Origin: Phycisphaeraceae bacterium
GTDB lineage: Bacteria; Planctomycetota; Phycisphaerae; Phycisphaerales; SM1A02
Reading direction: 5' to 3'
Assembly (NCBI GenBank): GCA_015709595.1
Contig: CP054178.1
Span: forward strand, 62,001 to 126,000
Length of the DNA: 64,000 nt
This document shows positions 1-64,000 of this stretch, piece after piece. The translations under genes were made by a program, and so were the position numbers. The notes beneath the pieces are model-generated. The model saw only the letters and a program-made list of their open reading frames with translations. It was not told the DNA's origin and did no database searches. Each line of letters opens with the position of its first letter. Within the stretch, counting starts at the first letter, position 1.

Positions 1-2
1 CG

Positions 3-533
3 GAGGGATCGCTCTTCCAGTTCCGCCTGCTGGCGCAGGTGGAGGCCGAGGAGGCGCAGCAGCGCGTGGACACCTGGAATCAGTCCCTTGCCGCGCTCGA
101 CGCCGCCAGCACTCCGGCGGATGACCCGCGCCGGGCCACGCTCACGGCGTCGCGCGACCAGGAACAGGCGGCCCTCGACGACGCCCGTCGCATCGAGTCG
201 CGCCTGATCGCGTGGCATACGCCCATCCGCTGGGTGCTCAATACCCTGCCCAAGACGCAGGAAACCACCGGGCTGGTCTCGCGCTGGCTCAAGGATAAGG
301 ACGGCTACAGCATCCTCGCCATGCTGCGGGGCGACATGACGATGGGAACCGGCGATGCCGGACGCGGCAGCGGGAGCGGCTTTGGCAACCGTCGTCAGGA
401 AGCGGAGGTCTCGCGCCGCATGGAGGCCGCGCTCGACGCCCGGTCGCCCTGGATGATCGTCGGTTCGTCCGTGGCGTTTGAAGTGGTGCTGCTGTTGCTG
501 GCCGCGTGGGTCTTCTGCCGACGCGATTACTGA
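3..533 (+). CDS. C-terminal part of a membrane protein, probable ABC-2 type permease (5' end outside window)
   Basis: The reading frame is open from the left edge, so the gene begins outside the window. The visible 176 residues hold a long Glu/Gln/Ala-rich soluble stretch likely to form a coiled coil, a Gly/Ser-rich linker near residue 120, and one strong C-terminal membrane helix ending in FCRRDY. A last helix followed by a short Arg/Asp tail is typical of ABC-2 type permease subunits. The family assignment is inference from this fragment only, and the ATPase and transmembrane core are not visible. It ends 4 bases before the first ATG of the next gene, so the two may be co-transcribed. Confidence 0.5.
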   Translation, partial: EGSLFQFRLLAQVEAEEAQQRVDTWNQSLAALDAASTPADDPRRATLTASRDQEQAALDDARRIESRLIAWHTPIRWVLNTLPKTQETTGLVSRWLKDKDGYSILAMLRGDMTMGTGDAGRGSGSGFGNRRQEAEVSRRMEAALDARSPWMIVGSSVAFEVVLLLLAAWVFCRRDY

Positions 534-537
534 GACG

Positions 538-1617
538 ATGCGGGCCGCGCCGGGCCGTGGAGGGGTTCTGCGGATATCGTCCATCGTGCGTGATCCTCAT
601 TCCGAGCAGCCCGTCAACACGGGCGACCCGGCATCCCGGCTGCATCACACCCCCGTCCTCATGGCGCAGGTTCTGCGCCTGCTTGACCCGCGGCCGGGCG
701 ACACGGTGGTGGACTGCACCGCCGGACGGGGCGGGCACGCGGCGGCCCTGGCGGCTCGCATCACGGGGGAGGCAGCTCACGCGGTGGGAACGACATCGAG
801 CGCCGCGGCGCCACCCGCCGGGCGCCTCCTGTTGGTCGATCTTGACGCCGACAACCTCGCCTTCGCGGCTCAGCGCGTGCGCCGAGAGGTTCCTGACGTC
901 ACGGTCGAAACACTGCATGCCTCGTTCGCGGGAGCGCCTGAACACGTGAAGCGGCTCGGCTGGCGGGCGGACGTGGTGCTGGCGGATCTCGGCTTCGCCA
1001 GCACGCAGATGGACGACCCGGCGCGGGGGTTCAGCTTCCGCGCGGATGGGCCGTTGGACATGCGCTTCGACCGCACGCGCGGCATCTCTGCCGCGGAATG
1101 GCTGGCGCGGGCCGGCGAGGCGGAAATTGCCGACGTGATCTACCACCTCGGCGAAGACCCGTACGCCCGCCGAATCGCTCGAAAACTTGCACAGAGTCGG
1201 CTGCGGGAGTCGATTGACACTACCACGGCGCTGGCGCGGCTGGTGAGGGAGGCGTATGGCCCGAGGGCACGAACCTCGCGAGTCGATCCGGCGACGCGGA
1301 CGTTCATGGCGCTGCGAATCCTGGTGAATGACGAACTCGCCTCGCTGCAGTCGCTGCTGCGCTCCATCGAGGAATCAGCCGCGGTCGGGGGCGACTCGTG
1401 GCTGGCGACCGGGGCTCGCGTCGGCGTGATCTCGTTTCATTCGCTGGAGGACCGGCTGGTCAAGCAGTCCTTCAGCGGGCTGGTGAAGCGGTCGCTGGCT
1501 GAAGCCGTCACGCGGAAGCCGGTGACCGCGGAGGAATCGGAGGTCCGTGCGAACCCTCGGGCGCGCTCGGCCAAGTTGAGAGTCATTCGCGTGACCCACG
1601 GACTGGCGTCGCGCTGA
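538..1617 (+). CDS. rsmH: 16S rRNA (cytosine(1402)-N(4))-methyltransferase RsmH
   Basis: RsmH (MraW) methylates N4 of C1402 in 16S rRNA using S-adenosylmethionine. The SAM-binding motif VVDCTAGRGGHA lies near residue 60. Other family signatures are MRFDRTRGISAAEWL, the LRILVNDEL block and the late VISFHSLEDRLVK motif. The product is about 359 residues against roughly 310 for the family. The excess is an N-terminal extension and a 20-residue Ala/Pro-rich insert after the SAM motif. ATG at 538 was chosen; an in-frame GTG at 586 is a credible alternative, closer to the conserved HHTPVL start. It opens a dcw-type block with LysM, FtsL-like and FtsI genes. mraZ is not visible upstream. Confidence 0.95.
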   Translation: MRAAPGRGGVLRISSIVRDPHSEQPVNTGDPASRLHHTPVLMAQVLRLLDPRPGDTVVDCTAGRGGHAAALAARITGEAAHAVGTTSSAAAPPAGRLLLVDLDADNLAFAAQRVRREVPDVTVETLHASFAGAPEHVKRLGWRADVVLADLGFASTQMDDPARGFSFRADGPLDMRFDRTRGISAAEWLARAGEAEIADVIYHLGEDPYARRIARKLAQSRLRESIDTTTALARLVREAYGPRARTSRVDPATRTFMALRILVNDELASLQSLLRSIEESAAVGGDSWLATGARVGVISFHSLEDRLVKQSFSGLVKRSLAEAVTRKPVTAEESEVRANPRARSAKLRVIRVTHGLASR

Positions 1618-1710
1618 CTGGCGGATAGGATGCGTCGATCCGAGTGGAGCCGGATCGCAGGTTCAGACAACGTCGCTCGTCACGGAGGTGGCCGGCGGCC
1701 GAACGCATGG

Positions 1711-2556
1711 ATGCTGTTCGACATGACCCGAGAGAACAAACTCGCCCTCATCATCGGTTTCGGTCTGGTCCTGGTGGTCGGCATTCTGGTGTCGGACCAC
1801 CTGTCGGCGGCCAATCGGCAGCAGAACGCCGCGCTGCAGGCGGAGGAGGCCTCGCTCACGCCCGGCCGGCTGGAGGACCACCGGCTGCTGACGCCCGACT
1901 ACGCCCCGATCGAGCGGCCGGAGGCGGAGGGTCTTCGTCTGCGCCCGGGTCCGATGGCGGGGAACCAGAGTCACCTGGGCGGGAGTGACGCAAGCGCCTC
2001 CCGCGCCGCCGGTTCGAACCCGGGGCCGGGCACGATTCTCATGCCGGGACCGGATCAGCTCAATCGACAGTTGCCGCCCGCCGGCGGGTCCGGCGGCGCC
2101 ACGCTGCCCCAGTCGTACAAGTGGCACACCATCAAGCCGAAGGAGACGCTGGCCGCCATCGCCCGGCGCGAATACGGCGATGAAAAGCTCTGGAAGCTGC
2201 TGGCCCAGTTCAACAAGGATCGCGTTCCCAATCCGGACGTCGTCCCGGCGGGCGTGACGATCCGGCTGCCTTCCAAGGAAGAACTGCTTGGCATCACCGG
2301 GACGTCGGTCAGCCCCGGTCAGCCGTCGGGAAGCGGCGCCGGGGCCGCCGGCGCCGGCAACACGCCGGGCGGGGCTCAGCCGGCGGGCGGACACCGCACC
2401 TACACCGTGCAGCCGGGTGAAACGCTTTCGCGGATCGCCAAGCGGCTGCTCGGCTCGGAGCATCGGTGGCGCGAGATCGTGGACCTGAACAAGGACGTGA
2501 TCAAGAACCCCGACAACGTCACGGCGGGAACGGTCATCCGCGTGCCCAACACCTGA
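1711..2556 (+). CDS. Membrane-anchored protein with two LysM domains
   Basis: A single N-terminal membrane helix (about residues 10-27) is followed by a long low-complexity linker rich in Pro, Gly and Ser. Two LysM repeats follow, about residues 150-200 and 228-280, with cores KETLAAIARREYGDE and GETLSRIAKRLLGSE and each ending in an IRLP/IRVP strand. LysM domains bind N-acetylglucosamine in peptidoglycan, so this is probably an inner-membrane protein reaching into the wall. It sits between rsmH and an FtsL-like gene, suggesting a role in division or wall synthesis (inference). The open frame runs back to 1630, but ATG 1711 or 1723 directly precedes the charged residues before the membrane helix and is preferred. 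Confidence 0.85.
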   Translation: MLFDMTRENKLALIIGFGLVLVVGILVSDHLSAANRQQNAALQAEEASLTPGRLEDHRLLTPDYAPIERPEAEGLRLRPGPMAGNQSHLGGSDASASRAAGSNPGPGTILMPGPDQLNRQLPPAGGSGGATLPQSYKWHTIKPKETLAAIARREYGDEKLWKLLAQFNKDRVPNPDVVPAGVTIRLPSKEELLGITGTSVSPGQPSGSGAGAAGAGNTPGGAQPAGGHRTYTVQPGETLSRIAKRLLGSEHRWREIVDLNKDVIKNPDNVTAGTVIRVPNT

Positions 2557-2583
2557 CATGATCCGTCCACCCGGTCCGATGCC

Positions 2584-2904
2584 ATGTTCGCCAAGATCCT
2601 CGTCATTCTCGTGGTGTTCGGCGTGCTGGGCTGCGCCCTGCTGGTGAATCGGCAGCAGCGCATTGAGACCGCTCATCGCATGTCCCTGACGCATAAGCGT
2701 CTCGCCGAACAGGAGCGCGGCGCCTGGCGCCTGCGGGCCGAAGTTGCGCGGCATTGCAGCCCCAGCCGGTTGCGTGAAGCCGCCAAGCGGAGCGGGCAGT
2801 CGTGGCTTCCCCTCATGCTGCACCCGCAGCGACCATCTGTGGTGCACCCGCCCGCGACAGTCGCGGCCGCACAGGCGTCGGATCAACGAGAAGCCGGCCC
2901 ATGA
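2584..2904 (+). CDS. Small bitopic protein in the ftsL position (FtsL-like)
   Basis: This 106-residue product has one membrane helix (about residues 5-22). A charged, coiled-coil-prone segment of about 45 residues follows, then a Pro/Ala-rich tail. FtsL proteins have the same build: short cytoplasmic start, one helix, then a leucine-zipper-like periplasmic segment closing with a pattern such as SPxRLxExAxR. Here CSPSRLREAAKR fits that pattern. Its place directly before ftsI is the classical ftsL position. Its stop overlaps the ftsI start (ATGA), implying translational coupling. FtsL sequences diverge too fast for firm naming, so the assignment rests on topology and synteny. The Pro-rich tail is unusual. 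Confidence 0.65.
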   Translation: MFAKILVILVVFGVLGCALLVNRQQRIETAHRMSLTHKRLAEQERGAWRLRAEVARHCSPSRLREAAKRSGQSWLPLMLHPQRPSVVHPPATVAAAQASDQREAGP

Positions 2905-4682
2905 ACACGACTCAATCATCGCCCGGCGATCAGGCGGAACAGGGAACGCGCATCGTCCGCGTCGGCCTGGGGCTGGCCGTCCTGCTCATCGCGGTCTACG
3001 CGGGGCTGTTCATCCGCGTTGCGGTGCTGAAAATCCATCCCGACCCGCGACTGAACGGGGCGGCCGGTGCGCCATTCGCCACTCGCCCCGAACTGGCTCG
3101 TCGCGGCGATCTGGTCGATCGCGAAGGGCGCATCATCGCCACCAGCCGCATCGGCTACCGGCTCTTCGTGGACCCGAAGGAAGTGCAGGATCTGACGACC
3201 ATCGCCGTCGATCTCGCCCACCTGATCGGGGGCGACCCCGCGGCGTACGACCGGACGATTCTGGATCGCGCCGACTCGCGCTACGTCGTCATCAGCCATC
3301 TGTTGAACGACGAACAGGTCGAGGTGGTGCGACAGGCGGGCCTGCGCGGCGTGGGGCTGGAGCCGCGACTGGTGCGGGAGTACTCCAACGAGGGCGTCGG
3401 CTCCCTGGTGGTCGGAATGGTCGGCTTCGAGCACACCGGGCTGGCGGGCATGGAGCACCGCTTCAACCGCCGCATGATCCCCGAGGACGGTCGGCTCACC
3501 TACCTCAAGGACGCCCGGGGGCAGCCACTCTGGATCGAGCCCGCCGGCATACGCCCGAGAAACGACGGCGAGTCCGTGCGTCTGAGCATCGACCTGACGA
3601 TTCAGGACATCGCCGAACGTCGGCTGCGCCAGGCGGTGGAGCAGTACAACGCGGGCGGTGGGCGAATGGTGGTGCTCGATCCGGCGACAGGCGAGATTCT
3701 CGCCATGTGCGACATCCTGCGGAAACGTCCCGGTTGGAAGGAGGTCACGACCGACCCGGCCCGTGAGATTCACCCCTCGCTGGGACGCAATCGCTGCGCC
3801 ACCGATCCCTACGAACCCGGTTCGACGTTCAAGCCGTTCATCTGGGCCGTGGCCACGGAGCACGGACGGGCGCGCCTGGATGAGGTGCTCCCTACGCCCT
3901 CCGGCGCGCCGTACGTCACCAGCCGGGGCCGGCGCATCCGCGACGCGCATTACTACGGCCCGTCCACGTGGGAGAAAGTGCTCGTCAAGTCGATGAACAG
4001 CGGCATGGCCATCGTTGGCGAGCGCATGACCGAGAAGGAGATGCAGGAAGCGGTCCGTTCGTTCGGATTCGGTCGCAAGACCGGGGCGGGGCTGCCGGGC
4101 GAATCGATCGGCATCGTCACCACGCCCAGGAACTGGGGGCATTACACCCAGACCTCGGTGGCGTACGGCCATGAAATCAGCGTCACCCCGCTGCAGATGG
4201 TGCAGGCCTTCGCGGCGTTCGCCTGCGACGGAATGATTCCCGAGCTGCGCCTCACCGCGGTCAACGATGACGAACTCCGCGCCCCGTTGCTGCGAGCCCC
4301 GATCAAGCCCGAGACCGCCCGCCTCACGCGCCGGATCATGGGCAAGGTGATGACCGACGGCACGGGGCGCGAGTCGCAGTCCACCAGGTACACGCTGTTC
4401 GGCAAGTCCGGCACCGCCCAGCTGCCCCGCAAGAAGGAGGACGGCGGCGGCTACTACGAGGACCGCTACGTCTCCAGCTTCATCGCCGGCGCGCCGCTGG
4501 AGCAGCCGCGTCTCGTCGTGCTGTGCGTGATCGACGACCCGGATCGTTCGCGCGGACACTACGGCGGCGTGGTGGCGGGACCGGCGGTGCGCGACGTGAT
4601 GGACGAGGCCCTGGCGTACCTCGGCGTGCCGCCCGACAAGCCGCAGGATGGCCGTCCCGATCGACTCGCCGCACGCCCCTGA
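2901..4682 (+). CDS. ftsI: Penicillin-binding protein, septal transpeptidase FtsI/PBP2 type
   Basis: This is a class B penicillin-binding protein that cross-links septal peptidoglycan. One membrane anchor lies at about residues 18-38. A dimerisation region follows (RRGDLVDREGRIIA, the typical start of that module). The C-terminal transpeptidase domain carries the three active-site motifs: STFK in YEPGSTFKPF, SMN in VKSMNSGMA, and KSG in LFGKSGTAQL. About 593 residues is normal for the family, and no PASTA domains are seen. The start at 2901 is fixed by the ATGA overlap with the FtsL-like gene and by the anchor lying just downstream. The next dcw genes (murE, murF, mraY) do not follow, so the cluster is cut short here. 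Confidence 0.95.
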   Translation: MNTTQSSPGDQAEQGTRIVRVGLGLAVLLIAVYAGLFIRVAVLKIHPDPRLNGAAGAPFATRPELARRGDLVDREGRIIATSRIGYRLFVDPKEVQDLTTIAVDLAHLIGGDPAAYDRTILDRADSRYVVISHLLNDEQVEVVRQAGLRGVGLEPRLVREYSNEGVGSLVVGMVGFEHTGLAGMEHRFNRRMIPEDGRLTYLKDARGQPLWIEPAGIRPRNDGESVRLSIDLTIQDIAERRLRQAVEQYNAGGGRMVVLDPATGEILAMCDILRKRPGWKEVTTDPAREIHPSLGRNRCATDPYEPGSTFKPFIWAVATEHGRARLDEVLPTPSGAPYVTSRGRRIRDAHYYGPSTWEKVLVKSMNSGMAIVGERMTEKEMQEAVRSFGFGRKTGAGLPGESIGIVTTPRNWGHYTQTSVAYGHEISVTPLQMVQAFAAFACDGMIPELRLTAVNDDELRAPLLRAPIKPETARLTRRIMGKVMTDGTGRESQSTRYTLFGKSGTAQLPRKKEDGGGYYEDRYVSSFIAGAPLEQPRLVVLCVIDDPDRSRGHYGGVVAGPAVRDVMDEALAYLGVPPDKPQDGRPDRLAARP

Positions 4683-4702
4683 TCTCCGCCCTTCCCGCCG
4701 CG

Positions 4703-6133
4703 TCAACCTGCGGCGGCGCGGAACTCGTCCAGCCCCAGCTGCTTCATCTTCTTATAGAGCGTCGTGCGGTTGATGCCCAGCACGTCGGCGGTGCGCTGTC
4801 GATTCCAGGCGTTGTGCTCCAGCGTCGCCAGGATGATTCGCCGCTCCGGCTCCCGGAGCGCTTCCTCCAGCGTCATGGGCTGGTATGGCTCGGTTGGGAA
4901 CGTGAAGGAACGAGGCGCCTCACCCGTCACGTTGGGCGGCAGGTCGTCCAGTTGAACCCGCGCCGACCGTGAGAGCACCACGGCGCGCTCGATGATGTTC
5001 TGCAGTTCCCGCACGTTGCCGGGGAACGCGTAGCCACGCAGCGCGTTCATCGCCTCGTCGGTGAAGCCGACGACCTCGCGACCGGCATCCCGTGCGAACT
5101 GCTCCAGAAAGTGCGCGGCGAGCAGCGGAATGTCGCTGGCTCGACTTCGCAGCGGCGGCACCTCCACCATCACCACGTTGATGCGGTAGTACAGATCCTG
5201 CCGGAACTCCCCTCGCGCCACCAGCTCCTCCAGCGGCTGATTGCTGGCGAGGATCACCCGCACGTCCACCTCGACCGTCTCGGACGACCCGACCGGCTCG
5301 AACCGCTTCTCCTGCAGCACGCGCAGCAGTTTGAGCTGCATGGCGGGAGAGGCCGAGTTGATCTCATCCAGAAAGATCGTTCCGCCGTTGGCCGCCAGGA
5401 AGCGTCCCGGCTTGTCCGCGTGCGCCCCCGTGAACGACCCCTTCACGTGCCCGAAGAGTTCGCTCTCCAGCAGCGTTTCCGGGATTGACCCGCAGGCGAT
5501 CTCCACGAACGGCCTGTCTCGGCGAGGCGAACGCTGATGAATCGCGCGGGCGATCATCGACTTGCCCGTGCCGGACTCGCCGCTCATCAGCACGGTGGTG
5601 CGCGTGGGCGCGACGGCCTCGACCAGGTCGAAGATGCGCCGCATGCGCGGATCCTGTCCGACGATGCCATCCAGCCCGTGTCGGGCATCCAGTTGCTTTC
5701 GGAGCCGGCTGTTCTCCGCCAGCAGGGCGTGCTGGCGCAGCGCCCGCTCGACCGCGATCAGGAACTCGGCATCGACCAGCGGCTTGAGCAGGTAGTCGCT
5801 GGCGCCCAGCCGGATGGCCTCGACCGCGGATTCGATCGTGCCGTAGCCGGTCGTGACCAGCGGAACGATCTCCGGCGCCTCCTCGCGCAGTCGGCGGATC
5901 AGCTCCATGCCGCTCATCCCCGGCAGGTTGAGGTCGATCACCGCGACGGCGAACGGCTCCACGGAATGCGGACTGGTCCGGGTGCGTCGGATGACATCGA
6001 GGGCGGTCTCCGCTGACGATGTCACGTCCGTCTGATAACCTGATTCTCGCAGGAAGCCCCCCAACGCATCGCCGACAAGCGTCTCCGCATCGACGATCAA
6101 CACGCGAGCCGTGGGCTGGGTAGACGACGCCAT
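4703..6133 (-). CDS. Sigma-54-dependent response regulator, NtrC family
   Basis: Three domains are visible. The receiver domain (about residues 10-130) has the phosphoacceptor Asp in VIDLNLPGM and the conserved Lys in LLKPL. The AAA+ sigma-54 activator domain (about 150-385) has Walker A GESGTGKS, the sigma-54 contact loop GSFTGA and Walker B IFLDEI. A C-terminal Fis-type helix-turn-helix ends in RTTLYKKMKQLGL. Such proteins activate sigma-54 promoters once phosphorylated by a sensor kinase. No kinase gene lies in the window, so the signal is unknown. The open frame extends to 6175, but ATG 6133, preceded by AGGGAT, begins just before the receiver fold. It converges with ftsI. Confidence 0.93.
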   Translation of the reverse strand: MASSTQPTARVLIVDAETLVGDALGGFLRESGYQTDVTSSAETALDVIRRTRTSPHSVEPFAVAVIDLNLPGMSGMELIRRLREEAPEIVPLVTTGYGTIESAVEAIRLGASDYLLKPLVDAEFLIAVERALRQHALLAENSRLRKQLDARHGLDGIVGQDPRMRRIFDLVEAVAPTRTTVLMSGESGTGKSMIARAIHQRSPRRDRPFVEIACGSIPETLLESELFGHVKGSFTGAHADKPGRFLAANGGTIFLDEINSASPAMQLKLLRVLQEKRFEPVGSSETVEVDVRVILASNQPLEELVARGEFRQDLYYRINVVMVEVPPLRSRASDIPLLAAHFLEQFARDAGREVVGFTDEAMNALRGYAFPGNVRELQNIIERAVVLSRSARVQLDDLPPNVTGEAPRSFTFPTEPYQPMTLEEALREPERRIILATLEHNAWNRQRTADVLGINRTTLYKKMKQLGLDEFRAAAG

Positions 6134-6281
6134 GAAGCATCCCTGCCATCTCGTTGGGAATCGACCTCCATTCATCGACCCGTTCGAGCGGTCGGTTCAC
6201 CCGGTGTCGCGTGGTGGCAACATCATTCTCGGTCATCGCGGCGGGGAGGACCGCTGTCGTTGAGACGCCTCCGCGTCAATG

Positions 6282-6306
6282 AAAAAGGGACGCCGAGGGG
6301 CGTCCC
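6282..6306 (-). terminator. Rho-independent terminator of the PEP-CTERM-like gene
   Basis: An 8-bp perfect stem (GGGACGCC / GGCGTCCC, 6287-6294 and 6299-6306) encloses a GAGG loop. On the minus strand it is followed by five T residues (6286-6282). It lies about 35 bp past the stop at 6341. A similar GAGG-loop hairpin ends the PEP-CTERM-like gene at 46594. Confidence 0.85.
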
Positions 6307-6340
6307 GGGGTGCTTCTCGCCAAGGAACGACAGGCGCGAA

Positions 6341-6958
6341 TCAGGCGCGTCGACGCCGACGCGACACCACGCCAGCCACGCCCAGCAGGGCCAGGGCGCC
6401 AGGAGCGGGAATCTCGCCGTGCATGAAGTTGGCGCCGAAGAAACCGTTGGCCACGCCGGAAATCTGCGTCGGGAAGGTCAGAATGTTGCCCCCGACCCAG
6501 CGGTCGCCGGTGAAGGTGATCTCAGGAATGACGGTGAAACCGGTGGTGTTGAAGGTGTAGAAGTCGTTGCCACCCTGTCCGCCCGACACGCCGCCGATGA
6601 CATAGGACTGGTTCGCGGCGAGCACCACCGCCGAACTCAGCTGAACGTAGCGGAAGTGCCCGGTGAGCGGGGCCGCCGTGCCCGCGGGCACCGTCAGCGA
6701 GGCCAGCAGGTTGCCGTTGATGTCCCACAGACCGACATCATGTGACTGCCCCAGGCCGTTGCCATCATGGTCGTAATACCCGAGGTGAGTCACGTTGATG
6801 GGAGCATTGTTCACCCGGAACGACCAGCCCAAGGTCCACGGCCCATTGTCACCGCTGAAGGAAGAGCCCGGCGCGGCAAACTCCACGCCCGGAACCTGCC
6901 CTTGGGCGCCAAACGCCACCGCCGCCACGGCCAAGGCGGCTCCTGCAAATCGTCTCAT
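6341..6958 (-). CDS. Secreted protein with PEP-CTERM-like sorting tail
   Basis: The 205-residue product begins with a signal peptide (MRRFAGAALAVAAVAFGAQG). Its body is rich in Gly, Asn and aromatic residues and looks beta-structured. It ends in PAPGALALLGVAGVVSRRRRRA: a Pro-Gly motif, one hydrophobic helix and an Arg tail, the PEP-CTERM / exosortase-type arrangement. The body resembles the planctomycete extracellular beta-sandwich proteins that describe nothing enzymatic, and no function can be given. GAGAGGAG sits 7 bases before the ATG at 6958, which fixes the start over the 7012 alternative. It appears monocistronic, with a promoter at 7034-7061 and a terminator at 6282-6306. Confidence 0.85.
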   Translation of the reverse strand: MRRFAGAALAVAAVAFGAQGQVPGVEFAAPGSSFSGDNGPWTLGWSFRVNNAPINVTHLGYYDHDGNGLGQSHDVGLWDINGNLLASLTVPAGTAAPLTGHFRYVQLSSAVVLAANQSYVIGGVSGGQGGNDFYTFNTTGFTVIPEITFTGDRWVGGNILTFPTQISGVANGFFGANFMHGEIPAPGALALLGVAGVVSRRRRRA

Positions 6959-7033
6959 GTTTGATTCTCCTCTCACGTCTCCCAGGGCTTTGCAGCTCGA
7001 GGAACACCCCACAAGCCCGCCCTACACGCTTGT

Positions 7034-7061
7034 ATTCTACTGGTGTTTTCGAATCACGCAA
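7034..7061 (-). promoter_or_regulatory. Candidate sigma-70 promoter for the 6341-6958 gene
   Basis: Reading the minus strand, TTGCGT (7061-7056) is followed after 16 bp by TAGAAT (7039-7034). The leader to the ATG is about 70 nt and contains the GAGAGGAG ribosome-binding site. It lies in a local AT-rich patch. Confidence 0.5.
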
Positions 7062-7189
7062 GAACAATTCTCCCCCGTGGTGAACCCGTTCATGGACGCA
7101 CGATCCGAGGGACTCGCACCAGGAGGGGACAACCCGGACGCCCGGACCTGGCGGCAGTCGTAAATAGTCGACAGACATGGGTTTCCGTA

Positions 7190-8284
7190 CTATTCCCGGA
7201 ACTCGTCCCGGCGCGCCGCCTGCCCCGCGACCTCCTTGATGATGGTCATGCCGCTGAACCCCAGCACGGCGAAGGCGCCCAGCCACACCGCCTGCGTTCG
7301 CAGGTCCAGCATGAGCAGCCACGCGCTTCCATACAGCGCCTGCCACATGGCGCCGTACCGGCGCAGTTTCTCCGCCGCCACGGCTCCGCTGACGCCGATC
7401 GTCTTCCACCGGGCCACCGCGATGAATCCAACCACCGCCAGAGCCGGCCAGAGCACGTTGACCGCCGACGCCCGGTCGGGCCAGGCCCCTTCCCGCCAGA
7501 AGCCCAGTCCGATGATCGCCCCGCTCCACGTCATCCATGATCCGAGAATGACCGCGGCGGCATGGCGCGAGATGCGCGGCCTCTTCCCCTCCAGCAGATG
7601 CGACCCGTACGCGATCGCCATGGCGTGGGTCATCACCAGCCACGCGGGCCAGGTGAATCCCAGTTCCGCGTTGGGGATGAACATGTGAACCGCGTGGATG
7701 AGCCCGATGGAGATCATCCCCGCCGCGGGAATGAACTTGCCCGCCGCGTTGTAGAACAGGATTCCCATCGCCGTCAGCAGCGTCATCTGGAGCGACAGGA
7801 GCCCCATCGCCTGCGCCGCCAGGATGGCGATGAGCAGCGCGCCCACCGTCACCACGATGGCCTGCCCCGCCCGGATGCGACCCGCCGGGATCGGCCGCTC
7901 CGGGCTGAACGCGCTGTCGTGCCGCGCGTCCAGCACATCATTCAGCGACGCGCCGTACGCGAACAGACCCACCGCCACCACCGCGCCCAGCGCCAGCGCC
8001 GAGACGAGCGGCATCGACACCACGGGGATCGCATCCCCCTCCGACGCCAGGGCGCGGGAGAGCAGAATCACCAGCCACACGTCCGCCACCGCGCCAAACG
8101 CCATCGTCAGCCGCGTGAGCTGGATCGCCGTCAGAATGCGTCGAGTCAACGCGCGCACGCCGGATGGTACCCCGGCGGCGCACAGATCGAGCGAGATGCG
8201 GCCCTGGGCTGACGGCTCTTGCCCAACGGCTGTTGGCTCACGGCTGACCGCGCTCCCCCGCATGGAAACCCCCCACCGATCCAT
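7190..8284 (-). CDS. UbiA-family membrane prenyltransferase
   Basis: This polytopic membrane protein has about eight hydrophobic helices. The key UbiA signature NDVLDARHDSAFSPERPIPAG has the aspartates that bind Mg-prenyl diphosphate. A second Asp-rich loop is not obvious, so the substrate cannot be named; UbiA enzymes prenylate quinones, haem, chlorophyll or lipids. Conserved sequence begins near codon 43 (VRALTRRILTAIQL). Codons 12-30 are encoded by a stretch resembling the recurring intergenic phrase AGCCGTGAGCC. The true start may be the in-frame GTG at 8158, which has a -10-like TACCAT (8169-8164) just upstream. Divergent from ribH. Confidence 0.8.
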   Translation of the reverse strand: MDRWGVSMRGSAVSREPTAVGQEPSAQGRISLDLCAAGVPSGVRALTRRILTAIQLTRLTMAFGAVADVWLVILLSRALASEGDAIPVVSMPLVSALALGAVVAVGLFAYGASLNDVLDARHDSAFSPERPIPAGRIRAGQAIVVTVGALLIAILAAQAMGLLSLQMTLLTAMGILFYNAAGKFIPAAGMISIGLIHAVHMFIPNAELGFTWPAWLVMTHAMAIAYGSHLLEGKRPRISRHAAAVILGSWMTWSGAIIGLGFWREGAWPDRASAVNVLWPALAVVGFIAVARWKTIGVSGAVAAEKLRRYGAMWQALYGSAWLLMLDLRTQAVWLGAFAVLGFSGMTIIKEVAGQAARRDEFRE

Positions 8285-8314
8285 CTACACTCCCGACTTC
8301 CCTGAGAGCACGCC

Positions 8315-8821
8315 GTGTCGCACGCCCCAGTCGCCAACCAGGCCTCCGCCGCCGGCCTTCGGGTCGCGGTGATCGTCAGCCGTTATCACGCGGATGTGAC
8401 GGAGTCCCTGCGCGCCGGGGCGCAGTCCGCCTTCGCGGCCGCGGGAGGCGACCCCGCCGATCTGCGATTCTTCCACGCGCCGGGCGCCTACGAACTGCCG
8501 GTCATCGCCGCCGCCGTGCTCGATGAAGGCGAGGTGGACGCCCTCGTCGCGCTCGGCTGCATCATCACCGGCGAGACCACCCACGATCAGTACATCGCCC
8601 ACGCCGTCAGCGATGGCCTCATGCGGCTCTCGGTGTCCTACGGCACCCCCGTCGCCCTCGGCGTGCTCACCTGCCAGACCCTCGAGCAGGCCCGCCAGCG
8701 CGCCGGCGGCTCCCGCGGCAACAAGGGCGCCGAGGCCATGACCGCCGCCCTCGACGCCGCGTCCACCATCCACGCCATCCGCGAGGCGTCACTGGCCCGC
8801 GCCGCCCAGGGGGGCGCCTGA
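8315..8821 (+). CDS. ribH: 6,7-dimethyl-8-ribityllumazine synthase
   Basis: RibH condenses 5-amino-6-ribitylaminouracil with dihydroxybutanone phosphate in riboflavin synthesis. The family core is clear: RVAVIVSRYH at the start, FHAPGAYELP (substrate loop), ALGCIITGETTHDQYI with the catalytic His region, the GVLTCQTLEQA motif and RAGGSRGNKGAEA. The 168-residue length is normal. The start is GTG at 8315. It is followed after one base by nusB, the common ribH-nusB pairing, and then ftsY. No other rib genes are in the window. Confidence 0.95.
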   Translation: MSHAPVANQASAAGLRVAVIVSRYHADVTESLRAGAQSAFAAAGGDPADLRFFHAPGAYELPVIAAAVLDEGEVDALVALGCIITGETTHDQYIAHAVSDGLMRLSVSYGTPVALGVLTCQTLEQARQRAGGSRGNKGAEAMTAALDAASTIHAIREASLARAAQGGA

Positions 8822-8822
8822 C

Positions 8823-9251
8823 ATGGGCCCCCAGCGACAGATCCGGCGCTGCGCCCTGCAGGCGCTCTACCAGTTCGACGCCGGCCGGGCCGACCAGCCC
8901 GACCTCGTGCTGGCGTCGCTCGGCGAATCGCAGGGCGACGCCGAAACCCACCAGGCCGGCCTCAACCTCGCCACCCTGGCGTGGGAGTTCCGCGCCGAGG
9001 CGGATGCCGCCGTCGCCGCCCTCTCCCCCGAATGGCCCACGTATCGCCAGCCGGTCATCGACCGCTGCATCCTGCGTCTGGCCTGGTACGAGATGACGCA
9101 CGGCGGGGTGCCCCCCAAGGTCGCCATCAACGAGGCCGTGGAGCTCGCCAAGGAGTTCAGCACCGACAAGTCCCACCTCTTCATCAACGGCGTGCTCGAC
9201 AAACTGCACCGCACCGAACGAACCGCGCCCAACGCCGTCACGGGCACGTGA
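8823..9251 (+). CDS. nusB: Transcription antitermination factor NusB
   Basis: The 142-residue all-helical protein starts RQIRRCALQALYQFD, the typical NusB opening. It carries the late signature VIDRCILRLAWYEMTHGGVPPKVAINEAVELAKEF and ends INGVLDKLHR. NusB with NusE binds boxA RNA and prevents premature termination of rRNA operons. It begins one base after the ribH stop and ends 6 bases before ftsY, so all three are probably co-transcribed. Confidence 0.95.
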   Translation: MGPQRQIRRCALQALYQFDAGRADQPDLVLASLGESQGDAETHQAGLNLATLAWEFRAEADAAVAALSPEWPTYRQPVIDRCILRLAWYEMTHGGVPPKVAINEAVELAKEFSTDKSHLFINGVLDKLHRTERTAPNAVTGT

Positions 9252-9257
9252 GCACGC

Positions 9258-10184
9258 ATGGGCCTGTTCCGCAAGACCATCGGAGCGATCAGGAAGGGGC
9301 TGGCCCGCACCCGCGAGGCCCTCGGCGGCGGCCTGCGCGGCCTGCTCTTCGGCAAGTCGCTCAGCGAAGGACTCATCGACGAGATCGAAACCCGCCTCAT
9401 CACCGCCGATGTGGGCGTGAACGCCACGCGGCAGATCGTGGATGAACTGCGCCGCGAGTTCCGCTCCGGCACAGTCTCCCGCGGCGAGGACGCCATCGAG
9501 TTCCTCAAATCGAAGCTCAAAGCCCGCTGGGCCGGCACGCCGCGCGGCATCGCCGTGGCGTCCACGCCGCCCACCGTGGTCCTGGTCGCCGGCGTCAACG
9601 GCGCGGGCAAGACCACCAGCGTGGCCAAGATCGCCAAGTCGCTGCGGGACGAGGGACGGAGCGTGCTGCTGGCCGCCGCCGACACCTTCCGCGCCGGCGC
9701 GGTGGCGCAGCTGGAAATCTGGTCGCAGCGGCTGGGCGTTGACATCGTGAAGGGCGCCGCCGGGGCCGACCCCGCCGCCGTGGTCTACGACGCCATCGAC
9801 GCCGCCCTGGCCCGCAAGGTGGACGTGCTGCTCATCGACACCGCCGGGCGTCTGCACACCGACATCAACCTCATGCGGCAGTTGGAGAAGGTCCGCAACG
9901 TGGTCGCCAGGAAAATTCCGGGCGCCCCCCACGAAGCGCTGCTGGTGATCGACGCCACCGCCGGGCAGAACGGCATCGCGCAGGCCCGCCGCTTCAAGGA
10001 GCACATCCAGGTCACCGGCATCTTCCTCGCCAAACTGGACGGCACCGCCAAGGGCGGCATCGTGCTGGCCATCCAGGATGAACTGGGCGTGCCCGTCAAA
10101 CTCGTCGGCGTGGGCGAAACGCCCGCCGACGTGGAGCCCTTCGACCCGGACGAGTTCATCGAGGCCATGTTCGCGGCGGGGTGA
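9258..10184 (+). CDS. ftsY: Signal recognition particle receptor FtsY
   Basis: This is the SRP-type GTPase that docks ribosome-SRP complexes at the membrane. It has the N domain (about residues 1-95), the G1 P-loop GVNGAGKTT (about 112-120), DTFRAGAVAQL, DTAGRLHTD, and the closing LDGTAKGGIVLAI with LVGVGETPADVEPFDPDEFIEAMF. At 308 residues it is the short form without the acidic A domain of enterobacteria. An amphipathic N-terminal segment (FRKTIGAIRKGLARTREAL) could provide membrane attachment. ATG 9258 is 7 bases after nusB. Confidence 0.96.
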   Translation: MGLFRKTIGAIRKGLARTREALGGGLRGLLFGKSLSEGLIDEIETRLITADVGVNATRQIVDELRREFRSGTVSRGEDAIEFLKSKLKARWAGTPRGIAVASTPPTVVLVAGVNGAGKTTSVAKIAKSLRDEGRSVLLAAADTFRAGAVAQLEIWSQRLGVDIVKGAAGADPAAVVYDAIDAALARKVDVLLIDTAGRLHTDINLMRQLEKVRNVVARKIPGAPHEALLVIDATAGQNGIAQARRFKEHIQVTGIFLAKLDGTAKGGIVLAIQDELGVPVKLVGVGETPADVEPFDPDEFIEAMFAAG

Positions 10185-10363
10185 GAGCAACCGGCCCGAG
10201 ACATCATCCCCCCGCGACCCGGAACAGGCCGCTCGGCCATGACCACCCGCCCCGTCTACGCGGCCTTCAGCAGCGGAATGCGCGAGCGCGGCATGGTCAC
10301 GCCCGCGCCGGACGCGCAGGCACCCCACGCTCCACCCCGAACGTTGCGGTACACTCTGCGACC

Positions 10364-10600
10364 ATGCCCCTGAGTTGGAGCGAAATCCGCCAGAACGCCA
10401 TCGCCTTCTCGCGTGAGTGGGCCGGCGCAACCCGCGAGCGGGGCGACGCCCAGTCGTTCTGGAACGAGTTCTTCCGCTGCTTCGGCGTCAGCCGCCGCAT
10501 GGTCGCCTCCTTCGAGGCCCCCGTCGCCACCATCCGGGGCACCTACGAGTTCATCGACCTGCTCTGGCCCGGAACCCTGATCGCCGAGCACACGCCGCAC
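10364..10600 (+). pseudogene. N-terminal remnant of an MmeI-like restriction/methyltransferase enzyme
   Basis: Residues encoded from ATG 10364 begin LSWSEIRQNAIAFSREW and continue through NEFFRCFGVSRRMVASFE and FIDLLWPGTLIAEH. From memory this matches the N-terminal nuclease domain of MmeI-type (type IIL/IIG) enzymes, where the equivalent text ends DLFWPG..L.E.KSRG. The catalytic Asp and Glu of the PD-ExK site are present. The sequence then breaks to TPHES exactly where the catalytic Lys should be. The frame stays open into the HTH gene downstream, so a fusion product is possible. A TACACT box (10350-10355) lies 9 bases before the ATG. The matching C-terminal remnant is at 12551-12685. Confidence 0.65.
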
Positions 10601-10660
10601 GAGTCCACCCTTCCTGCCGTGATTCTTCGCTTCGCGTTCAGCCGTACAATGGCGGCGCTG

Positions 10661-10855
10661 ATGTTCCGTGAAGCGATCCTCGCCCAACTCGACCGCAGGA
10701 AGTGGACCCAGTACCGCCTTGTCCAGGAGAGCGGCGTGAGCAAAACCGCCGTGTATGACTTTCTCGCAGGAAAGCGCGACCTGTCAGGCGGCAACCTCGA
10801 ACAACTCTGCAAGACGCTCAACCTTGCTCTCACGCCTCGCCGAAAACACACTTGA
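10661..10855 (+). CDS. Small XRE-type helix-turn-helix protein, candidate R-M controller
   Basis: Starting at ATG 10661 the product is 64 residues. A helix-turn-helix (TQYRLVQESGVSKTAVYDFLAGK) occupies about residues 17-39, followed by DLSGGNLEQLCKTLNL, a Cro/C1-type fold. The frame is continuous with the MmeI-like remnant upstream, so a longer fused product from 10364 cannot be excluded. TACAAT lies at 10645-10650, 10 bases before this ATG, favouring an independent, nearly leaderless start. It directly precedes a DNA methyltransferase, and its stop codon lies inside the -35 region of that gene's promoter, the position expected of a controller (C) protein. The controller role is inference. 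Confidence 0.65.
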   Translation: MFREAILAQLDRRKWTQYRLVQESGVSKTAVYDFLAGKRDLSGGNLEQLCKTLNLALTPRRKHT

Positions 10856-10886
10856 CTAGTCCCGTATTCGGAACTATCCTCGGGCG
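10852..10886 (+). promoter_or_regulatory. Sigma-70-type promoter of the methyltransferase gene with overlapping GACT-AGTC palindrome
   Basis: TTGACT (10852-10857), a 17-bp spacer and TATCCT (10875-10880) lie 6 bases before the ATG at 10887, so transcription should begin at or next to the start codon (leaderless mRNA). The palindrome GACTAGTC (10854-10861) overlaps the -35 box. C-box operators of R-M controller proteins are also built from GACT/AGTC half sites, though usually with a few bases between them. Confidence 0.65.
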
Positions 10887-11891
10887 ATGCCCGGGCCAGC
10901 GACCAACAGAATGACCGCCCAGTTCACATTCGGCTTCCCCACTGTCGAGGTCGGCGCATCGCGTCTGATCCACGCGGATTGCTTCGAATGGCTGCGGCGG
11001 GTTCCGAAAGATTCGATTCATGCGATTGTCACCGATCCGCCCTACGGCGTGAAGGAGTATGACAGCGATCAGTTGGAGAAACGCGCCAACGGAAAAGGCG
11101 GGATCTGGCGAATCCCGCCTTCCTTTGATGGCAGCAACCGCCAGCCCCTTCCACGTTTCACGGCGCTCGATCCCGCGGAGCGAGCACGCCTGCGCGCGTT
11201 CTTCGTCGAATGGGCCGCATTGGCGGCCACCGCGCTGCGGCCAGGCGGGCACGTGTTCATCGCGACCAACGCCTTTGTCTCACAACTCGTGTTCGGGGCT
11301 CTCGTCGAGAGCGGGTTGGAGTTCCGAGGTGAAATCATCCGACTGGTGCGCACGCTGCGCGGCGGCGACCGCCCCAAGAACGCGGAAACCGAGTTCAGCG
11401 GCGTGTGTTCGATGGCCAAGGGGTGCTACGAACCATGGGGCATCCTCCGCAAGCCGCTGCGCCCCGGAATGCGCGTGAGCGATTGCCTGCGAGAGTTTCA
11501 GACCGGCGGCCTGCGCCGATACCTCAACGACAAGCCATTCGAGGACGTGATCCTGAGTGAGCGCACCCCTCGATTGGAGCGCGACATCGCGGATCACCCC
11601 AGTCTCAAGCCCCAGTCGCTCATGCGGCGATTGGTGTATGCCGCGCTTCCGCTGGGCCAAGGCGTGGTGGTCGATCCATTCATGGGCGGGGGCTCGACAA
11701 TCGCCGCCGCCAATGCTGTTGGCGTCAGCGCGGTCGGCATCGAACGGGATCAAGCGTTCTTCGAGTTGGCACGACACGCGGTCCCGCGTCTGGCGCGGCT
11801 GCACGTCCCCACGTCAGATCGGCTCGTCGGCGCCCATTCGGAGGAACTGCTCTTTCAATCCGCGCCCGCTGCAGCGTCGATCGCGCGATAA
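10887..11891 (+). CDS. Site-specific DNA methyltransferase, beta class (N6-adenine or N4-cytosine)
   Basis: The 334-residue protein has the catalytic motif IV DPPYGVKEY near residue 50 and the SAM-binding motif I DPFMGGGST near residue 265. The order IV then I defines the beta class of amino-methyltransferases. The motif VFIATN (X/VI region) and HPSLKPQSLMRRLV, typical of DNA methylases, are also present. The central part (about 90-230) is the likely target-recognition region. It forms a convergent pair with a PD-(D/E)xK nuclease whose stop codon lies inside this gene (37-bp overlap). The recognition sequence cannot be read from the protein. The start follows from the promoter at 10852-10880. 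Confidence 0.9.
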   Translation: MPGPATNRMTAQFTFGFPTVEVGASRLIHADCFEWLRRVPKDSIHAIVTDPPYGVKEYDSDQLEKRANGKGGIWRIPPSFDGSNRQPLPRFTALDPAERARLRAFFVEWAALAATALRPGGHVFIATNAFVSQLVFGALVESGLEFRGEIIRLVRTLRGGDRPKNAETEFSGVCSMAKGCYEPWGILRKPLRPGMRVSDCLREFQTGGLRRYLNDKPFEDVILSERTPRLERDIADHPSLKPQSLMRRLVYAALPLGQGVVVDPFMGGGSTIAAANAVGVSAVGIERDQAFFELARHAVPRLARLHVPTSDRLVGAHSEELLFQSAPAAASIAR

Positions 11892-12514
11892 ATCCAGTTC
11901 GCCTCCATCTTGGCGAAACCCGATGGCTTCACGCTCGCCGTGATGGTGCGTCGGCTTGTTTCGGACCGGCCCGAGAACTGCCAGTCGCTCGCGCTCAACC
12001 TGGCTCCGACCACCTTGAGAAACCGAAACGGCCTGGGAGCGATGCCGCGATGAGCATCGGTGATCCGGTTGGCGTCGAACACAAACACCATCAGCCAGAC
12101 ATCCTCGGCATTGTGCCCCTGCCAACCCCTGATGTAGCGCGATCCCTTGATCTCGATCCCCTCCGGCGCATGAAGTTGGGCGTCGCCGGAGTACTTGCCC
12201 GCCGGGAGCAGGTCGGGATGTCCGTTGTGGTAGCGGTTCTTCACCAGCATCGGGCAGTGCCTGGGGATCGTGGTGGTCATGAACTCGCCGACGATGCTGC
12301 TGAAATTCGCTGGCATCAGGAACGATTCGAGGCGTGGAAGGCCCTTGGTGTTCAACTGCCTGTTGATGAACTCAAGAAAGTCGAGAAAGTCGTTCATCGC
12401 GGCGCACACGTGCGCCACGGTGCAGCCGCAGGGGATGACCGCTCTGGGGTTGAACTGGCCAATCTTCAACCGCGCAAGGCGACACGCAGCGAGTTCGGGA
12501 TCGGCCTTGGCCAT
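11855..12514 (-). CDS. Putative PD-(D/E)xK restriction endonuclease
   Basis: The 219-residue product is not one I can place in a named restriction family. It has a nuclease core: HNGHPDLLP around residue 100, then EGIEIKGSRY about 20 residues later, giving D...E-x-K of the PD-(D/E)xK fold. A helical N-terminal region (AAMNDFLDFLEFINRQLN) precedes it. AEDVWLMVFVFDAN after the core is a buried strand commonly seen behind the catalytic motif. Its position, convergent with and overlapping a beta-class methyltransferase, supports a restriction role. ATG 12514 was chosen. The frame stays open far upstream into low-complexity repeat DNA, which is not credible coding sequence; a slightly earlier TTG/GTG start is possible. 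Confidence 0.75.
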   Translation of the reverse strand: MAKADPELAACRLARLKIGQFNPRAVIPCGCTVAHVCAAMNDFLDFLEFINRQLNTKGLPRLESFLMPANFSSIVGEFMTTTIPRHCPMLVKNRYHNGHPDLLPAGKYSGDAQLHAPEGIEIKGSRYIRGWQGHNAEDVWLMVFVFDANRITDAHRGIAPRPFRFLKVVGARLSASDWQFSGRSETSRRTITASVKPSGFAKMEANWIYRAIDAAAGAD

Positions 12515-12550
12515 CGGCGGACGGTAGGGCCAGAGCCGGGCTCCTTCAAG

Positions 12551-12685
12551 CCGGTGTCGCGTCGCGAGCAGATGTGGTCCCTCTCCCGACGCTTCGAGTA
12601 CCTCTTCGAGCAATACGAGCGGCTGACCGCGCCCCTGACGGCCCAGCCGCGAACCCGGCGCACCCGGCGTCCCGCCGGTGGTTGA
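12551..12685 (+). pseudogene. C-terminal remnant of an MmeI-like methyltransferase
   Basis: The plus-strand frame reads SRREQMWSLSRRFEYLFEQYERLTAPL followed by a basic tail and a stop at 12683-12685. A closing helix of the pattern FLFExYxxLTAPL is how MmeI-like / class I DNA methyltransferases often end (recalled, not searched). It lies on the far side of the R-M cassette from the N-terminal remnant at 10364-10600 and on the same strand. Together they suggest one gene replaced in the middle by the cassette. It is short, so confidence is moderate. Confidence 0.5.
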
Positions 12686-12808
12686 ACCCGCGCAGCCAGC
12701 CAGCCCCCGCCCGCCCCCGCACAACCCGCACCATCCGGCGGCGGCGCAGTCCGTGCGCCCGAACAACCCGCACAATCCCCACGGGCCGCGCATCCGCCCA
12801 CCGCTGAT

Positions 12809-13106
12809 CTTGCAAAGTCCCGCTCTCCCATTGCAAAGTCCCGCGTTCCCTTTGCAAAGTCCCGCTCTCCCATTGCAAAGTCCCCGCGCGCCACGACAAA
12901 GTCCCCGCGCGCCACGTTCAAGTCCCTCCTTCCCTTTGCAAAGTCCCGCTCTCCCTCGTTCAAGGGAACGGTTCCCCCGTTCAAGGGAACGGCTCCCTCG
13001 TTCAAGGGAACGGCTCCCTTTGCAAAGTCCTTCCTTCCCCCGTTCAAGGGAAGCGTTCCCTTGTTCAAGGCGCGTTCCCTTTACAAGGCGCGCGGGGACT
13101 TTGCAA
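12809..13106. repeat. Low-complexity block built from TTGCAAAGTCCC and GTTCAAGGGAA units
   Basis: About 300 bp made of two interleaved motifs: TTGCAAAGTCCC (at least five copies, mostly 12809-12890 and near 12938) and CGTTCAAGGGAA (four or more copies, 12955-13060), separated by CGCTCTCCC/CGCGCGCCAC spacers. Open frames across it encode only repetitive Pro/Ser/Arg peptides, so it is treated as noncoding. Confidence 0.8.
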
Positions 13107-13179
13107 GATGGCGGCCCCCCCCACGCCACGGCGCGGCCCCCCCACGGCGCAGCGCGGCCCCCCCACCTGGCGGCGCGGG

Positions 13180-13545
13180 CCGACCGCTCCCTCACGGTCG
13201 CGGCTCGCTCACGGATGGTCGCGGCTCGCTCAGGGAGCGCCCCCTCTCACGCCACGGCGCGGGCCGACCGCTCCCTCACGGTCGCGGCTCGCTCACGGAT
13301 GGTCGCGGCTCGCTCACGGATGGTCGCGGCTCGCTCACGGATGGTCGCGGCTCGCTCACGGATGGTCGCGGCTCGCTCAGGGAGCGCCCCCTCCACGCCA
13401 CGGCGCGGGCCCCCCACCTGGCGGCGCGGGCCGACCGCTCCCTCACGGTCGCGGCTCGCTCACGGATGGTCGCGGCTCGCTCACGGATGGTCGCGGCTCG
13501 CTCACGGGTGGTCGCGGCTCGCTCAGGGAGCGCCCCCTCTCACGC
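13180..13545. repeat. 21-bp tandem repeat array nested in a larger duplicated block
   Basis: The 21-bp unit CTCACGGATGGTCGCGGCTC+G is repeated in three clusters of about one, four and two to three perfect copies plus variants (13190-13240, 13275-13385, 13440-13535). Each cluster is opened by CCGCTCCCTCACGGTCGCGG and closed by CTCAGGGAGCGCCCCCT. A spacer with CACGCCACGGCGCGGGCC recurs between clusters, so the whole block is itself duplicated. The opening core also occurs in the mnmA gene. Confidence 0.9.
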
Positions 13546-13729
13546 CACGGCGCGTCCGGAAACCGGGGGGAGTCCACGGATGAACACCGATGAACGGAGA
13601 TTCAGAGCATGATCTCTGAGTTCTGACCATCCGTGCTCATCCGTGTTCATCGGTGGATCGAGTGCCTGTTCTCCGGCGCTCCGGTTCTGCGGCTCGCCTT
13701 CCGTCGGCGGCTCCGCCCGCCCGTCTTCC

Positions 13730-13758
13730 TTGTGGCTGGTCGCGCCGGTCGGTATCAT
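13730..13758 (+). promoter_or_regulatory. Candidate sigma-70 promoter for lptD
   Basis: TTGTGG (13730-13735), 17 bp, then TATCAT (13753-13758) preceded by CGG. An in-frame GTG at 13766 would be at the predicted transcription start; the preferred ATG 13784 is 25 bases past the -10 box. Confidence 0.5.
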
Positions 13759-13783
13759 GGGCCCCGTGGATGGAACCCAGGTC

Positions 13784-16744
13784 ATGTCGCGTTGGTGGGC
13801 CGCCGGTCTGCTGGTGATGGTGGCGGCGTGGTGCGGCGCCCTGTCGGTCCGCGTGGGGGGGCAGGAGACGATCCGCATCACGGGCGACCGGCTCAGCGGC
13901 GTGGTGCTGCCGGTGGAGCCGCTGGCGGGCGACATGCGTTTCGCCGCCTTCAGCGCCCAGGCGTGGGAGGTGGATGACACCAAGCGGCTGCACTTGGCGG
14001 GCGATGTGCGGGTGACGATCGCCGGGCACCAGTTCGAGGCGGGCGAGGCGGTGGTCTGGCTCAACCGCATGGACAGCGCGGGGGGGCTGATCAACCAGGT
14101 GGCGATCTACTTCGACCGCGTGGTGGACCCCGGCAAGCGGGCGGGGCTGGGCGTGACGGGCGACCGGCTGCTGGTGACCGGCTCGGCCCGTGGGGCGGTG
14201 ACGCTGCAGGCGGCCTCGATGCGCGAGCGGCGCAGCGCGGCGCCGATCGTGCGGGCGGGCGAGGCGCGGCTGGCGGATCACATCCGGCGCCTGGTGTCCA
14301 CGACGCCCGCGCTGGCGCAGCGCCCGCAGACGGAAGCCCCGGCGCGGGCGACCATGCCGCCGCTCGTGCCCGGCGGCGTGCCGCCGGAGACGCTGCCGGA
14401 CCTGCGGGATGAGATCGAGCTGCCGGTGGACCCGCAGTTGCCGCTGTTCGATCCGTCCGGGCGCATCAGCGTGTCGGCGGGGCAGGTGGAGGTTGAGTCG
14501 GGCGAGGTGGAAAACGTGATTCTCGCCACGGGCCTGGTGATGGTGGAATACTCGGATGACAAGGATGATGCCGAGTATTCGCGGCTGACGCTGTCGGCGG
14601 AGCGGGCGGTGATCTTCACGAAGCCCGGTCCGCTGCGCGACCTGCCCAACCTGGCGGCGGAGGCGGACTTCGTGCGCGGCATCTACCTGGAGGGCAACGT
14701 GGTCGCCACCGACGGCAACTACACGGTGCGCGGCGACCAGATCTACTACGATGTGGCCGGTCAGCGGGCCATCGTGATGGATGGCGTGGTGAAGATGTAC
14801 TCCGCCAACCTGCGGACGACCATCTACGCGCGGGCGCGGGAGATGCACCAGTTGTCGCGCGACCAGTGGCGGGCGAAGAAGACGGTCGTCTCCACCAGCG
14901 AGTTCTTCACGCCGCACCTGGCGCTGGGGTCGGGGGACGCGGTGGTGACGCGCCGCCGCTCGCAGGATGCGGACACGGGCGAGCCGCTCACCGAGACGCA
15001 CGTGGACAGCCGCGGCAACACCATGCGGATCGGCGGCGTGCCGATCCTGTGGTGGCCCCGGCTGAGCGGCACCCTGCGCGATGTGCCGCTGCGCTCGGCC
15101 AGCATCGGCACGAGCAACAACAACGGCGTGGAGATCAAGACCGCGTGGGGGCTGTACTCGCTGCTGGGGCGCGAGCCGGTCGAGGGCACGGACATCGAAC
15201 TGGAGCTGGACGCCTTCACCAAGCGCGGCGTGGGCGCGGGCGTGAAGTTCGAGTACGACTTCACCGACACGGCGGGGGTGATCGACCTCTACGGCATGAT
15301 TGATGACGGCATCGACAAGACCTCCGCGGGGCGGGAGGTCGATCAGGATTCCAGCCCGCGGGGCGTGGCGCTGTGGGAGCACCAGATGCGCCTGAGCACC
15401 ACCCTGGTGATGCAGGCGCAGGCGTCGTTCATCTCGGATGAGACGTTCATCACCACCTTCCGCGAGGACGACTTCCACGAGCGGCGCGAGTACGAGACGA
15501 GTTTCTACCTTCGCAACCTCGATGACCACACCGCCTGGACGGTGCTGGCCAAGTACGACCTGGATGACTTCATCTCCAACTCGTGGCTGCTGGCCAGCCG
15601 GGCCGCGCAGGTGGAGAAACTGCCCGAACTGACGTACCGGCGGTACGGGGACTCGATCTTCGGCGAGCGGTTCACGTATTCCAGCGAGTACCGCTACTCG
15701 CGCGTGGGCTTTTCCTTCGAGCGCAACACGCCCGAGGAGCTGGGCGTGCGCTCCAGCGCCTTCGGCATTCCCTTCCGCTTCGCGGGGACGACCTCGCCGT
15801 CCGACCTGTTCGAGGCGGCGGGGTACCCCACGCGATTCCTGCACCGCTTCGACACCCGGCACGAGCTGTCCATGCCCGGCAAGGTGGGCATCTTCGACGT
15901 GACGCCCTTCGTGGCGGGCCGCTTCACCATGTACGATGACGAGTTCGAGAACTTCTCGGAGGACTCGGACTCGATGCGGTTCTTCGGCGCGGCGGGACTG
16001 CGCATCTCCACGCTGTTCCAGCGGATTGACAACTCGGTCGAGAGCCGGCTGTTCGACCTGCACCGGCTGCGGCACCTGGTGGAGCCGAGCATCCTGCTCT
16101 GGTACGGCTACTCGAGCGTGCGGCAGACCGATCTGCCGGTGTTCGATGAGGCGGTGGAGTCGCTGGCCAACGCCACGGCGGTGCGCTTCGGGCTGCTGAA
16201 CACGTGGCAGACGCAGCGCGGCGGGCCGGGCAACTGGCGCTCGGTGGACGTGCTGACCTTCGACGTGGCCCTGGTGCTGGCCTCCAACGACGCCGACCGG
16301 GAGCATCCGGTTCCGCAGTTCTTCGAGTATCGACCTGAATACTCCAACATGGTCGATCACTGGTCGGCCACGCTGGCGTGGCAGGTGAGCGACACGCTGT
16401 CGATCGTGTCCGAGGGCGTCTACGACATCGACGAGGGGCGCTTCGCCCGCGGCGCGGTGGGCATGGAGCTGCGGCACTCGCCGGTGTTCACGACGTTCGT
16501 GGAGTTCAGGTATCTCGACGCGGACGACCTGCGGCTGCTGGGCGTGGGGTGGACGTACCAGATCACGCCCAAGTACACGGTGGCGTTCTCTCCGCAGTGG
16601 GACTTCAACCGCGACGAGTTCAGGGCGCTGCGGCTGGCGCTGATCCGGCGCTTCCCCGACTTCGACCTGAATCTCTCCGTGCGCCACGACCAGATCGTGG
16701 ATGAGACGAAGTTCTCCGCCACGGTGCAGTGGACGCGCTTCTGA
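13784..16744 (+). CDS. lptD: LPS-assembly outer-membrane protein, LptD/OstA family
   Basis: About 986 residues. After a signal peptide (about residues 1-27) comes an OstA-like beta-jellyroll region (about 30-370) with repeated short strands such as LAGDVRVTIAG, LEGNVVATDGNYTVRGD and DGVVKMYSAN. A long C-terminal region of alternating aromatic strands follows, ending in WTRF, a terminal Phe typical of outer-membrane beta-barrels. LptD inserts lipopolysaccharide into the outer leaflet, so the organism probably has a Gram-negative type envelope. A Pro-rich linker and second OstA-like block near residues 190-260 make the N-terminal part longer than in enterobacteria. ATG 13784 precedes the signal peptide directly. 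Confidence 0.85.
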   Translation: MSRWWAAGLLVMVAAWCGALSVRVGGQETIRITGDRLSGVVLPVEPLAGDMRFAAFSAQAWEVDDTKRLHLAGDVRVTIAGHQFEAGEAVVWLNRMDSAGGLINQVAIYFDRVVDPGKRAGLGVTGDRLLVTGSARGAVTLQAASMRERRSAAPIVRAGEARLADHIRRLVSTTPALAQRPQTEAPARATMPPLVPGGVPPETLPDLRDEIELPVDPQLPLFDPSGRISVSAGQVEVESGEVENVILATGLVMVEYSDDKDDAEYSRLTLSAERAVIFTKPGPLRDLPNLAAEADFVRGIYLEGNVVATDGNYTVRGDQIYYDVAGQRAIVMDGVVKMYSANLRTTIYARAREMHQLSRDQWRAKKTVVSTSEFFTPHLALGSGDAVVTRRRSQDADTGEPLTETHVDSRGNTMRIGGVPILWWPRLSGTLRDVPLRSASIGTSNNNGVEIKTAWGLYSLLGREPVEGTDIELELDAFTKRGVGAGVKFEYDFTDTAGVIDLYGMIDDGIDKTSAGREVDQDSSPRGVALWEHQMRLSTTLVMQAQASFISDETFITTFREDDFHERREYETSFYLRNLDDHTAWTVLAKYDLDDFISNSWLLASRAAQVEKLPELTYRRYGDSIFGERFTYSSEYRYSRVGFSFERNTPEELGVRSSAFGIPFRFAGTTSPSDLFEAAGYPTRFLHRFDTRHELSMPGKVGIFDVTPFVAGRFTMYDDEFENFSEDSDSMRFFGAAGLRISTLFQRIDNSVESRLFDLHRLRHLVEPSILLWYGYSSVRQTDLPVFDEAVESLANATAVRFGLLNTWQTQRGGPGNWRSVDVLTFDVALVLASNDADREHPVPQFFEYRPEYSNMVDHWSATLAWQVSDTLSIVSEGVYDIDEGRFARGAVGMELRHSPVFTTFVEFRYLDADDLRLLGVGWTYQITPKYTVAFSPQWDFNRDEFRALRLALIRRFPDFDLNLSVRHDQIVDETKFSATVQWTRF

Positions 16745-16806
16745 GGACCGCCGCTCGACGATGCGCTGAGCGGCGCGGCAGAGGCCCGGCGGCGGGCGCT
16801 CCGCCG

Positions 16807-18336
16807 TCAGTACGCCTTCGCCCACACCACCCGCTGCGGGCTGGGTTGGCCGGTGAACGGGCACGTGCCGGGCCCGTCGGGGCTTTCGAGCGGGATGCAG
16901 CGGAGGGTGACGCCCAGGTCATCCTTGATCTGCTTCTCCACCGCCGGGTCGTTGCAGAAGTGCGTGAGCGCGAAGCCGCCGCCGGCGGCGTCGGACTTGA
17001 AGAAGTCGCGGAAGTCGGCCTGGCCGTCGATGATGCGGGTGTTGGCCTCGCGGAAGGCGCGGGCCCTGGCGAGCAGGCCGGCCTGGATGTCATCCAGCAT
17101 CGCCTTGACGCCTTCGACGAACTGGGCCCGCGGGATGGACTGCTTCTCCTTCGGCCCGCGGTCGCGGCGTCCGACGAAGACCGAATCGCTCGCCATGTCG
17201 CGCGGGCCGACTTCCACGCGCAGGGGCACGCCCTTCTTGATCCAGGACCAGACCTTGTCGCCGCCGCGCCCGTCGCGCCAGTCGATCTCCACCTGCACCG
17301 CGCGGTCGTGGTAGAGCGTGGTCTTCAGGTCATCCGCGATCTTCTGGCAGTAGTTGCGCAGGGCTTCCTCGTTCTCCGCCTTGTGCATGATGGGGATGAT
17401 GACGACGTGGGTGGGCGCCAGCCGCGGCGGCAGCACCAGGCCGTCATCATCCGAGTGGGTCATCAGCAGGCCGCCGATCAGGCGCGTGGAGACGCCCCAG
17501 GATGTGGTCCAGGCGTGGACCTGCTGGCCCGATTGGTCGAGGAACCTGATGTCCGACGACCTGGCGAAGTTCTGCCCGAGGAAGTGGGATGTGCCCGCCT
17601 GAAGGGCCTTGCGGTCCTGCATGAGGGCCTCGATGCAGTAGGTGTCCACCGCGCCGGGGAAGCGCTCGCCCTCGCTCTTGCGGCCCTTGATGACGGGCAT
17701 GGCCATCCAGTTCTCCGCGAAGTCGGCGTAGACGTTGAGCATGCGGACGGTTTCTTCGACCGCTTCCTCGCGGGTGGCGTGAGCGGTGTGTCCCTCCTGC
17801 CACAGGAACTCCGCGGTGCGCAGAAACAGCCGCGTGCGCATCTCCCAGCGCACCACGTTGCACCACTGGTTGATGAGCAGGGGCAGGTCGCGGTAGCTCT
17901 GCACCCACTTGGCGAACATCTCGCCGATGATCGTTTCGCTGGTGGGGCGGACGACGAGCGGCTCTTCCAGCGCGGCGGCGGGATCGGGCATCAGCCCGCC
18001 GGTCCTGGGGTCGTGAATCAGCCGGTGGTGCGTGACCACCGCGCACTCCTTGGCGAAGCCCTCGACGTGCTCGGCCTCCTTGGCCAGGTACGAGAGCGGG
18101 ATGAACAGCGGAAAGTAGGCGTTGCGGTGGCCGGTGGACTTGAACATGCCATCCAGCACGCGCTGCATGTTCTCCCACAGCGCGTACCCCCACGGCTTGA
18201 TGACCATGCATCCACGCACCGGCGAGTTCTCCGCCAGGTCCGCGGCCCGGATGACCTGCTGGTACCACTCCGGGTAGTCCTCGGCGCGGGTGGGGGAGAT
18301 GGCGGATTGGGGCTTGGATGAATGCTGGTGGGACAT
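16807..18336 (-). CDS. proS: Prolyl-tRNA synthetase, archaeal/eukaryote-like type
   Basis: Class II aminoacyl-tRNA synthetase of about 509 residues. Motif 1 region GCMVIKPWGYALWENMQRVLD, then the motif 2 block VRWEMRTRLFLRTAEFLWQEGHTAHAT and motif 3 ending in RLIGGLLMTHSDDDGLVLPP are visible. The anticodon-binding domain follows (THVVIIPIMHK). The protein ends ...WAKAY; the C-terminal Tyr and the CPFTGQP zinc-type extension mark the ProS type 3 (archaeal/eukaryotic-like) form, which lacks the editing insertion of the bacterial type. ATG 18336 is preferred over 18357 because it precedes the conserved sequence and both lack a clear ribosome-binding site. It converges with lptD. Confidence 0.95.
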   Translation of the reverse strand: MSHQHSSKPQSAISPTRAEDYPEWYQQVIRAADLAENSPVRGCMVIKPWGYALWENMQRVLDGMFKSTGHRNAYFPLFIPLSYLAKEAEHVEGFAKECAVVTHHRLIHDPRTGGLMPDPAAALEEPLVVRPTSETIIGEMFAKWVQSYRDLPLLINQWCNVVRWEMRTRLFLRTAEFLWQEGHTAHATREEAVEETVRMLNVYADFAENWMAMPVIKGRKSEGERFPGAVDTYCIEALMQDRKALQAGTSHFLGQNFARSSDIRFLDQSGQQVHAWTTSWGVSTRLIGGLLMTHSDDDGLVLPPRLAPTHVVIIPIMHKAENEEALRNYCQKIADDLKTTLYHDRAVQVEIDWRDGRGGDKVWSWIKKGVPLRVEVGPRDMASDSVFVGRRDRGPKEKQSIPRAQFVEGVKAMLDDIQAGLLARARAFREANTRIIDGQADFRDFFKSDAAGGGFALTHFCNDPAVEKQIKDDLGVTLRCIPLESPDGPGTCPFTGQPSPQRVVWAKAY

Positions 18337-18574
18337 GGGCGACACAGGGGGATGCACTGCCGTGTGACCGGCCTACTGATGGATGCGGCGGGCGGGTCCA
18401 ACCATAGGCGGGCATCGCGGAGCACGCGGTCAGGGTCCAGCGCGGGTCAACGAACACGGTTGGAAAGGACGCGACTCGCCGGAGTCGATCGTCCGTGCGT
18501 TGACATCGGCAGTTTCAATCGCTGGTTCATGCGCGTTCACCGAGGCCTCCGTGGTGAACACCCCGGAAATGCCG

Positions 18575-18597
18575 AAGGCCCCCTGCTCGGGGGCCTT
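18575..18597. terminator. Strong hairpin, possible terminator
   Basis: AAGGCCCCC and GGGGGCCTT form a perfect 9-bp stem around TGCTC. No T-run follows on either strand, so termination is uncertain. It stands alone in the gene-free stretch between proS and mnmA. Confidence 0.4.
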
Positions 18598-19195
18598 CGT
18601 GCTTTCGGTCGAGGTTCGGGTCACCGAACCTTCGCTCGGGCGGGCCGGTCGCCCGGCCCTGTCGGCGAGGGTTGGCGACCCTCACCTCGAACCGTACGAG
18701 CAGGCGGAACGCAGCCGAGGCCGCGCGCCCGCCGCTCTCGCCGGTGCGAAACGCTGCGCCGCGTCGCACTCGGCTGTTTGGAACGGGAAAGTCGTTCGAC
18801 CACCTCCCATTCCAACCCCCTTGCGGGGGTTCGCCGTCGGTCCTGTCGCAGTGCCGCGTCGCCCGGCGAACCGGGCGGCAATGGCCTCCGACGGCGTTCG
18901 CGCTGCGCCGTCGCCTGAACCGGCGCTTCGAGCGTCGCGCCGCGCGAGCGGGCGATGCTTCCAGCGACGGTTCGCGGCGTGTGACGGCCGCGCTTCGGAT
19001 CGGGTTGCCCCGACCCGCCGGACTTGCGTCCGACGATCCGCCATCGAGCCGGAGGAGCGGCCTACCTCAGGGGTCGGCCTCATCGTCACGCGCTCGACGA
19101 TCGAACTGCATGACACACTACCGTGATTCGATCGTGCGCCAAGCGCTTTTCACGATTGTGGATGGTTGGTGACATTCTTGTCGGATGGTCGGACT

Positions 19196-19245
19196 GCAGG
19201 CGGGACGCCTGCGCCGCTGATTCCATCCGCAGGCGGAACGCCTGC
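19196..19245. repeat. Pair of 17-bp mini-palindromes GCAGGCG-N3-CGCCTGC
   Basis: Two copies, 19196-19212 (centre GGA) and 19229-19245 (centre GAA), 16 bp apart, just downstream of mnmA. They have the same build (7-8 bp arms around 3 nt) as the elements at 19417, 27021 and 55091. Confidence 0.85.
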
Positions 19246-19258
19246 ACCACGTTCACCC

Positions 19259-20698
19259 TCATCCTGCTTCGCGAATCCACCCGCCGCAGAGGACGACGTC
19301 GCCGTCGTAGCACACCACGGCCTGACCGGGCGCGACGGCCTCCTGCGGCTGATCGAAGCGGACTTCGATCAGGTCGACGTGGTGGGGATCACGCCTGCCA
19401 TCCTCCAACCCGGTGGCACGGGCGTCTCGCCCGTGAACGACCGGCGCCGCGCGCATCCAGGCCGGCACGGGCTTCGCGTTGTAGCGGATCTTGGCGGTGC
19501 ATCGGATCCAGCCGTCGGCGTCGGGCAGTACCGCTCCCTGGCGGTCGCGGCTCACTTCGACGCCTCGATCCCTCGATGCCTCCCTCTCCACCAGCCAGTT
19601 CACTTCACCGGCGATGCATGATGTTGCGCGGAGTTCATCCTTCGAACCGACCACGATGGTGTTGCTCGCCGCATCCTTGCGGATGACGTAGAGCGGGTGG
19701 CCCACGGACACGCCCAGCCCCTTGCGCTGGCCGATGGTGAAGTGCTGATGCCCCGGATGCTCGCCGAGCGTGTTGCCGTGCGTATCCACCACGGGGCCGG
19801 CGGCGACCGCCTGCGGCGCGCGGCGGGCGACCAGCCCGGCGTAGTCGTTGTCGGGGACGAAGCAGATCTCCTGCGAGTCGGGCTTGTCGAAGACGGGCAG
19901 TCCCCACTCCTTCGCCAGCGCCCGCACGTGCGACTTGTGCATCTCGCCGATGGGCAGCAGCATCTCGGCCAGACGATGGCGCGGCGCGCCGAAGAGGACG
20001 TAACTCTGATCCTTCGAGTGGTCGAGCCCGCGGAGCAGGCGAAAGGCGCCCCCACCCCCGGCCCCTCTCCCGCCCCCGGACAAGGGAGAGGGGACGATGC
20101 GCGCATAGTGGCCGCTGGCCACGTAGTCGGCGTCGATCTGCCGCGCGTACTCGTGCAGTTTGCCGAACTTCAGCCAGTCGTTGCAGCGCACGCAGGGGTT
20201 GGGGGTGCGCCCGGCGTTGTACTCGCCCACGAAGTAATCAATGATGCGGCCGAACTCCTTCTTGAAGTTGACCACGTAGAACGGAATGCCCAGGTGCGCC
20301 GCGACCAGACGGGCGTCCGCCGCGTCGTTGATGGAGCAGCAGCCCTGGTGGCCGATGCGGATGGTGCGCGGCTTCCGGGTGGCGCGACGCTCCGCGTCGC
20401 GCGTGTCAGCGCACCCGCTGCCATCCTGGCGCCGATCAACCCCCTCACCATGCGAACCGCGACCGTGAGGGAGCGACCCCGCCCCGGCGAGCGAACAACC
20501 GCTCCCTGACGGTCGCGGCTCACTCTGCTCGAGCGGCTCACTCTGCTCGATCAGTTCATCCAGCGTCTCGCCCGGCGAGCCCAGCCGCATGAACACCCCC
20601 ACCACATCGTACCCCTGGCGCAGCAGCAGCGCCGCGGCGACGGACGAATCCACGCCGCCGGACATCGCCACCAGCACCTTGGGCTTGCGCTGAATCAC
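19259..20698 (-). CDS. mnmA: tRNA-specific 2-thiouridylase MnmA with in-frame repeat insertions
   Basis: MnmA makes 2-thiouridine at the wobble position of tRNA-Lys/Glu/Gln. The PP-loop MSGGVDSS lies at the start. The first catalytic Cys is in TPNPCVRCN and the persulfide Cys in SQEICFVPD. The conserved RGLDHSKDQSYVLF, HFTIGQRKGLGV and PGQAVVCYDGDVVLCGG are present. The product is about 480 residues against about 360 normally. The excess is low-complexity text encoded by repeat elements: one after LGSPGETLDELI (20457-20518), one before FRLLRGLD (20062-20093) and two in the C-terminal domain (19532-19550, 19417-19434). GTG 20698 directly precedes the core; ATG 20764 is the longer alternative and would overlap the divergent gene's promoter. 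Confidence 0.93.
   Translation of the reverse strand: MIQRKPKVLVAMSGGVDSSVAAALLLRQGYDVVGVFMRLGSPGETLDELIEQSEPLEQSEPRPSGSGCSLAGAGSLPHGRGSHGEGVDRRQDGSGCADTRDAERRATRKPRTIRIGHQGCCSINDAADARLVAAHLGIPFYVVNFKKEFGRIIDYFVGEYNAGRTPNPCVRCNDWLKFGKLHEYARQIDADYVASGHYARIVPSPLSGGGRGAGGGGAFRLLRGLDHSKDQSYVLFGAPRHRLAEMLLPIGEMHKSHVRALAKEWGLPVFDKPDSQEICFVPDNDYAGLVARRAPQAVAAGPVVDTHGNTLGEHPGHQHFTIGQRKGLGVSVGHPLYVIRKDAASNTIVVGSKDELRATSCIAGEVNWLVEREASRDRGVEVSRDRQGAVLPDADGWIRCTAKIRYNAKPVPAWMRAAPVVHGRDARATGLEDGRRDPHHVDLIEVRFDQPQEAVAPGQAVVCYDGDVVLCGGWIREAG
19417..19434. repeat. Mini-palindrome CACGGGCG-N3-CGCCCGTG inside mnmA
   Basis: Nearly perfect palindrome within GGCACGGGCGTCTCGCCCGTG, in frame in mnmA where it encodes HGRDARAT. 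A second copy with centre TCC is intergenic at 55091-55109. The eight-residue peptide is one I recall seeing in unrelated planctomycete proteins. Confidence 0.85.
19532..19550. repeat. Single copy of the CGCTCCCTxxCGGTCGCGG core inside mnmA
   Basis: CGCTCCCTGGCGGTCGCGG followed by CTCACTTCG. It is in frame and read on the minus strand as SRDRQGAV. The same core opens each tandem-repeat cluster at 13180-13545 and forms the inverted pair at 20457-20518. Confidence 0.85.
20062..20093. repeat. Inverted repeat CCCCTCTCCC / GGGAGAGGGG inside mnmA
   Basis: Perfect 10-bp arms (20062-20071 and 20084-20093) around a 12-bp centre, in frame in mnmA (encodes SPLSGGGRGAGGG). Related copies occur between genes at 27853-27873 and 33385-33412. 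Confidence 0.85.
20457..20518. repeat. Inverted pair of 19-bp cores inside mnmA
   Basis: CCGCGACCGTGAGGGAGCG (20457-20475) and CGCTCCCTGACGGTCGCGG (20500-20518) are inverted copies matching at 18 of 19 positions, 24 bp apart. A direct duplication (GCTCACTCTGCTCGA twice) follows to about 20545. The whole block lies in frame in mnmA. Confidence 0.88.
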
Positions 20699-20722
20699 TC
20701 GGAATCGTAGGCGAATGCGCCG

Positions 20723-20752
20723 TTGCAACGCCCCCGGATTCCGTGCTATGCT
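20723..20752 (+). promoter_or_regulatory. Candidate sigma-70 promoter of the 20763 gene
   Basis: TTGCAA (20723-20728), 18-bp spacer and TATGCT (20747-20752) lie 10 bases before ATG 20763, leaving a leader of only a few bases. It supports 20763 over the upstream ATGs at 20715 and 20748, which lie within the promoter itself. Confidence 0.55.
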
Positions 20753-20762
20753 TGATGCAATC

Positions 20763-21035
20763 ATGCTCCCGACCGCGCTCGATCACGAGCTGACGCGAAC
20801 GCCGTTTGTACCGGTTCGACTGTACCTTTCGGACGGGCGCTCGTACCTCATCACCAACCCTGATTTGTGCTGGATCGAGCGCGGGGCGGTGTACGTCGCA
20901 CGAACCGATCGTCCCAATAGCCGGATCATGGATGATGTGGACCTGATCTCGCTGAGGCACATCGTGCGAGTCGAGAAAGTCGACGCCGGAGGCGGCAATG
21001 GTTCGCCGAAAACGGGTCCGGATGATGGCGACTAA
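20763..21035 (+). CDS. Small conserved protein of a planctomycete family, function unknown
   Basis: The 90-residue product has the compact pattern LTRTPFVPVRLYLSDGRSYLITNPDLCWIERGAVYVAR...DVDLISLRHIVRVE. I recall many short planctomycete proteins of this layout: a short helix with PFxPxRxxLSDGR, then alternating strands and a final SLxHIVxVE. They look like a small beta-barrel fold. No catalytic residues are evident and no function is known to me. Divergent from mnmA. Start chosen from the promoter at 20723-20752. Confidence 0.75.
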   Translation: MLPTALDHELTRTPFVPVRLYLSDGRSYLITNPDLCWIERGAVYVARTDRPNSRIMDDVDLISLRHIVRVEKVDAGGGNGSPKTGPDDGD

Positions 21036-21071
21036 AAGTACTGGATGAAACTGGCGGACTGTATCCCCCCG

Positions 21072-21533
21072 TCATCGCCGCGCGTCGTTCGGTGCGCGAT
21101 TCCAGCCGCATTCTGGGCAGCCGCCCCCTGGCGGAAGGCCGCGCAGGGAGTAATCGCATCGTGGACAACAGCGATCGAGTGGCTTGTCCGGGCGGAGAAA
21201 CAAATGCACACCAAGGAAGCCCATGACGCAGCAGTAGACGACGAGGATCACGATAGGGTTTGAGAGCGCCTCGAACTCCGTTGCCGCGAACATCAGCACC
21301 AGCGTGGTCAGTGCGGAGGTGAAGATCGTTCCCGTGATAGGCCGGAACATGAATACGCCTGAAAGTGCTGCCGCGACTGGCAGGCCGACACCACAGCCGA
21401 CCAGGAAGCCGACATCCTGAAGATGCGACGGTGCAATGAACACGCCAATGAGCAGCGCCTGACCCATGAAGATCGCAAACAGCATCGCGTACCGTTCGGC
21501 CAGCTGTCGGGGTTGCCGGGTCACCTCAGACAC
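21072..21533 (-). CDS. Membrane protein with C-terminal zinc ribbon
   Basis: The 153-residue protein has four predicted membrane helices (about residues 15-115). A cytoplasmic tail follows with CPRCDYSLRGLPPGGGCPECGW, two CxxC pairs of a zinc ribbon. Small membrane proteins ending in a CPxCxYxLRGLPxGxCPECG ribbon are common in planctomycetes, in my recollection; their role is unknown. The start is GTG at 21533. It follows the cytochrome gene on the same strand, 42 bp after its stop, but a shared function is not evident. Confidence 0.8.
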   Translation of the reverse strand: MSEVTRQPRQLAERYAMLFAIFMGQALLIGVFIAPSHLQDVGFLVGCGVGLPVAAALSGVFMFRPITGTIFTSALTTLVLMFAATEFEALSNPIVILVVYCCVMGFLGVHLFLRPDKPLDRCCPRCDYSLRGLPPGGGCPECGWNRAPNDARR

Positions 21534-21575
21534 GGTGAATCCTTGTTCCCAAACCAGACCTGCGACTGGCTCAAC

Positions 21576-24476
21576 TCACCATCGCACCTCCACCACCACG
21601 TCGAGTCGCCCCGCTTCATCCATCGTCGCGCGAGCCAGGCCGCTCGCGTCCGCGGGCTCGACGCTTCCGCGGACAACCTCCACCACGCGCTGACCCGCGC
21701 CGACATTGAGATGGACCACCCCGCCCGGTGGGCCGGTGACCACGAAATGGCGGCGCAGGCCGGGGGCGCCACCGCGCTGCGGGGTTGGGCGTTCCTCGAC
21801 GCGGTACAGCGCATCACCCGATCCCAGTTCCCAGAGCAGGATCGGATGCCGCCGTGCATCGAGCCGGTAACCGGCGAAGCGAGCGCCGCTCGGGCGTGTC
21901 AGCCAGTCCCGCGGGACCGGATCACCCACGACAAGGACCGGCCCTGTCGGCGCGTTCCAGCCGGGCGGCGGATCGGACGCTGCCTGTCCCGCGCGAGCCG
22001 CCCAGCGTCCCGCCGCGTCGATGAACTCGCCTTCCCACACGTACATCAGCCGTGCCCGGTCGGGGTCGAAAGCCAAGTGAACATTCTCGGGGAACCCAAG
22101 CAGCACGACGCGGGCCCCCATGCTCCCCGCCACACCCCCCGCACCCGCGCCGCCGCCCGGCAACAGCATCCGCACCACCACCGGCTCATCCGTCGCCGAC
22201 ATCTGAAATGCACTCGCGGGCGGCAGACCATCCGGCAGCGTGAGCGCCGCCCCCTGGGACAGGTACGCCCAGATGGCCTCGATCTGCCTGACCGGGTCGC
22301 CTTCATAGAAGCCGATCGCCGCCGACTGCCCGCCCACGAAGAAACTCGGCATGCGCGTGTCGGGGCGCACCGCGCGCGGATCGAGCAGCCAGGTGACGAA
22401 GTGCTCATACCGCAGACGATGCGTCATGCGGGCCAGGTCCGGCCCCGGCGTGCCCGTCGATGGCCGCCCCGCGATCGAATGGCACGAGATGCAGTTCAGC
22501 CCCCCCACACCCACCAGTTGCCGCCCGGTGGCGATCTGCTCTTCGCTGGGCATGGGTGGCGCGACGCTCCGCATCGCATCCACGCCCGACGCCGTACGGA
22601 ACAACTCCGGCAGTCGCGCCACCCGATCCGCGTCGTAGCGCGGCATGCGCGTGTGCAGCCACGGCCGCGCCCGCTGGTGCTCCAGCAGCACCTCGCGCAA
22701 CCACGATTCCGTCAGCCGCGCCCCCACGTGGGACAGGTCCGGCGGCAAACGTCCCTCCAAACCCAGGTCACCCGGCGCTGACGTCGTGAAGTACCGCGCG
22801 ATGGCCGGCTCCGGCCCGCCCGCATCGTGAAACTCGTGGCACGCCAGGCAGTTGAGCGAACGGAGTGTTGCGACGAGATCATCTCCCGGCGCGGAAGTCG
22901 CCTCACCGTCCGCCAACGCACCACTGCCGGCCGCGTCGGCAACCACCTCCAGAAACGCGCGAATCGCACGCCGATCCCGCCACGACAGGTCGTAACGAAC
23001 GCCCGCATGATCGCCCGACTCCGCCAGACAGCCGCCATCCGGCGCAGCCGCGACCTGCTCCATCGAGGGCGCGACGAGCGTCGATCGCACCACCGCGGCG
23101 GCGGAGTGATCGCCCGCCGATGCGCCGCCCGCCCGCGCCTCGACGACGTGGCACGCCGCGCAGCCCATCGAGGCGAAGGCGTCCCGGCCGCGGGCGACTC
23201 GCTGCGGATCGACGGGCGTTTCCGCGGGAACTGCACTGCCCAGCCGGGCGATGAGATAGCGCCCGATGGTGTCCGCCTCCGCGTGGGTGAGCATCAGGTC
23301 GGGCATGCGTCCTGATGGATGACGTGCCGACGGCTCGCGCAGAAACTGCCGCAACTCCGATATCGTCCACTTGCTTCCCACGTCGCCCAGCGCCACGTAC
23401 TCCCCTTCCGTCGGCACCACCACCAGCCCGCCGCCCGGCGACTCGTTCAGCGGGCCATGACACGCCACGCAGCCCACGCGGTGGTAGGCGACAAGCCCGG
23501 CCTGAACCGTCGCCGCATCCGTTGATGCTTCCACGCGGTTCGATTCACGCGCCGCGCCCGGCTCAGCGTTCGCCAGCGACCGCACGAAGTGGATCACATC
23601 CTCGATCTCGTTCTCCGTCGCGCGCCGCATCACGGACGGCATCGCGCTGCCCGGCCTGGTCGCGGCGGGATCGGCGATCCACCGCCGCAGCCAGCCGGCG
23701 GGGTACGGCCTTCGCCCTTCGCCCGCCAGCAGCGGCGCGGCCGGCGGCGCCAGCAAGGCCCGCCATCGCGCACTCTCCGCAACGTCGCACGCGGCGCACG
23801 ACAGGTCACGCACCAGCGACAACCCTTCCGACACGTGATCCACCCGCAGCCAGCCCACCGAGTCGATCGGCAGCGGTTGGGCCGCCAGCGCGCCGTCCGG
23901 CTTCCACAATGCCCGGAACGCCGCCGGCGGCTGGTCGTACTCGATCGTGAACGTCCACCGACGGTTCCCGGCCCCCAGCGTCTGCGGCTTCGACCACACC
24001 TCGACCGGCTCCTCCCCCGCCTGCCCGTGCGCCACCGTGACGCCGCCGTTCTCGATCGACACGCGCGCGTGACGCACCGCCGCCCCCACCGCGGCCCGCG
24101 TGATGTGCCGCGGCTCCAGCGTCACTTCGATCTGCACAATCGTCCGCCCCGGCGGGATGCGCCAATCCAGCGACTCGCCCTCGCCCAGTCCGAACGCCGC
24201 CGCCGGCAGAATGCGCGTCACGGTGCGGCCGCCCCCGGTCATCGTCGCCGCGGCCCCCGGTTCGTGCGCCGCACTGGCGGGCGCGCCGCCTGTCGTCATC
24301 GCGTTCGAGGATGGATTCGGCCGTCCTTCCTCGCGTGGTCGCCGGGGCGTCACGATGACCAGCGTCACCACCGCCGCCGCGAGCAGCACGCCCGCCGCCA
24401 CGATCCACTTCCGTCCCTGCGACTGACGACCTGGCTGCGGCACGCGCGACTCCGGCTCGGCACGGTTCGACTTCAC
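21576..24476 (-). CDS. Large multiheme c-type cytochrome of planctomycete layout
   Basis: The 966-residue protein has an N-terminal membrane anchor (about residues 23-43). Covalent haem motifs CVACH (about 336), CAACH (439), CLACH (543) and CISCH (662) lie in repeated small cytochrome c domains. Each is followed by distal text such as MPDLMLT, HTRMPRY and TRMPSFF that supplies the axial Met. An earlier CAACD at about 227 lacks the haem-ligand His. The last 220 residues are a beta-rich domain of the kind attached to planctomycete cytochromes. It is likely periplasmic and acts in electron transfer; partners are not in the window. It starts 18 bp after a sigma-like gene, so the two form an operon. 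Confidence 0.88.
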   Translation of the reverse strand: MKSNRAEPESRVPQPGRQSQGRKWIVAAGVLLAAAVVTLVIVTPRRPREEGRPNPSSNAMTTGGAPASAAHEPGAAATMTGGGRTVTRILPAAAFGLGEGESLDWRIPPGRTIVQIEVTLEPRHITRAAVGAAVRHARVSIENGGVTVAHGQAGEEPVEVWSKPQTLGAGNRRWTFTIEYDQPPAAFRALWKPDGALAAQPLPIDSVGWLRVDHVSEGLSLVRDLSCAACDVAESARWRALLAPPAAPLLAGEGRRPYPAGWLRRWIADPAATRPGSAMPSVMRRATENEIEDVIHFVRSLANAEPGAARESNRVEASTDAATVQAGLVAYHRVGCVACHGPLNESPGGGLVVVPTEGEYVALGDVGSKWTISELRQFLREPSARHPSGRMPDLMLTHAEADTIGRYLIARLGSAVPAETPVDPQRVARGRDAFASMGCAACHVVEARAGGASAGDHSAAAVVRSTLVAPSMEQVAAAPDGGCLAESGDHAGVRYDLSWRDRRAIRAFLEVVADAAGSGALADGEATSAPGDDLVATLRSLNCLACHEFHDAGGPEPAIARYFTTSAPGDLGLEGRLPPDLSHVGARLTESWLREVLLEHQRARPWLHTRMPRYDADRVARLPELFRTASGVDAMRSVAPPMPSEEQIATGRQLVGVGGLNCISCHSIAGRPSTGTPGPDLARMTHRLRYEHFVTWLLDPRAVRPDTRMPSFFVGGQSAAIGFYEGDPVRQIEAIWAYLSQGAALTLPDGLPPASAFQMSATDEPVVVRMLLPGGGAGAGGVAGSMGARVVLLGFPENVHLAFDPDRARLMYVWEGEFIDAAGRWAARAGQAASDPPPGWNAPTGPVLVVGDPVPRDWLTRPSGARFAGYRLDARRHPILLWELGSGDALYRVEERPTPQRGGAPGLRRHFVVTGPPGGVVHLNVGAGQRVVEVVRGSVEPADASGLARATMDEAGRLDVVVEVRW

Positions 24477-24494
24477 GCCGACTCTAGGGCGGAC

Positions 24495-25103
24495 TCACCC
24501 ACCAGGCCCGATCCATCGGTCCAGCAGCCCCATCCTCGTCACGATGATCCACCCCGCGCCGAGCGCCGCCAGCAGCACCGCCCACGGCAGCACCCGCCGA
24601 ACCCCCCGCCACAGCCGCCGCCGCGCGGCGTAGGCCCGGTAGAACGCGGGCACGCGCAGATTCATCGAGTACGCCAGCAGGGCTTCCCCCGCCTGGCGCA
24701 CGCCGTCCTTCAGCGCCTCGTTCATCACGCCGTCGGCCCCCGTCAGGTGAACCTGCACCGCCCGCACCGAGCAGTCCATGGCCTTGGCGATCTCACGCGG
24801 CTGCATCCGGTACACGTGGCTGAAGATCCACGCCTCGCGCTGCTGCGCGTTGAGCGAGGCCAGCGCGCCGACCACCCGCTCGCCCGCCGCTCCCCCGCCG
24901 CCCGCGGGCGCGGGAAGGGTCGCCGGGCGGATCTCCCGCGAGCGCAGCACCGCCAGCCGGTCCAGGTGGGCCGTGTCCAGCCGACGCAGGTCCGGCTGCA
25001 CGCCCACCACCTGCTCGATCACCCGCACCGCCGCCCGCGGGTCGCCGGTCAGCAGCACCGCCAGCCGGTACACGCGACGCTCGCACGAATCGCGGTCAGT
25101 CAT
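24495..25103 (-). CDS. ECF-like sigma factor with C-terminal membrane helix
   Basis: A 202-residue protein. Residues about 85-135 match sigma region 4: ALASLNAQQREAWIFSHVYRM, then a helix-turn-helix PREIAKAMDCSVRAVQVHL. The N-terminal part is short and only weakly like region 2 (ERRVYRLAVLLTGDPRAAV). After region 4 a basic stretch (YAARRRLWRGVRR) leads into one strong membrane helix near residue 175-195. A membrane-tethered sigma-like protein is unusual; normally a separate anti-sigma factor supplies the membrane helix. It heads an operon with the multiheme cytochrome, suggesting it controls that gene or its own locus (inference). Confidence 0.7.
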   Translation of the reverse strand: MTDRDSCERRVYRLAVLLTGDPRAAVRVIEQVVGVQPDLRRLDTAHLDRLAVLRSREIRPATLPAPAGGGGAAGERVVGALASLNAQQREAWIFSHVYRMQPREIAKAMDCSVRAVQVHLTGADGVMNEALKDGVRQAGEALLAYSMNLRVPAFYRAYAARRRLWRGVRRVLPWAVLLAALGAGWIIVTRMGLLDRWIGPGG

Positions 25104-25248
25104 GCCGGGCTTCCCGTGGATTGGCTCACGCGCCGATCAAGCCATCGAAGAACGCTGTCCGATAGGATAGCGGCTGGAACCGGCGCCAAGGCGTCCACGT
25201 CCGCACACCACCCGCTCGTCTCCCCGCTCCCGCCTTCCGGAATCCGTC

Positions 25249-26760
25249 ATGCTCCGATCGCGCCGCCTCGCCCTGCTCGCCTCCCTGCTGATGCTCGCCC
25301 TGGTCCTGCCCGCGTGGGCGGACCTGCAGGACGAGGTCGCCCGCGCCATCAACCAGTCCGGGCTTCGCGGCGCCACCATCGCCATCTCCATCCGCGACCC
25401 CGACACCGATCGCACGCTGGTCCGCGTCAACGACCGCCAGCCCATGATCCCCGCCAGCAACATGAAACTGCTCACCACCGGCGCCGCCCTGCACGTGCTG
25501 GGGCCGGACTTCGCCTTCGAAACCCGCATCGTGCTCCAGGGCGATCGCCTCATCGTCATCGGCGACGGCGACCCCGGACTCGGCGACCCCGAGCTCCTGC
25601 CCATGGTCGCCGCCGGCGACAAGCAGGGCGTCACCATCGAGGAGTTCCTCCAGCTCCTCGTCGCACCCATCGCCGAGCGCATCACCGGACCCATCAGCGA
25701 GTTGATCGTCGATGACCGCGTCTTCGACCGCGCCTTCTTCCACCCCGGCTGGCCCAGGGACCAGCTCCAGTTCCGCTACTGCGCCCAGGTGGCGGGGCTG
25801 AACTTCCACCTCAACATCCTCCACTTCTTCCCCGTGCCGCAGCGCGACCAGAAGCCCGACGTCTCCCGCTTCGAGCCGCACGCACCCTGGCTCGACCTCA
25901 CCAGCAACCGCGCCACCTCCAACCCCGACCCCAAGATCGGCAACACCTTCGGCGTCGCACGACCCATCGACGCCAACCGCTTCACCTTCCTTGGCAATGT
26001 CAAGGAGCCGGCCCGCGAGCCCGTCCGCGTCACCCTGCACGACGCCCCGGACTTCTTCGCACGGCTGCTGGCCGACCGCCTGAACAAACGCGGCGTCCGC
26101 GTCGCCGCCGCCCGCGCCGCCAGCGACGCCGACGCCTTCGACCCCGACCGCCAGACCATCGTCGCACCCCTCGTCCGCACACCCATCGGCACCGCCATCA
26201 CCCGCTGCAACCGCGAAAGCTACAACCTCTACGCCGAGTGCCTGCTCAAGCGGGCGGGTCACGCCGTCACCAACGGCAATCAACCCGGCTCGTGGGCCAA
26301 CGGCGCCGCCGCCGTCCGCCTGGCCGCCCAGCAGCGACTGACCGACCCCACCCTCCTTGATGACCTCATCGTCTCCGACGGCTCCGGCCTCAGCCGCGAC
26401 AACCGCGTCTCCGCCGCCCTGCTCACCGCCTGGCTCGGCTCCTTCCACCGCGACCCCCAGCGCGGCGGCCCGTTCATCGACTCGCTCGCCGTCGGCGGCG
26501 TCAGCGGCACGCTCGAAAACCGCTTCAAGGACGCCCAGTTCAGCGGATTCACCATCCACGCCAAGAGCGGATTCATCAACGAGGTCAGCTGCCTCTCCGG
26601 CTACGTCACCGCCGCCGACGGACGCCGCCTCTGCTTCAGCGTCCTCGTCAACGACATCCGCGCCGGCGGCGTCGCCGCCGCCCGCACCCTCCAGGAAGCC
26701 GTGGTCGCCGCCATCGCCCGCGAACTCGCCGCCGCCGCCAAGGTCGAGATCGGCGGCTAA
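25249..26760 (+). CDS. dacB: D-alanyl-D-alanine carboxypeptidase/endopeptidase, PBP4 (DacB) type
   Basis: This is a periplasmic low-molecular-weight penicillin-binding protein of peptidase family S13. A signal peptide of about 24 residues ends near PAWA. The active-site motifs are SxxK in IPASNMKLLTT (about residue 70), SxN as ESYNLYAE (about 325), and a KSG box in IHAKSGFINEV (about 440). A large insertion between the first two motifs is characteristic of class C/PBP4. Length (503) is normal. It trims or cleaves peptidoglycan cross-links. It stands divergent from the sigma-cytochrome operon with 145 bp between them. Confidence 0.93.
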   Translation: MLRSRRLALLASLLMLALVLPAWADLQDEVARAINQSGLRGATIAISIRDPDTDRTLVRVNDRQPMIPASNMKLLTTGAALHVLGPDFAFETRIVLQGDRLIVIGDGDPGLGDPELLPMVAAGDKQGVTIEEFLQLLVAPIAERITGPISELIVDDRVFDRAFFHPGWPRDQLQFRYCAQVAGLNFHLNILHFFPVPQRDQKPDVSRFEPHAPWLDLTSNRATSNPDPKIGNTFGVARPIDANRFTFLGNVKEPAREPVRVTLHDAPDFFARLLADRLNKRGVRVAAARAASDADAFDPDRQTIVAPLVRTPIGTAITRCNRESYNLYAECLLKRAGHAVTNGNQPGSWANGAAAVRLAAQQRLTDPTLLDDLIVSDGSGLSRDNRVSAALLTAWLGSFHRDPQRGGPFIDSLAVGGVSGTLENRFKDAQFSGFTIHAKSGFINEVSCLSGYVTAADGRRLCFSVLVNDIRAGGVAAARTLQEAVVAAIARELAAAAKVEIGG

Positions 26761-26817
26761 CCCCCCACACCCTCACGCCCCCCCACCCCACCCCCCACAC
26801 ACCTCACGCCGCCACAC

Positions 26818-27747
26818 TCACGCCGCCATCGTCCACACCCGCCCGCACCCATCCTCCACGAACGACGGCGGCTCGAACGGCGCCACCGGCACGTACTTCA
26901 TCACGCCTCCGATGATGATGCACACGTGCTTCGACCCGCCATGCAGAAACGCCCGCTGCTGCTCGCGCAGCGACGGCTTCGCCATCCGCCTCCGCGACTC
27001 GCGCACACCGTCCCGTGTGCCACGGCTCTGTGAGCCGTGCGATCCCGAACCAGTCGCGCCGCCATCCGCGCACGCACCCTTGCACACCCCGTCCCCCGCC
27101 CGCGCCTCGCCCGGCAGCACCACCTGCCGATACCCCTGCCCCGGCGCCACCGGCGTCACCTCGCGCCGCGCGCGCATCAGCCCGCCGCTCGTCGCCCGCG
27201 GAAACCGCAGCGGCTCCCGCGCGCCCAGCGGCGTGCGCCCCACCCAGAAGATGTGCACTCTCCCCCGGCGGCGCGACCCCTTCCTGGCCGCGATCGGCTC
27301 GAACCCGCACGCGCTCCAGAACTCGTTGGCCTCGATGTCCTGCGCGCACCACAGACCGATCAAACGCACCGGGTGGGGGGGCCGCACCGAGTGGGGGGGC
27401 GGGTCCAGGTGATCCACGAAGTGCTGCACCAGCGCGGTGCCCAGCAGCCGCCGTCGCGCATCGTAACTCACCGCCGCCTGGTAGATGATGCCGAATGATG
27501 GATCGCGCTGATACCCGCCCTGTCCCAGCAGGTACGCCGCCGGCTCATCGTTCTCCAGCGCGATCGACACCTGCCCCCGCGCGATCTTGCCCTCGATCGC
27601 CTGCCGCGGCAGAAACCCCACCTGCGCGCGGAAGGTCTTCTGCAGCGAATCCACGAACGCAAAGTCCGTCGGCGTCGCCAGCCGGATCGTCACGTGACGA
27701 TGCACCGCCTCGCCCGCCGCCGCCAGTTGTTGAGACGTTGTAATCAT
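26818..27747 (-). CDS. GNAT-like acetyltransferase with repeat-derived insert
   Basis: Residues about 20-165 look like a GNAT fold: VTIRLATPTDFAFVDSLQKTF at the start, AAYLLGQGGY, then YDARRRLLGTALVQHFVDHL as a degenerate acetyl-CoA loop, and ANEFWSACGFEPI as the final motif. A later segment contains GSHGSQSRGTRDG, encoded by a mini-palindrome (27021-27039), and closes with HVCIIIGGVMKYVPVAPFEPPSF. The substrate is unknown. ATG 27747 is preferred over 27765 because the upstream codons come from the phrase repeat that begins at 27748. The insert may extend or disturb the C-terminal part. Confidence 0.65.
   Translation of the reverse strand: MITTSQQLAAAGEAVHRHVTIRLATPTDFAFVDSLQKTFRAQVGFLPRQAIEGKIARGQVSIALENDEPAAYLLGQGGYQRDPSFGIIYQAAVSYDARRRLLGTALVQHFVDHLDPPPHSVRPPHPVRLIGLWCAQDIEANEFWSACGFEPIAARKGSRRRGRVHIFWVGRTPLGAREPLRFPRATSGGLMRARREVTPVAPGQGYRQVVLPGEARAGDGVCKGACADGGATGSGSHGSQSRGTRDGVRESRRRMAKPSLREQQRAFLHGGSKHVCIIIGGVMKYVPVAPFEPPSFVEDGCGRVWTMAA
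27021..27039. repeat. Mini-palindrome CACGGCTC-N3-GAGCCGTG inside the GNAT gene
   Basis: Perfect 8-bp arms around TGT, inside GTGCCACGGCTCTGTGAGCC. It is in frame and translated on the minus strand as HGSQSRGT. The build equals that of CACGGGCG-N3-CGCCCGTG in mnmA. Confidence 0.85.
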
Positions 27748-28004
27748 GGGGGAAAGGTTCAACACGGAGGGCCACGGAGAGCCACGGAGAGGGAAGGAAA
27801 CAAGAACTCAGCGATCAGTCATCAGCCATCAGCCGTCGCCAACCCCGACACCCCCTCTCCACTTGGGAGAGGGCTGGGGTGAGGGTCCGGATTCGGTTGA
27901 CAACGGTGTCCCCTCCATCCGTGTCAATCCGTGTTCATCCCTGGTTCCTGATTCTGTCCTTCCGGCCTCCGTGTCCTCCGCGCCCTCCGTGTTGAACCAC
28001 CTTC
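27748..28004. repeat. Gene-free stretch made of recurring phrase-like repeats
   Basis: It contains AACACGGAGGGCCACGGAGA with its echo GCCACGGAGAGG, ATCAGCCATCAGCC, the CCCTCTCC/GGGAGAGGG inverted repeat (27853-27873), CATCCGTGTCAATCCGTG and TCCGTGTCCTCCGC. Similar phrases recur at 13570-13660, 28672-28870, 33560-33720 and 38215-38280. No gene is seen. Confidence 0.75.
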
Positions 28005-28331
28005 TTACATCACCGGGAAGTCCGTGAACGCCGCGCTGGCCACGCCCGAGCCGACCGCCGTCACATCAAAGGGCGGCGGGTTGTAACTCACCAGCGTGAA
28101 CGCGCCGAAGCCCGCCAGCGTGATCCGCACCACGCCCGCATCCGGCGGCCCCAGCGCCTCCGCGCTGCTCGCCGCCGTGGGGAACGTCGCCGGCCCCGTC
28201 TTCGCCGACCAGTTGCCCGCATCCAGCGGACCGGGAACCACCGGCGCATTGAACGTGACATCAATGGTGGTCGGCGAGGCCTGCAACGCCGTCACGGGAA
28301 ACAAGAACTCAGGGAAAGACCGGAATGGCAT
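28005..28331 (-). CDS. Small beta-sandwich (Ig-like) protein, function unknown
   Basis: The 108-residue product is rich in beta-forming residues. The core ASPTTIDVTFNAPVVPG resembles bacterial Ig-like (SbsA/Big-type) modules of surface proteins. It has no signal peptide. It starts inside the last codons of the gene at 28309 (23-bp overlap) in another frame, so the two are translationally coupled. Its neighbour carries a similar strand (SATEIELTFDAVVQG). Role unknown; capsid-like or surface-layer roles are speculation. Confidence 0.6.
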   Translation of the reverse strand: MPFRSFPEFLFPVTALQASPTTIDVTFNAPVVPGPLDAGNWSAKTGPATFPTAASSAEALGPPDAGVVRITLAGFGAFTLVSYNPPPFDVTAVGSGVASAAFTDFPVM

Positions 28332-28668
28332 ACACACCGGCGGGGACAAAGCCCCCCGCCACGGTGCGAATGCCAGGATCGCCCTCCGCCACGAGCAGGT
28401 TCGTCCCCTGCACCACGGCGTCAAAGGTCAGTTCGATCTCGGTGGCGCTGAGCTCCACCGCGCTCTCCACCGCCGCGTCGCCGCCCGCCCCCGCCTTGAA
28501 CAGCGGCAGCTTGTTCTTCTGCACGCGCGTGGCGAAGGTGAGGCGGATCGTGTCCGCCGCGGTGGATTCGATGTCAGTGATGACCGCCGGGGCGGCCGTG
28601 CGAGGCAGGGACGGATCGTACGCATTGCGATTCCGCGCCCGCGTGTTCTTGACAGTGCGAAGTGCCAT
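28309..28668 (-). CDS. Small beta-rich protein, function unknown
   Basis: The 119-residue product starts with a basic stretch (MALRTVKNTRARNRNAY). Strands such as ADTIRLTFATRVQKN and SATEIELTFDAVVQGTN follow. ATG 28668 has AAGGAA 8 bases upstream. The frame runs back to 28758, but that part is phrase-repeat DNA. It forms a three-gene set with 28873-29640 upstream and 28005-28331 downstream, all on the minus strand. I do not recognise the family. Confidence 0.65.
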   Translation of the reverse strand: MALRTVKNTRARNRNAYDPSLPRTAAPAVITDIESTAADTIRLTFATRVQKNKLPLFKAGAGGDAAVESAVELSATEIELTFDAVVQGTNLLVAEGDPGIRTVAGGFVPAGVYAIPVFP

Positions 28669-28872
28669 TGGTTGATATTCCTTGAGAAGTGGTGAGTGTT
28701 GAGAGAAGAACAGGAGAGCAGGAGGCAGGAGAACAGGAGGAGAGAAGCCATCAGCCATCAGCCATCAGCCGTCAGCAAGAAACCTCTGACTTCTGACCTC
28801 TGCCTTCTGACCTGTCCATTCTCCGTGTCCTCTGCGCCTCTGTGGTGAATGCCTCTGTGGTGAAAGCCCCTC
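28669..28872. repeat. Gene-free stretch of phrase-like repeats
   Basis: It contains CCATCAGCCATCAGCCATC, TCTGACTTCTGACCTC, TCCGTGTCCTCTGCGCC and two copies of GCCTCTGTGGTGAA, plus an AG-rich AACAGGAG repeat. The same phrases occur at 27748-28004 and 33560-33720. Confidence 0.75.
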
Positions 28873-29640
28873 TTACGCCGCCTTCTTCAGTTGCAGCGGC
28901 TGACCCGGCTCCAGCCCGCCATCGGGAATCGCCAGTTGCTCCACCGCGCCGCCGAAGGCGATGGTCATGGCCGTCGGAAGACCCCACGGACCGAACAGTC
29001 CGGTCCGCGTGACCCACCGCCCGAAGTACGTGGCCGTCTTGCCCACATCCGCCGGTGCGCTCGTCGCCAGCACCGGCTGCTTGGTGAACAGACCCACCAG
29101 GTCCGACCCCGTCGGGTCCGGGTTCACGCTCACCGCGATGTGCCGGTTGATCTGAATCTGAATCGCCCCCGCGGGCTTGCGGCGGCTGGCGGGCGTGTTC
29201 TCATCCGCATACCGAATCACGTGCTCGCCTGAAAACGCCCCCTGAATCGTCAGCAGCGGCGAACTGACCGGCGTGGGAATCGGCGTGCGCGTCGAGTCGT
29301 TGATGTGAATGCCCAGGGCCGACTTGTCCTGGTTGGTCACGCCGGCGTTGGACTTGATGATCATCGCATACACCCGGCACGTGCCCACGGCCGACGCCTT
29401 GATGGCGTCCTTCTGCTGCACCAGCGCGGGCGTGCGCGTCTCGGCCGACTGCACCGGCACGTACGCGCCCTCGTACGCCGTGTTCTGATTGCTGATGACA
29501 TCCGCGTCCGCGCTGGTCAGGCCGTAGCGGCCCGGGTCGGCCGCGATCAGCGTGGTGAAGTTGTTGAGCCAGTCGCGGAAGCCGCCATCGGTGCGGGGAA
29601 TGTACCCCTCGGTCTGTTGATACGCCTTGTTCACGATCAT
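28873..29640 (-). CDS. Protein of a planctomycete-typical family, function unknown (larger paralogue)
   Basis: The 255-residue product starts MIVNKAYQQTEGYIPRTDGGFRD. The next 90 residues are helical with the pattern F..WL.NF...I...P..YGLT...A. followed by ETRTPALVQQKD. A beta-rich C-terminal half (about 130-250) follows, with GKTATYFGRWVTRTGLFGPWG, recalling a fibronectin-III-like module. I recall this two-part layout as a multi-copy family in planctomycetes with no assigned function. A shorter paralogue holding only the helical half lies at 32939-33268. ATG 29640 has GGAG 5 bases upstream. It may be exported by an unknown route, as no signal peptide is seen. Confidence 0.72.
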   Translation of the reverse strand: MIVNKAYQQTEGYIPRTDGGFRDWLNNFTTLIAADPGRYGLTSADADVISNQNTAYEGAYVPVQSAETRTPALVQQKDAIKASAVGTCRVYAMIIKSNAGVTNQDKSALGIHINDSTRTPIPTPVSSPLLTIQGAFSGEHVIRYADENTPASRRKPAGAIQIQINRHIAVSVNPDPTGSDLVGLFTKQPVLATSAPADVGKTATYFGRWVTRTGLFGPWGLPTAMTIAFGGAVEQLAIPDGGLEPGQPLQLKKAA

Positions 29641-30406
29641 GTCTCCTGACACGTCGTCATCGCCCCGCCTCGGCGGCGGGTTATTCATGGATGACGATCC
29701 GTTGTCCCCCGCGTACCCCGCCCCCGGACAGTCCGGCAGCGACCCGCGAAGTTACTCTGCCGATCGGCCCATGACCGGATGGTCTTCAGCATTTCATCAC
29801 AAAACAATTCTATTTTGTCAACCGGCTCAGCAGCACGCCGATGGAAGCACCATGCACCGCGCCGCACCACCAACCCGCGATCAGCCGCGTGCGCGATCCC
29901 CGATCACACCCGACCGGCGGTCCGCCGCCCCGCGGCGGCGACGGACCGGCGACCCCGCCCGGCCCCTCGCCGCCGCGGCAAACCGCGTTTTCGCCCGCGC
30001 CAACGCATTGTGCCTGATGTTTTGGGTTGAAGGATGCCGCGTGCTTCCGACACGATGGACCATCCATCTGATCTGTTCCGCCCGCCATCGGAGCCGCCGC
30101 CAACCGCATCGGATCAGATGCCGATCGGAACAGACCCGACGCCGCCGGGAACAGACCGGATGGCGCGGGGAGCCGACCACGTCCGCGTGAAACAAGGTCT
30201 GTTGGAAGAGGAAGATTGCGGGAAGGGCGCAGGAAACGGACTGATGGCGCGACTCGTTTGGGCCGGTGAGCAGGCGCCCCAGTGGTGTGGGACTCGGGCT
30301 GCGGCTGCGTCGTCGTCGGGTGTGCGGCGCCGGCCACGAGCAAACGATCGGTTCAGTGTCGTACGGGTTCAGCGCGACATTCACGCCGGCGTTCGGCGCA
30401 CCCGGT
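29641..30406. other. 0.77-kb stretch without a convincing gene; AT-rich inverted repeat at 29799-29821
   Basis: No frame here shows a domain or a believable start. It contains GGAACAGACC in two near copies (30120-30165). It also has an unusually AT-rich patch: ACAAAA (29799-29804) and TTTTGT (29813-29818) form an inverted repeat that overlaps a minus-strand TTGACA (29821-29816). This could be an operator/-35 for the gene at 28873-29640, though no good -10 follows. Confidence 0.4.
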
Positions 30407-31588
30407 CTATCGGTTCCCCTTGGCCTGGTTATGCGTCTTGCAGAGCATTTCGCAGTTCTCGGCAGAGCTGTCGCCGCCCTTGCTCCACGCGGCGACGTGG
30501 TCGGCGTCCATCTCGTCCAGCTTGTAGATGCGGGCCTTGTTGGCGTTATCACCCACCGCGCACAGCGGGCAGTTGGATTGATTCTTCCCCCGCGCCGCCT
30601 GCGTCTGCTTGGTGTACGCGACTTTCTTGGTCCGCTCGTCGAACACGCGGACGGCCAGCAGCTTCTTCTCCTTCTCCCTGCCAAGCACGTACTCGAAGAT
30701 GCCTTTGCGGTTGGTCACGTACTCGTCCGCCATCAGCTTCTCCACGGCTGCCTTCACCTCGGCCGGGTTGTAGCTCTGGTCGTGATAGGTTTCGTAAAGC
30801 CGGCCCCATTCCAGCCCTTTCATCTCCGGGTAGACGTCCTCAAACACCGTCGAAACCCAATCGATCACCGCGTTAAAGTAGTTCTTCAGCTCGTTGATGT
30901 TTGTCTTGTACCGATGAGCGCTCATGTACGCGCCGACATCGCCCTTGCTGACCCAGTCCAGCGCCGTCGCAAGAAAATCCTGCCGGTTGGCGCTGCCCCG
31001 GATGTACGCGCTCCACTTCTGGATGTTCGCGTTCTGGCTGTTGCTGAACTCTTCCTTGGCCTTGGTGACGAACGGGCCGGAGTAGATCGCGTTCAATAGC
31101 TCCTGCTCATTCAGCGGCACGCCGGCGATGTTGATCGTCTCGAACCACTGCTTGATCTCCGTCTCCGTCCCCTCGCACTCGTAAATCAAGAGCGGCGATT
31201 CGTTGATCTTCTTCTGCTGGTCCTTCGGCAGGCTGCTGAACATCTTCGGGTTGCCGTTCTCGATGATCGCGAACTTGTCGGTGACGAACCGCCCGATGCT
31301 GGTGATGCGCTGCTGCCCGTCGAGCACTTCGAACTTCCCCCCGCTTCCGGGGTCCGCCGCCACCTTGTTGAAGTAGATCAGCCCGAGCGGATACCCCTTG
31401 AGCAGCGACTGAACGACCGCCTGCTCGCGCTTCCCGCCGCCCTCGGCGTAGATGTAGTTCCGCTGATACTCCGGCTGAATCGTGAGCTTCCCGCCCAGCC
31501 CGAACAGGCCCTTGCCCTCAAGCTGGTTGTAAACAAACCCGTCGCAGATGTCGGCGACGGTGAGGTCGGTGCGGAGCGTGGTTTTCAT
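30407..31588 (-). CDS. DUF262 (GmrSD-like) protein with C-terminal HNH nuclease
   Basis: The 393-residue protein begins with a DUF262 domain: [18 protein letters not shown] and the diagnostic [12 protein letters not shown] (about residues 40-100), the ParB-like NTPase core also present in GmrS of type IV systems. The last 60 residues are an HNH nuclease: CPLC, then [15 protein letters not shown], then [15 protein letters not shown], with paired zinc cysteines and the H-N-H residues intact. It starts directly after the stop of an EcoRI-type methyltransferase (TAGATG), so the two are co-translated. This suggests a restriction-type system of NTP-dependent nuclease plus modification enzyme (inference). 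Confidence 0.9.
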
Positions 31589-32851
31589 CTACTTCTTCCC
31601 CTTCTTCGCGGGCTTGCGGTGGCGGATGAGGAGACGCGCGTAGGTTGATACAAGCTCATTTTCGACTCGGATTGCCCCGCGCCGGTTCAAGTCGCCAAAC
31701 TTCGGCGAGTCTTCCTGCGAATACTCCTTAGTCTTCAGACCTGAATTGTTGTCGCGGTCCGTGATCCCAAGAATCTCGAACTGTTCCGGGTTGTACCGGT
31801 CGAGGAAACTTATCGGGACACCCATAGCGCCTGCATGGTCGCTGGGTATCGCGTCGGTATATGGCACCTCGATCGCGTCGTAGTTGTCGTAACGGTCGTA
31901 ACGCTTCTTGCCCTTGATTTCCTTGTGCTTGCTGAACTTGAGATTGTCCGCCGTGCTCATGCACTGCAACTCTTCGTGGCGTCGCCCGTGGTCGAGGTTC
32001 GTGAACCAGCCTACGTTTCGGAACTTCACGAGTCCGGTACTCTTGTCATAGACACCGTCTGCGAAGTCGCGCGCAGCGCCCGCAGGAATGCTAAAATACG
32101 CATTCCCGTTGGCGAATCCCGCGCCGACCCACATCTTGTTCCCTTTGATGAGCGGGAAAATCTCCTTGTAGGTGACCGCGTTCTTGCTCCCGATGATCAG
32201 AAACTTCTTCCCATGCTCCACGAGCTGCGCGACGTACTCCCGGAACAGCGAGAACGGCGGGTTGGTGACGACGATGTCGGCTTGTTTGAGGAACTCGACG
32301 CACTCGGGGCTGCGGAAGTCGCCGCCGGGGTATTGGTCGTTGCCCTTGAGGGCGATGCGGTTGGCCTGGTTCTTCCTGAGGAAGAGTTTGACATCTTCGA
32401 TGTCGGCCGCGCCGTCGTTGTTCTCGTCCTTGACGTGGTCGACGATGACGGCGATGGCCTTGGGCTTCTTGCGATGGCCGTTGCCCGCGTTGTATTCGTC
32501 GAAGAGCGTCATCTGCCCCCCCGTCCCGGCGATGGGCGAGCCGTCGTAGCTGGTGCAGATGAGCCGCTTGAGGCCGAGCTTGTTGAAGTTGGCGGCGAAG
32601 TACTTGAAGAAGTTGCTCTCGAAGGGGTCGTCGCAGTTGCAGTAAACGATCTTGTTGCGGAAGGTGTCGGGGTCGTATTCGAGGTAGGCCTCGACTTCCT
32701 TCTGGATGTCGATGTACTGCGTGTAGAACTCGTCCTGCTTGGCGGCCTTGGCGGCGCTGAGGGAGCGGTTGAGGGGCTTGCTTCCGCCGTCCTTGCGACG
32801 GAGTGTCGTTCGAGCGGGCTTGTCGGGTTCAATCCGGCGTTTCCGTGCCAT
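31589..32851 (-). CDS. EcoRI-type adenine-specific DNA methyltransferase
   Basis: The 420-residue protein belongs by sequence pattern to the EcoRI methylase family. KQDEFYTQYIDIQKEVEAYL opens the conserved part, followed by KIVYCNCDDPFESNFFKYFA and the catalytic ADIVVTNPPFSLFREYVAQL (NPPF motif IV, about residue 195). KFLIIGSKNAVTYKEIFPLI and GVPISFLDRYNPEQFEILG then follow. EcoRI-type enzymes methylate adenine in DNA. Here the partner is not an EcoRI-like nuclease but a DUF262-HNH protein that begins directly after the stop. A basic N-terminal tail (about 25 residues) precedes the core. The promoter at 32858-32886 would give a leaderless mRNA. Confidence 0.92.
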   Translation of the reverse strand: MARKRRIEPDKPARTTLRRKDGGSKPLNRSLSAAKAAKQDEFYTQYIDIQKEVEAYLEYDPDTFRNKIVYCNCDDPFESNFFKYFAANFNKLGLKRLICTSYDGSPIAGTGGQMTLFDEYNAGNGHRKKPKAIAVIVDHVKDENNDGAADIEDVKLFLRKNQANRIALKGNDQYPGGDFRSPECVEFLKQADIVVTNPPFSLFREYVAQLVEHGKKFLIIGSKNAVTYKEIFPLIKGNKMWVGAGFANGNAYFSIPAGAARDFADGVYDKSTGLVKFRNVGWFTNLDHGRRHEELQCMSTADNLKFSKHKEIKGKKRYDRYDNYDAIEVPYTDAIPSDHAGAMGVPISFLDRYNPEQFEILGITDRDNNSGLKTKEYSQEDSPKFGDLNRRGAIRVENELVSTYARLLIRHRKPAKKGKK

Positions 32852-32857
32852 GATCGC

Positions 32858-32886
32858 AGCATACCGGGTTGTGTTTGTTCGGGCAA
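32858..32886 (-). promoter_or_regulatory. Sigma-70-type promoter of the methyltransferase/DUF262 operon
   Basis: On the minus strand TTGCCC (32886-32881), a 17-bp spacer and TATGCT (32863-32858) lie 6 bases before the ATG at 32851. The geometry matches that at 10852-10886 and again predicts transcription from the start codon. Confidence 0.6.
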
Positions 32887-32938
32887 GGGTCGGGTACTGG
32901 CGAGTTGATCGCGGGTGGTCCGCTGCTTGCCCGTTCGT

Positions 32939-33268
32939 TCATCGCCCGTGCTTCGCAACCTTGAACCCCAGCCGCATCTTGACGGCTGGTTCGATGCGTG
33001 GATCGGCGGCGATGGTGTTGATGAGTTGGCGCAGGGCCTGCATGGCGGCCTTGCGGGCGGCGTTCTTGGCGGCGATGGCGGGCGTGGTGCGGGTGGCGGC
33101 GCTTCGGGCACGGTGCAGGGCGGCTTCGTAGGTTTCAAGGCGATGCAGCAGGTCGGCGGCCCGGTCGGGCGCGATGTGGTACATGGCTGGCTCGCTCGCC
33201 AGTTCGCGGGCGAAGATGCCCAGCACGCCGTGAAACTTGAGTTCCGCGCGGGGGACGGGAAGCGACAC
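32939..33268 (-). CDS. Short paralogue of the 28873-29640 protein (helical half only)
   Basis: From GTG 33268 the product is 109 residues and aligns by eye with the N-terminal half of the 28873-29640 protein. VPRAELKFHGVLGIF matches IPRTDGGFRDWLNNF, LASEPAMYHI matches IAADPGRYGL, SAATRTTPAIAAKNAAR matches SAETRTPALVQQKDAIK, and both end in a K..LG. motif. The beta-rich second half is absent. The frame stays open to 33496, but that part includes the GGGAGAGGG-type repeat and does not align, so the GTG is preferred although no strong ribosome-binding site is seen. Confidence 0.65.
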   Translation of the reverse strand: MSLPVPRAELKFHGVLGIFARELASEPAMYHIAPDRAADLLHRLETYEAALHRARSAATRTTPAIAAKNAARKAAMQALRQLINTIAADPRIEPAVKMRLGFKVAKHGR

Positions 33269-33790
33269 CGGTGTCCGTGGTCGGCCAGCGGTGATGGCGT
33301 CGGCGTACGACGGCGTGGAAGGGATGAGGGGTGAGCCACCAGCCGCCGGGGAAGAACCCTCACCCCCGGAACAAATGCCCCCCGGCCCCTCTCCCAGGGG
33401 GAGGGGGAGAGGGTGTGGATTGGGCGTGGTGGCCGCGCTGCTCGTCGGCGCGGCGGCGCTGCGGCTGGCGTTTTGGTCGTCCGCCCGGTTCCCCATGATG
33501 CGGGCATGGTACCGGCGGCCGGTGCGCGGTGCAAGGAGGAGGGCGGGGGATGTGAAGTGTGAAGTGTGAAGTGATGAAGTGCGGGCCGTTGGCTGTTGGC
33601 TCTGCCCTCTGCCGCTCTGTCCTCCGCCGCTCTTCTCTCCGTGTTCCTCTGTGGCCCTCTGTGGTGAATGTCTTTCTGCTGGTGGCTGGTGGCTGATGGC
33701 TCTTGGCTGTTGGCTGTTGGCTTTCCCTCGCTTGCGGTATCATGCCGCGCGGCGGTCGCTGGCTGGGTCCGCCGCGAGGAGATGTCGGTC
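33269..33790. repeat. Gene-free stretch of phrase-like repeats before the MFS gene
   Basis: It holds the CCCCTCTCCC/GGGAGAGGG-type element (33385-33412), GTGTGAAGTGTGAAGTG, GCCGTTGGCTGTTGGCTC, TGTGGCCCTCTGTGGTGAA, and GGCTGGTGGCTGATGGC with TGGCTGTTGGCTGTTGGC. Near the right end, CGGTATCAT (33735-33743) could be the -10 region of the MFS gene. No gene is supported. Confidence 0.7.
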
Positions 33791-35191
33791 ATGCCCCACC
33801 ACGATTCCGACCACGACCACCACTTCGGCGCTGCGGCGGGCGGCGCTTCCCCCCCGCTTTCCCCCCCGCTCTCCCCCCCGCTCTCCCCCCCGCTCTCCCC
33901 CCCGCTTTCCCCTCCGCTTTCCGGCTCGCTGCGCGTGCGGCTGTCGATCATGATGTTTCTGCAGTACGCGATCTGGGGGGCGTGGCTGCCGCTGTTGTGG
34001 CCGTTTCTCCATGGGCACCGCGGGTTCAGCGCCAGTGAGATCGGCGACATGTTCGCGGTGGGGGCGGTGGGGGCGATCATCGCGCCGTTCGTGGCCGGTC
34101 AGATCGCGGATCGGTACTTCAGCACGGAGAAGTTTCTGGCGATCAGCCACCTCGTGGGGGGGGCGCTGATCTGGCAGCTCTCGTGGCTGGAGGGGTACTG
34201 GGCGTTCCTGGGCTTTTCGCTGGCGTATTCGCTGATCTACTCGCCCACGCTGCCGCTGACGAACTCGCTGGCGTTTCATCATCTGCCGGACCGCGACCGC
34301 GACTTCGGCACGGTGCGCGTGTGGGGGACGATCGGGTGGATCGTGGTGGGCATCGCCATCGGTCAGTGGCTGCTGCATCAGTACACGCCGTCGGGGGTGG
34401 ATGAGGCGGCGGTGCAGGCGGCGCAGTGGCGCGGAATGGCGGATGCGTTCAAGCTCAGCGGGATGCTCGGGGTGCTGATGGGGCTGTTCTGCCTGACGCT
34501 GCCGCACACCCCCCCCACGCGGGGCAAGCAGAGCAACGCAACGTTCGAGGCCTTGGGCGAGGTGAGGCGGCAGCCGCTGCTGACGCTGTTCCTGCTGGCG
34601 GTGCCGATCTCGTGCATCCACCAGTTCTACTTCGTGCACACGGCGGGCTTTCTGGGTCAGTTCCAGACCAAGGCGGCCACGGCGATCAACAGCGTGTTCG
34701 GGGTGGGCGGCGGCGGGCTGATGACCGTGGGGCAGATGTCCGAGGTGCTGGTGCTGGCGGCGATTCCGCTGGTGGCCAAGTCGCTGTCGCGCAAGACGCT
34801 GCTGGGCATCGGCATCGCGGCGTATGCGCTGCGGATGGCGCTCTTCGCCTACGGGCCGGGTCTGGCGGGGGGCGACGCCGCGCTGGCGACGATGCTGGTG
34901 GTGCTGGGCGTGGCCATGCACGGGCTGTGCTTTGGGTGCTTCATCTTCGTGGCGTTCATGGTGGTGGATGAGCAGACGACGGCGGATGTGCGGGCCAGCG
35001 CGCAGTCGCTGTTCAACCTGGTCATCATCGGAATCGGCATCATCGTGGGCAGCAAGTTCGCGGGGTGGGTGGCGGAGTGGGCCACGGTGGGCGACAGGAT
35101 GGACTTCACGCGGCTGTTCAGCGTGCCGATGTGGATCGCGCTGGGCTGCCTGGCGGTGCTGATCGCGGCGTACCCGGGCGGGCGTCGCTGA
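33791..35191 (+). CDS. MFS transporter, nucleoside:H+ symporter-like
   Basis: The protein has about 12 membrane helices. The opening SIMMFLQYAIWGAWLPLLWPFL resembles the NupG/XapB nucleoside-proton symporter branch. FGTVRVWGTIGWIVVGIAIG after helix 4 and FIFVAFMVVDEQTTADVRASAQSLFN late in the protein are branch-typical. The N-terminus is unusual: a His/Asp-rich head (HHDSDHDHHFG) and six PPLS repeats encoded by 12-bp tandem repeats precede helix 1. GAGGAG at 33775-33780 is ten bases from ATG 33791, which is preferred over ATG 33782 (too close). The ORF extends upstream to 33668 only through phrase repeats. Substrate unproven. Confidence 0.8.
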   Translation: MPHHDSDHDHHFGAAAGGASPPLSPPLSPPLSPPLSPPLSPPLSGSLRVRLSIMMFLQYAIWGAWLPLLWPFLHGHRGFSASEIGDMFAVGAVGAIIAPFVAGQIADRYFSTEKFLAISHLVGGALIWQLSWLEGYWAFLGFSLAYSLIYSPTLPLTNSLAFHHLPDRDRDFGTVRVWGTIGWIVVGIAIGQWLLHQYTPSGVDEAAVQAAQWRGMADAFKLSGMLGVLMGLFCLTLPHTPPTRGKQSNATFEALGEVRRQPLLTLFLLAVPISCIHQFYFVHTAGFLGQFQTKAATAINSVFGVGGGGLMTVGQMSEVLVLAAIPLVAKSLSRKTLLGIGIAAYALRMALFAYGPGLAGGDAALATMLVVLGVAMHGLCFGCFIFVAFMVVDEQTTADVRASAQSLFNLVIIGIGIIVGSKFAGWVAEWATVGDRMDFTRLFSVPMWIALGCLAVLIAAYPGGRR

Positions 35192-35224
35192 CGCTGGCCG
35201 GGCCGGCGCGCGGTGTGTGTGGAA

Positions 35225-35292
35225 GGGCGCGTGGGGGGCGCGTGGGGGGCGCGTGGGGGGCGCGTGGGGGGGCGTGGGGGGCGCGTGGGGGG
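35225..35292. repeat. G-rich tandem repeat GCGCGTGGGGG
   Basis: About six copies of a 10-11-bp unit (GCGCGTGGGG, some one base shorter or longer) lie between the convergent MFS and flgH genes. The G-runs could form G-quadruplex structures on the plus strand. Confidence 0.8.
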
Positions 35293-35294
35293 GG

Positions 35295-36083
35295 TCAGAA
35301 GGCGAACAGGGCGTCGAACACCTTGGCGATGAGGCCTTTTTCGGAAGCGCGGCGCAGCTCGCCGGTGTGAACCTTGTCGATGACCAGGTCGTGCAGCTGG
35401 TTGGACAGGATGGTGTTGGCGGCGGTGACATCCTGCGGCCGACAGATGCCGGTGACCTTGAGGACCAGGTTCTCCTGATCGTTGCGGATCGAGGTTCGGG
35501 CCTCGAGCACCAGGTGGCCGTTGGGGAGTATTTCGATGACTTCGGCGGTCAGCCGGGCGGTGAGGTCGTCGCGGCGCTCGTAGTCGCCCTTGCCTTCGAA
35601 CTCCTTGTCGAAGGAGAGATCGACCTCGGGCACGTTGTCGCCGCTGCCCTGTCGCAGCTGGAGATTGAGCAGGTCCATGATGTCCAGGTGGGGCCACTTG
35701 GCGATCTTGCCCTTGAGGGCGTACTCCTTCTCGGTGTCGAGCTTGGCCCGGCTGCGGGCGTTGCTGGTCTCCTGCACGACGATCTGCACCAGGTCGTGCA
35801 GGGCGAACTCGCGCGGGCGGGGCGGGGGCACCACGAAGAGACTGCTGTCGCGCAGGGTGTGCGAATCCCTGGTGCGCGGGGCGCTCGCCCGCTCGCGCAA
35901 GGCGCGGGTGATGAGCGAGTTGCTGGGGGCGTCATCCTCGGTCTGCGCTGGGGCGGCGGGCGCGAGCGCGACGGCGACGGTCATCGACGCGGTCAACGCC
36001 AGGACCGCGCGGGCCCGGCGGACGCCGGTCCGCTGTGCGGCGCGCGGGCGGGTGCGGCGGCTGCGAAGAATCGGGTGCTGCAT
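35295..36083 (-). CDS. flgH: Flagellar L-ring protein FlgH
   Basis: The 262-residue protein has an Arg-rich start and a signal-type hydrophobic stretch (ARAVLALTASMTVAVALAPAAPA). The family body follows: LRDSSLFVVPPPRPREFALHDLVQIVVQETS, FEGKGDYERRDDLTARLTAEVIEILPNGHLVLEARTSI and ITGICRP-like text (VTGICRPQDVTAANTILSNQL). FlgH forms the outer-membrane ring around the flagellar rod, consistent with LptD and an outer membrane. No lipobox Cys is visible, unlike enterobacterial FlgH. ATG 36083 has GAGGAG 7 bases upstream. It is the last gene of the flgF-flgG-flgA-flgH run. Confidence 0.92.
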   Translation of the reverse strand: MQHPILRSRRTRPRAAQRTGVRRARAVLALTASMTVAVALAPAAPAQTEDDAPSNSLITRALRERASAPRTRDSHTLRDSSLFVVPPPRPREFALHDLVQIVVQETSNARSRAKLDTEKEYALKGKIAKWPHLDIMDLLNLQLRQGSGDNVPEVDLSFDKEFEGKGDYERRDDLTARLTAEVIEILPNGHLVLEARTSIRNDQENLVLKVTGICRPQDVTAANTILSNQLHDLVIDKVHTGELRRASEKGLIAKVFDALFAF

Positions 36084-36139
36084 CGAATCGCTCCTCGTGT
36101 CGCTGGGCGGCGCCGGGCGGCGCTGGGCGGCGTGTTCGG

Positions 36140-37234
36140 TCAGCGTCCCACCACGGTCGGTGATCGCAGGTCGATCACGGCCTCGCCGGGGCCGGTGATG
36201 ACGGCGGAGAAGGCGGTTCGCTCGCCGAACTTGCGCAGCTCGATGGCGTCGCCGACGCCGCCCTCGGCGCGGGCCTCGGCCTCGAGCGTGATGACGATGC
36301 CGCCGGAGAGGCAGCGAACGACGACGCGGTCGCCGCGGCGGATGACGCGCTGCTGCTCGAGGTCGCGCTCGAGCAGGGGCGAACCGGCCCGCATGGGGCG
36401 GGCGGCCTGGCGGCCCGCGATCGACTCCGGGGCCGCGATGGCGCGGGCTTCGCTGGGCTTGCGCCATTCATGCGCTGACGCGACCATCGAGGCGTCGATG
36501 GCGTCTCCCTTGCTCACGTCGCGCGACAGCACGGGAACGGGAAGCCGCAGCGACAGGTGCAGCGTGACGGGGAAGGACCGCTCCACCCGTCCGTCGCGCC
36601 ACAGGCGCACGGCGAGTTCGACGCGGTCGGTATCCAGCGCGGAGAGCGGCGCGATCTCGATGAGCCGGTCGGCGGGCGATTGATCCAGCGATTCGGCGCC
36701 GGCGGCGCGCGGCTCGAAGGTCAGCCGGACGTCCGATGCGGGACGCCGCAGGTGCTGCACCAGGCGGCGGGCGACGGCGCCGCGGATGGTCGCCTCGTTG
36801 ACCAGGGCGTCGGCGGTGAACTCGTTGGCCGTCGCCTCGGTCGCCTGGGCGGGGGCGACGCCGGTCACGCTGGCGGTTTCCATGGCCCTGGGTCCGGGGC
36901 CGTCGTGGGCGGGGCGCGGACGCACCAGCACATCCCCCCCGCTCAGGTGGACCGAACCCCAGTGAACCCTGGCGTCGGTGAGGGCGGCGCGGATGGCGTC
37001 GAGCGACAGGGTCTGCAGCGACGCGGGGTCGGGGTTCGTCCAGATCGTCAGGTCGCGCAGCGGCTCGACGATCGGGCCTTCCAGCGTCGCCACGTCGCCG
37101 AGCGTCAGATGGGCGCGGTCGTTGGGCATGCGCACGGAGCGCTTGAGGGTGACGGAGTCAGCCGCCGCGGGCGTGGCCGGAAGGGCGCCGGTCAGTGCGG
37201 CGAGGAGCACGAGGCGGGTGTTGATCCTGAGCAT
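36140..37234 (-). CDS. flgA: Flagellar P-ring assembly chaperone FlgA
   Basis: The 364-residue protein starts with a signal peptide (about residues 1-25). Its C-terminal two-thirds carries the SAF/FlgA pattern: VPVLSRDVSKGDAIDASMV, REAR-like text, IAGRQAARPMRAGSPLLERDLE, and VIRRGDRVVVRCLSGGIVITLEAEARAEGGVGDAIELR. This is the classical end of FlgA. It is longer than enterobacterial FlgA (about 220) because of an N-terminal half with its own beta-rich region. FlgA helps build the P-ring. flgI is not in the window. ATG 37234 follows the phrase-rich spacer; the ORF upstream of it is not coding. Confidence 0.88.
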   Translation of the reverse strand: MLRINTRLVLLAALTGALPATPAAADSVTLKRSVRMPNDRAHLTLGDVATLEGPIVEPLRDLTIWTNPDPASLQTLSLDAIRAALTDARVHWGSVHLSGGDVLVRPRPAHDGPGPRAMETASVTGVAPAQATEATANEFTADALVNEATIRGAVARRLVQHLRRPASDVRLTFEPRAAGAESLDQSPADRLIEIAPLSALDTDRVELAVRLWRDGRVERSFPVTLHLSLRLPVPVLSRDVSKGDAIDASMVASAHEWRKPSEARAIAAPESIAGRQAARPMRAGSPLLERDLEQQRVIRRGDRVVVRCLSGGIVITLEAEARAEGGVGDAIELRKFGERTAFSAVITGPGEAVIDLRSPTVVGR

Positions 37235-37385
37235 GGGACGGTCCTGGGGAGTGCGGCGTGCTGCGGGTTGCGGGTTGCGAAACAGAGAATCAGGATTCGC
37301 TTGACTGACCACTCACGGCTGATGGTCGATGGCTCCGGGCGTTCAGCGGCGGATGCCCGGCGCCTGACGCCGAGTGCCTATCGCC

Positions 37386-38198
37386 TTAGAACCTCCTGAG
37401 GTTCGCCACGTTCTGCAGCACTTCGTCCGCCGCCTTGATTGACTGGCTGTTCATTTCGAACGCTCGCTGCGTCTTGATGAGGGCCACGAGTTCGGAGACG
37501 GGATCCACGTTGGAACCTTCGAGGAAGCCCTGCACGAGCGTGCCGCGACCGTCGGTGGCGGGGTCGCCTTCGCTGGCCTCGCCCGAGGCGGCGGACGGCA
37601 CGTAGAGGTTCTCGCCGATCTGGCGCAGACCGGCGGGGTTGATGAAGGTGGCGATCTGGATGCGGGCGAGCTCGGTGTCCTCGGTGGCGCCCGGCTCGCG
37701 CACGAACACGGTGCCGTTGCTGGTGATCGTGACTGCGCTGGGCGGCACGTTGGCGGGAATGGTGATGGGCGGCTCGAGTCGGCGCCCCTGGTCGTTGGCC
37801 AGCACGATCTCGCCATCGCGGTTGATCGTGAAGTTGCCCGCCCGCGTGTAGGCCACGCCGCCCAGGTCGGCTTCGACGGACACGACGAAGAAGCCATCGC
37901 CATCGATCAGCAGGTCGAGCGGGCGGCCCGTCTGCTGCGCCGGTCCCTGCTCGAAGTTCAGTTGCGTGCCGGAGACCTTCGTGCCCAGGCCGACGTACAG
38001 CCCCGTCGGGCGCTGGTCGGCGTTGGCGTTCTCGACGCCCGGCTGGGCCTTCTCCGCGTACAGGAGATCCTGGAAGTTGGCGCGGCTGGCCTTGAAGCCG
38101 TGCGTGTTCACGTTCGCCAGGTTGTTGGCGATGATGTCCAGTTCGGTGCTGAGCGCGCTCAGCCCGGTGGACGCGGAATGAAGGGCGATGATGGCCAT
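37386..38198 (-). CDS. flgG: Flagellar distal rod protein FlgG
   Basis: The 270-residue protein starts MAIIALHSASTGLSALSTELDIIANNLANVNTHGFK, the rod/hook family N-terminal motif. FQDLLYAEKAQPG follows, with the FlgG-type GLGTKVSGTQLNFEQGPAQQTGRPLDLLIDGDGFF. It ends with FLEGSNVDPVSELVALIKTQRAFEMNSQSIKAADEVLQNVANLRR, the conserved C-terminal helix. FlgG forms the distal rod. The start at 38198 directly follows a phrase repeat with CACTCAGCACTCAGCAC, and earlier ATGs fall in that repeat. Confidence 0.95.
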   Translation of the reverse strand: MAIIALHSASTGLSALSTELDIIANNLANVNTHGFKASRANFQDLLYAEKAQPGVENANADQRPTGLYVGLGTKVSGTQLNFEQGPAQQTGRPLDLLIDGDGFFVVSVEADLGGVAYTRAGNFTINRDGEIVLANDQGRRLEPPITIPANVPPSAVTITSNGTVFVREPGATEDTELARIQIATFINPAGLRQIGENLYVPSAASGEASEGDPATDGRGTLVQGFLEGSNVDPVSELVALIKTQRAFEMNSQSIKAADEVLQNVANLRRF

Positions 38199-38287
38199 GG
38201 GGAGTTCCGGGAGTGCGAAGTGCTGAGTGCTGAGTGCTGAGTGCCTGATGCTCAATGCCGAATGGCGAGTGCCTAATGCCCACCTCT

Positions 38288-39067
38288 TTACGCCACCCGC
38301 GCCACGCGGTTGATCACCTGGTCGTTGAGCGTGTCGTGGTACTGGATCATGCGGAAGTTGGCCTCGGCGGCGCGTCCGGCGTCGATGAGGGACTTCAGTT
38401 CCAGCACGGGGTCGACGGCGCTGGCTTCGATGGCGCCGACTTCCAGCCGCGCCTCCGCGGCGATTCGGACCGCGCCCGCGCCGCCCTCGTCGTGGAACAG
38501 GTTGTCGCCCTGCTTGCGAAGCTGATGCTGATCCGCGACTTCCGCCACGCCGATTCGCGCCACCGCCGCGCCGCCCTGGGAGATGACGCCGTCCGGCGCG
38601 ATGCGCACGCCGGCGGCGGAGTCGAGCCGGATCGGGCGCTGGCGATCATCGAGGATGCGCATCCCGCTGGCCGCCTGCACCAGTTCGCCCTTTGAGTTGA
38701 TGGCGAAGCGCCCATCGCGCGAGTAGCGAATCGCCTCGCCGCCCTTGGCCCCGGAGGACCGCACCATGAAGAATCCCGAGCCGGTCAGCGCGACATCCAG
38801 GGGATTGCCCGTCCGTTCGATCGCCCCCGGCTTGAATCGCGTGCCGGTGGGCTCGGCGAAGACGCCGCCGCCGCCCAGCCGCTCGAGAAGATGGGCCTCG
38901 GCGCCGGGAACCGGGGCTTCGATGCGGGCCGGCAGACGCTCGCGCAGAAAGACCTCGTCCGGCTTGAAGCCCGCGGTGCGCACGTTGGCCAGGTTGTTGG
39001 CGAGGACGTTCTGACGGTGCATGGCGCCAATCGCCCCGGCGGCGGAGAGGTACAGCCCGTAGTTCAC
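38288..39067 (-). CDS. flgF: Flagellar proximal rod protein FlgF
   Basis: The 259-residue protein shows the rod/hook N-terminal motif (MNYGLYLSAAGAIGAMHRQNVLANNLANVRTAGFK). The FlgF/FlgG core ERTGNPLDVALTGSGFFMV and a C-terminal helix with VDPVLELKSLIDAGRAAEANFRMIQYHDTLNDQVINRVARV complete it. With flgG it builds the rod. The start codon is GTG at 39067, overlapping by four bases (GTGA) the stop of the small gene upstream. The order of the run is small gene, flgF, flgG, flgA, flgH. Confidence 0.93.
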   Translation of the reverse strand: MNYGLYLSAAGAIGAMHRQNVLANNLANVRTAGFKPDEVFLRERLPARIEAPVPGAEAHLLERLGGGGVFAEPTGTRFKPGAIERTGNPLDVALTGSGFFMVRSSGAKGGEAIRYSRDGRFAINSKGELVQAASGMRILDDRQRPIRLDSAAGVRIAPDGVISQGGAAVARIGVAEVADQHQLRKQGDNLFHDEGGAGAVRIAAEARLEVGAIEASAVDPVLELKSLIDAGRAAEANFRMIQYHDTLNDQVINRVARVA

Positions 39068-39378
39068 GACGCGGCTCCTTCCAGCACGTGCGAGGGGGAA
39101 ACATCCACGACCTCAACGGCCGCCCCGGCGCCGAGCACTGTTCTGGCCAGATGCACCGCCGCCGCCGCGTGGGCCAGCCGGATCGCCTCGCAAGCCAGGC
39201 GCTCCAGCCGCGCGGCGTTCAGTTCGCCCGCCATCACCTTGCCGGCGTGCTCTCCGATTCGGTGGGCGGTCATTGCATCCTGCGGCCATCGTTCACGCAC
39301 GTGGACCTCCTTGTCCCTGGCGTTGACGCCCGGGACGATGCAAGCCGCGTGCCTTGCAAACCGGGAGGCCATGCTCGC
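39064..39378 (-). CDS. Small protein coupled to flgF, function unknown
   Basis: From ATG 39378 the product is 104 residues. A helical Ala/Glu/Arg-rich part (MAGELNAARLERLACEAIRLAHAAAAVHLARTVLGA) leads to GAAVEVVDVSPSHVLEG. Its TGA overlaps the GTG start of flgF, so translation is coupled and a flagellar role is likely by position (inference). I do not recognise the family. The frame stays open to 39663 through Arg-rich text that overlaps no good ribosome-binding site; the start is therefore uncertain. Confidence 0.55.
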   Translation of the reverse strand, partial: ASMASRFARHAACIVPGVNARDKEVHVRERWPQDAMTAHRIGEHAGKVMAGELNAARLERLACEAIRLAHAAAAVHLARTVLGAGAAVEVVDVSPSHVLEGAAS

Positions 39379-39665
39379 GGGAATCCCCGCGGATGGCGCT
39401 CCGTGAACCGGTCCAGCGGCGCAACTCCCGCGTCCGACGCCGCGCAGAGCGCAAAAACGGCTTCGAGAACCTTTCATGGTCGCCAAGGCGCCACGAAATG
39501 TGCGGAAAAGGCGCAAAGCGGTCCGACAGGAAATGCGGTGAAGGAGCATGGGGCGCCGGGCGGTCGGCGGCGACAGGCAGGCGCTCAGTCCTCGATCACC
39601 GATTCGAAACAGGGAGCACCGAACTCCCGTCACGCAGTCCTCAGCACTCCCTTCGTGGGGCATGC

Positions 39666-39911
39666 ATGGTCAGTCAGGCGATCAACCTCAACGCAGCCGA
39701 TGCCTGTCCACACGTGGATCGCAATGACCATCGCTGCGGCCACCGCTTCCGCATCGGGCGGCTGGAGCAGGCGTTCGACGTGTGCTTCGGGGCGTATCAC
39801 GGCTGCGCGATGTACCATCGCCTCAATCGCGAGATGACCGCCCGGTCCGTTCCCGTCATCACGGTCACCGCCGATGGACACCCCCTCGCCCTTCGACCGA
39901 CCGGTACGTGA
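39666..39911 (+). CDS. Small Cys/His-rich protein overlapping the xer gene start
   Basis: The 81-residue product has a dense Cys/His pattern: CPHVDRNDHRCGHRFRIGRL, then AFDVCFGAYHGCAMYHRLN. CxH...HRCxxRF with a later CFxxYxxCxxYH looks like a small metal-binding module, and I recall planctomycete proteins of this type. Its last 38 bases overlap the start of the Xer recombinase gene (39874) in another frame, so expression is probably coupled. The longer ORF from 39354 includes a CGCCAAGGCGCCACG phrase repeat and is not credible upstream of 39666. No function known. Confidence 0.65.
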   Translation: MVSQAINLNAADACPHVDRNDHRCGHRFRIGRLEQAFDVCFGAYHGCAMYHRLNREMTARSVPVITVTADGHPLALRPTGT

Positions 39912-40791
39912 CTTCCTGACGTTTCTGCGCGTCGAAGCCGGTCTGGCCCCGGCCACGCTGGAGGCCTACGGGCGCGATCTGGCGGACCTCTCCGAGGATC
40001 TGGCCTCGCACGGCGTTTCATCCATCCGGGATGTTCGTGACCGCGACCTCGCCGATCATCTGCGCCGTTTGCGCACCGAGAGGCACATGCAGGCGTCGTC
40101 CATCGCGCGGCACCTGGCCACGCTGCGGGTGTTCTTCCGCTTTCTCGCCGCCAACCGGGTGATTCCCGAAGATCCCACGGAACTGCTGGAAACGCCCACG
40201 CGCTGGCGGCGTCTGCCGGGCGTGATGAGCCCGCGTCAGATGCAGCAGTTGCTGGCTGCGCCCAGCCCCGAACACGGGGAGCTCTGGCTTCGTGACAAGG
40301 CGATGCTGGAACTGATGTACGCCGCGGGGCTTCGCGCCAGCGAGGTGGGCGCCATCCGGCTGGACGAGTATCACGAAACGCTGGGCGTGCTCACCGTGAC
40401 GGGCAAGGGCTCGAAGCAGCGCATGGTGCCCATCGGCAAGCCCGCGCAGGAGTGGACACGGCGCTACGTGTCCGAGTCGCGCCCCCGGCTGGCGCGGTTC
40501 GCGGACGGCCGCGATCAGCGACGTCTGCTGCTCTCCGCCGGGGGACGACCCCTGGAGCGCGTGGCGGTGTGGCAGATTGTCCGCCGCAACGCCCTGCTGG
40601 CTGGTCTGCGCGACGTTCACCCGCACAAGCTGCGTCATTCCTTCGCCACGCACCTGCTGGTGGGCGGCGCCGACCTGCGCATCGTGCAGGAACTGCTGGG
40701 GCACGCCGACATCGCCACCACGCAGATCTACACCCACGTCGATCGCTCGCGGCTGCGCGACGTGATGAAAAAGGCCCATCCGCGGGCGTGA
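39874..40791 (+). CDS. Tyrosine recombinase XerC/XerD type
   Basis: The 305-residue protein has the N-terminal SAM-like DNA-binding domain (LTFLRVEAGLAPATLEAYGRDL). In the catalytic domain the key residues are Arg in YAAGLRASEVGAIRL, Lys in TGKGSKQRMVPIG, His-x-x-Arg in HPHKLRHSFATHLL, His in LLGHADIATTQIY and the nucleophile Tyr in TQIYTHV. Xer recombinases resolve chromosome dimers at dif. Only one Xer is visible, and whether it is XerC or XerD cannot be settled. It is close to XerD in length. It overlaps the small Cys-rich gene and ends in a hairpin that also terminates the opposite-strand anti-sigma gene. Confidence 0.93.
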   Translation: MDTPSPFDRPVRDFLTFLRVEAGLAPATLEAYGRDLADLSEDLASHGVSSIRDVRDRDLADHLRRLRTERHMQASSIARHLATLRVFFRFLAANRVIPEDPTELLETPTRWRRLPGVMSPRQMQQLLAAPSPEHGELWLRDKAMLELMYAAGLRASEVGAIRLDEYHETLGVLTVTGKGSKQRMVPIGKPAQEWTRRYVSESRPRLARFADGRDQRRLLLSAGGRPLERVAVWQIVRRNALLAGLRDVHPHKLRHSFATHLLVGGADLRIVQELLGHADIATTQIYTHVDRSRLRDVMKKAHPRA

Positions 40792-40797
40792 TGGGCC
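40768..40797 (-). terminator. Terminator of the sigma/anti-sigma operon, lying in the xer 3' end
   Basis: GGCCCATC (40773-40780) and GATGGGCC (40790-40797) form an 8-bp stem. Read on the minus strand it is followed by TTTTT (40772-40768). It lies about 45 bp past the anti-sigma stop and inside the last codons of the xer gene. Confidence 0.75.
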
Positions 40798-40843
40798 TGA
40801 GGGTTGGCCGGTTCCATAGCGCGGCGGGCTCGCCTCGCCGGGT

Positions 40844-41956
40844 TCACATGGAGTGATCCGGATTGGTGCGGCCGCTCAGCCGGTCGATGCGCCCGATGAG
40901 GTCGCGGGCGGCGATGGTGCCCCGCATTTCGCGCACGTCGGCGTCGCCGACCGGTCCATGCACGATCTGGTTGATGATCGGCACCGCGGCCTGCACGAAG
41001 GTTCGATCGCGCGGCTCCAGCCGCTCGAGCACCCCGTCGAGCTTCTCCAGCACACGGTCGTACTCGGCGATCTGGCGCACCGTTTCGATGTCAATCATGG
41101 ACCGCTCATCGGCGTTGACCACGCGCTCCAGCAGCTGCGCCACCTGGTAAAGCGTTTCGCCGTCAGCACGGGTCAGCCGGGGCGCGCCGGCCGCCGCCGG
41201 ACGATCCACCACGCGATCCACGGACACCGGGAACATGCCCCAGCGGTCCTTGACCAGCAGGTTCTCTCCGTCCGACTCGAGGGGCGATGCGGCGTGCGAC
41301 ATGCTCACCATGTGAGCGCCGCCGGAGCCGTCGCCCGACGTGACCGTCGTCACCGGCGGGCGGTAGCCGTCGTAGATGCCCGAGAAGGCCTCGGCGCCCA
41401 GGCGATAGTGAGGTCGGGTGGAGGCGTTCGAGGGCGTGAGCGTCTTGGTGGCGCCCTGATGGGCCGACGCGTCCGCGGGTGAGTTGGACGCGGTCATTGA
41501 CCCGCCGCCCGACGCCGGCCCCTGCACGGGACGCTGGCCAGCCACGTAGAGCACCACCGCGAAGGCGAGCGACGCCGCCGCCGCCAGCCACCCGGACACC
41601 GCGAACCAGCGGGCCTTGAACGAGACCGAAGGCGTCATGAATGACTGAACCCGCGTCGTCTCGGCGAAGACGGCGTCGGCGAAACCGACGGGCAGGGGCT
41701 GCTCCGCCTCCAGTGAGAGGGCGTCCCCAAGCAGACCATCCAGTTTTTCGGCGCGGTCGAGCATGGCGGCGCACGCCGAGCAGGTGGCGATATGACGCTC
41801 GGCCAGGTGCCGGGTGCGTGCATCCACCACGTCGTCGATCAATCCGGACAACAGCGCCGCCACGTCGCCGCAATCCACCATCACGCCGCCGGTGGCGGGT
41901 TCGCTGGAAGTCGTCGGCTCGCGATCAATGTCGTCGTTGAAGGAATCGTGACGCAT
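40844..41956 (-). CDS. Anti-sigma factor with zinc-finger motif and membrane helix
   Basis: A 370-residue protein. The N-terminal cytoplasmic part has HLAERHIATCSACAAMLD, the HxxxCxxC zinc anti-sigma signature, near residue 60. A membrane helix (GWLAAAASLAFAVVLYVAG) lies near 130-150, followed by a Ser/Ala-rich periplasmic region with helical stretches (VAQLLERVVNADERSMIDIETV). It lies directly after the ECF sigma gene, so the pair should work as sigma and inhibitor. What releases the sigma is unknown. ATG 41956 has GAGG 10 bases upstream and begins 8 bases after the sigma stop. Confidence 0.88.
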   Translation of the reverse strand: MRHDSFNDDIDREPTTSSEPATGGVMVDCGDVAALLSGLIDDVVDARTRHLAERHIATCSACAAMLDRAEKLDGLLGDALSLEAEQPLPVGFADAVFAETTRVQSFMTPSVSFKARWFAVSGWLAAAASLAFAVVLYVAGQRPVQGPASGGGSMTASNSPADASAHQGATKTLTPSNASTRPHYRLGAEAFSGIYDGYRPPVTTVTSGDGSGGAHMVSMSHAASPLESDGENLLVKDRWGMFPVSVDRVVDRPAAAGAPRLTRADGETLYQVAQLLERVVNADERSMIDIETVRQIAEYDRVLEKLDGVLERLEPRDRTFVQAAVPIINQIVHGPVGDADVREMRGTIAARDLIGRIDRLSGRTNPDHSM

Positions 41957-41964
41957 GGCTGACC

Positions 41965-42525
41965 TCACGCATGCTTGAACTTGTACACCACGCCGCCGCG
42001 CTGCTGCCGGGCTTCCTGCTCGAGGGCATCCATTTCCTCGCGCAGCGCGGCACGGGCGCGGTTCAACCGACTCATCACCGTCCCGACCGGCACCCCCAGA
42101 TGCTCGGCGATCTCCTCGTAGCCCATGTTCTCGAAGGCCCGCAGGATCAAAATCGCCCTCTTGGATTCATCCAGTCGATCCATCGCCTGGCGGATGCGAG
42201 CCACCGAGTCGGCATCATCCACCTGCTCGTACTCGCGGTGCTGGACGAGCAGGGCTGGATCGCTGGAAAACTCCGGCATGGCGCCGGGGCGCCGGCCGCG
42301 CTTGAGGTGGTTGATCGAAAGATTCGTCACCACGCGACGAAGCCAGGAGCTGAAGGCCACCTCGCCCGCCTCGGGCGGCTGGCGCCAGAGCTTGACGAAG
42401 GCCTCCTGAACGATCTCCTCGGCCTTGTGACGGTCGCGGCAGATGCCGGTGCTCAGCGCGATGAGCCGCGGACCCAGACGGGTCATCCACTCGCTCAACT
42501 TGGCTTCGCTGATGGCGTGTGCCAC
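41965..42525 (-). CDS. ECF RNA polymerase sigma factor
   Basis: The 186-residue protein has sigma region 2 (RHKAEEIVQEAFVKLWRQP, about residues 30-50), then SSWLRRVVTNLSINHLKR. Region 4 (RLDESKRAILILRAFENMGYEEIAEHLGVPVGTVMSRLNRARAALREEM) follows at about 110-160. This is an extracytoplasmic-function sigma factor, held by the zinc anti-sigma encoded 8 bp downstream. Its target promoters cannot be read here. It starts at 42525, about 120 bp from the beta-helix gene, with no clear promoter motif noticed. Confidence 0.93.
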   Translation of the reverse strand: MAHAISEAKLSEWMTRLGPRLIALSTGICRDRHKAEEIVQEAFVKLWRQPPEAGEVAFSSWLRRVVTNLSINHLKRGRRPGAMPEFSSDPALLVQHREYEQVDDADSVARIRQAMDRLDESKRAILILRAFENMGYEEIAEHLGVPVGTVMSRLNRARAALREEMDALEQEARQQRGGVVYKFKHA

Positions 42526-42647
42526 GGCAGCCGCTCCACGTCTCCCCGGTGGGGCGGCCGACTGACCGCCGCTTTGAAAGACCCGTCATCCATCCGGGTA
42601 TTCCGTGCGATTCGAGGAATCGTCGCCGCCGGAAAGGTCCGAGAATC

Positions 42648-43832
42648 TTACTCGCCAGGACGCCCGTAGCCCCGCGCTCCCGGGGCCTGAGGTCGGAACT
42701 TCTCATCCAGCAAGGGGTTGAGGTCCGTCACCTCATCCGAACCAACACGTCCCGGCAGCTCCAGACGACGCTGGCCCTCACCCCCCCACCAGAGATTCGA
42801 CTCGAGCACGAAGGAACCGGCATCCACACCCGGACCGATGTTCCACGGCTGGCGGATCGTCTCCTGGTTCCAGACCACGAGATTGGACGTCAGCACTCCC
42901 CGCTGGCACGGGCCGAACCGGGAGTCATCCGTCTCCTGCAGGATCCGGAAGGCCCACATCCGGGGGTTGACCACCGTACAGGCATGCACCGTCACGCCGC
43001 GCGCCCCCACGAAGGCCACCGCGCAATCGCCTCCCACGAAAAGGCATCGTTCGATGGTGATCCGCTCCGCTTCGAAGCGTGATCCGGGCGCGGCGTCGAC
43101 GGGCACGGGGGGACGGAAGAACCGCAAACCCGTCGATCCGCCCGCGTTGATCGCGCGCTTGCCGGCATCGCGGAAGATGCATTCGAGAATCGTGATGTCC
43201 GTCGATCCGCCCTTGGCCTGCACACCGTTGTCCTGGCTGAAGTCGAGCAGCCCCCTGAACTCGCAGCGCTCAATGGTCACGTCCTTGCAGCCCACGAGAT
43301 CCACGGCCGACCCGCCCCACCCCTCAACGATGCATTCGATCAGGTACACGCCGGAGAGGCCGGAAATCTTGATGCCGTCGTGGTTGCCCACCGGACCCGT
43401 GCGCAGCACGCTCACGCGCTCCAGCCGCACATTGGCGGGCCATGGCTGGGCATCGGGGGTCTTGTCGGGGTCGATCCCACCGTCATCCATGTTGATGCCG
43501 TTGCCGCTGGCGCCGACCACCTGGATGTCGCGGATGATGACGTGACGCGGCCGGACGAGGTGAAGCCCCTGCTCGCGCGCCCCGATCAGGACCGGATGAT
43601 CCCGACTGAGGGGTCGGATGATGATCGGCTTGTCCGACGCGCCGTGCAGATCCTCGAAGTACGCCGCGATGTGCCGCCCCGGCATGAGCACGATTTCATC
43701 GCCCGGCTTGAGGCGCGGCGCCAGTCGAGACCAGTCGTCGCCCGGTGAGACCAGGTGCTGCGTCGCCCACGCCGAGAGCGTGAGACAACCCGTCCCGACA
43801 ACCGTCAACGCTTGCCGAAGAATCGACATCAT
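42648..43832 (-). CDS. Secreted right-handed parallel beta-helix protein
   Basis: A 394-residue protein with a signal peptide (MMSILRQALTVVGTGCLTLSAWA). Regular short strands of a parallel beta-helix follow: IIIRPLSRDHPVLIGA, VIIRDIQVVGASGNGINM, VYLIECIVEGWGGSAVDLVG, VTIERCEFRGL, ITILECIFRDAGKRAI. Such folds are found in pectate lyases, polysaccharide-modifying enzymes and passive surface proteins; no catalytic Asp pattern is clear, so activity is uncertain. ATG 43832 overlaps the manA stop (ATGA), so it is translationally coupled to the mannose-6-phosphate isomerase-like gene, hinting at sugar or polysaccharide metabolism. Confidence 0.82.
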   Translation of the reverse strand: MMSILRQALTVVGTGCLTLSAWATQHLVSPGDDWSRLAPRLKPGDEIVLMPGRHIAAYFEDLHGASDKPIIIRPLSRDHPVLIGAREQGLHLVRPRHVIIRDIQVVGASGNGINMDDGGIDPDKTPDAQPWPANVRLERVSVLRTGPVGNHDGIKISGLSGVYLIECIVEGWGGSAVDLVGCKDVTIERCEFRGLLDFSQDNGVQAKGGSTDITILECIFRDAGKRAINAGGSTGLRFFRPPVPVDAAPGSRFEAERITIERCLFVGGDCAVAFVGARGVTVHACTVVNPRMWAFRILQETDDSRFGPCQRGVLTSNLVVWNQETIRQPWNIGPGVDAGSFVLESNLWWGGEGQRRLELPGRVGSDEVTDLNPLLDEKFRPQAPGARGYGRPGE

Positions 43833-44863
43833 GCCATCATCCCCCGCGTACTGGATGGCGGAGTGACCTGAAGCACACTGCATGGTTCATCGAACCGCGC
43901 CTCGGCGTCCTTCAAAAACGCTGGGAAAAGCAGGGTTGTGCCGGATGAAAAGGTCGTCCGGCCGCTCCGCACCACCCGATCACCTCGCCCGGACACCACC
44001 ACGCCGCGCCCGCGCGTGACGATCCAGATCACCGGAACGCCATTGGTCACGATGGGCAGGGTCGCTTCCCCGGTGGCGTCCAACCGTTCAATGCTGAAGA
44101 ACGTCGTCACGCACAGGGGCGTGGTGCGGAACCCCCGCACCTCGTACGGTTCGAGGAATCGCGATGAAGGCGACGATGGCGCGGGGAAGGTCATGCATGC
44201 CAGCGCCTGCTCGACGTGCAGCGCCCGTTCCGTCCGGCCCCAGTCGAAGACGCGAAAGGTCGTATCGCTGGGCGTCTGCACTTCCGCCACCAGCACACCT
44301 GCTCCGAGTGCATGACATGTGCCGCTGGGCAGGTAATGGCATTCGCCCGCCGCCGCGGGCACGGCGATCAGGTCGGCCACCACCTCACCCGTGCGAATGT
44401 GACGCTCAAACTGCTCCCGCGTCACACCGGGCCGAACACCCTTGTAGATCACCGCGCCCGGCTCGGCCTCCAGCACCACCCACGCTTCGGACTTCAGATG
44501 CGCCTCCGGATGCGACGCGGCATAGGCCTCATCCGGATGCACCTGCACCGACAGGTTCTCCCGTGCATCCAGGAACTTGATCAGCAGCGGGAATCCGCCC
44601 TCCGGCGAGAGCGACGCCCGACCCATGATCGCCTCCCGGTCATCGGCGATGACCTGATGCAGCGTCCGCCCCGCCCACGGGCCATCGGCAATCACGCTTC
44701 GCCCGTCGGGAATCGACTCGGGCAGGTCGGCCACCTCCCACGATTCGCCGATCAGTTCGCCCGCGGGCAACAGTTTGCCGTACCGCTCCAGCCGACGACC
44801 GCCCCACACCTTGGGTTTGAGGAGGGGGCGAAAGGTCAGCGGCGTGTCGGGCCTGATCGTCAT
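43829..44863 (-). CDS. manA: Mannose-6-phosphate isomerase, class I (ManA type)
   Basis: The 344-residue protein interconverts mannose 6-phosphate and fructose 6-phosphate. The zinc site shows Gln and His in NLSVQVHPDEAYA, Glu in HLKSEAWVVLEAE and His in LPSGTCHALG. The opening FRPLLKPKVWGGRRLERYGK is typical of the short bacterial class I form. A C-terminal cupin strand region follows. ATG 44863 has no strong ribosome-binding site but begins right at the conserved start. Its stop overlaps the start of the beta-helix gene. Confidence 0.88.
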   Translation of the reverse strand: MTIRPDTPLTFRPLLKPKVWGGRRLERYGKLLPAGELIGESWEVADLPESIPDGRSVIADGPWAGRTLHQVIADDREAIMGRASLSPEGGFPLLIKFLDARENLSVQVHPDEAYAASHPEAHLKSEAWVVLEAEPGAVIYKGVRPGVTREQFERHIRTGEVVADLIAVPAAAGECHYLPSGTCHALGAGVLVAEVQTPSDTTFRVFDWGRTERALHVEQALACMTFPAPSSPSSRFLEPYEVRGFRTTPLCVTTFFSIERLDATGEATLPIVTNGVPVIWIVTRGRGVVVSGRGDRVVRSGRTTFSSGTTLLFPAFLKDAEARFDEPCSVLQVTPPSSTRGMMA

Positions 44864-45038
44864 GGGTCATCCGTGACTGGCGACGCGGGATCGCTCTCCC
44901 TCGGGCAGACATCATGGGGCCGCCACCGGCTCACCGCATTGCACCGAGAAAAGTTGCGCTGGATTCCGGTGGGCTGATGCGGTTCCGGCATCCAAGAATA
45001 GGGGCATCGAGGGGGATGCGTCGGACGAAAGGTACGTC

Positions 45039-45488
45039 ATGATCAACACTCTCTCCCGCCTGATGATCGGTTCGGTGCTCATCGCGTTGAGTTTCAGTGC
45101 CGCCGCGCAGGTGGTGGTCAACATGCCGCCGCCTCCGGCTCGGTCTGCATCCGGCGAGGCGCGCGACGCGACGACCGCCTCATCGACCGCCACGGAAACG
45201 GGCCTGCTGGCGCTGAGCCGCTACGTGGGCGCGCAGGTCAGCCCCACCATCACCACGGCTCCCGCGTCCGGTCCGTTGGCGTACGCCTACGGCCTGAGCA
45301 CCCGGTATCGCTCGATTGGTTGGGATGGCTGGCATGGGTGGTACGGCGGCCCCGGGTGCTGGGGCTGGCCGATCATCGTGCATCCGAAACACCCGATCGT
45401 GCCGGGACACGGGCACTGTCCGCCGGACTTCTTCTCCGGCAGTTTCAAGTACAGCGGGTCGAAGTGGAACATCCGCCTGCGGTTCTGA
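45039..45488 (+). CDS. Small secreted Gly/Trp-rich protein, function unknown
   Basis: The 149-residue protein has a signal peptide (MINTLSRLMIGSVLIALSFSAAAQ) and a low-complexity Ala/Thr/Ser stretch. An aromatic C-terminal half follows (GWDGWHGWYGGPGCWGWP, two Cys). It ends FKYSGSKWNIRLRF. The aromatic and terminal Phe-rich composition suggests an outer-membrane or surface protein, but no family is recognised. ATG 45039 has GAAAGG 10 bases upstream. It converges with the FabZ-like gene, 15 bp apart. Confidence 0.7.
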   Translation: MINTLSRLMIGSVLIALSFSAAAQVVVNMPPPPARSASGEARDATTASSTATETGLLALSRYVGAQVSPTITTAPASGPLAYAYGLSTRYRSIGWDGWHGWYGGPGCWGWPIIVHPKHPIVPGHGHCPPDFFSGSFKYSGSKWNIRLRF

Positions 45489-45503
45489 ACCAACGGCATG
45501 CCG

Positions 45504-45983
45504 CTACGCCACCGCGCCGCGGCCCTGCTGATCGTTCACTACCATGCCCGTGATGGTGGCCTCGAAGGCGATCTGATCGTCCACGATGCCCTGCACGCGG
45601 CTGACGAACCGCCGCGGCTGGAATTTCTCTTCCTTCGCCAGCAGCAGAAGCCGGTCGCCCGGCACCACCTGCGCCCTGAACGACGTGTCATCCACGCGCG
45701 TGAAAGCCAGAAAGCGGGATTCTCTGGTTCGATACCGGTACAGCACGCTCGCCAACTGTGCGGCGGCCTCGATCATCAGCACGCCGGGCAGCAATGGACG
45801 ACCCGGAATGTGCCCCGGCACCCAGAACTCATCCGGCCGCACGTTCTTGACGCCGAGAATCCGCGTGTAGTCGGGGGAATGCCAGATCACGTGATCCAGA
45901 TGGCGCATGTGCCCGCACTGCGGATTGAGACGCCCGATTTCCTCCGGCGTGACGGCGACCTGGTTCAGGTCGATTCCGGACAT
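45504..45983 (-). CDS. FabZ-like 3-hydroxyacyl-ACP dehydratase (hotdog fold)
   Basis: The 159-residue protein has the FabZ active-site stretch: the catalytic His in VPGHIPGRPLLPGVLMIEAAAQLA, with Glu in the same helix. VVPGDRLLLLAKEEKFQPRRFVSRVQGIVDDQIAFEATITG completes the hotdog domain. FabZ dehydrates 3-hydroxyacyl-ACP in fatty acid synthesis. An N-terminal stretch of about 45 residues before the hotdog core is longer than in E. coli FabZ, so a specialised paralogue is possible. The frame begins with TTG at 46007, but ATG 45983 is preferred. Confidence 0.85.
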   Translation of the reverse strand: MSGIDLNQVAVTPEEIGRLNPQCGHMRHLDHVIWHSPDYTRILGVKNVRPDEFWVPGHIPGRPLLPGVLMIEAAAQLASVLYRYRTRESRFLAFTRVDDTSFRAQVVPGDRLLLLAKEEKFQPRRFVSRVQGIVDDQIAFEATITGMVVNDQQGRGAVA

Positions 45984-46176
45984 GTCAAACAGGGGCTGAG
46001 CCGGCAAGCGGTGAATCTCCTTGGAATGACACGCTGCGTCAGTCGTGAATGCAGGCCAGGGGTGAACCTGACCAATGTCGCCTGACCGCGACTGCCGCTC
46101 GGTCGGAACGGCCTGCGCCCCCCTTGCGTGGGATGGAGGATGCCTGGAGGCGCTTCGCTCGACCGCCGGAGCCGGA

Positions 46177-46365
46177 TCAGCCGCCCGTCGCGCCGCCGGC
46201 CTCGCGAGTTTCGAGGATCTTGATGCGAACCTCCTGCGCGGCGTTTTTGATCTCCTGCATCTGCTTGCGGACGCGCGTCCCGGCGGCCTTGTTGCCGCCC
46301 TGGGCCTTCTGCACGTCCTCTGCCGCTTCCTGCACGAGCTTCACCAGTCGGTCGTACGCTTCCAT
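46177..46365 (-). CDS. Histone H1-like (Hc1-type) small basic protein
   Basis: The 62-residue protein reads MEAYDRLVKLVQEAAEDVQKAQGGNKAAGTRVRKQMQEIK, then NAAQEVRIKILETREAGGATGG. The block GNKAAGTRVRKxMQEIKxxAQEIR is the hallmark of short bacterial H1-like proteins related to chlamydial Hc1, common in planctomycetes (recalled). They bind DNA and compact the nucleoid. The usual Lys/Ala-rich tail is absent here. AGGAG lies 7 bases before ATG 46365, which fixes the start within a longer ORF. Confidence 0.88.
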   Translation of the reverse strand: MEAYDRLVKLVQEAAEDVQKAQGGNKAAGTRVRKQMQEIKNAAQEVRIKILETREAGGATGG

Positions 46366-46529
46366 GATCGATTCTCCTGGCCGGCTGGCCTGCACGTCGA
46401 TGGCCGGGCCATCCGCCCTGCCTGAACCCCACCGGTGCAGATGGTAGGCATGAGGCGCCCCACGCGCCAAGGTCCGGGAATGTCGATGATTCCATGTTCT
46501 CGCCCTGATGCGAGGCGCCATGGTGTGTC

Positions 46530-46559
46530 AAGAAAGCGACCCGCCGAGGGGCGGGTCGC
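46530..46559 (-). terminator. Rho-independent terminator of the 46594 gene
   Basis: GCGACCCGCC (46536-46545) and GGCGGGTCGC (46550-46559) form a perfect 10-bp stem with a GAGG loop. TTTCTT follows on the minus strand. It is the same loop as in the terminator at 6282-6306. Confidence 0.85.
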
Positions 46560-46593
46560 GTGGGTGCTTCACAGGTCAGCACGCTGCTCACGT

Positions 46594-47241
46594 TCAAGCG
46601 CGGCGGCGACGACGAGCCGTGACGCCCGCCAGACCGAGCAGCGCCAGAGCACCGGGCGCGGGGATCTCGGTGTCGATGAAGAGCTGCCACTGCGCGGCTC
46701 CGGAGAAGCCGAAGCTGTAGTGGTTGGCCTGCTGGCCGTCATAGACCAGCGCCCCGCCGAGGGCCACCTGCCCGCCGAACTTGCTGGTCAGGTAGGCCAG
46801 ACCGGCGGCGTTGAGGTTGATGTTCACCGTGGTGCCGTTGGTTCCGGCGCCGATGTTGATGCTGGCGATCATCGACCCGTTCGCCAGATCGGCGAAGGTG
46901 TTGAGCGTGTTGCCGGTGGCGTTGACCAGGTCGGAGATGCTGCCCTCGTAGGTCCACATGTTGTAGACGGCATTGGGGCCGGAGAACCCGCCACTCGGCT
47001 GGAAGATCGACACGGTGGCGGCCACCGCCTGCCCGGAGAAGCTCGACAGGTCGAAGACACCGAAGTTGTGGTAGATGTCCGCGCCAAGCTTGCCCGTGAT
47101 GTAGTTGGTGTTGGTGGTGCTGTGGACTCCGAGACTGTTGTACCAGCCCTGGTCGATCCACGGCGCCAAGCCGCCGCCCGCGGATGCCGCGCCCGCCACC
47201 AGCGCTGCGGCCGCCCCGCTCAGAACAGTCAGTTTCTTCAT
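46594..47241 (-). CDS. Secreted protein with PEP-CTERM-like sorting tail
   Basis: The 215-residue protein has a signal peptide (MKKLTVLSGAAAALVAGAASA) and a beta-rich Gly/Asn body (DIYHNFGVFDLSSFSGQAVAATVSIFQPSGGFSG). The tail PAPGALALLGLAGVTARRRRRA has the PEP-CTERM layout and is nearly the same as that of the 6341-6958 gene. The body resembles the repeated beta-sandwich of planctomycete surface proteins. GAGGAG precedes ATG 47241 by 9 bases; the ORF to 47340 is longer than the gene. Promoter at 47440-47467, terminator at 46530-46559. Confidence 0.85.
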   Translation of the reverse strand: MKKLTVLSGAAAALVAGAASAGGGLAPWIDQGWYNSLGVHSTTNTNYITGKLGADIYHNFGVFDLSSFSGQAVAATVSIFQPSGGFSGPNAVYNMWTYEGSISDLVNATGNTLNTFADLANGSMIASINIGAGTNGTTVNINLNAAGLAYLTSKFGGQVALGGALVYDGQQANHYSFGFSGAAQWQLFIDTEIPAPGALALLGLAGVTARRRRRA

Positions 47242-47710
47242 GACTCGCCACTCCTCTAGAACGAGCGCCGCCAGGACACACGCCCAATCGACGTTCGCGG
47301 TGATGAACGAACACCTCCGACAACCCGTGCGACACCGCACAGCCCCGAAACTGAACCGTCCACCGGAAGAACCAAGATTGTGTCAGAGAACCCCCTCTGA
47401 CCAGCGGCAAACGTGGCCGCACCACCCCCAGACCGCTTCATCATGCCACTGGGCGGCACACTGTCAAGAGCCCTGATTCGTTTTTGAAGGCGATTTCACG
47501 CGACCAAGGCGCTCCCCACATCCCATGATGACCAGAAGCACCGCAACACCACCCATACCGCATGTGAAAATGGATAAAACGACGCGTCCGGTCAAGGGCG
47601 TTACCTCTTCAGGGAGGGAGCGACCCGACGGATGCATCAAGAAGGCAGCATCACCGCGCAGCCGACCTCAGCGGCTGGCGGTGCGGCTGCGGCGCGTGAC
47701 AGATGAACCG
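47242..47710. other. 0.47-kb gene-free stretch with a candidate promoter
   Basis: No frame has a believable start or domain. It contains the upstream region of the 46594-47241 gene, including a TTGACA/CATGAT pair at 47440-47467, and an AT-richer patch around 47560-47580. Nothing else is recognised. Confidence 0.5.
47440..47467 (-). promoter_or_regulatory. Candidate sigma-70 promoter for the 46594-47241 gene
   Basis: On the minus strand TTGACA (47467-47462), 16 bp, then CATGAT (47445-47440). The leader of about 190 nt before ATG 47241 is long. Confidence 0.45.
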
Positions 47711-48244
47711 TCACACCATCATCGGCTTGTAGATCGAGATGTGCGCGCCTTGCGGGTCGCGGATGCACGCCATGCGGCCCACGGAGGGAACGTCCATGGG
47801 CGGGTACACGAGCGAGCCGCCGAGCTCGACGGCCCTGGTCGCCACCGCATCGACGTCATCCACCATCACGTACAGCTGCCAGTGAGGCGGCACGCCTTCC
47901 ATGCCCGGCTGGAAGGCCATCATCCCGCCGTGCTGCTCGTTGGAGCCCTGTTGAATCAGGTGATAGGTGAACCCCGGCATCTCCTTGGCATGGTAACCCC
48001 ATCCGAAGAGTGCGCCGTAGAACGCCTGCGCGCCGGCGACGTCGGTGGTCATCAGTTCATGCCACACCCAGTCGCCCGCCACGGGCATGGGCGGCGGGGC
48101 TGGCGCAGCCGCGGCGGCGCGCGGGGCCTTCCTGGCGGCCTTCTTCTTCGCAGGGGCCTTCTTGGCCGGCTTTTTCATTGACTTCTTCACCGGCTTCCCG
48201 GTCGCCTTCTTCGCGGCCTTCTTCTTCGACTTCTTCTTCGCCAT
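47711..48244 (-). CDS. VOC-family protein with an N-terminal histone-H1-like tail
   Basis: The 177-residue product begins with about 48 residues rich in Lys, Ala and Pro (AKKKSKKKAAKKATGKPVKK and similar), like bacterial H1/Hc2 tails or AlgP-type repeats. A VOC (glyoxalase/bleomycin-resistance-like) domain follows: WVWHELMTTDVAGAQAFYGALFGWGY, HWQLYVMVDDVDAVATRAVELGGSLVYPPMDVP and ACIRDPQGAHISIYKP. Metal ligands His and Glu (WHE, and the DPQGA-xx-SIY strand) look plausible. ATG 48244 with AGGAA 8 bases upstream starts exactly at the Lys-rich tail. DNA binding by the tail is inference. Confidence 0.82.
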   Translation of the reverse strand: MAKKKSKKKAAKKATGKPVKKSMKKPAKKAPAKKKAARKAPRAAAAAPAPPPMPVAGDWVWHELMTTDVAGAQAFYGALFGWGYHAKEMPGFTYHLIQQGSNEQHGGMMAFQPGMEGVPPHWQLYVMVDDVDAVATRAVELGGSLVYPPMDVPSVGRMACIRDPQGAHISIYKPMMV

Positions 48245-48427
48245 GTGCGTTCCTTTCGTGGATTGTCCCCGTTCCCCGGCGCATCGACTCCGCCCCTCCA
48301 CACCGATGCGGATGATACCGTGCGGCGCGAAAGTCAACAGCGCTTTCGAGGATCGGAACCAATCGAGAGCGAATAGGATGCAAGGCGCAAGGGCCGCCTC
48401 CTCACCGTTGTCTTGATGGGTTCCACC

Positions 48428-50212
48428 ATGCCGACACACGTCTCCGCCGACGCGCCCGCTCAAGCACCGCCGCGAGGCACGTCACGCACACCCCCGCGCG
48501 CCCCGCGCGGCTCGATCAAGACCTGCAAGACCTGGCAGGCCGAGGCCGCCATGCGGATGCTGATGAACAACCTTGACCCCGAGGTCGCCGAGCGCTGGCA
48601 GGATCTGGTCGTCTACGGCGGACGCGGTCAGGCCGCCCGCGACTGGGCGTGCTACGACGCCATCATCAAGTGCCTCAAGGAGTTGGAGTCGGATGAGACC
48701 TTGCTCGTCCAGTCCGGCAAGCCGGTCGGCGTCGTTCGCACCACCACCGACTCGCCCCGCGTCATCATCGCCAACTCCAACCTCGTCCCCCACTGGGCCA
48801 CGCAGGAGGTCTTCGATGATCTCGCCGCCAAGGGGCTGACCATGTTCGGCCAGATGACCGCCGGGTCGTGGATCTACATCGGCACGCAGGGCATTCTTCA
48901 GGGGACGTATGAAACCTTCGCCGAGTGCGCCCGGCAACACTTCGCCGGACCAGGACATCCCGCGGGCGGCACGCTCAAGCACACTCTCACCGTCACCGCG
49001 GGGTGCGGCGGCATGGGCGGAGCCCAACCGCTGGCCGTCACGATGAACGGGGGCGTCTGCCTGATCGCCGAGATGTGCCGCGAACGACTGGAGAAACGCG
49101 TCCACGACCGCTACCTCGATGAGATCAACGCCGACCCCACGCCCGATGCCGCCATCGACCGCGCCATGCACGCCAGGCAGCAGGGCGAAGCCGTCTCCAT
49201 CGGCTGGCTCGGCAACGCCGTGGACCTGCTCAAGCGGCTCATCGACCGCGCCATCACGCCCGATGTGCTCACCGACCAGACTTCCGCCCACGATCCACTC
49301 AACGGCTACTACCCGGAAGGTCTCTCGCGCCACAAGGCCGACGCCCTGCGCGTCGCCGACCCGAAGGAATACACGCGACGAGCCATCGACACCATGACGC
49401 GCCACGTCGAACTCATGGTGAAGCTCCAGCAGCGCGGGGCGGCCACCTTCGACTACGGCAACAACATCCGCCAGCGCGCCGTCGAGAACGGGCTGCCGCG
49501 CGAACAGGCCTTCGCCTTCCCCGGCTTCGTGCCTGCGTACATCCGCCCGCAGTTCTGCCTCGGCCGCGGCCCCTTCCGCTGGGTGGCGCTGTCGGGCGAC
49601 CCCGAGGACATCCGCGTGACTGATGAGGCGGTGCTGGATCTGTTTCCGGTGGAGGGGGGTTTCACCACGGAGGACACGTCGCACTACCGCCACGGCCTGC
49701 ACCGTTGGATTCGCGCCGTACAGAAGCGCTTCGGCGCGGGCAAGCAGGGGCTTCCCGCCCGCATCTGCTGGCTCGGTCTGGGCGAGCGGCATCTGGCGGG
49801 GCTGAAGTTCAACCAACTCGTGCGCGAAGGCAAGGTGAAAGCGCCCATCGTCATCGGACGCGATCACCTCGATTGCGGCTCGGTCGCCAGCCCAAACCGC
49901 GAAACAGAAGCGATGCTCGACGGTTCCGACGCCATCAGCGACTGGGCGCTGCTCAATTTCGCCGTCAACGCCGTGAGCGGCGCTTCGTGGGTTTCCTTCC
50001 ACCACGGCGGCGGCGTGGGCATCGGCTACTCGCAGCACGCCGGGCAGGTCATCGTCTGCGACGGCACGCCCGAAGCCGATGAACGCATCCGCCGCGTGCT
50101 GACCAACGACCCGATGATGGGCATTTTCCGACACGCCGATGCGGGGTACGAGCTGGCGATGCAGTGCGCGACGGAGCAAGGCGTGAAGGTGCCGATGCCG
50201 CCGCGTCGCTGA
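48428..50212 (+). CDS. hutU: Urocanate hydratase
   Basis: HutU converts urocanate to imidazolonepropionate with NAD+ in histidine degradation. Conserved segments are visible throughout: [99 protein letters not shown], and the C-terminal [24 protein letters not shown] with the active-site His region. It is about 594 residues; the family is usually 550-560, and the excess is an N-terminal Ala/Pro-rich extension. ATG 48428 was chosen; 48416 is another option. No hutH, hutI or hutG lies nearby. Confidence 0.96.
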
Positions 50213-50284
50213 TGCGGTCTTTCCGTTCGCTCTTCGGCATCTGGACGCCCTCGCCGCCGCGGCCAATAATGCATCTCTGGACGC

Positions 50285-50367
50285 GGCCGTGTGCCAGAGT
50301 GGACAAATGGAGCGGATTGCAAATCCGTTGGCGCAAGCCTTCGTGGGTTCGAATCCCACCGCGGCCT
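50285..50367 (+). tRNA. tRNA-Cys (GCA) with a long variable arm (class II shape)
   Basis: The cloverleaf folds well. Acceptor GGCCGTG (50285-50291) pairs with CGCGGCC (50360-50366, one G-U). The D arm is CCA/TGG. The anticodon stem GCGGA/TCCGT holds loop TTGCAAA with GCA at 50319-50321. The T arm is GTGGG-TTCGAAT-CCCAC (50343-50359). The discriminator is T (50367), the CysRS identity base; CCA is not encoded. The variable region is 14 nt (50329-50342) with a GGC-GCAA-GCC hairpin. That is class II, whereas Cys tRNAs are normally class I with 4-5 nt. The body from TGCCAGAGTGGACAAATGG to the variable arm resembles a bacterial tRNA-Tyr. Confidence 0.88.
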
Positions 50368-50652
50368 GTCTCGGGCGGCATGGTTGTTTCAGCCATGCCG
50401 TTCTTTTGCGCAAGCCAGGCGCGCTGGATGGACGAAACGTGGCGGTCCGGCGGAACTTCGGAAGGTGCGACGATCTGGGCGGGCATGGGCCTTTCAGCCG
50501 ATGTTCATGCAACCACGCCGCCCGACCGACGTAGGACGGATGGAAGGAGCGGTCAGGGGTTGCCGGTTGTGGGCCGTTGAACCTTGGTTGCCGACGGATG
50601 GCCGACGAGGGAAACGGACCATCGATCGGTTCGTCGGCTCCCGGCTGGCGGC

Positions 50653-51885
50653 ATGATCCCGCATGGCTCGGTCATGATTGACTTGACACCCCATCTCAAG
50701 GGACGGCTCGGGGCATCGCTTCTGAGCTGCGTCATGGTCGCGACCGGCCTCGTCACCTGGTCGTCGAACGGAACGCCCGCAGGCCGCGCTTCCGCACCCC
50801 TTCACACACCCCCCTCCACCACAACGTCACCGCCCCCAGCGCGGAATCAGGACGATGGGCGCACGTTCCTCACCGTGGGCGACCTGGCGCCTTCACTGTC
50901 GATCGAACACTGGGTCAAGGGCGATGAAATCACGTCGTTTGGCGCCGGGCGTCTGCACGTCGTGGTCTTCTGGGCCACATGGTGCCAGTACAGCCAGGCG
51001 GCGATCTCGGTGCTGTCCGACGTGCAGGCGGCCTATGCGAACGATGGCCTGACGGTCGTGGCGGTGAGCGATGAGCGACTGCAGAAGGTGGTGGAGTTCC
51101 TCTCGCGGGGCGATTGGTTCACGAAGGCCGGCTTCACCATCGGCACCGATCCCGATCTCTCCACCCAGCGGGCCTTCATGGACGCGACCGGTCTGGGGGA
51201 CATTCCCGCGGCGTTTCTGATCGGGCGGGATGGCGTCATCGAGTGGATCGGACACCCCTTCTACCTGAAGGTGGTCCTTCCCAAGGTGCTGGACGGCTCG
51301 TGGGATCGCGCCGTCGCCCGCGCCAAGTTTGAGGAGCGCATGGCCATCCCGCGGGCGCGCTACCCGTGGCAGCAGAAGATGAAGGAGCCCTTCGCCAAGC
51401 GCGACTGGGAGACGCTGCTGAAACTCTTTGACGAAGCCATCGCTGCCGACCCCAGGCCCAGCGACCTGAAGATGCAGAAATTTCTGCTGCTGATCGGGGA
51501 GATGGGGCGACCGAAACAGGGATACGAGTACGGACGCGAACTGATCCGAGACTTCTGGAACGATGCGCGGCTGCTGAACAACCTGGCATGGTTCGTGGTG
51601 GATGGAGAGGGCGTGACGGAGCGCGATCACACCTTTGCCCGCAAGGCGGCGGAGCGGGCGGCGGAGCTCGTGGAGCACAATGATCCCGCCGTGCTCGACA
51701 CCCTGGCGCGGGTGTGCTTCGAGCAGGGCGATCTGGCGCTGGCGGTCAAGTGGTCGCGCCGGGCGGTGGAGCACTCCAAGCCCAACGACCCGTTCGCCGA
51801 GGGCATCCGGGCCGCACGGGATCGCTACGAGGCCGCCGCACGCGAGAAGGGCATTCGACCGCCCAAGGAGTCTCCCGCTCCCTGA
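50653..51885 (+). CDS. Thioredoxin-like (TlpA/ResA-type) protein with helical C-terminal extension
   Basis: The 410-residue protein has a signal/anchor helix (SLLSCVMVATGLVTW) and a Pro/Thr linker. A thioredoxin-fold domain follows (about residues 75-210) with VVVFWATWCQYSQAAISVL, AVSDERLQKVVEFL and the cis-Pro strand DIPAAFLIGRDGVIEWIG. Only the first active-site Cys is present (WCQYS instead of WCxxC), so disulfide exchange by the usual mechanism is unlikely; a peroxiredoxin-like or structural role is possible. The last 200 residues are helical and TPR-like (NNLAWFVVDGEG...ARKAAERAAELVEHNDPAVLDTLARVCFEQGDLALAVKWSRRAVE). ATG 50653; 50674 is an alternative. Confidence 0.78.
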   Translation: MIPHGSVMIDLTPHLKGRLGASLLSCVMVATGLVTWSSNGTPAGRASAPLHTPPSTTTSPPPARNQDDGRTFLTVGDLAPSLSIEHWVKGDEITSFGAGRLHVVVFWATWCQYSQAAISVLSDVQAAYANDGLTVVAVSDERLQKVVEFLSRGDWFTKAGFTIGTDPDLSTQRAFMDATGLGDIPAAFLIGRDGVIEWIGHPFYLKVVLPKVLDGSWDRAVARAKFEERMAIPRARYPWQQKMKEPFAKRDWETLLKLFDEAIAADPRPSDLKMQKFLLLIGEMGRPKQGYEYGRELIRDFWNDARLLNNLAWFVVDGEGVTERDHTFARKAAERAAELVEHNDPAVLDTLARVCFEQGDLALAVKWSRRAVEHSKPNDPFAEGIRAARDRYEAAAREKGIRPPKESPAP

Positions 51886-52481
51886 GGCCTTGCTGGTAAC
51901 CGTTGGCTCCCCCGGCGGCGAGTCGTCGATGTTGGGGTACGTGCCGCATTCACGAATCCGGCGGAATACTCGCCCCCGTGCGTCCATATCTGTCGCCATG
52001 ACTGCAAGGTGTCAGCCCGATCACGACATTCCTTCTGATGTTCCTCCGCACAAGCTCTCCGTGCTGAAGATCTTGTCGCCACGGCCTTTGCGATTCGGCG
52101 GCTGACGTAGTCCCTGGAAGGACGCATGCACGCCGTCACGCAGGGGCTACGTCCGAAGCAACCGGCCAGCCGCTTGCCGCGAATGGAAGATCGCCCAATC
52201 CGTCGATTCACACGCCGCTTGACAAGTCCATCCTGCCATTTCCGAACAAGACGGCATGTGCCTGTACGAGCGAATGAAACCGTCGGTCGCCGGGTGAGTA
52301 GAACTCCCGTGAATTCCACGCGGCGGTGCGCCGCCTGAACAAGCCCCACTCTGCACGAGCGTCGGACCGCTCAGATTCCGACGCTCCAACCCCAGGAGAG
52401 CCGCGGTTCTGACCGCGGCTCTCTCTGTTCGTGGGGTCCGCGGTGGCACCGTGAGGATTCGCTGAACCACTCGGACATGAG
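51886..52481. other. 0.6-kb stretch with no gene but two adjacent strong hairpins
   Basis: No credible coding frame. Near the right end GAGCGTCGGA/TCCGACGCTC (52357-52366 and 52377-52386) forms a 10-bp stem. Ten bases later GAGAGCCGCGGT/ACCGCGGCTCTC (52396-52407 and 52412-52423) forms a 12-bp stem with a TCTG loop. TCTGTTC follows on the plus strand. TTGACA occurs at 52219-52224. A small structured RNA or a terminator for the 50653 gene or for gmk is possible. Confidence 0.45.
52396..52430. terminator. Strong hairpin between the convergent thioredoxin-like and gmk genes
   Basis: Perfect 12-bp stem with a 4-nt loop, followed on the plus strand by TCTGTTC, a weak T-tract. It sits between two convergent genes, consistent with a bidirectional terminator. 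Confidence 0.55.
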
Positions 52482-53072
52482 TCACCCGCGCCGCGCCGTT
52501 TCGATCACCGCGCATGCTTCGTCGATGGCGCGATCGAGATCGTCGTTGACGATGAAATGGTCATAGGCGCCGCTGGAGCGGGCGGTCTCGATCTCGCGCC
52601 GCGCCTCGGCGAAGCGGCGCTGAATGGCGGGTTCATCATCGCGACCTCTGGCGCGCAGGCGACGAAGCAGGTCATCCTCCGAAGGCGGCTCAATGAAGAT
52701 GAGCAGCGCGCCGGGCATGGCCCGTCGCACCTGAAGACCTCCCTGCACGTCGATCTCGAGAATGACCAGCCGCCCTTCCGTCAGCGCCCGCTCCACCGGC
52801 GCGCGGGGCGTGCCGTACCAGTTGCGACCGAAGACCTGCGCGTATTCGAGCATTTCGCCGGCATCCACCCGGCGCTGGAACTCCGGCTCGGAGAGGAAGT
52901 AGTAATCGCGTCCCTCCACATCAGCCGCCGTGCGCGGCCGGGTGGTCGCCGACACGCTGAAGACGGCGTCCAGCCGCTGCTCCACGGCGCGGGCGATGGT
53001 GGTCTTCCCGGCGCCGGAGGGTCCGGAGATGACCACCAGCAGACCGCGATGTGTCGTACCCGGCTGGGACAT
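52482..53072 (-). CDS. gmk: Guanylate kinase
   Basis: The 196-residue enzyme phosphorylates GMP to GDP. P-loop ISGPSGAGKTT is near residue 15. SVSATTRPRTAADVEGRDYYFLSE covers the GMP-binding region with its Arg and Tyr. GEMLEYAQVFGRNWYGTP, VILEIDVQGGLQVRRAMPGALLIFI and the closing DHFIVNDDLDRAIDEACAVI are all typical. Length is normal. A TACACT box (53088-53083 on the minus strand) lies 10 bases before the ATG at 53072, suggesting a very short leader. The PfkB gene follows upstream on the same strand, 60 bp apart. Confidence 0.96.
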   Translation of the reverse strand: MSQPGTTHRGLLVVISGPSGAGKTTIARAVEQRLDAVFSVSATTRPRTAADVEGRDYYFLSEPEFQRRVDAGEMLEYAQVFGRNWYGTPRAPVERALTEGRLVILEIDVQGGLQVRRAMPGALLIFIEPPSEDDLLRRLRARGRDDEPAIQRRFAEARREIETARSSGAYDHFIVNDDLDRAIDEACAVIETARRG

Positions 53073-53132
53073 GGATCGAGAGTGTATCGGTTCGTCGTCA
53101 ACGGGCCAGCGATGCCAAGTCGGCCGCCGCGT

Positions 53133-54047
53133 TCACCCGACCCGAGCCGCCCTTCTGAACACGGCCATGCGGCGGTCGATCTCCTCGCGCGTGAGCGTCC
53201 GCAGGCGCGAGAGGCCGAACGACTCGATGGTGAAACTCGCCGTCACCGTGCCCCAGGCCAGGGCGGTCTGCACGGCCTCAAGATCGGTGCGTCCGGCGGC
53301 GGCCAGATACCCCATCATGCCGCCCGCGAAACTGTCGCCCGCGCCGGTGGGATCAACGACGTGCTCCAGCTCGGCCGGGTAGGCGGGCAGCACGGCCACG
53401 CCCTCCCGATGCACCAGGATCGCCCCGTGCTCCCCCTTCTTCACGGTGACAAACTTCGGGCCCATGTCGAGGATCGCTCGCGCGGCGGTGACCGGGTTGC
53501 GCGTGCCCGCCAGTTGCTCGGCCTCCTCGTAGTTCAGCGCCAGACCGTCCACCTGCTTCAACAGGGCGCGGAGCTCGTCGTTGGCGATGTTGATCCACAG
53601 ATCCATGGTGTCCGCCACGGCCAACGTGCGATGCGGGAAGTGGCTGAGCAGCTCCATCTGCACCGCCGGGTGGGTATTGGCGAGGAACACAAACCGGCTG
53701 TCGTGGAACGCCTCGGGCACACGGGGCGGCTGCTCCTCCACCACGCCCAGGTGGGTGTAGAGCGTCTCGCGCCGATTGAGGTCGTCGAAGTATCGCCCGC
53801 CCCACGCGAACGTCTTGGAACGAGGACGGACTTCCAGCCCCGAGAGATCCACGTTGCGGAAGGATGAGAGAATGCGGCGATGCTCCTCGGGCCAGTCGCC
53901 TCCCACCGCCGCCACCACGCGCACCGGTGCAAAAAACGACGCCGCGGCGGCGAAGTAGGCGCACGACCCGCCGGGCACGCCTTCCGCACTGCCGGTGGGC
54001 GTGTGAACAGAGTCAATGCCGATGGTTCCGGTGACGATGAGGGACAT
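53133..54047 (-). CDS. PfkB-family sugar kinase
   Basis: The 304-residue protein belongs to the ribokinase/PfkB family. N-terminal text VTGTIGIDSVHTPTGSAEGVPGGSCAYFAAAAS has the first family signature, and DPTGAGDSFAGGMMGYLAAAG (about residue 240) has the catalytic Asp and anion hole. DGLALNYEEAEQLAGT and FVTVKKGEHGAIL are also typical. It phosphorylates a sugar or nucleoside; the substrate is unproven. AAYFAA-type adenosine-kinase features do not decide it. ATG 54047 is preceded by a TATGCT box at 54089-54084. It lies upstream of gmk on the same strand. Confidence 0.9.
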   Translation of the reverse strand: MSLIVTGTIGIDSVHTPTGSAEGVPGGSCAYFAAAASFFAPVRVVAAVGGDWPEEHRRILSSFRNVDLSGLEVRPRSKTFAWGGRYFDDLNRRETLYTHLGVVEEQPPRVPEAFHDSRFVFLANTHPAVQMELLSHFPHRTLAVADTMDLWINIANDELRALLKQVDGLALNYEEAEQLAGTRNPVTAARAILDMGPKFVTVKKGEHGAILVHREGVAVLPAYPAELEHVVDPTGAGDSFAGGMMGYLAAAGRTDLEAVQTALAWGTVTASFTIESFGLSRLRTLTREEIDRRMAVFRRAARVG

Positions 54048-54295
54048 GATGCTTCCTGCGCGGACAGATGGTGGGTTCGTAGCATAGCGAACACCTCACG
54101 TCCGGACAGCCGCCGGCATGTCGTCGGACATCGATCGTCGGAACCAGACAGGGCGGGTCTCATCACGTGATCCGCCAGCAGCTCCCCGGCGTTATGCATA
54201 CGCCTTCTGCCACCGACAAGGCGACGCAGCGGTACAAATGGCACGCTCGACGCGGCTGTTCACACGTCCCGGCGTCGCGTCATCGAGGAGTCACC

Positions 54296-55075
54296 ATGCA
54301 TCCGATCGCGATCATCATCCCCTTTGTCATGCTCGCTCAGGATCCCGCGGCGCCCAAGCAGGAGGAGTCGCCCGCCCTCGCCATCCTGAAGGCGGCGGAC
54401 GAGGCCACGGCCAAGGTCATTTCCGTCCGCTACCAGGGCCACTTCGAGGGCACCGGCGCGCAGGCGGGCCGGCAACCCGTGGCGCATGGCACGGTCACCA
54501 AGGGCTGGGCCAGCGAGTCGGACGAGACCATGCGCATCATCGGCAGCGGGTGGTTCTTCGTCCCATCGGGCGCACAGGGCGCCAGAACCACGCCGTACAA
54601 GGCCATGTTCGACGGGCGAATCATCCGCCGCCTCGACCCGGAGAAGAAAGTGGTGTACGAGGGCTCCGACGCCTCGGTGCTGGGGCCGGTCTTCCGGCTC
54701 GACATGTTCGAGTACGGGCACGACACGCCATTCCGTGACGAGCTGAGCGGCACGGTGCAGATTCACGAGGGACGCACACTGGTCGGCGGCATCGTCTGCG
54801 ACGTGGTGTATGTGGAATACGGCATCGAAGGCGCCATGCCCGCCCGCTGGTACTTCGGCGCGGAGGACCACCTGCCTCGCAAGGTCGAACGGCTGGCGCC
54901 CGTTGACGGCCGCGCCGGGGCCCTGGTGCTCACGCTCACCAATCTGGAAGTCAACTTCGAAGTGACGGAGAAGGATTTCGAGCTGACCGTCCCGGAGGGC
55001 TACACCAAGGCCTCCAGTCGTTCCGGTGGTCCGACCCCCACGGCCGAGCCGCGCCCGATCGGACGCCAGTCCTGA
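54296..55075 (+). CDS. Secreted LolA/DUF2092-like outer-membrane protein
   Basis: The 259-residue protein has a short signal-like start (MHPIAIIIPFVMLAQ). A helix (SPALAILKAADEATAKVISVRYQGHFEG) leads into an antiparallel beta half-barrel: YKAMFDGRIIRRLDPEKKVVYEG, VGGIVCDVVYVEYGIEGAMPARWYFGAEDHLPRKVERL, and VLTLTNLEVNFEVTEKDFELTVPEGYT. This is the layout of LolA/LolB-like folds (DUF2092), often lipid-binding in the periplasm. Precise role unknown. GAGGAG lies 6 bases before ATG 54296. It is followed by a mini-palindrome at 55091-55109. Confidence 0.75.
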   Translation: MHPIAIIIPFVMLAQDPAAPKQEESPALAILKAADEATAKVISVRYQGHFEGTGAQAGRQPVAHGTVTKGWASESDETMRIIGSGWFFVPSGAQGARTTPYKAMFDGRIIRRLDPEKKVVYEGSDASVLGPVFRLDMFEYGHDTPFRDELSGTVQIHEGRTLVGGIVCDVVYVEYGIEGAMPARWYFGAEDHLPRKVERLAPVDGRAGALVLTLTNLEVNFEVTEKDFELTVPEGYTKASSRSGGPTPTAEPRPIGRQS

Positions 55076-55090
55076 AAGGCGCGGCGGCGG

Positions 55091-55109
55091 CACGGGCGTC
55101 CCGCCCGTG
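55091..55109. repeat. Mini-palindrome CACGGGCG-N3-CGCCCGTG
   Basis: Second copy of the element found in mnmA (19417-19434). Perfect 8-bp arms around TCC, between the LolA-like gene and the asparaginase gene. Confidence 0.88.
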
Positions 55110-55172
55110 ATCGAAGCCGGTGGCGTGAACGTCCAACGGCGCGGCGTCACCGCATGCGTCTGACTCGTCGTG

Positions 55173-56165
55173 TCAATCCCGTCGAAGCACGATCGGCGGA
55201 TCTACGATGGCGTCCGTCGCGTCATCGCGGATCGCGACCTTGAACCCCGGCCGGAGCGCGCCCGCGCTCCATTCGCCGCGCGGCGTCAGCGTGACGAAGG
55301 CGACCTGATGCTCGGGACGGAGCGCCTGCGTGCGCTCGATGCGGCCCAGCGCCTCACGGATGGCTTGGGCGGGCGATGCCCCGCGTCGGAGCAACTCGAC
55401 GATCAGAAAAGACCCGCAGACGCCCATGATGAGTTCGCCGGTGCCGGTGGCGGTCGACGCGCCGACCTCGGGATCGACGTACAGCCCGTGCCCGATGATG
55501 GGCGAGTCGCCCACTCGCCCCGGCAGCTTGTACGGCATGCCGCTGGTGGAGCACGCGCCGGCGATGACGCCGCTGCGGTCAATGGCCAGCGTGCCGATGG
55601 TGTCGTGGCCCGCCATTTCACTGGACGCGACGAACAATCGCCCGGATTGGTCCGCGTCCACAGGCCGCAATCCCCGGCCCGAATCGCGCGACTGGTCCAC
55701 GGCGCCGCGGCCTGAAGTGCGCCAGGTCTCCCATGCGCTCCGCGCCGCGTTGCTGAGCAGCGAGGTCGGCTCGAACCCCTGCTCGAGCGCGAACCGCTCC
55801 GCCCCATCGCCCGAGAGCATGCGATGAGGCGTTCGCTCCATTACGCACCGGGCCAGCGACGCCACGTGCAGGAATCGGCGAACGTAGGTGACGCTGCCAT
55901 GACGCGACGGCGAGAGCATGATGGACGCGTCCAGCGACACTTCGCCGGAGGCGTCAGGCAGCCCCCCGAAGCCGACGGAATCGACCTCCGGGTCCGACTC
56001 GACCACGCGGCAGGCCTGTTCAACCGCGTCGAGCGACGAGCCGCCGGAGGCAAGAATCGGCCACGCCATCGCGTGCCCGCGCTGTCCGAACGACCAGGTG
56101 GAGAGGATGATGGGGGGTGTCACGGGTGACGATTCTCCGGCGCCGCGCTGACGAACCAGGCCCAT
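55173..56165 (-). CDS. Isoaspartyl peptidase/L-asparaginase family protein (Ntn hydrolase)
   Basis: The 330-residue protein is an N-terminal-nucleophile hydrolase of the plant-type asparaginase / N4-glycosylasparaginase family. The family text is clear: GSSLDAVEQACRVVESDPEVDSVGFGGLPDASGEVSLDASIM, then the nucleophile Thr in HDTIGTLAIDRSGVIAGACSTSGMPYKLPGRVGDSPIIGHGLYVD. GTGELIMGVCGSF and AFVTLTPRGEWSAG follow. Autocleavage before the Thr would give alpha and beta chains. Substrate (isoaspartyl peptides, asparagine or GlcNAc-Asn) is not decided by sequence alone. The ORF extends upstream to 56378, but ATG 56165 begins the conserved region. Confidence 0.9.
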   Translation of the reverse strand: MGLVRQRGAGESSPVTPPIILSTWSFGQRGHAMAWPILASGGSSLDAVEQACRVVESDPEVDSVGFGGLPDASGEVSLDASIMLSPSRHGSVTYVRRFLHVASLARCVMERTPHRMLSGDGAERFALEQGFEPTSLLSNAARSAWETWRTSGRGAVDQSRDSGRGLRPVDADQSGRLFVASSEMAGHDTIGTLAIDRSGVIAGACSTSGMPYKLPGRVGDSPIIGHGLYVDPEVGASTATGTGELIMGVCGSFLIVELLRRGASPAQAIREALGRIERTQALRPEHQVAFVTLTPRGEWSAGALRPGFKVAIRDDATDAIVDPPIVLRRD

Positions 56166-56182
56166 CGTAGCGTGCGAAATCG

Positions 56183-57562
56183 TCACCGCGCCAGCCACCC
56201 CACGCGGTCGATCTGGCTCGTCCACGTCGGCGCGATGGCGAAGGCCAGGGCGTTGCACTGGATCAGCGCGCGAATCCGGCCCGTCTCGACGTTCACGAAT
56301 CGTGACGGGTCGCCCGGCGGCGTGATCTCCAGCAGTCGATCCGTCGTTGTCATGGGTCGGGAGTCCACGATCACCCATGTCTCACCAACGTGATCGAACA
56401 ACAGCACGCGCTGCATGATGTTGTTGACGCTGGCGCGGCTCTCGATGAGGAACCGCAGATCGCACACATGCTCGATCGGGCAGACCGTCTCCACCATCAC
56501 CTGGACGGGCGGCACCGCGCTGGTGCGGAAGACATCCGGACGGGTGACGAGACGATTGTCGTCATCCTCGTGAAGCGAACCAAGATCGCCCGACACCGGC
56601 AGGCCCCGCACGCGTGTGAAGGAATCCGCCAGCGACGGCTCATACGGCGCGGATGAGCCAGGCCCTCGGAGCAGCAGCGAGCCGCTGTAGAGCATGTGGA
56701 CCGACTCGAGCTGGTTGGTGATCAGCAGGTGGGCGGTGGCTCCAGGTGGGAGAATCGTGGGCACATCCACCGGAAAGGCGTCCAGCCCCACCCCCTCGAA
56801 CGGACCCTCGAAAAGCTCATCCAGTTCCCACTCGCTCTCACCCTCCAGCACAAGTCCGTTTCCTGTAATCGTCACCTGCGCCGTCACGGGCAGTTCGAGC
56901 AGGAACGGCTCCAGTTCGACGGGCTCCTCGTTGAACTCGGCCTCCATGAGCACTTCGACCGTGACGACGACGGCGATCTGATACACGCCGCCGCCCAGAT
57001 CGATCAGCGTGCCGACGGCGGGGCCGCCGACCTGGATCGCCTCCAGGCGCGTGACGACCATCTGACCAAGCGGAAACTCGAAGGGGATGCCGCCGATGAA
57101 CAGCGAGTTGGGCTGGAAGGTGCGGAAGGTCTGAAACAGCACTTCCAGGACGAGGTCAAAAGTCGGCGTCGAGCCGCTGAGCAGGTCCAGCGTCAGCCCC
57201 GAGATGCTGGCAGTATCGGTCTCGTGGTCGAGACAGAGCCGGAAGACGCCGTCCGGAGCGCCATCAATCGCGCCTTCGCTGATGCCCGTGCTGTCGAAGT
57301 TGATCGGCATGTTGCCGCTGCCCCCGAACGTGCCGGGCCGGGTCATGGTTCCGGTGGGGTTCTCCACCGGGTCGTAGTTGCCGATGAGGAAGCCCGGCAG
57401 GTCGGCCTCGACCCGCAGCGTGCTCTGCAGCTGGCTCTCCTTGCCGGTGATCACGACGTTGAAGACATCGCCCGCGATCGCGGGTGTGGACACCATGATG
57501 CAGGCCGCCATGAGCCAGGCCATTGAGAACCCCGGGTGTCTGACTGTCTGGAACCGGACCAT
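56183..57562 (-). CDS. Large secreted protein with shared C-terminal beta module, function unknown
   Basis: The 459-residue protein has a signal peptide (MVRFQTVRHPGFSMAWLMAACIMVSTPAIAG). A beta-rich region with acidic stretches (FEGPFEGVGLDAFPVDVP) follows. The C-terminal domain of about 140 residues begins VRGLPVSGDLGSLHEDDDNRLVTRPDVFRTSAVPPVQ. The same domain closes the next gene at 57777-58913. I recall this C-terminal module in several planctomycete secreted proteins, where its function is unknown. Start at 57562 was chosen because the signal peptide begins there; 57616 is longer. Confidence 0.78.
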   Translation of the reverse strand: MVRFQTVRHPGFSMAWLMAACIMVSTPAIAGDVFNVVITGKESQLQSTLRVEADLPGFLIGNYDPVENPTGTMTRPGTFGGSGNMPINFDSTGISEGAIDGAPDGVFRLCLDHETDTASISGLTLDLLSGSTPTFDLVLEVLFQTFRTFQPNSLFIGGIPFEFPLGQMVVTRLEAIQVGGPAVGTLIDLGGGVYQIAVVVTVEVLMEAEFNEEPVELEPFLLELPVTAQVTITGNGLVLEGESEWELDELFEGPFEGVGLDAFPVDVPTILPPGATAHLLITNQLESVHMLYSGSLLLRGPGSSAPYEPSLADSFTRVRGLPVSGDLGSLHEDDDNRLVTRPDVFRTSAVPPVQVMVETVCPIEHVCDLRFLIESRASVNNIMQRVLLFDHVGETWVIVDSRPMTTTDRLLEITPPGDPSRFVNVETGRIRALIQCNALAFAIAPTWTSQIDRVGWLAR

Positions 57563-57714
57563 GCCGCTTTCTCCTCTGATGAAGCCCTTCAGCCGGACGC
57601 CATCGTACCAGTTCATCCGGGAATCAAGGGCTCAAAACGCGCGGAATCGGCGATGACTCCTTCCGCAAGGGGACTCGCTCGGCCGCCGTCGCCATGTCAG
57701 GAACGGGGAATGAA

Positions 57715-57748
57715 ACGGGGCGGCGCGGGTGATGCCCACGCCGCCCCG
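57715..57748 (-). terminator. Probable terminator after the 57777 gene
   Basis: CGGGGCGGCG (57716-57725) and CGCCGCCCCG (57739-57748) form a perfect 10-bp stem with a 13-nt loop. The minus strand continues TTTCA. It lies 29 bp past the stop at 57777, in the gap before the 56183 gene. Confidence 0.55.
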
Positions 57749-57776
57749 GAGATGAAGGAACCACGTCCGGAAGACG

Positions 57777-58913
57777 TCAGTTGACCACCGTCACCACCAC
57801 ATCGTCCATCCGGTGCTGCCAGATCGGCGCGATGGTGAAGGCCAGCGCGTTGCATTGCACCAGCAGCCGGATGCGACCGGTGCCCGCCTGCACGTAGCGA
57901 GACGGGTTGGTCGTGATCGTCAGGTCGATGCTGCTGTCCACCTGCGTGAGCGTGCGGGTGTTGAGCAGGTCGTAGGTCTGCGTGTCATTGTTCCAGATCA
58001 GCGTGCGCTGCGAGATGTTGTTGGCGTTCACAGCGGATTCGAGGTGGATTCGCAGTTCGCTGGGTGTGTCGGTGGGCGAGGTGAAATCCATCTGCGTCTG
58101 CACGGGCGGAACCGCCGAGGTGCGGAACACGTCAGGCCGGTGCGTCAGGTAGGCGTTGTCCGACCCGCACAGGTTGGCGAGCGTCCCGCCGACCAGCAGC
58201 CCGCGGACGGCGGTGTATGAGGCGGGGCAGAGCGGCGTCTCGCTGCTCACCGGCTGAACCGAAAGGTCGTCGTACCAGTAGGTGCCAGTCTCGGCGTAGA
58301 GATCCACGGCCTCGATGGCGATGTTCGCCCCGGACCACTGCTGGGGCTGCGTGAACATCGGCACGTTGTTGTAGTAGAGGTCATGCAGGTTGTTGTCGAG
58401 ATCGACGACGATGCGGACCTCCACCCATTGATCGCGCACCAGCGGCACAGGCGTCCCGAGCGCCAGGTGCGCGTCCTCGCACATGCCGGTGTCGGCGTTG
58501 AGGCGCACCTGGGCGGACCACTGGTTGAAGTTGTACACCCAGTTCTGGCACTCCGACGCGGTGGGATAGTCGTTGAGCACGATGAAGTACGTCGTTCCCG
58601 TTGCACCGGTGGGAACGTAGGTCCACAGCGAGAGTTCCCACATGCCGCTGGTCGCGTCAACGCGATGCGTCATGTCGTCGCCTGGGTCACCCTGGATTGA
58701 CTTCGACCCGCTCCGAGCCCGCAGATTGGTCACTGTCACATCCACCCCGCTCGACTGGCACCACTCGCTCCATCCTCCCTGGCCGTTGATGCCGCCGCCC
58801 ACCGTGTAGCTCTCGAAGTCATCGGTGAACGCCTGGCCGTGAGCGGCTGCTCCCAGCATCGTCGCCCCGATCCCCAGCAGTCCGAGAGTGATCCGTCGTG
58901 TGAGTGCGTTCAT
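57777..58913 (-). CDS. Secreted protein: concanavalin-like lectin/glucanase-type domain plus shared C-terminal module
   Basis: The 378-residue protein has a signal peptide (MNALTRRITLGLLGIGATMLGAAAHGQ). A beta-jellyroll region (about 28-200) follows, starting TDDFESYTVGGGINGQGGWSEW and with WELSLWTYVPTG, DQWVEVRIVVDLDNNLHDLYYNN and GTYWYDDLSVQP, a pattern seen in carbohydrate-binding laminin-G/ConA-like folds. The C-terminal 140 residues (VRGLLVGGTLANLCGSDNAYLTHRPDVFRTSAVPPVQ onwards) match the end of the neighbour at 56183. ATG 58913; 58928 is possible. No enzyme active site is evident. Confidence 0.8.
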   Translation of the reverse strand: MNALTRRITLGLLGIGATMLGAAAHGQAFTDDFESYTVGGGINGQGGWSEWCQSSGVDVTVTNLRARSGSKSIQGDPGDDMTHRVDATSGMWELSLWTYVPTGATGTTYFIVLNDYPTASECQNWVYNFNQWSAQVRLNADTGMCEDAHLALGTPVPLVRDQWVEVRIVVDLDNNLHDLYYNNVPMFTQPQQWSGANIAIEAVDLYAETGTYWYDDLSVQPVSSETPLCPASYTAVRGLLVGGTLANLCGSDNAYLTHRPDVFRTSAVPPVQTQMDFTSPTDTPSELRIHLESAVNANNISQRTLIWNNDTQTYDLLNTRTLTQVDSSIDLTITTNPSRYVQAGTGRIRLLVQCNALAFTIAPIWQHRMDDVVVTVVN

Positions 58914-59191
58914 GCTCAGATCCTCCATTCGAGATTGAAAGCGTTCGACGACCGGACGACATCGCCGCAGCGTTGCGGCCACGCGCCCCGGTCGCCATGT
59001 GTCGCGGATTCGATCCCTGAACCACCCCAGCCGCGCCGTCATGCGCGGCACGTCGTCGAGAAGAACCCCCGAATCTCCTCGACCCGTGCAGCATACCCGC
59101 GGTGCATCGGGGCTGCAACGGTGGACTCCGACTTCAGCGTGAACCACATCACGCCGTTCCTTGCGGTACCATCGTCGCACGAGCCATTCCC

Positions 59192-61894
<2,703 letters not shown>

Positions 61895-62101
61895 CCGGGT
61901 CGGGCCGTCGTTCTCGGACGCGCCGCCGCCCTTGCAGGTTGCCCCGCTTTCCCCGGTGACGCACGCCGATCTCTTCGTGAGGGTCCGGCGTCGACGTGGT
62001 TTGCACCGCTCTCGCCCGCGGTCATGGTGAATGCGGCCGCCCGGACTTGGGCGACTCGCGCCAGGCCGGTTCGGCCCAACCTGAAGATCGGAGATGGACC
62101 C

Positions 62102-62773
62102 ATGAAGCGCATGCTGCTTTCGGGCGCGATCGGTGCGCTCACCCTCACCGGCTCCGCCCACGCGGACCTCCTGGAAATCGGGCTGTTCTGGAACGTGGGC
62201 CAGGGGCAGATCCACTACGAGGGCGCCTTCCGCGACTACATCACCTCGGAACGCACGGGCAACACCGGGCAGTACACCGTCATTCACATCGCGCTCGAAG
62301 ACATCCTGCGGTCGGTCGGCGCTCATGCCATCGCCGCCCTGCACATCGTGGACTCCGGCAACAACATTTACACCTCCACGCCGGGTGCGGACATCGACTG
62401 GGTGCGCTTCAACGGTCTGAGTAGTGATGTCACGTACTCCTACGATGGCCCGACGCCCACCCACCGCGCCGAGACTCCAGGGCAGCTGGCTCAGCGCGTG
62501 GCCAATCTCGACTGGGGACAGAACGGCGGCGGCAACCTCCCCAGCATGCAGTTCGTGTCGCTGGGTCGCTACGGCACGCTCACCGCCACCCTTGCCGAAC
62601 CGCATCGCATCTTCGGCAACCGGGGTTTCCAGCCGTTGACGCTTGACCTTTCAGAGGCGGGCAACAGCGAGAGCTTCTACATCTATGCCGAGAATCTGAC
62701 CTTTCCCGGCCCCGGATCGCTGGTCTGCCTCGCAATGGGGCTGGCCGCGCCATCACGGCGCCGCCGCGACTGA
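62102..62773 (+). CDS. Secreted protein with PEP-CTERM-like C-terminus
   Basis: The 223-residue protein has a signal peptide (MKRMLLSGAIGALTLTGSAHA). A beta-rich body follows, with FNGLSSDVTYSYDGPTP and YIYAENLTFPGPGSL. The C-terminus GPGSLVCLAMGLAAPSRRRRD has the Pro-Gly, hydrophobic helix, Arg-tail order of the PEP-CTERM class but lacks the usual Pro-Ala-Pro-Gly-Ala-Leu wording. GGAGATG precedes ATG 62102 by 9 bases. It converges with tatD, 11 bp apart. Confidence 0.78.
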   Translation: MKRMLLSGAIGALTLTGSAHADLLEIGLFWNVGQGQIHYEGAFRDYITSERTGNTGQYTVIHIALEDILRSVGAHAIAALHIVDSGNNIYTSTPGADIDWVRFNGLSSDVTYSYDGPTPTHRAETPGQLAQRVANLDWGQNGGGNLPSMQFVSLGRYGTLTATLAEPHRIFGNRGFQPLTLDLSEAGNSESFYIYAENLTFPGPGSLVCLAMGLAAPSRRRRD

Positions 62774-62784
62774 GTCCGTGGAAC

Positions 62785-63570
62785 TCACGCCGGAATCGTG
62801 ATGCCGAAGAAGCGCTCGACGTTCCGATCGGTGACGCGCTCAAACTCGTCGGGGTCCATGCCGCGCCTCGCCGCGATGAACCGCGCCGTGTGAACCACGA
62901 ACTTCGGCTCACAGGGAAAGACGCTGCGATGCGGCGCGGGCGAGAGGAATGGCGCATCCGTCTCCACCATGATGCGGTCAAGCGGGGTGATCGCAGCCGC
63001 CTCCGCCACCTCGGGGGCGCTTTTGAAGGTCACCACGCCGGTGTAGCTGATCCATGCCCCGAAATCCAGCACGTTCCGCGCGTCCTGCACGCTTCCCGTG
63101 AAGCAGTGGAACACGAACCGCGACGGATCAAGGCCGGACGCGCGGAACACCGGCAGCAATGCGTCGAACGACTTGCGGCAGTGAACGACGATCGGCTTCA
63201 CCAGCCCTTCCGATGCACAGGACCGGATGAACGCGAGCTGCTCCTCCAGCACGCGCCGCTGAAGGTCGCGCGGCGGATGGTCGTAGTGATGATCCAGTCC
63301 CAGCTCGCCCCACGCCACGCACTTCGGATCACGGGCGACGCGCTTCAGATCGTCCCAGTTGCGCGGCTCGTGCGCATGAAGGGGATGCACCCCCGCGCTG
63401 CACCAGACGTTCGGGAACCGGCGGGCGATGGCCAGGTTCACCGAAGCGTTGGCGGTGGTGGTGGAGATGGTCACCATGCCGCGCACGCCATCGGCCCGCG
63501 CGTCGGCGATCACGCGGTCCACGCGACCTTCGAACACGTCGAAGGCGAGATGGCAGTGAGAGTCGAACAT
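62785..63570 (-). CDS. tatD: TatD-family metal-dependent deoxyribonuclease
   Basis: The 261-residue TIM-barrel hydrolase carries the TatD metal ligands. The His pair is in MFDSHCHLAFD, Glu in WGELGLDHHYD, His in PIVVHCRKSFD and in FVFHCFTGS, and Asp in MVETDAPFLSP. TatD enzymes are Mg-dependent 3'-5' DNases. Length is normal. The ORF extends upstream to 63744, but ATG 63570 opens the conserved sequence. The upstream extension carries the phrase CTCAGCACTC. The partial PTS-IIA-like gene follows upstream on the same strand. Confidence 0.93.
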   Translation of the reverse strand: MFDSHCHLAFDVFEGRVDRVIADARADGVRGMVTISTTTANASVNLAIARRFPNVWCSAGVHPLHAHEPRNWDDLKRVARDPKCVAWGELGLDHHYDHPPRDLQRRVLEEQLAFIRSCASEGLVKPIVVHCRKSFDALLPVFRASGLDPSRFVFHCFTGSVQDARNVLDFGAWISYTGVVTFKSAPEVAEAAAITPLDRIMVETDAPFLSPAPHRSVFPCEPKFVVHTARFIAARRGMDPDEFERVTDRNVERFFGITIPA

Positions 63571-63661
63571 GGAGGAAGAGAGTGCTGAGTGCTGCGTCGA
63601 GGAAGTTCGAGGTTCCGCATCTCCGTCGTTCTGAAGCCACGTGGCTCCGTCGCCCACCGCC

Positions 63662-64000
63662 CTACGCCACACCACCCCCCGGCGCTGTCGAGCCGCTTGC
63701 CTGCGGCGTGAAGAGCTGATCCAGTTCGCCGAACGATGTGACACCGATGACCTTGTTGACCACTTCGGCGGAGCGCATCAACCGGCCGATGTTGGCCAGC
63801 GACTGCAGGTGCTTCTCCGGCGGCAGGTCGGCGGGGCTGAGGAGCACGAGCATCATCCGAACGGGTCGGCTGATGCGCGGCAGCGTCAGCCCCTGGGGAC
63901 ACGTGGCCAGGAAGAAGGTGGGGCTTGATACATGCGTCACGTGGGCGTGGAGCAGCGCGACGCCGGGGCTCATTTCCGTGGAGTACTCGTTGGCGTTGCG
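63662..64000 (-). CDS. PTS EIIA-like (PtsN-type) domain protein, 5' end outside window
   Basis: The frame stays open to the right edge, so the start is outside the window. The visible 112 residues read NANEYSTEMSPGVALLHAHV, then FFLATCPQGLTLPR...VRMMLVLLSPADLPPEKHLQSLANIGRLMRS. This matches type-2 PTS IIA domains, with the phosphorylated His equivalent in the LLHAH stretch and the late ALxxIxRLLRxxxxxxxL helix. It could be a stand-alone PtsN-like regulator or the tail of a transporter with a IIA domain. The visible part alone cannot decide. Confidence 0.65.
   Translation of the reverse strand, partial: RNANEYSTEMSPGVALLHAHVTHVSSPTFFLATCPQGLTLPRISRPVRMMLVLLSPADLPPEKHLQSLANIGRLMRSAEVVNKVIGVTSFGELDQLFTPQASGSTAPGGGVA

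Follow-up and report, generated by a model that had tools for sequence, protein, structure and literature searches.

Between ftsY and lptD in the genome of a Phycisphaeraceae bacterium, two fragments reminiscent of a single-chain, MmeI-like restriction-modification (R-M) enzyme lie on either side of a second R-M system. How did one R-M system come to sit inside another? We analysed a stretch of 64,000 nucleotides from contig CP054178.1 (positions 62,001 to 126,000, forward strand), hereafter the window, and conclude that the interior of the MmeI-like gene has very probably been replaced by a complete type II R-M cassette, as one of a recurrent class of such replacements. The features concerned, in window coordinates, are:

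10364–10591, plus strand: first 76 of about 925 codons of an MmeI-like type IIL R-M gene (5′ stub), up to but excluding the motif lysine
10592–10663, plus strand: 72-bp gap between stub and HTH gene, holding the probable cassette promoter (alignment with L090)
10664–10855, plus strand: HTH protein of 63 residues, probable controller (HTH_3, 5.8e-7), in frame with the MmeI stub
10854–10879, plus strand: putative operator-like inverted repeat before the methyltransferase, GACTAGTC-N10-AACTATCC
10887–11891, plus strand: DNA methyltransferase, N6_N4_Mtase (PF01555, 1.2e-15; PADLOC MTase_II PDLC03215, 8.3e-97)
11855–12514, minus strand: PD-(D/E)xK restriction endonuclease of 219 residues (alignments), convergent with the methyltransferase
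12569–12685, plus strand: 3′ stub of the MmeI-like gene, residues ~888–922 and the stop codon (27.2 bits; shuffle test)

The 5′ stub matches MmeI_N (PF20464) from the ATG at 10364 (E 5.8e-14, profile positions 2–70 of 181), and its open reading frame matches the PADLOC model REase_MTase_IIG at 5.3e-15. Over 76 codons it shares 67% identity with the beginning of L025, an intact relative, and a profile built from 20 intact or nearly intact rows matches 10364–10600 at E 2.8e-34. At E 0.001 it is the sole MmeI_N match in the source genome (3.84 Mb, a single contig). Homology ends at LIAEH, which is followed by a threonine in the window (LIAEHT) and by a lysine in intact relatives (LIAEHKSRG). The N-terminal PD-ExK nuclease thus lacks an intact lysine at this position, which we take to be that of the catalytic lysine of PD-ExK enzymes. 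The initial annotation had recognised both the missing lysine and the MmeI-like character of 10364–10600, but the extent needed correcting: the frame continues to 10855, so that the MmeI piece is fused in frame to the HTH open reading frame (joint frame 10364–10855, 163 residues). A functional regulator of 163 residues, for which the whole arrangement was kept, would account for this open frame and for a stub with neither stop codon nor frameshift. Yet an in-frame junction arises by chance one time in three, and the HTH gene of L090 has its own start and a promoter-like box with no MmeI piece before it; we regard such a regulator as very improbable.

At the other end, we used a C-tail profile made from the last ~80 residues of the same 20 rows, which comprise 19 distinct proteins. 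It gives 12569–12670 a score of 27.2 bits (E 3.4e-6), whereas nothing in 988,501 bases of other loci (L072–L169 over 4 kb) scores above 10.6 bits. Aligned to residues 885–922 of L025, the stub scores 84, compared with a maximum of 51 among 1000 shuffles. The piece is short, with 34 residues aligned, and by itself has no Pfam match. A plausible C-terminal end of the same enzyme class had been placed at 12551–12685; its identity stands, but it is recognisable only from about 12569, and strongly from 12587. Shortness and the missing Pfam match are what an assembly chimera or a chance match might look like; the profile score, set against a background of about 1 Mb, and a genome assembled as a single contig at 99% completeness make either scarcely credible, and for the C tail the background and shuffle comparisons rule out chance.

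Both stubs descend from one gene family. They are colinear, in the same order and on the same strand, and the intact relative L177 is the best of the 20 rows for both ends (by a small margin at the N end, 284 versus 281), which rules out two ends of different families. Alignment, profile, background and best-row comparison all bear out common descent with the intact members. The middle profile has no match in the window: MmeI_hel, MmeI_Mtase and MmeI_TRD are absent, while all five MmeI domains are found in L025. Some 808 codons are missing, with 76 kept at the 5′ side and about 35 at the 3′ side. Aligning both ends with MmeI-like proteins, the check proposed at the outset, therefore gave one family in colinear order with the central part absent. 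Deprived of its methyltransferase and target-recognition domains as well as of the motif lysine, the MmeI-like enzyme of the window, judged by its sequence, must be dead.

Between the stubs we found the three genes that the initial annotation had listed: HTH (HTH_3), methyltransferase (N6_N4_Mtase) and a convergent, minus-strand PD-(D/E)xK nuclease. The HTH protein is 83% identical to that of L090 and reaches the PADLOC Control_protein model at only E 0.018; we regard it as the probable controller of the cassette. A TACAAT box adjoins its start, with TATAAT at the equivalent place in L090, and is probably the cassette promoter. The inverted repeat before the methyltransferase gene is imperfect in the window and perfect in L090 (GACTAGTC-N10-GACTAGTC). 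The methyltransferase has its SAM motif and the catalytic DPPY, with DPPYG early and DPFMGGGST late, presumably the order of a beta-class enzyme; a possible alternative start at 10911, found by eye, is shared with L090. Overlapping it by 37 bp, the endonuclease carries the site P100 D101 ... E121 x K123, and PD...ExK is invariant in 24/24 aligned sequences. Its AlphaFold model has a pLDDT of 89.6. The best 17 Foldseek rows are all EcoRV, SfiI or NlaIV, at an E of only 5.4e-3 and a TM of 0.33; in a second structural comparison NaeI leads with a Z of 9.3, the other enzymes listed reach at most 7.0, and Hjc resolvases appear among the lower rows. All three cassette genes are intact, and the cassette is probably active.

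The cassette also behaves as a unit elsewhere. A counterpart in a prophage-like locus has 77% DNA identity, and L090 holds the HTH, methyltransferase and endonuclease genes without MmeI pieces. Methyltransferase and endonuclease are convergent in 77/77 loci with a methyltransferase match; the match is missing in 3/80 cassette loci, two of which (L099 and L160) lie at contig ends. In 7/7 viral contigs the cassette is self-contained. We also asked whether it is nested in MmeI elsewhere: the 80 kept cassette loci contain no MmeI match (tblastn with L025 or L026, E 0.01), nor do the seven viral contigs, and a search of the latter for the N stub returned nothing. Nesting was accordingly rejected for these loci and contigs. 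Six relatives (L020, L118, L131, L147, L154 and L168) have a different C-like HTH before the endonuclease; L084–L089 were also compared against the cassette proteins.

The nesting of an R-M cassette in a broken MmeI-like gene is thus confirmed, and with both ends of one family, the middle gone and the cassette complete, the proposal that one R-M system replaced the middle of another's gene is supported by homology and composition. GC3 is 0.934 in the N stub, close to ftsY (0.926) and lptD (0.935), and 0.70–0.81 in the cassette genes; that of the C stub (0.814) is nearer the endonuclease (0.805) than the N stub. One expectation failed. An intact, unnested MmeI-like gene had been anticipated between ftsY and lptD in relatives, but although the two genes are adjacent in 9/12 family relatives, all 12 stretches lack an MmeI match; that the ancestral gene stood in place is therefore something we infer. 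No direct repeat of at least 8 bp joins 10560–10664 and 12510–12620, and there is no target duplication. One 10-bp inverted match, at 10561 and near 12527, may be chance. Ku has no match in the source genome, so classical end joining is not supported and was set aside.

These features suggest the following course. A resident single-chain MmeI-like (type IIL) R-M gene lost its middle. The gap was filled, most likely through illegitimate recombination, by a mobile type II R-M cassette, complete with HTH, methyltransferase and convergent PD-ExK endonuclease. The new cassette could survive there because the replaced enzyme would lose its cutting and methylating halves together, leaving the chromosome unexposed. 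In relatives, the interior of the same type of gene appears to have been replaced by other complete defence genes.

Three related genomes (G982, G966 and G946), all drafts in which the locus lies on a contig, contain complete sandwiches with other defence cargo: a BsuBI/PstI M-R fusion, an AAA_13 ATPase (PDC-S06) and a XamI R-M pair. Across the four sandwiches, window included, the N stub lies 34–108 bp from the cargo and the cargo 30–54 bp from the C stub; in G946, where tblastn reads on across two stops and takes the N stub as far as residue 172, the 88-bp spacing may be shorter. In each of the G982, G966 and G946 loci, the top three intact matches of one end overlap those of the other. The stubs of these three loci are 54–68% (N) and 41–64% (C) identical to one another, a divergence that points to independent replacement events, and going by ORF lists the neighbours of the other three look unlike those of the window. 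A sandwich ancestral to G982 and G966 is disfavoured by C stubs only 51% identical. These two C stubs start at the same VYNNFPW codons, with 24 identical bases. In G982, twin C tails alike at 151/162 bases flank a SoFic gene and resemble a duplication.

Six further loci are one-sided, with HNH, helicase, IIG, DUF2326, methyltransferase and AbiEii genes beside a broken end; the C-side piece of G763 covers residues ~781–851 only, and the AbiEi match of G182 is below its cut-off. G471:C147, whose defence-like neighbours are only weak (AbiLi 1.7e-16, HEC-01B 7e-4) and stand 1.6 kb from its C tail, beyond a PIN gene, was left uncounted, and G1037, with an N stub at a contig end, is uninformative. 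The gene adjoining the N stub runs in the direction of the stub in 6/6 loci, or 5/5 without the window, which suggests that incoming genes capture the transcription of the old gene; the window endonuclease, which adjoins the C stub, runs opposite to it. A search of plasmids with L025 covered 419 records, and 32 plasmid records hold an N piece.

Internal deletions of the gene also occur without cargo. G050 joins codons 1–84 to ~870–924 (L216) and G716 joins ~12 codons to ~858–922 (L201); match tables indicate others in G305:C443, G898:C129 and G471:C100 (partial). Such stubs, and the nearness of the G050 joint to the window breakpoints (76 and ~888), speak for two steps, an internal deletion to a short N–C stub and a later landing of the cassette in it. 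A stub of ~400 bp is a small target, however, and the left breakpoints of the four complete sandwiches differ (76, 207, ~100, and 149 or little more), and we consider this order of events unlikely relative to direct replacement of the interior.

Defence genes are known to cluster; R-M genes may crowd together and break, and defence genes might then be mere neighbours of broken MmeI ends with no special relation to them. The source genome abounds in methyltransferases, with 16 PF01555 matches above the cut-off, and three broken ends have no adjoining defence gene: G502 has an IS66 transposase gene ~1 kb off, G042 an amidohydrolase gene, and the ORF list of G1024 shows no defence gene, families having been sought in part (two ORFs) at these ends. 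Crowding does not readily explain why, in four loci, both gene ends enclose exactly the defence gene or genes with 30–108 bp to spare, nor so high a rate as four sandwiches against at least 39 intact copies in the same match tables (20 + 12 new + 7 new, by eye). We counted as intact a copy with identity of at least 45% over at least ~790 of 926 residues, lying in a single row or in two adjoining rows without loss; G898 and G471:C100, whose inner parts are missing, are excluded, and the genome samples (397, 400, 392 and 163) overlap. A control query, the more distant IIG-type L031 (130 genomes), itself gave two more one-sided cases, G946:C189 and G1029:C310, and is therefore no clean control. 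The lptD gene matched in 61/61 genomes with no kilobase filling (by eye), a weak control since the gene is essential. Crowding by itself seems doubtful to us, though it carries some weight; replacement of the gene interior remains the better account.

More broadly, we tentatively propose, at somewhat short of even chances, that single-chain type II R-M genes (MmeI-like IIL and related IIG) are recurrent exchange sites for complete, unrelated defence modules, among them two-gene R-M systems, M-R fusions, AAA_13 ATPases, helicases, HNH nucleases and AbiE, fitted within ~30–110 bp of the old ends and read in the old direction. By this fit the new system would inherit promoter and position. An intact enzyme would then be one of many fillings of a slot set by its own ends, and defence genes of one kind would offer others a place to land, which bears on how defence systems that are small and carry no transposase become established in chromosomes. 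If such genes are favoured slots, a simple reason is testable: their loss is harmless, as cutting and methylation vanish at once, and a promoter suited to a defence enzyme is already in place. Where a known long gene has left fossil ends, the breakpoints are nearly exact and the ancestral frame is given, which makes replacement countable and testable across many genomes. Searching for MmeI or IIG ends that enclose foreign genes is also a practical route to new defence genes. In the open-access papers searched we found no description of defence genes enclosed by MmeI ends, nor of their recurrence.

How does the locus compare with known systems? Both stubs resemble MmeI of type IIL (Pfam MmeI_N, hel, Mtase, TRD and C), but the window keeps only ~111 of ~925 residues, with catalytic domains absent or incomplete. 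Esp1396I and PvuII are type II R-M systems with controller (C) proteins. The cassette shares with them a compact set of small HTH protein, methyltransferase and endonuclease, convergent M and R genes and an operator-like repeat before M; it differs in that the HTH gene precedes M in the window and L090. Nobusato et al. (2000) reportedly described R-M insertion with long target duplication. Such insertion, part of the work of Kobayashi and co-workers (PMC3031569), likewise moves an R-M unit as a block, but the window has lost codons instead of gaining a duplication. In Helicobacter pylori F16 a prophage remnant lies in an R-M system (PMC3120642), again an R-M locus as landing site, the insert being phage and not a defence system. 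Replacement of R-M by Ssp systems takes place between genomes and not inside one gene (PMC12421847). Replacement of R-M by R-M has a precedent in Campylobacter cuniculorum, where a PabI-family R-M system stands in the place of part of another, having replaced the stand-alone R gene of a putative type II system, with neighbouring old genes broken (PMC4615327). In the window, by contrast, the interior of a single-chain R-M gene was exchanged, both its ends were kept, and the arrangement recurs with unrelated cargo.

In the window, an MmeI-like type IIL restriction-modification (R-M) gene has a complete R-M unit as its interior. The features run in the following order.

from 10364, 5′ remnant of the MmeI-like gene (N stub)
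10664-10855, helix-turn-helix (HTH) protein
10887-11891, methyltransferase (M)
11855-12514, minus strand, convergent PD-ExK endonuclease (REase, R)
12569-12670, match to the MmeI tail (C stub), same direction as the N stub

The reading frame from 10364, which the initial annotation took for an MmeI-like N terminus, indeed matches the Pfam profile MmeI_N (PF20464, 5.8e-14) and an IIG enzyme model (5.3e-15). Across 76 codons it is 67% identical to the start of L025, an intact enzyme encoded in a different genome of this order, with all five MmeI domains ordered N, hel, Mtase, TRD, C. Homology stops at LIAEH, after which T-P-H replaces the K-S-R-G of intact relatives, so that the Asp and Glu are kept and the Lys is gone, as had been described. 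The C-terminal end proposed for the same enzyme class was recovered with a profile built from 20 rows that represent 19 distinct proteins, scoring 27.2 bits against a top background score of 10.6 bits in 988,501 bases of other loci. Among the 20 rows, one sequence (L177) is the top match to both ends, with a narrow lead at the N end, and ~808 codons are lost between the two stubs. No further MmeI_N match was found in the window's genome (one contig, 3.84 Mb).

The HTH protein, methyltransferase and REase are a single unit. All three genes recur in L090, a locus of an uncultured planctomycete, with 77% DNA identity over window 10659-12530, and no MmeI pieces were found at the cassette there. 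The L090 locus is prophage-like, with the cassette, a phage tape-measure gene (PHROG 8e-45; 0.4 kb from the cassette) and a ThsB TIR gene (1.2e-24; 1.5 kb) within a few kb. The M-R pair is widespread: in a scan of GTDB genomes (413 relatives confirmed, 80 kept), all 77 loci having an M match showed M and R in convergent orientation. The same held for 7/7 viral contigs and for each of the five annotated plasmid stretches inspected, which come from Acidiphilium, Citrobacter, Rhizobium, Gordonia and Iamia. The nuclease assignment of the initial annotation held, with PD...ExK kept in 24/24 aligned sequences. As modelled (pLDDT 89.6), the REase is closest to restriction enzymes; Foldseek rows 1-17 are all EcoRV, SfiI and NlaIV (best E 5.4e-3, TM 0.33), and a second structure comparison placed NaeI at the top (Z 9.3), with Hjc resolvases in lower rows. 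An inverted repeat 5′ of the methyltransferase gene is imperfect in the window and perfect in L090. Among the 77 loci, the window-type HTH was found on the M side in L090 alone. The controller gene of the pair seems exchangeable, since a different C-like HTH lies 5′ of R in Acidiphilium (L020) and in 5/77 loci (L118, L131, L147, L154 and L168).

Third-position GC content (GC3) suggests that the MmeI gene has been resident longer and that the cassette is newer, with values of 0.934 for the N stub, 0.926 for ftsY, 0.935 for lptD and 0.70-0.81 for the cassette genes; the short C stub (0.814) adds nothing. Of the 12 family relatives fetched, nine have ftsY and lptD side by side, and the stretches from the other three gave no ftsY match. 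An intact, unnested MmeI-like gene had been sought between these two genes in relatives, and none of the 12 stretches contained any MmeI match. The MmeI gene therefore probably arrived at this spot in the window's lineage, a step read from the relatives rather than from an intact state there. Between the MmeI stub and lptD, window 12800-13600 holds dense short repeats, with units like CTCACGGATGGTCGCGGCTCG and TTCAAGGGAACGGCTCCC and self-matches of ~88%. The window's genome (3.84 Mb) gave no Ku match and 18 N6_N4 methyltransferase matches (16 over cut-off, some being halves of one gene), a high number for a single genome.

An intact-enzyme query was searched against 397 class, 400 order, 392 phylum and 163 family genomes, samples that overlap. 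Among the matches listed in the search tables, counted by eye, at least 39 are intact MmeI-like copies. Three further loci have both MmeI ends around other genes.

Further loci with both MmeI ends retained, by genome
G982: N stub, codons 1-207; cargo, 850-residue BsuBI/PstI methyltransferase-endonuclease fusion (PF06616 9e-64, PDLC03359 1.5e-248); C end from ~residue 816
G966: N stub, codons 1 to ~100; cargo, AAA_13 ATPase (PDC-S06, 6.3e-254); C end from ~residue 816
G946: N stub, codons 1-149 or slightly more; cargo, XamI endonuclease (2.3e-100) and type II methyltransferase (5e-157); C end from ~residue 874

The cargo fits closely, starting 72 (window), 108 (G982), 34 (G966) and 88 bp (G946) after the N stub and ending 54, 43, 41 and 30 bp, respectively, before the C stub. 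Pairwise identity among the four loci is 54-68% for N stubs and 41-64% for C stubs (G982 twin excluded), about the divergence of intact proteins from L025 (49-68% identity, one at 34%), and at every locus the top three intact matches of the N end share members with those of the C end. Judged from these sequence comparisons, the four look like separate events. In G982 and G966 the cargo is poorer in GC than either stub; in G946 the difference runs the same way and is slight. The right joints of G982 and G966 fall at the same conserved VYNNFPW codons, with 24 identical bases, a hint of a preferred breakpoint. Beyond the C end of G982 lie a SoFic gene (4.6e-114) and then a second C tail, placing this gene (L245:160-1925) between two direct C-tail copies identical at 151/162 bases.

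Six loci are one-sided.

G771: codons 1-120, then an N6 methyltransferase gene reaching the contig end; C end on a different contig
G045: HNH nuclease gene ~20-25 bp 5′ of the C stub; no N stub found
G763: DUF2326 gene (PF10088 1.4e-23, PDC-M68B 7.6e-25) 5′ of the C-side piece
G946, related IIG clade: 42-codon N stub, ~60 bp, then a Schlafen-type helicase gene (PDC-S41, 1e-214)
G1029, related IIG clade: another IIG gene (4e-65) immediately 5′ of the C stub
G182, single-contig genome: second MmeI copy lacking its first 321 residues, replaced by an AbiEi-like gene (0.00047, below cut-off) and an AbiEii domain (3.9e-31)

In G182:C1 (L217:6131-8536), the AbiEii toxin domain is in-frame with MmeI residues 322-912, comprising the methyltransferase, TRD and C domains. 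No defence gene was seen beside the broken MmeI ends of G502, G042 and G1024, and G050 and G716 carry plain MmeI deletions without cargo. The G050 mini-MmeI (L216:8382-8774) joins codons 1-84 to ~870-924 near a repeated LxxAHT motif. At G305:C443:4865-6142, residues 1-126 lie directly 5′ of 627-920 in a single 457-residue open frame, possibly a nuclease-TRD fusion without a methyltransferase.

The R-M unit in the window most likely came by illegitimate recombination and was probably retained because it was functional. Replacement would account for the locus better than simple insertion, because the MmeI middle is gone. In two-gene R-M systems, a cell that loses just the methyltransferase dies; a single-chain enzyme would be a safe target, as cutting and methylation would disappear at once. 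The gene adjoining the N stub runs in the stub's direction in 6/6 loci (5/5 excluding the window, chance 1 in 32), a bias consistent with takeover of the former MmeI promoter; the window cassette also has promoter-like boxes of its own. On the C side the count is 6/7, the exception being the window's REase.

On the basis of the four two-sided and six one-sided loci, we tentatively suggest, giving the idea a little less than even weight, that single-chain R-M genes serve as exchange slots for defence modules. In the open-access literature searched, we found no prior description of a single enzyme type being filled repeatedly, and with so close a fit, by defence modules unrelated to one another. 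Earlier papers describe an R-M system replacing part of another in the PabI family (PMC4615327), argue well for R-M mobility (PMC3031569) and record phage DNA inside an R-M locus (PMC3120642). Beside these, the window locus by itself would clearly add a new case in which part of one R-M system has given way to another.
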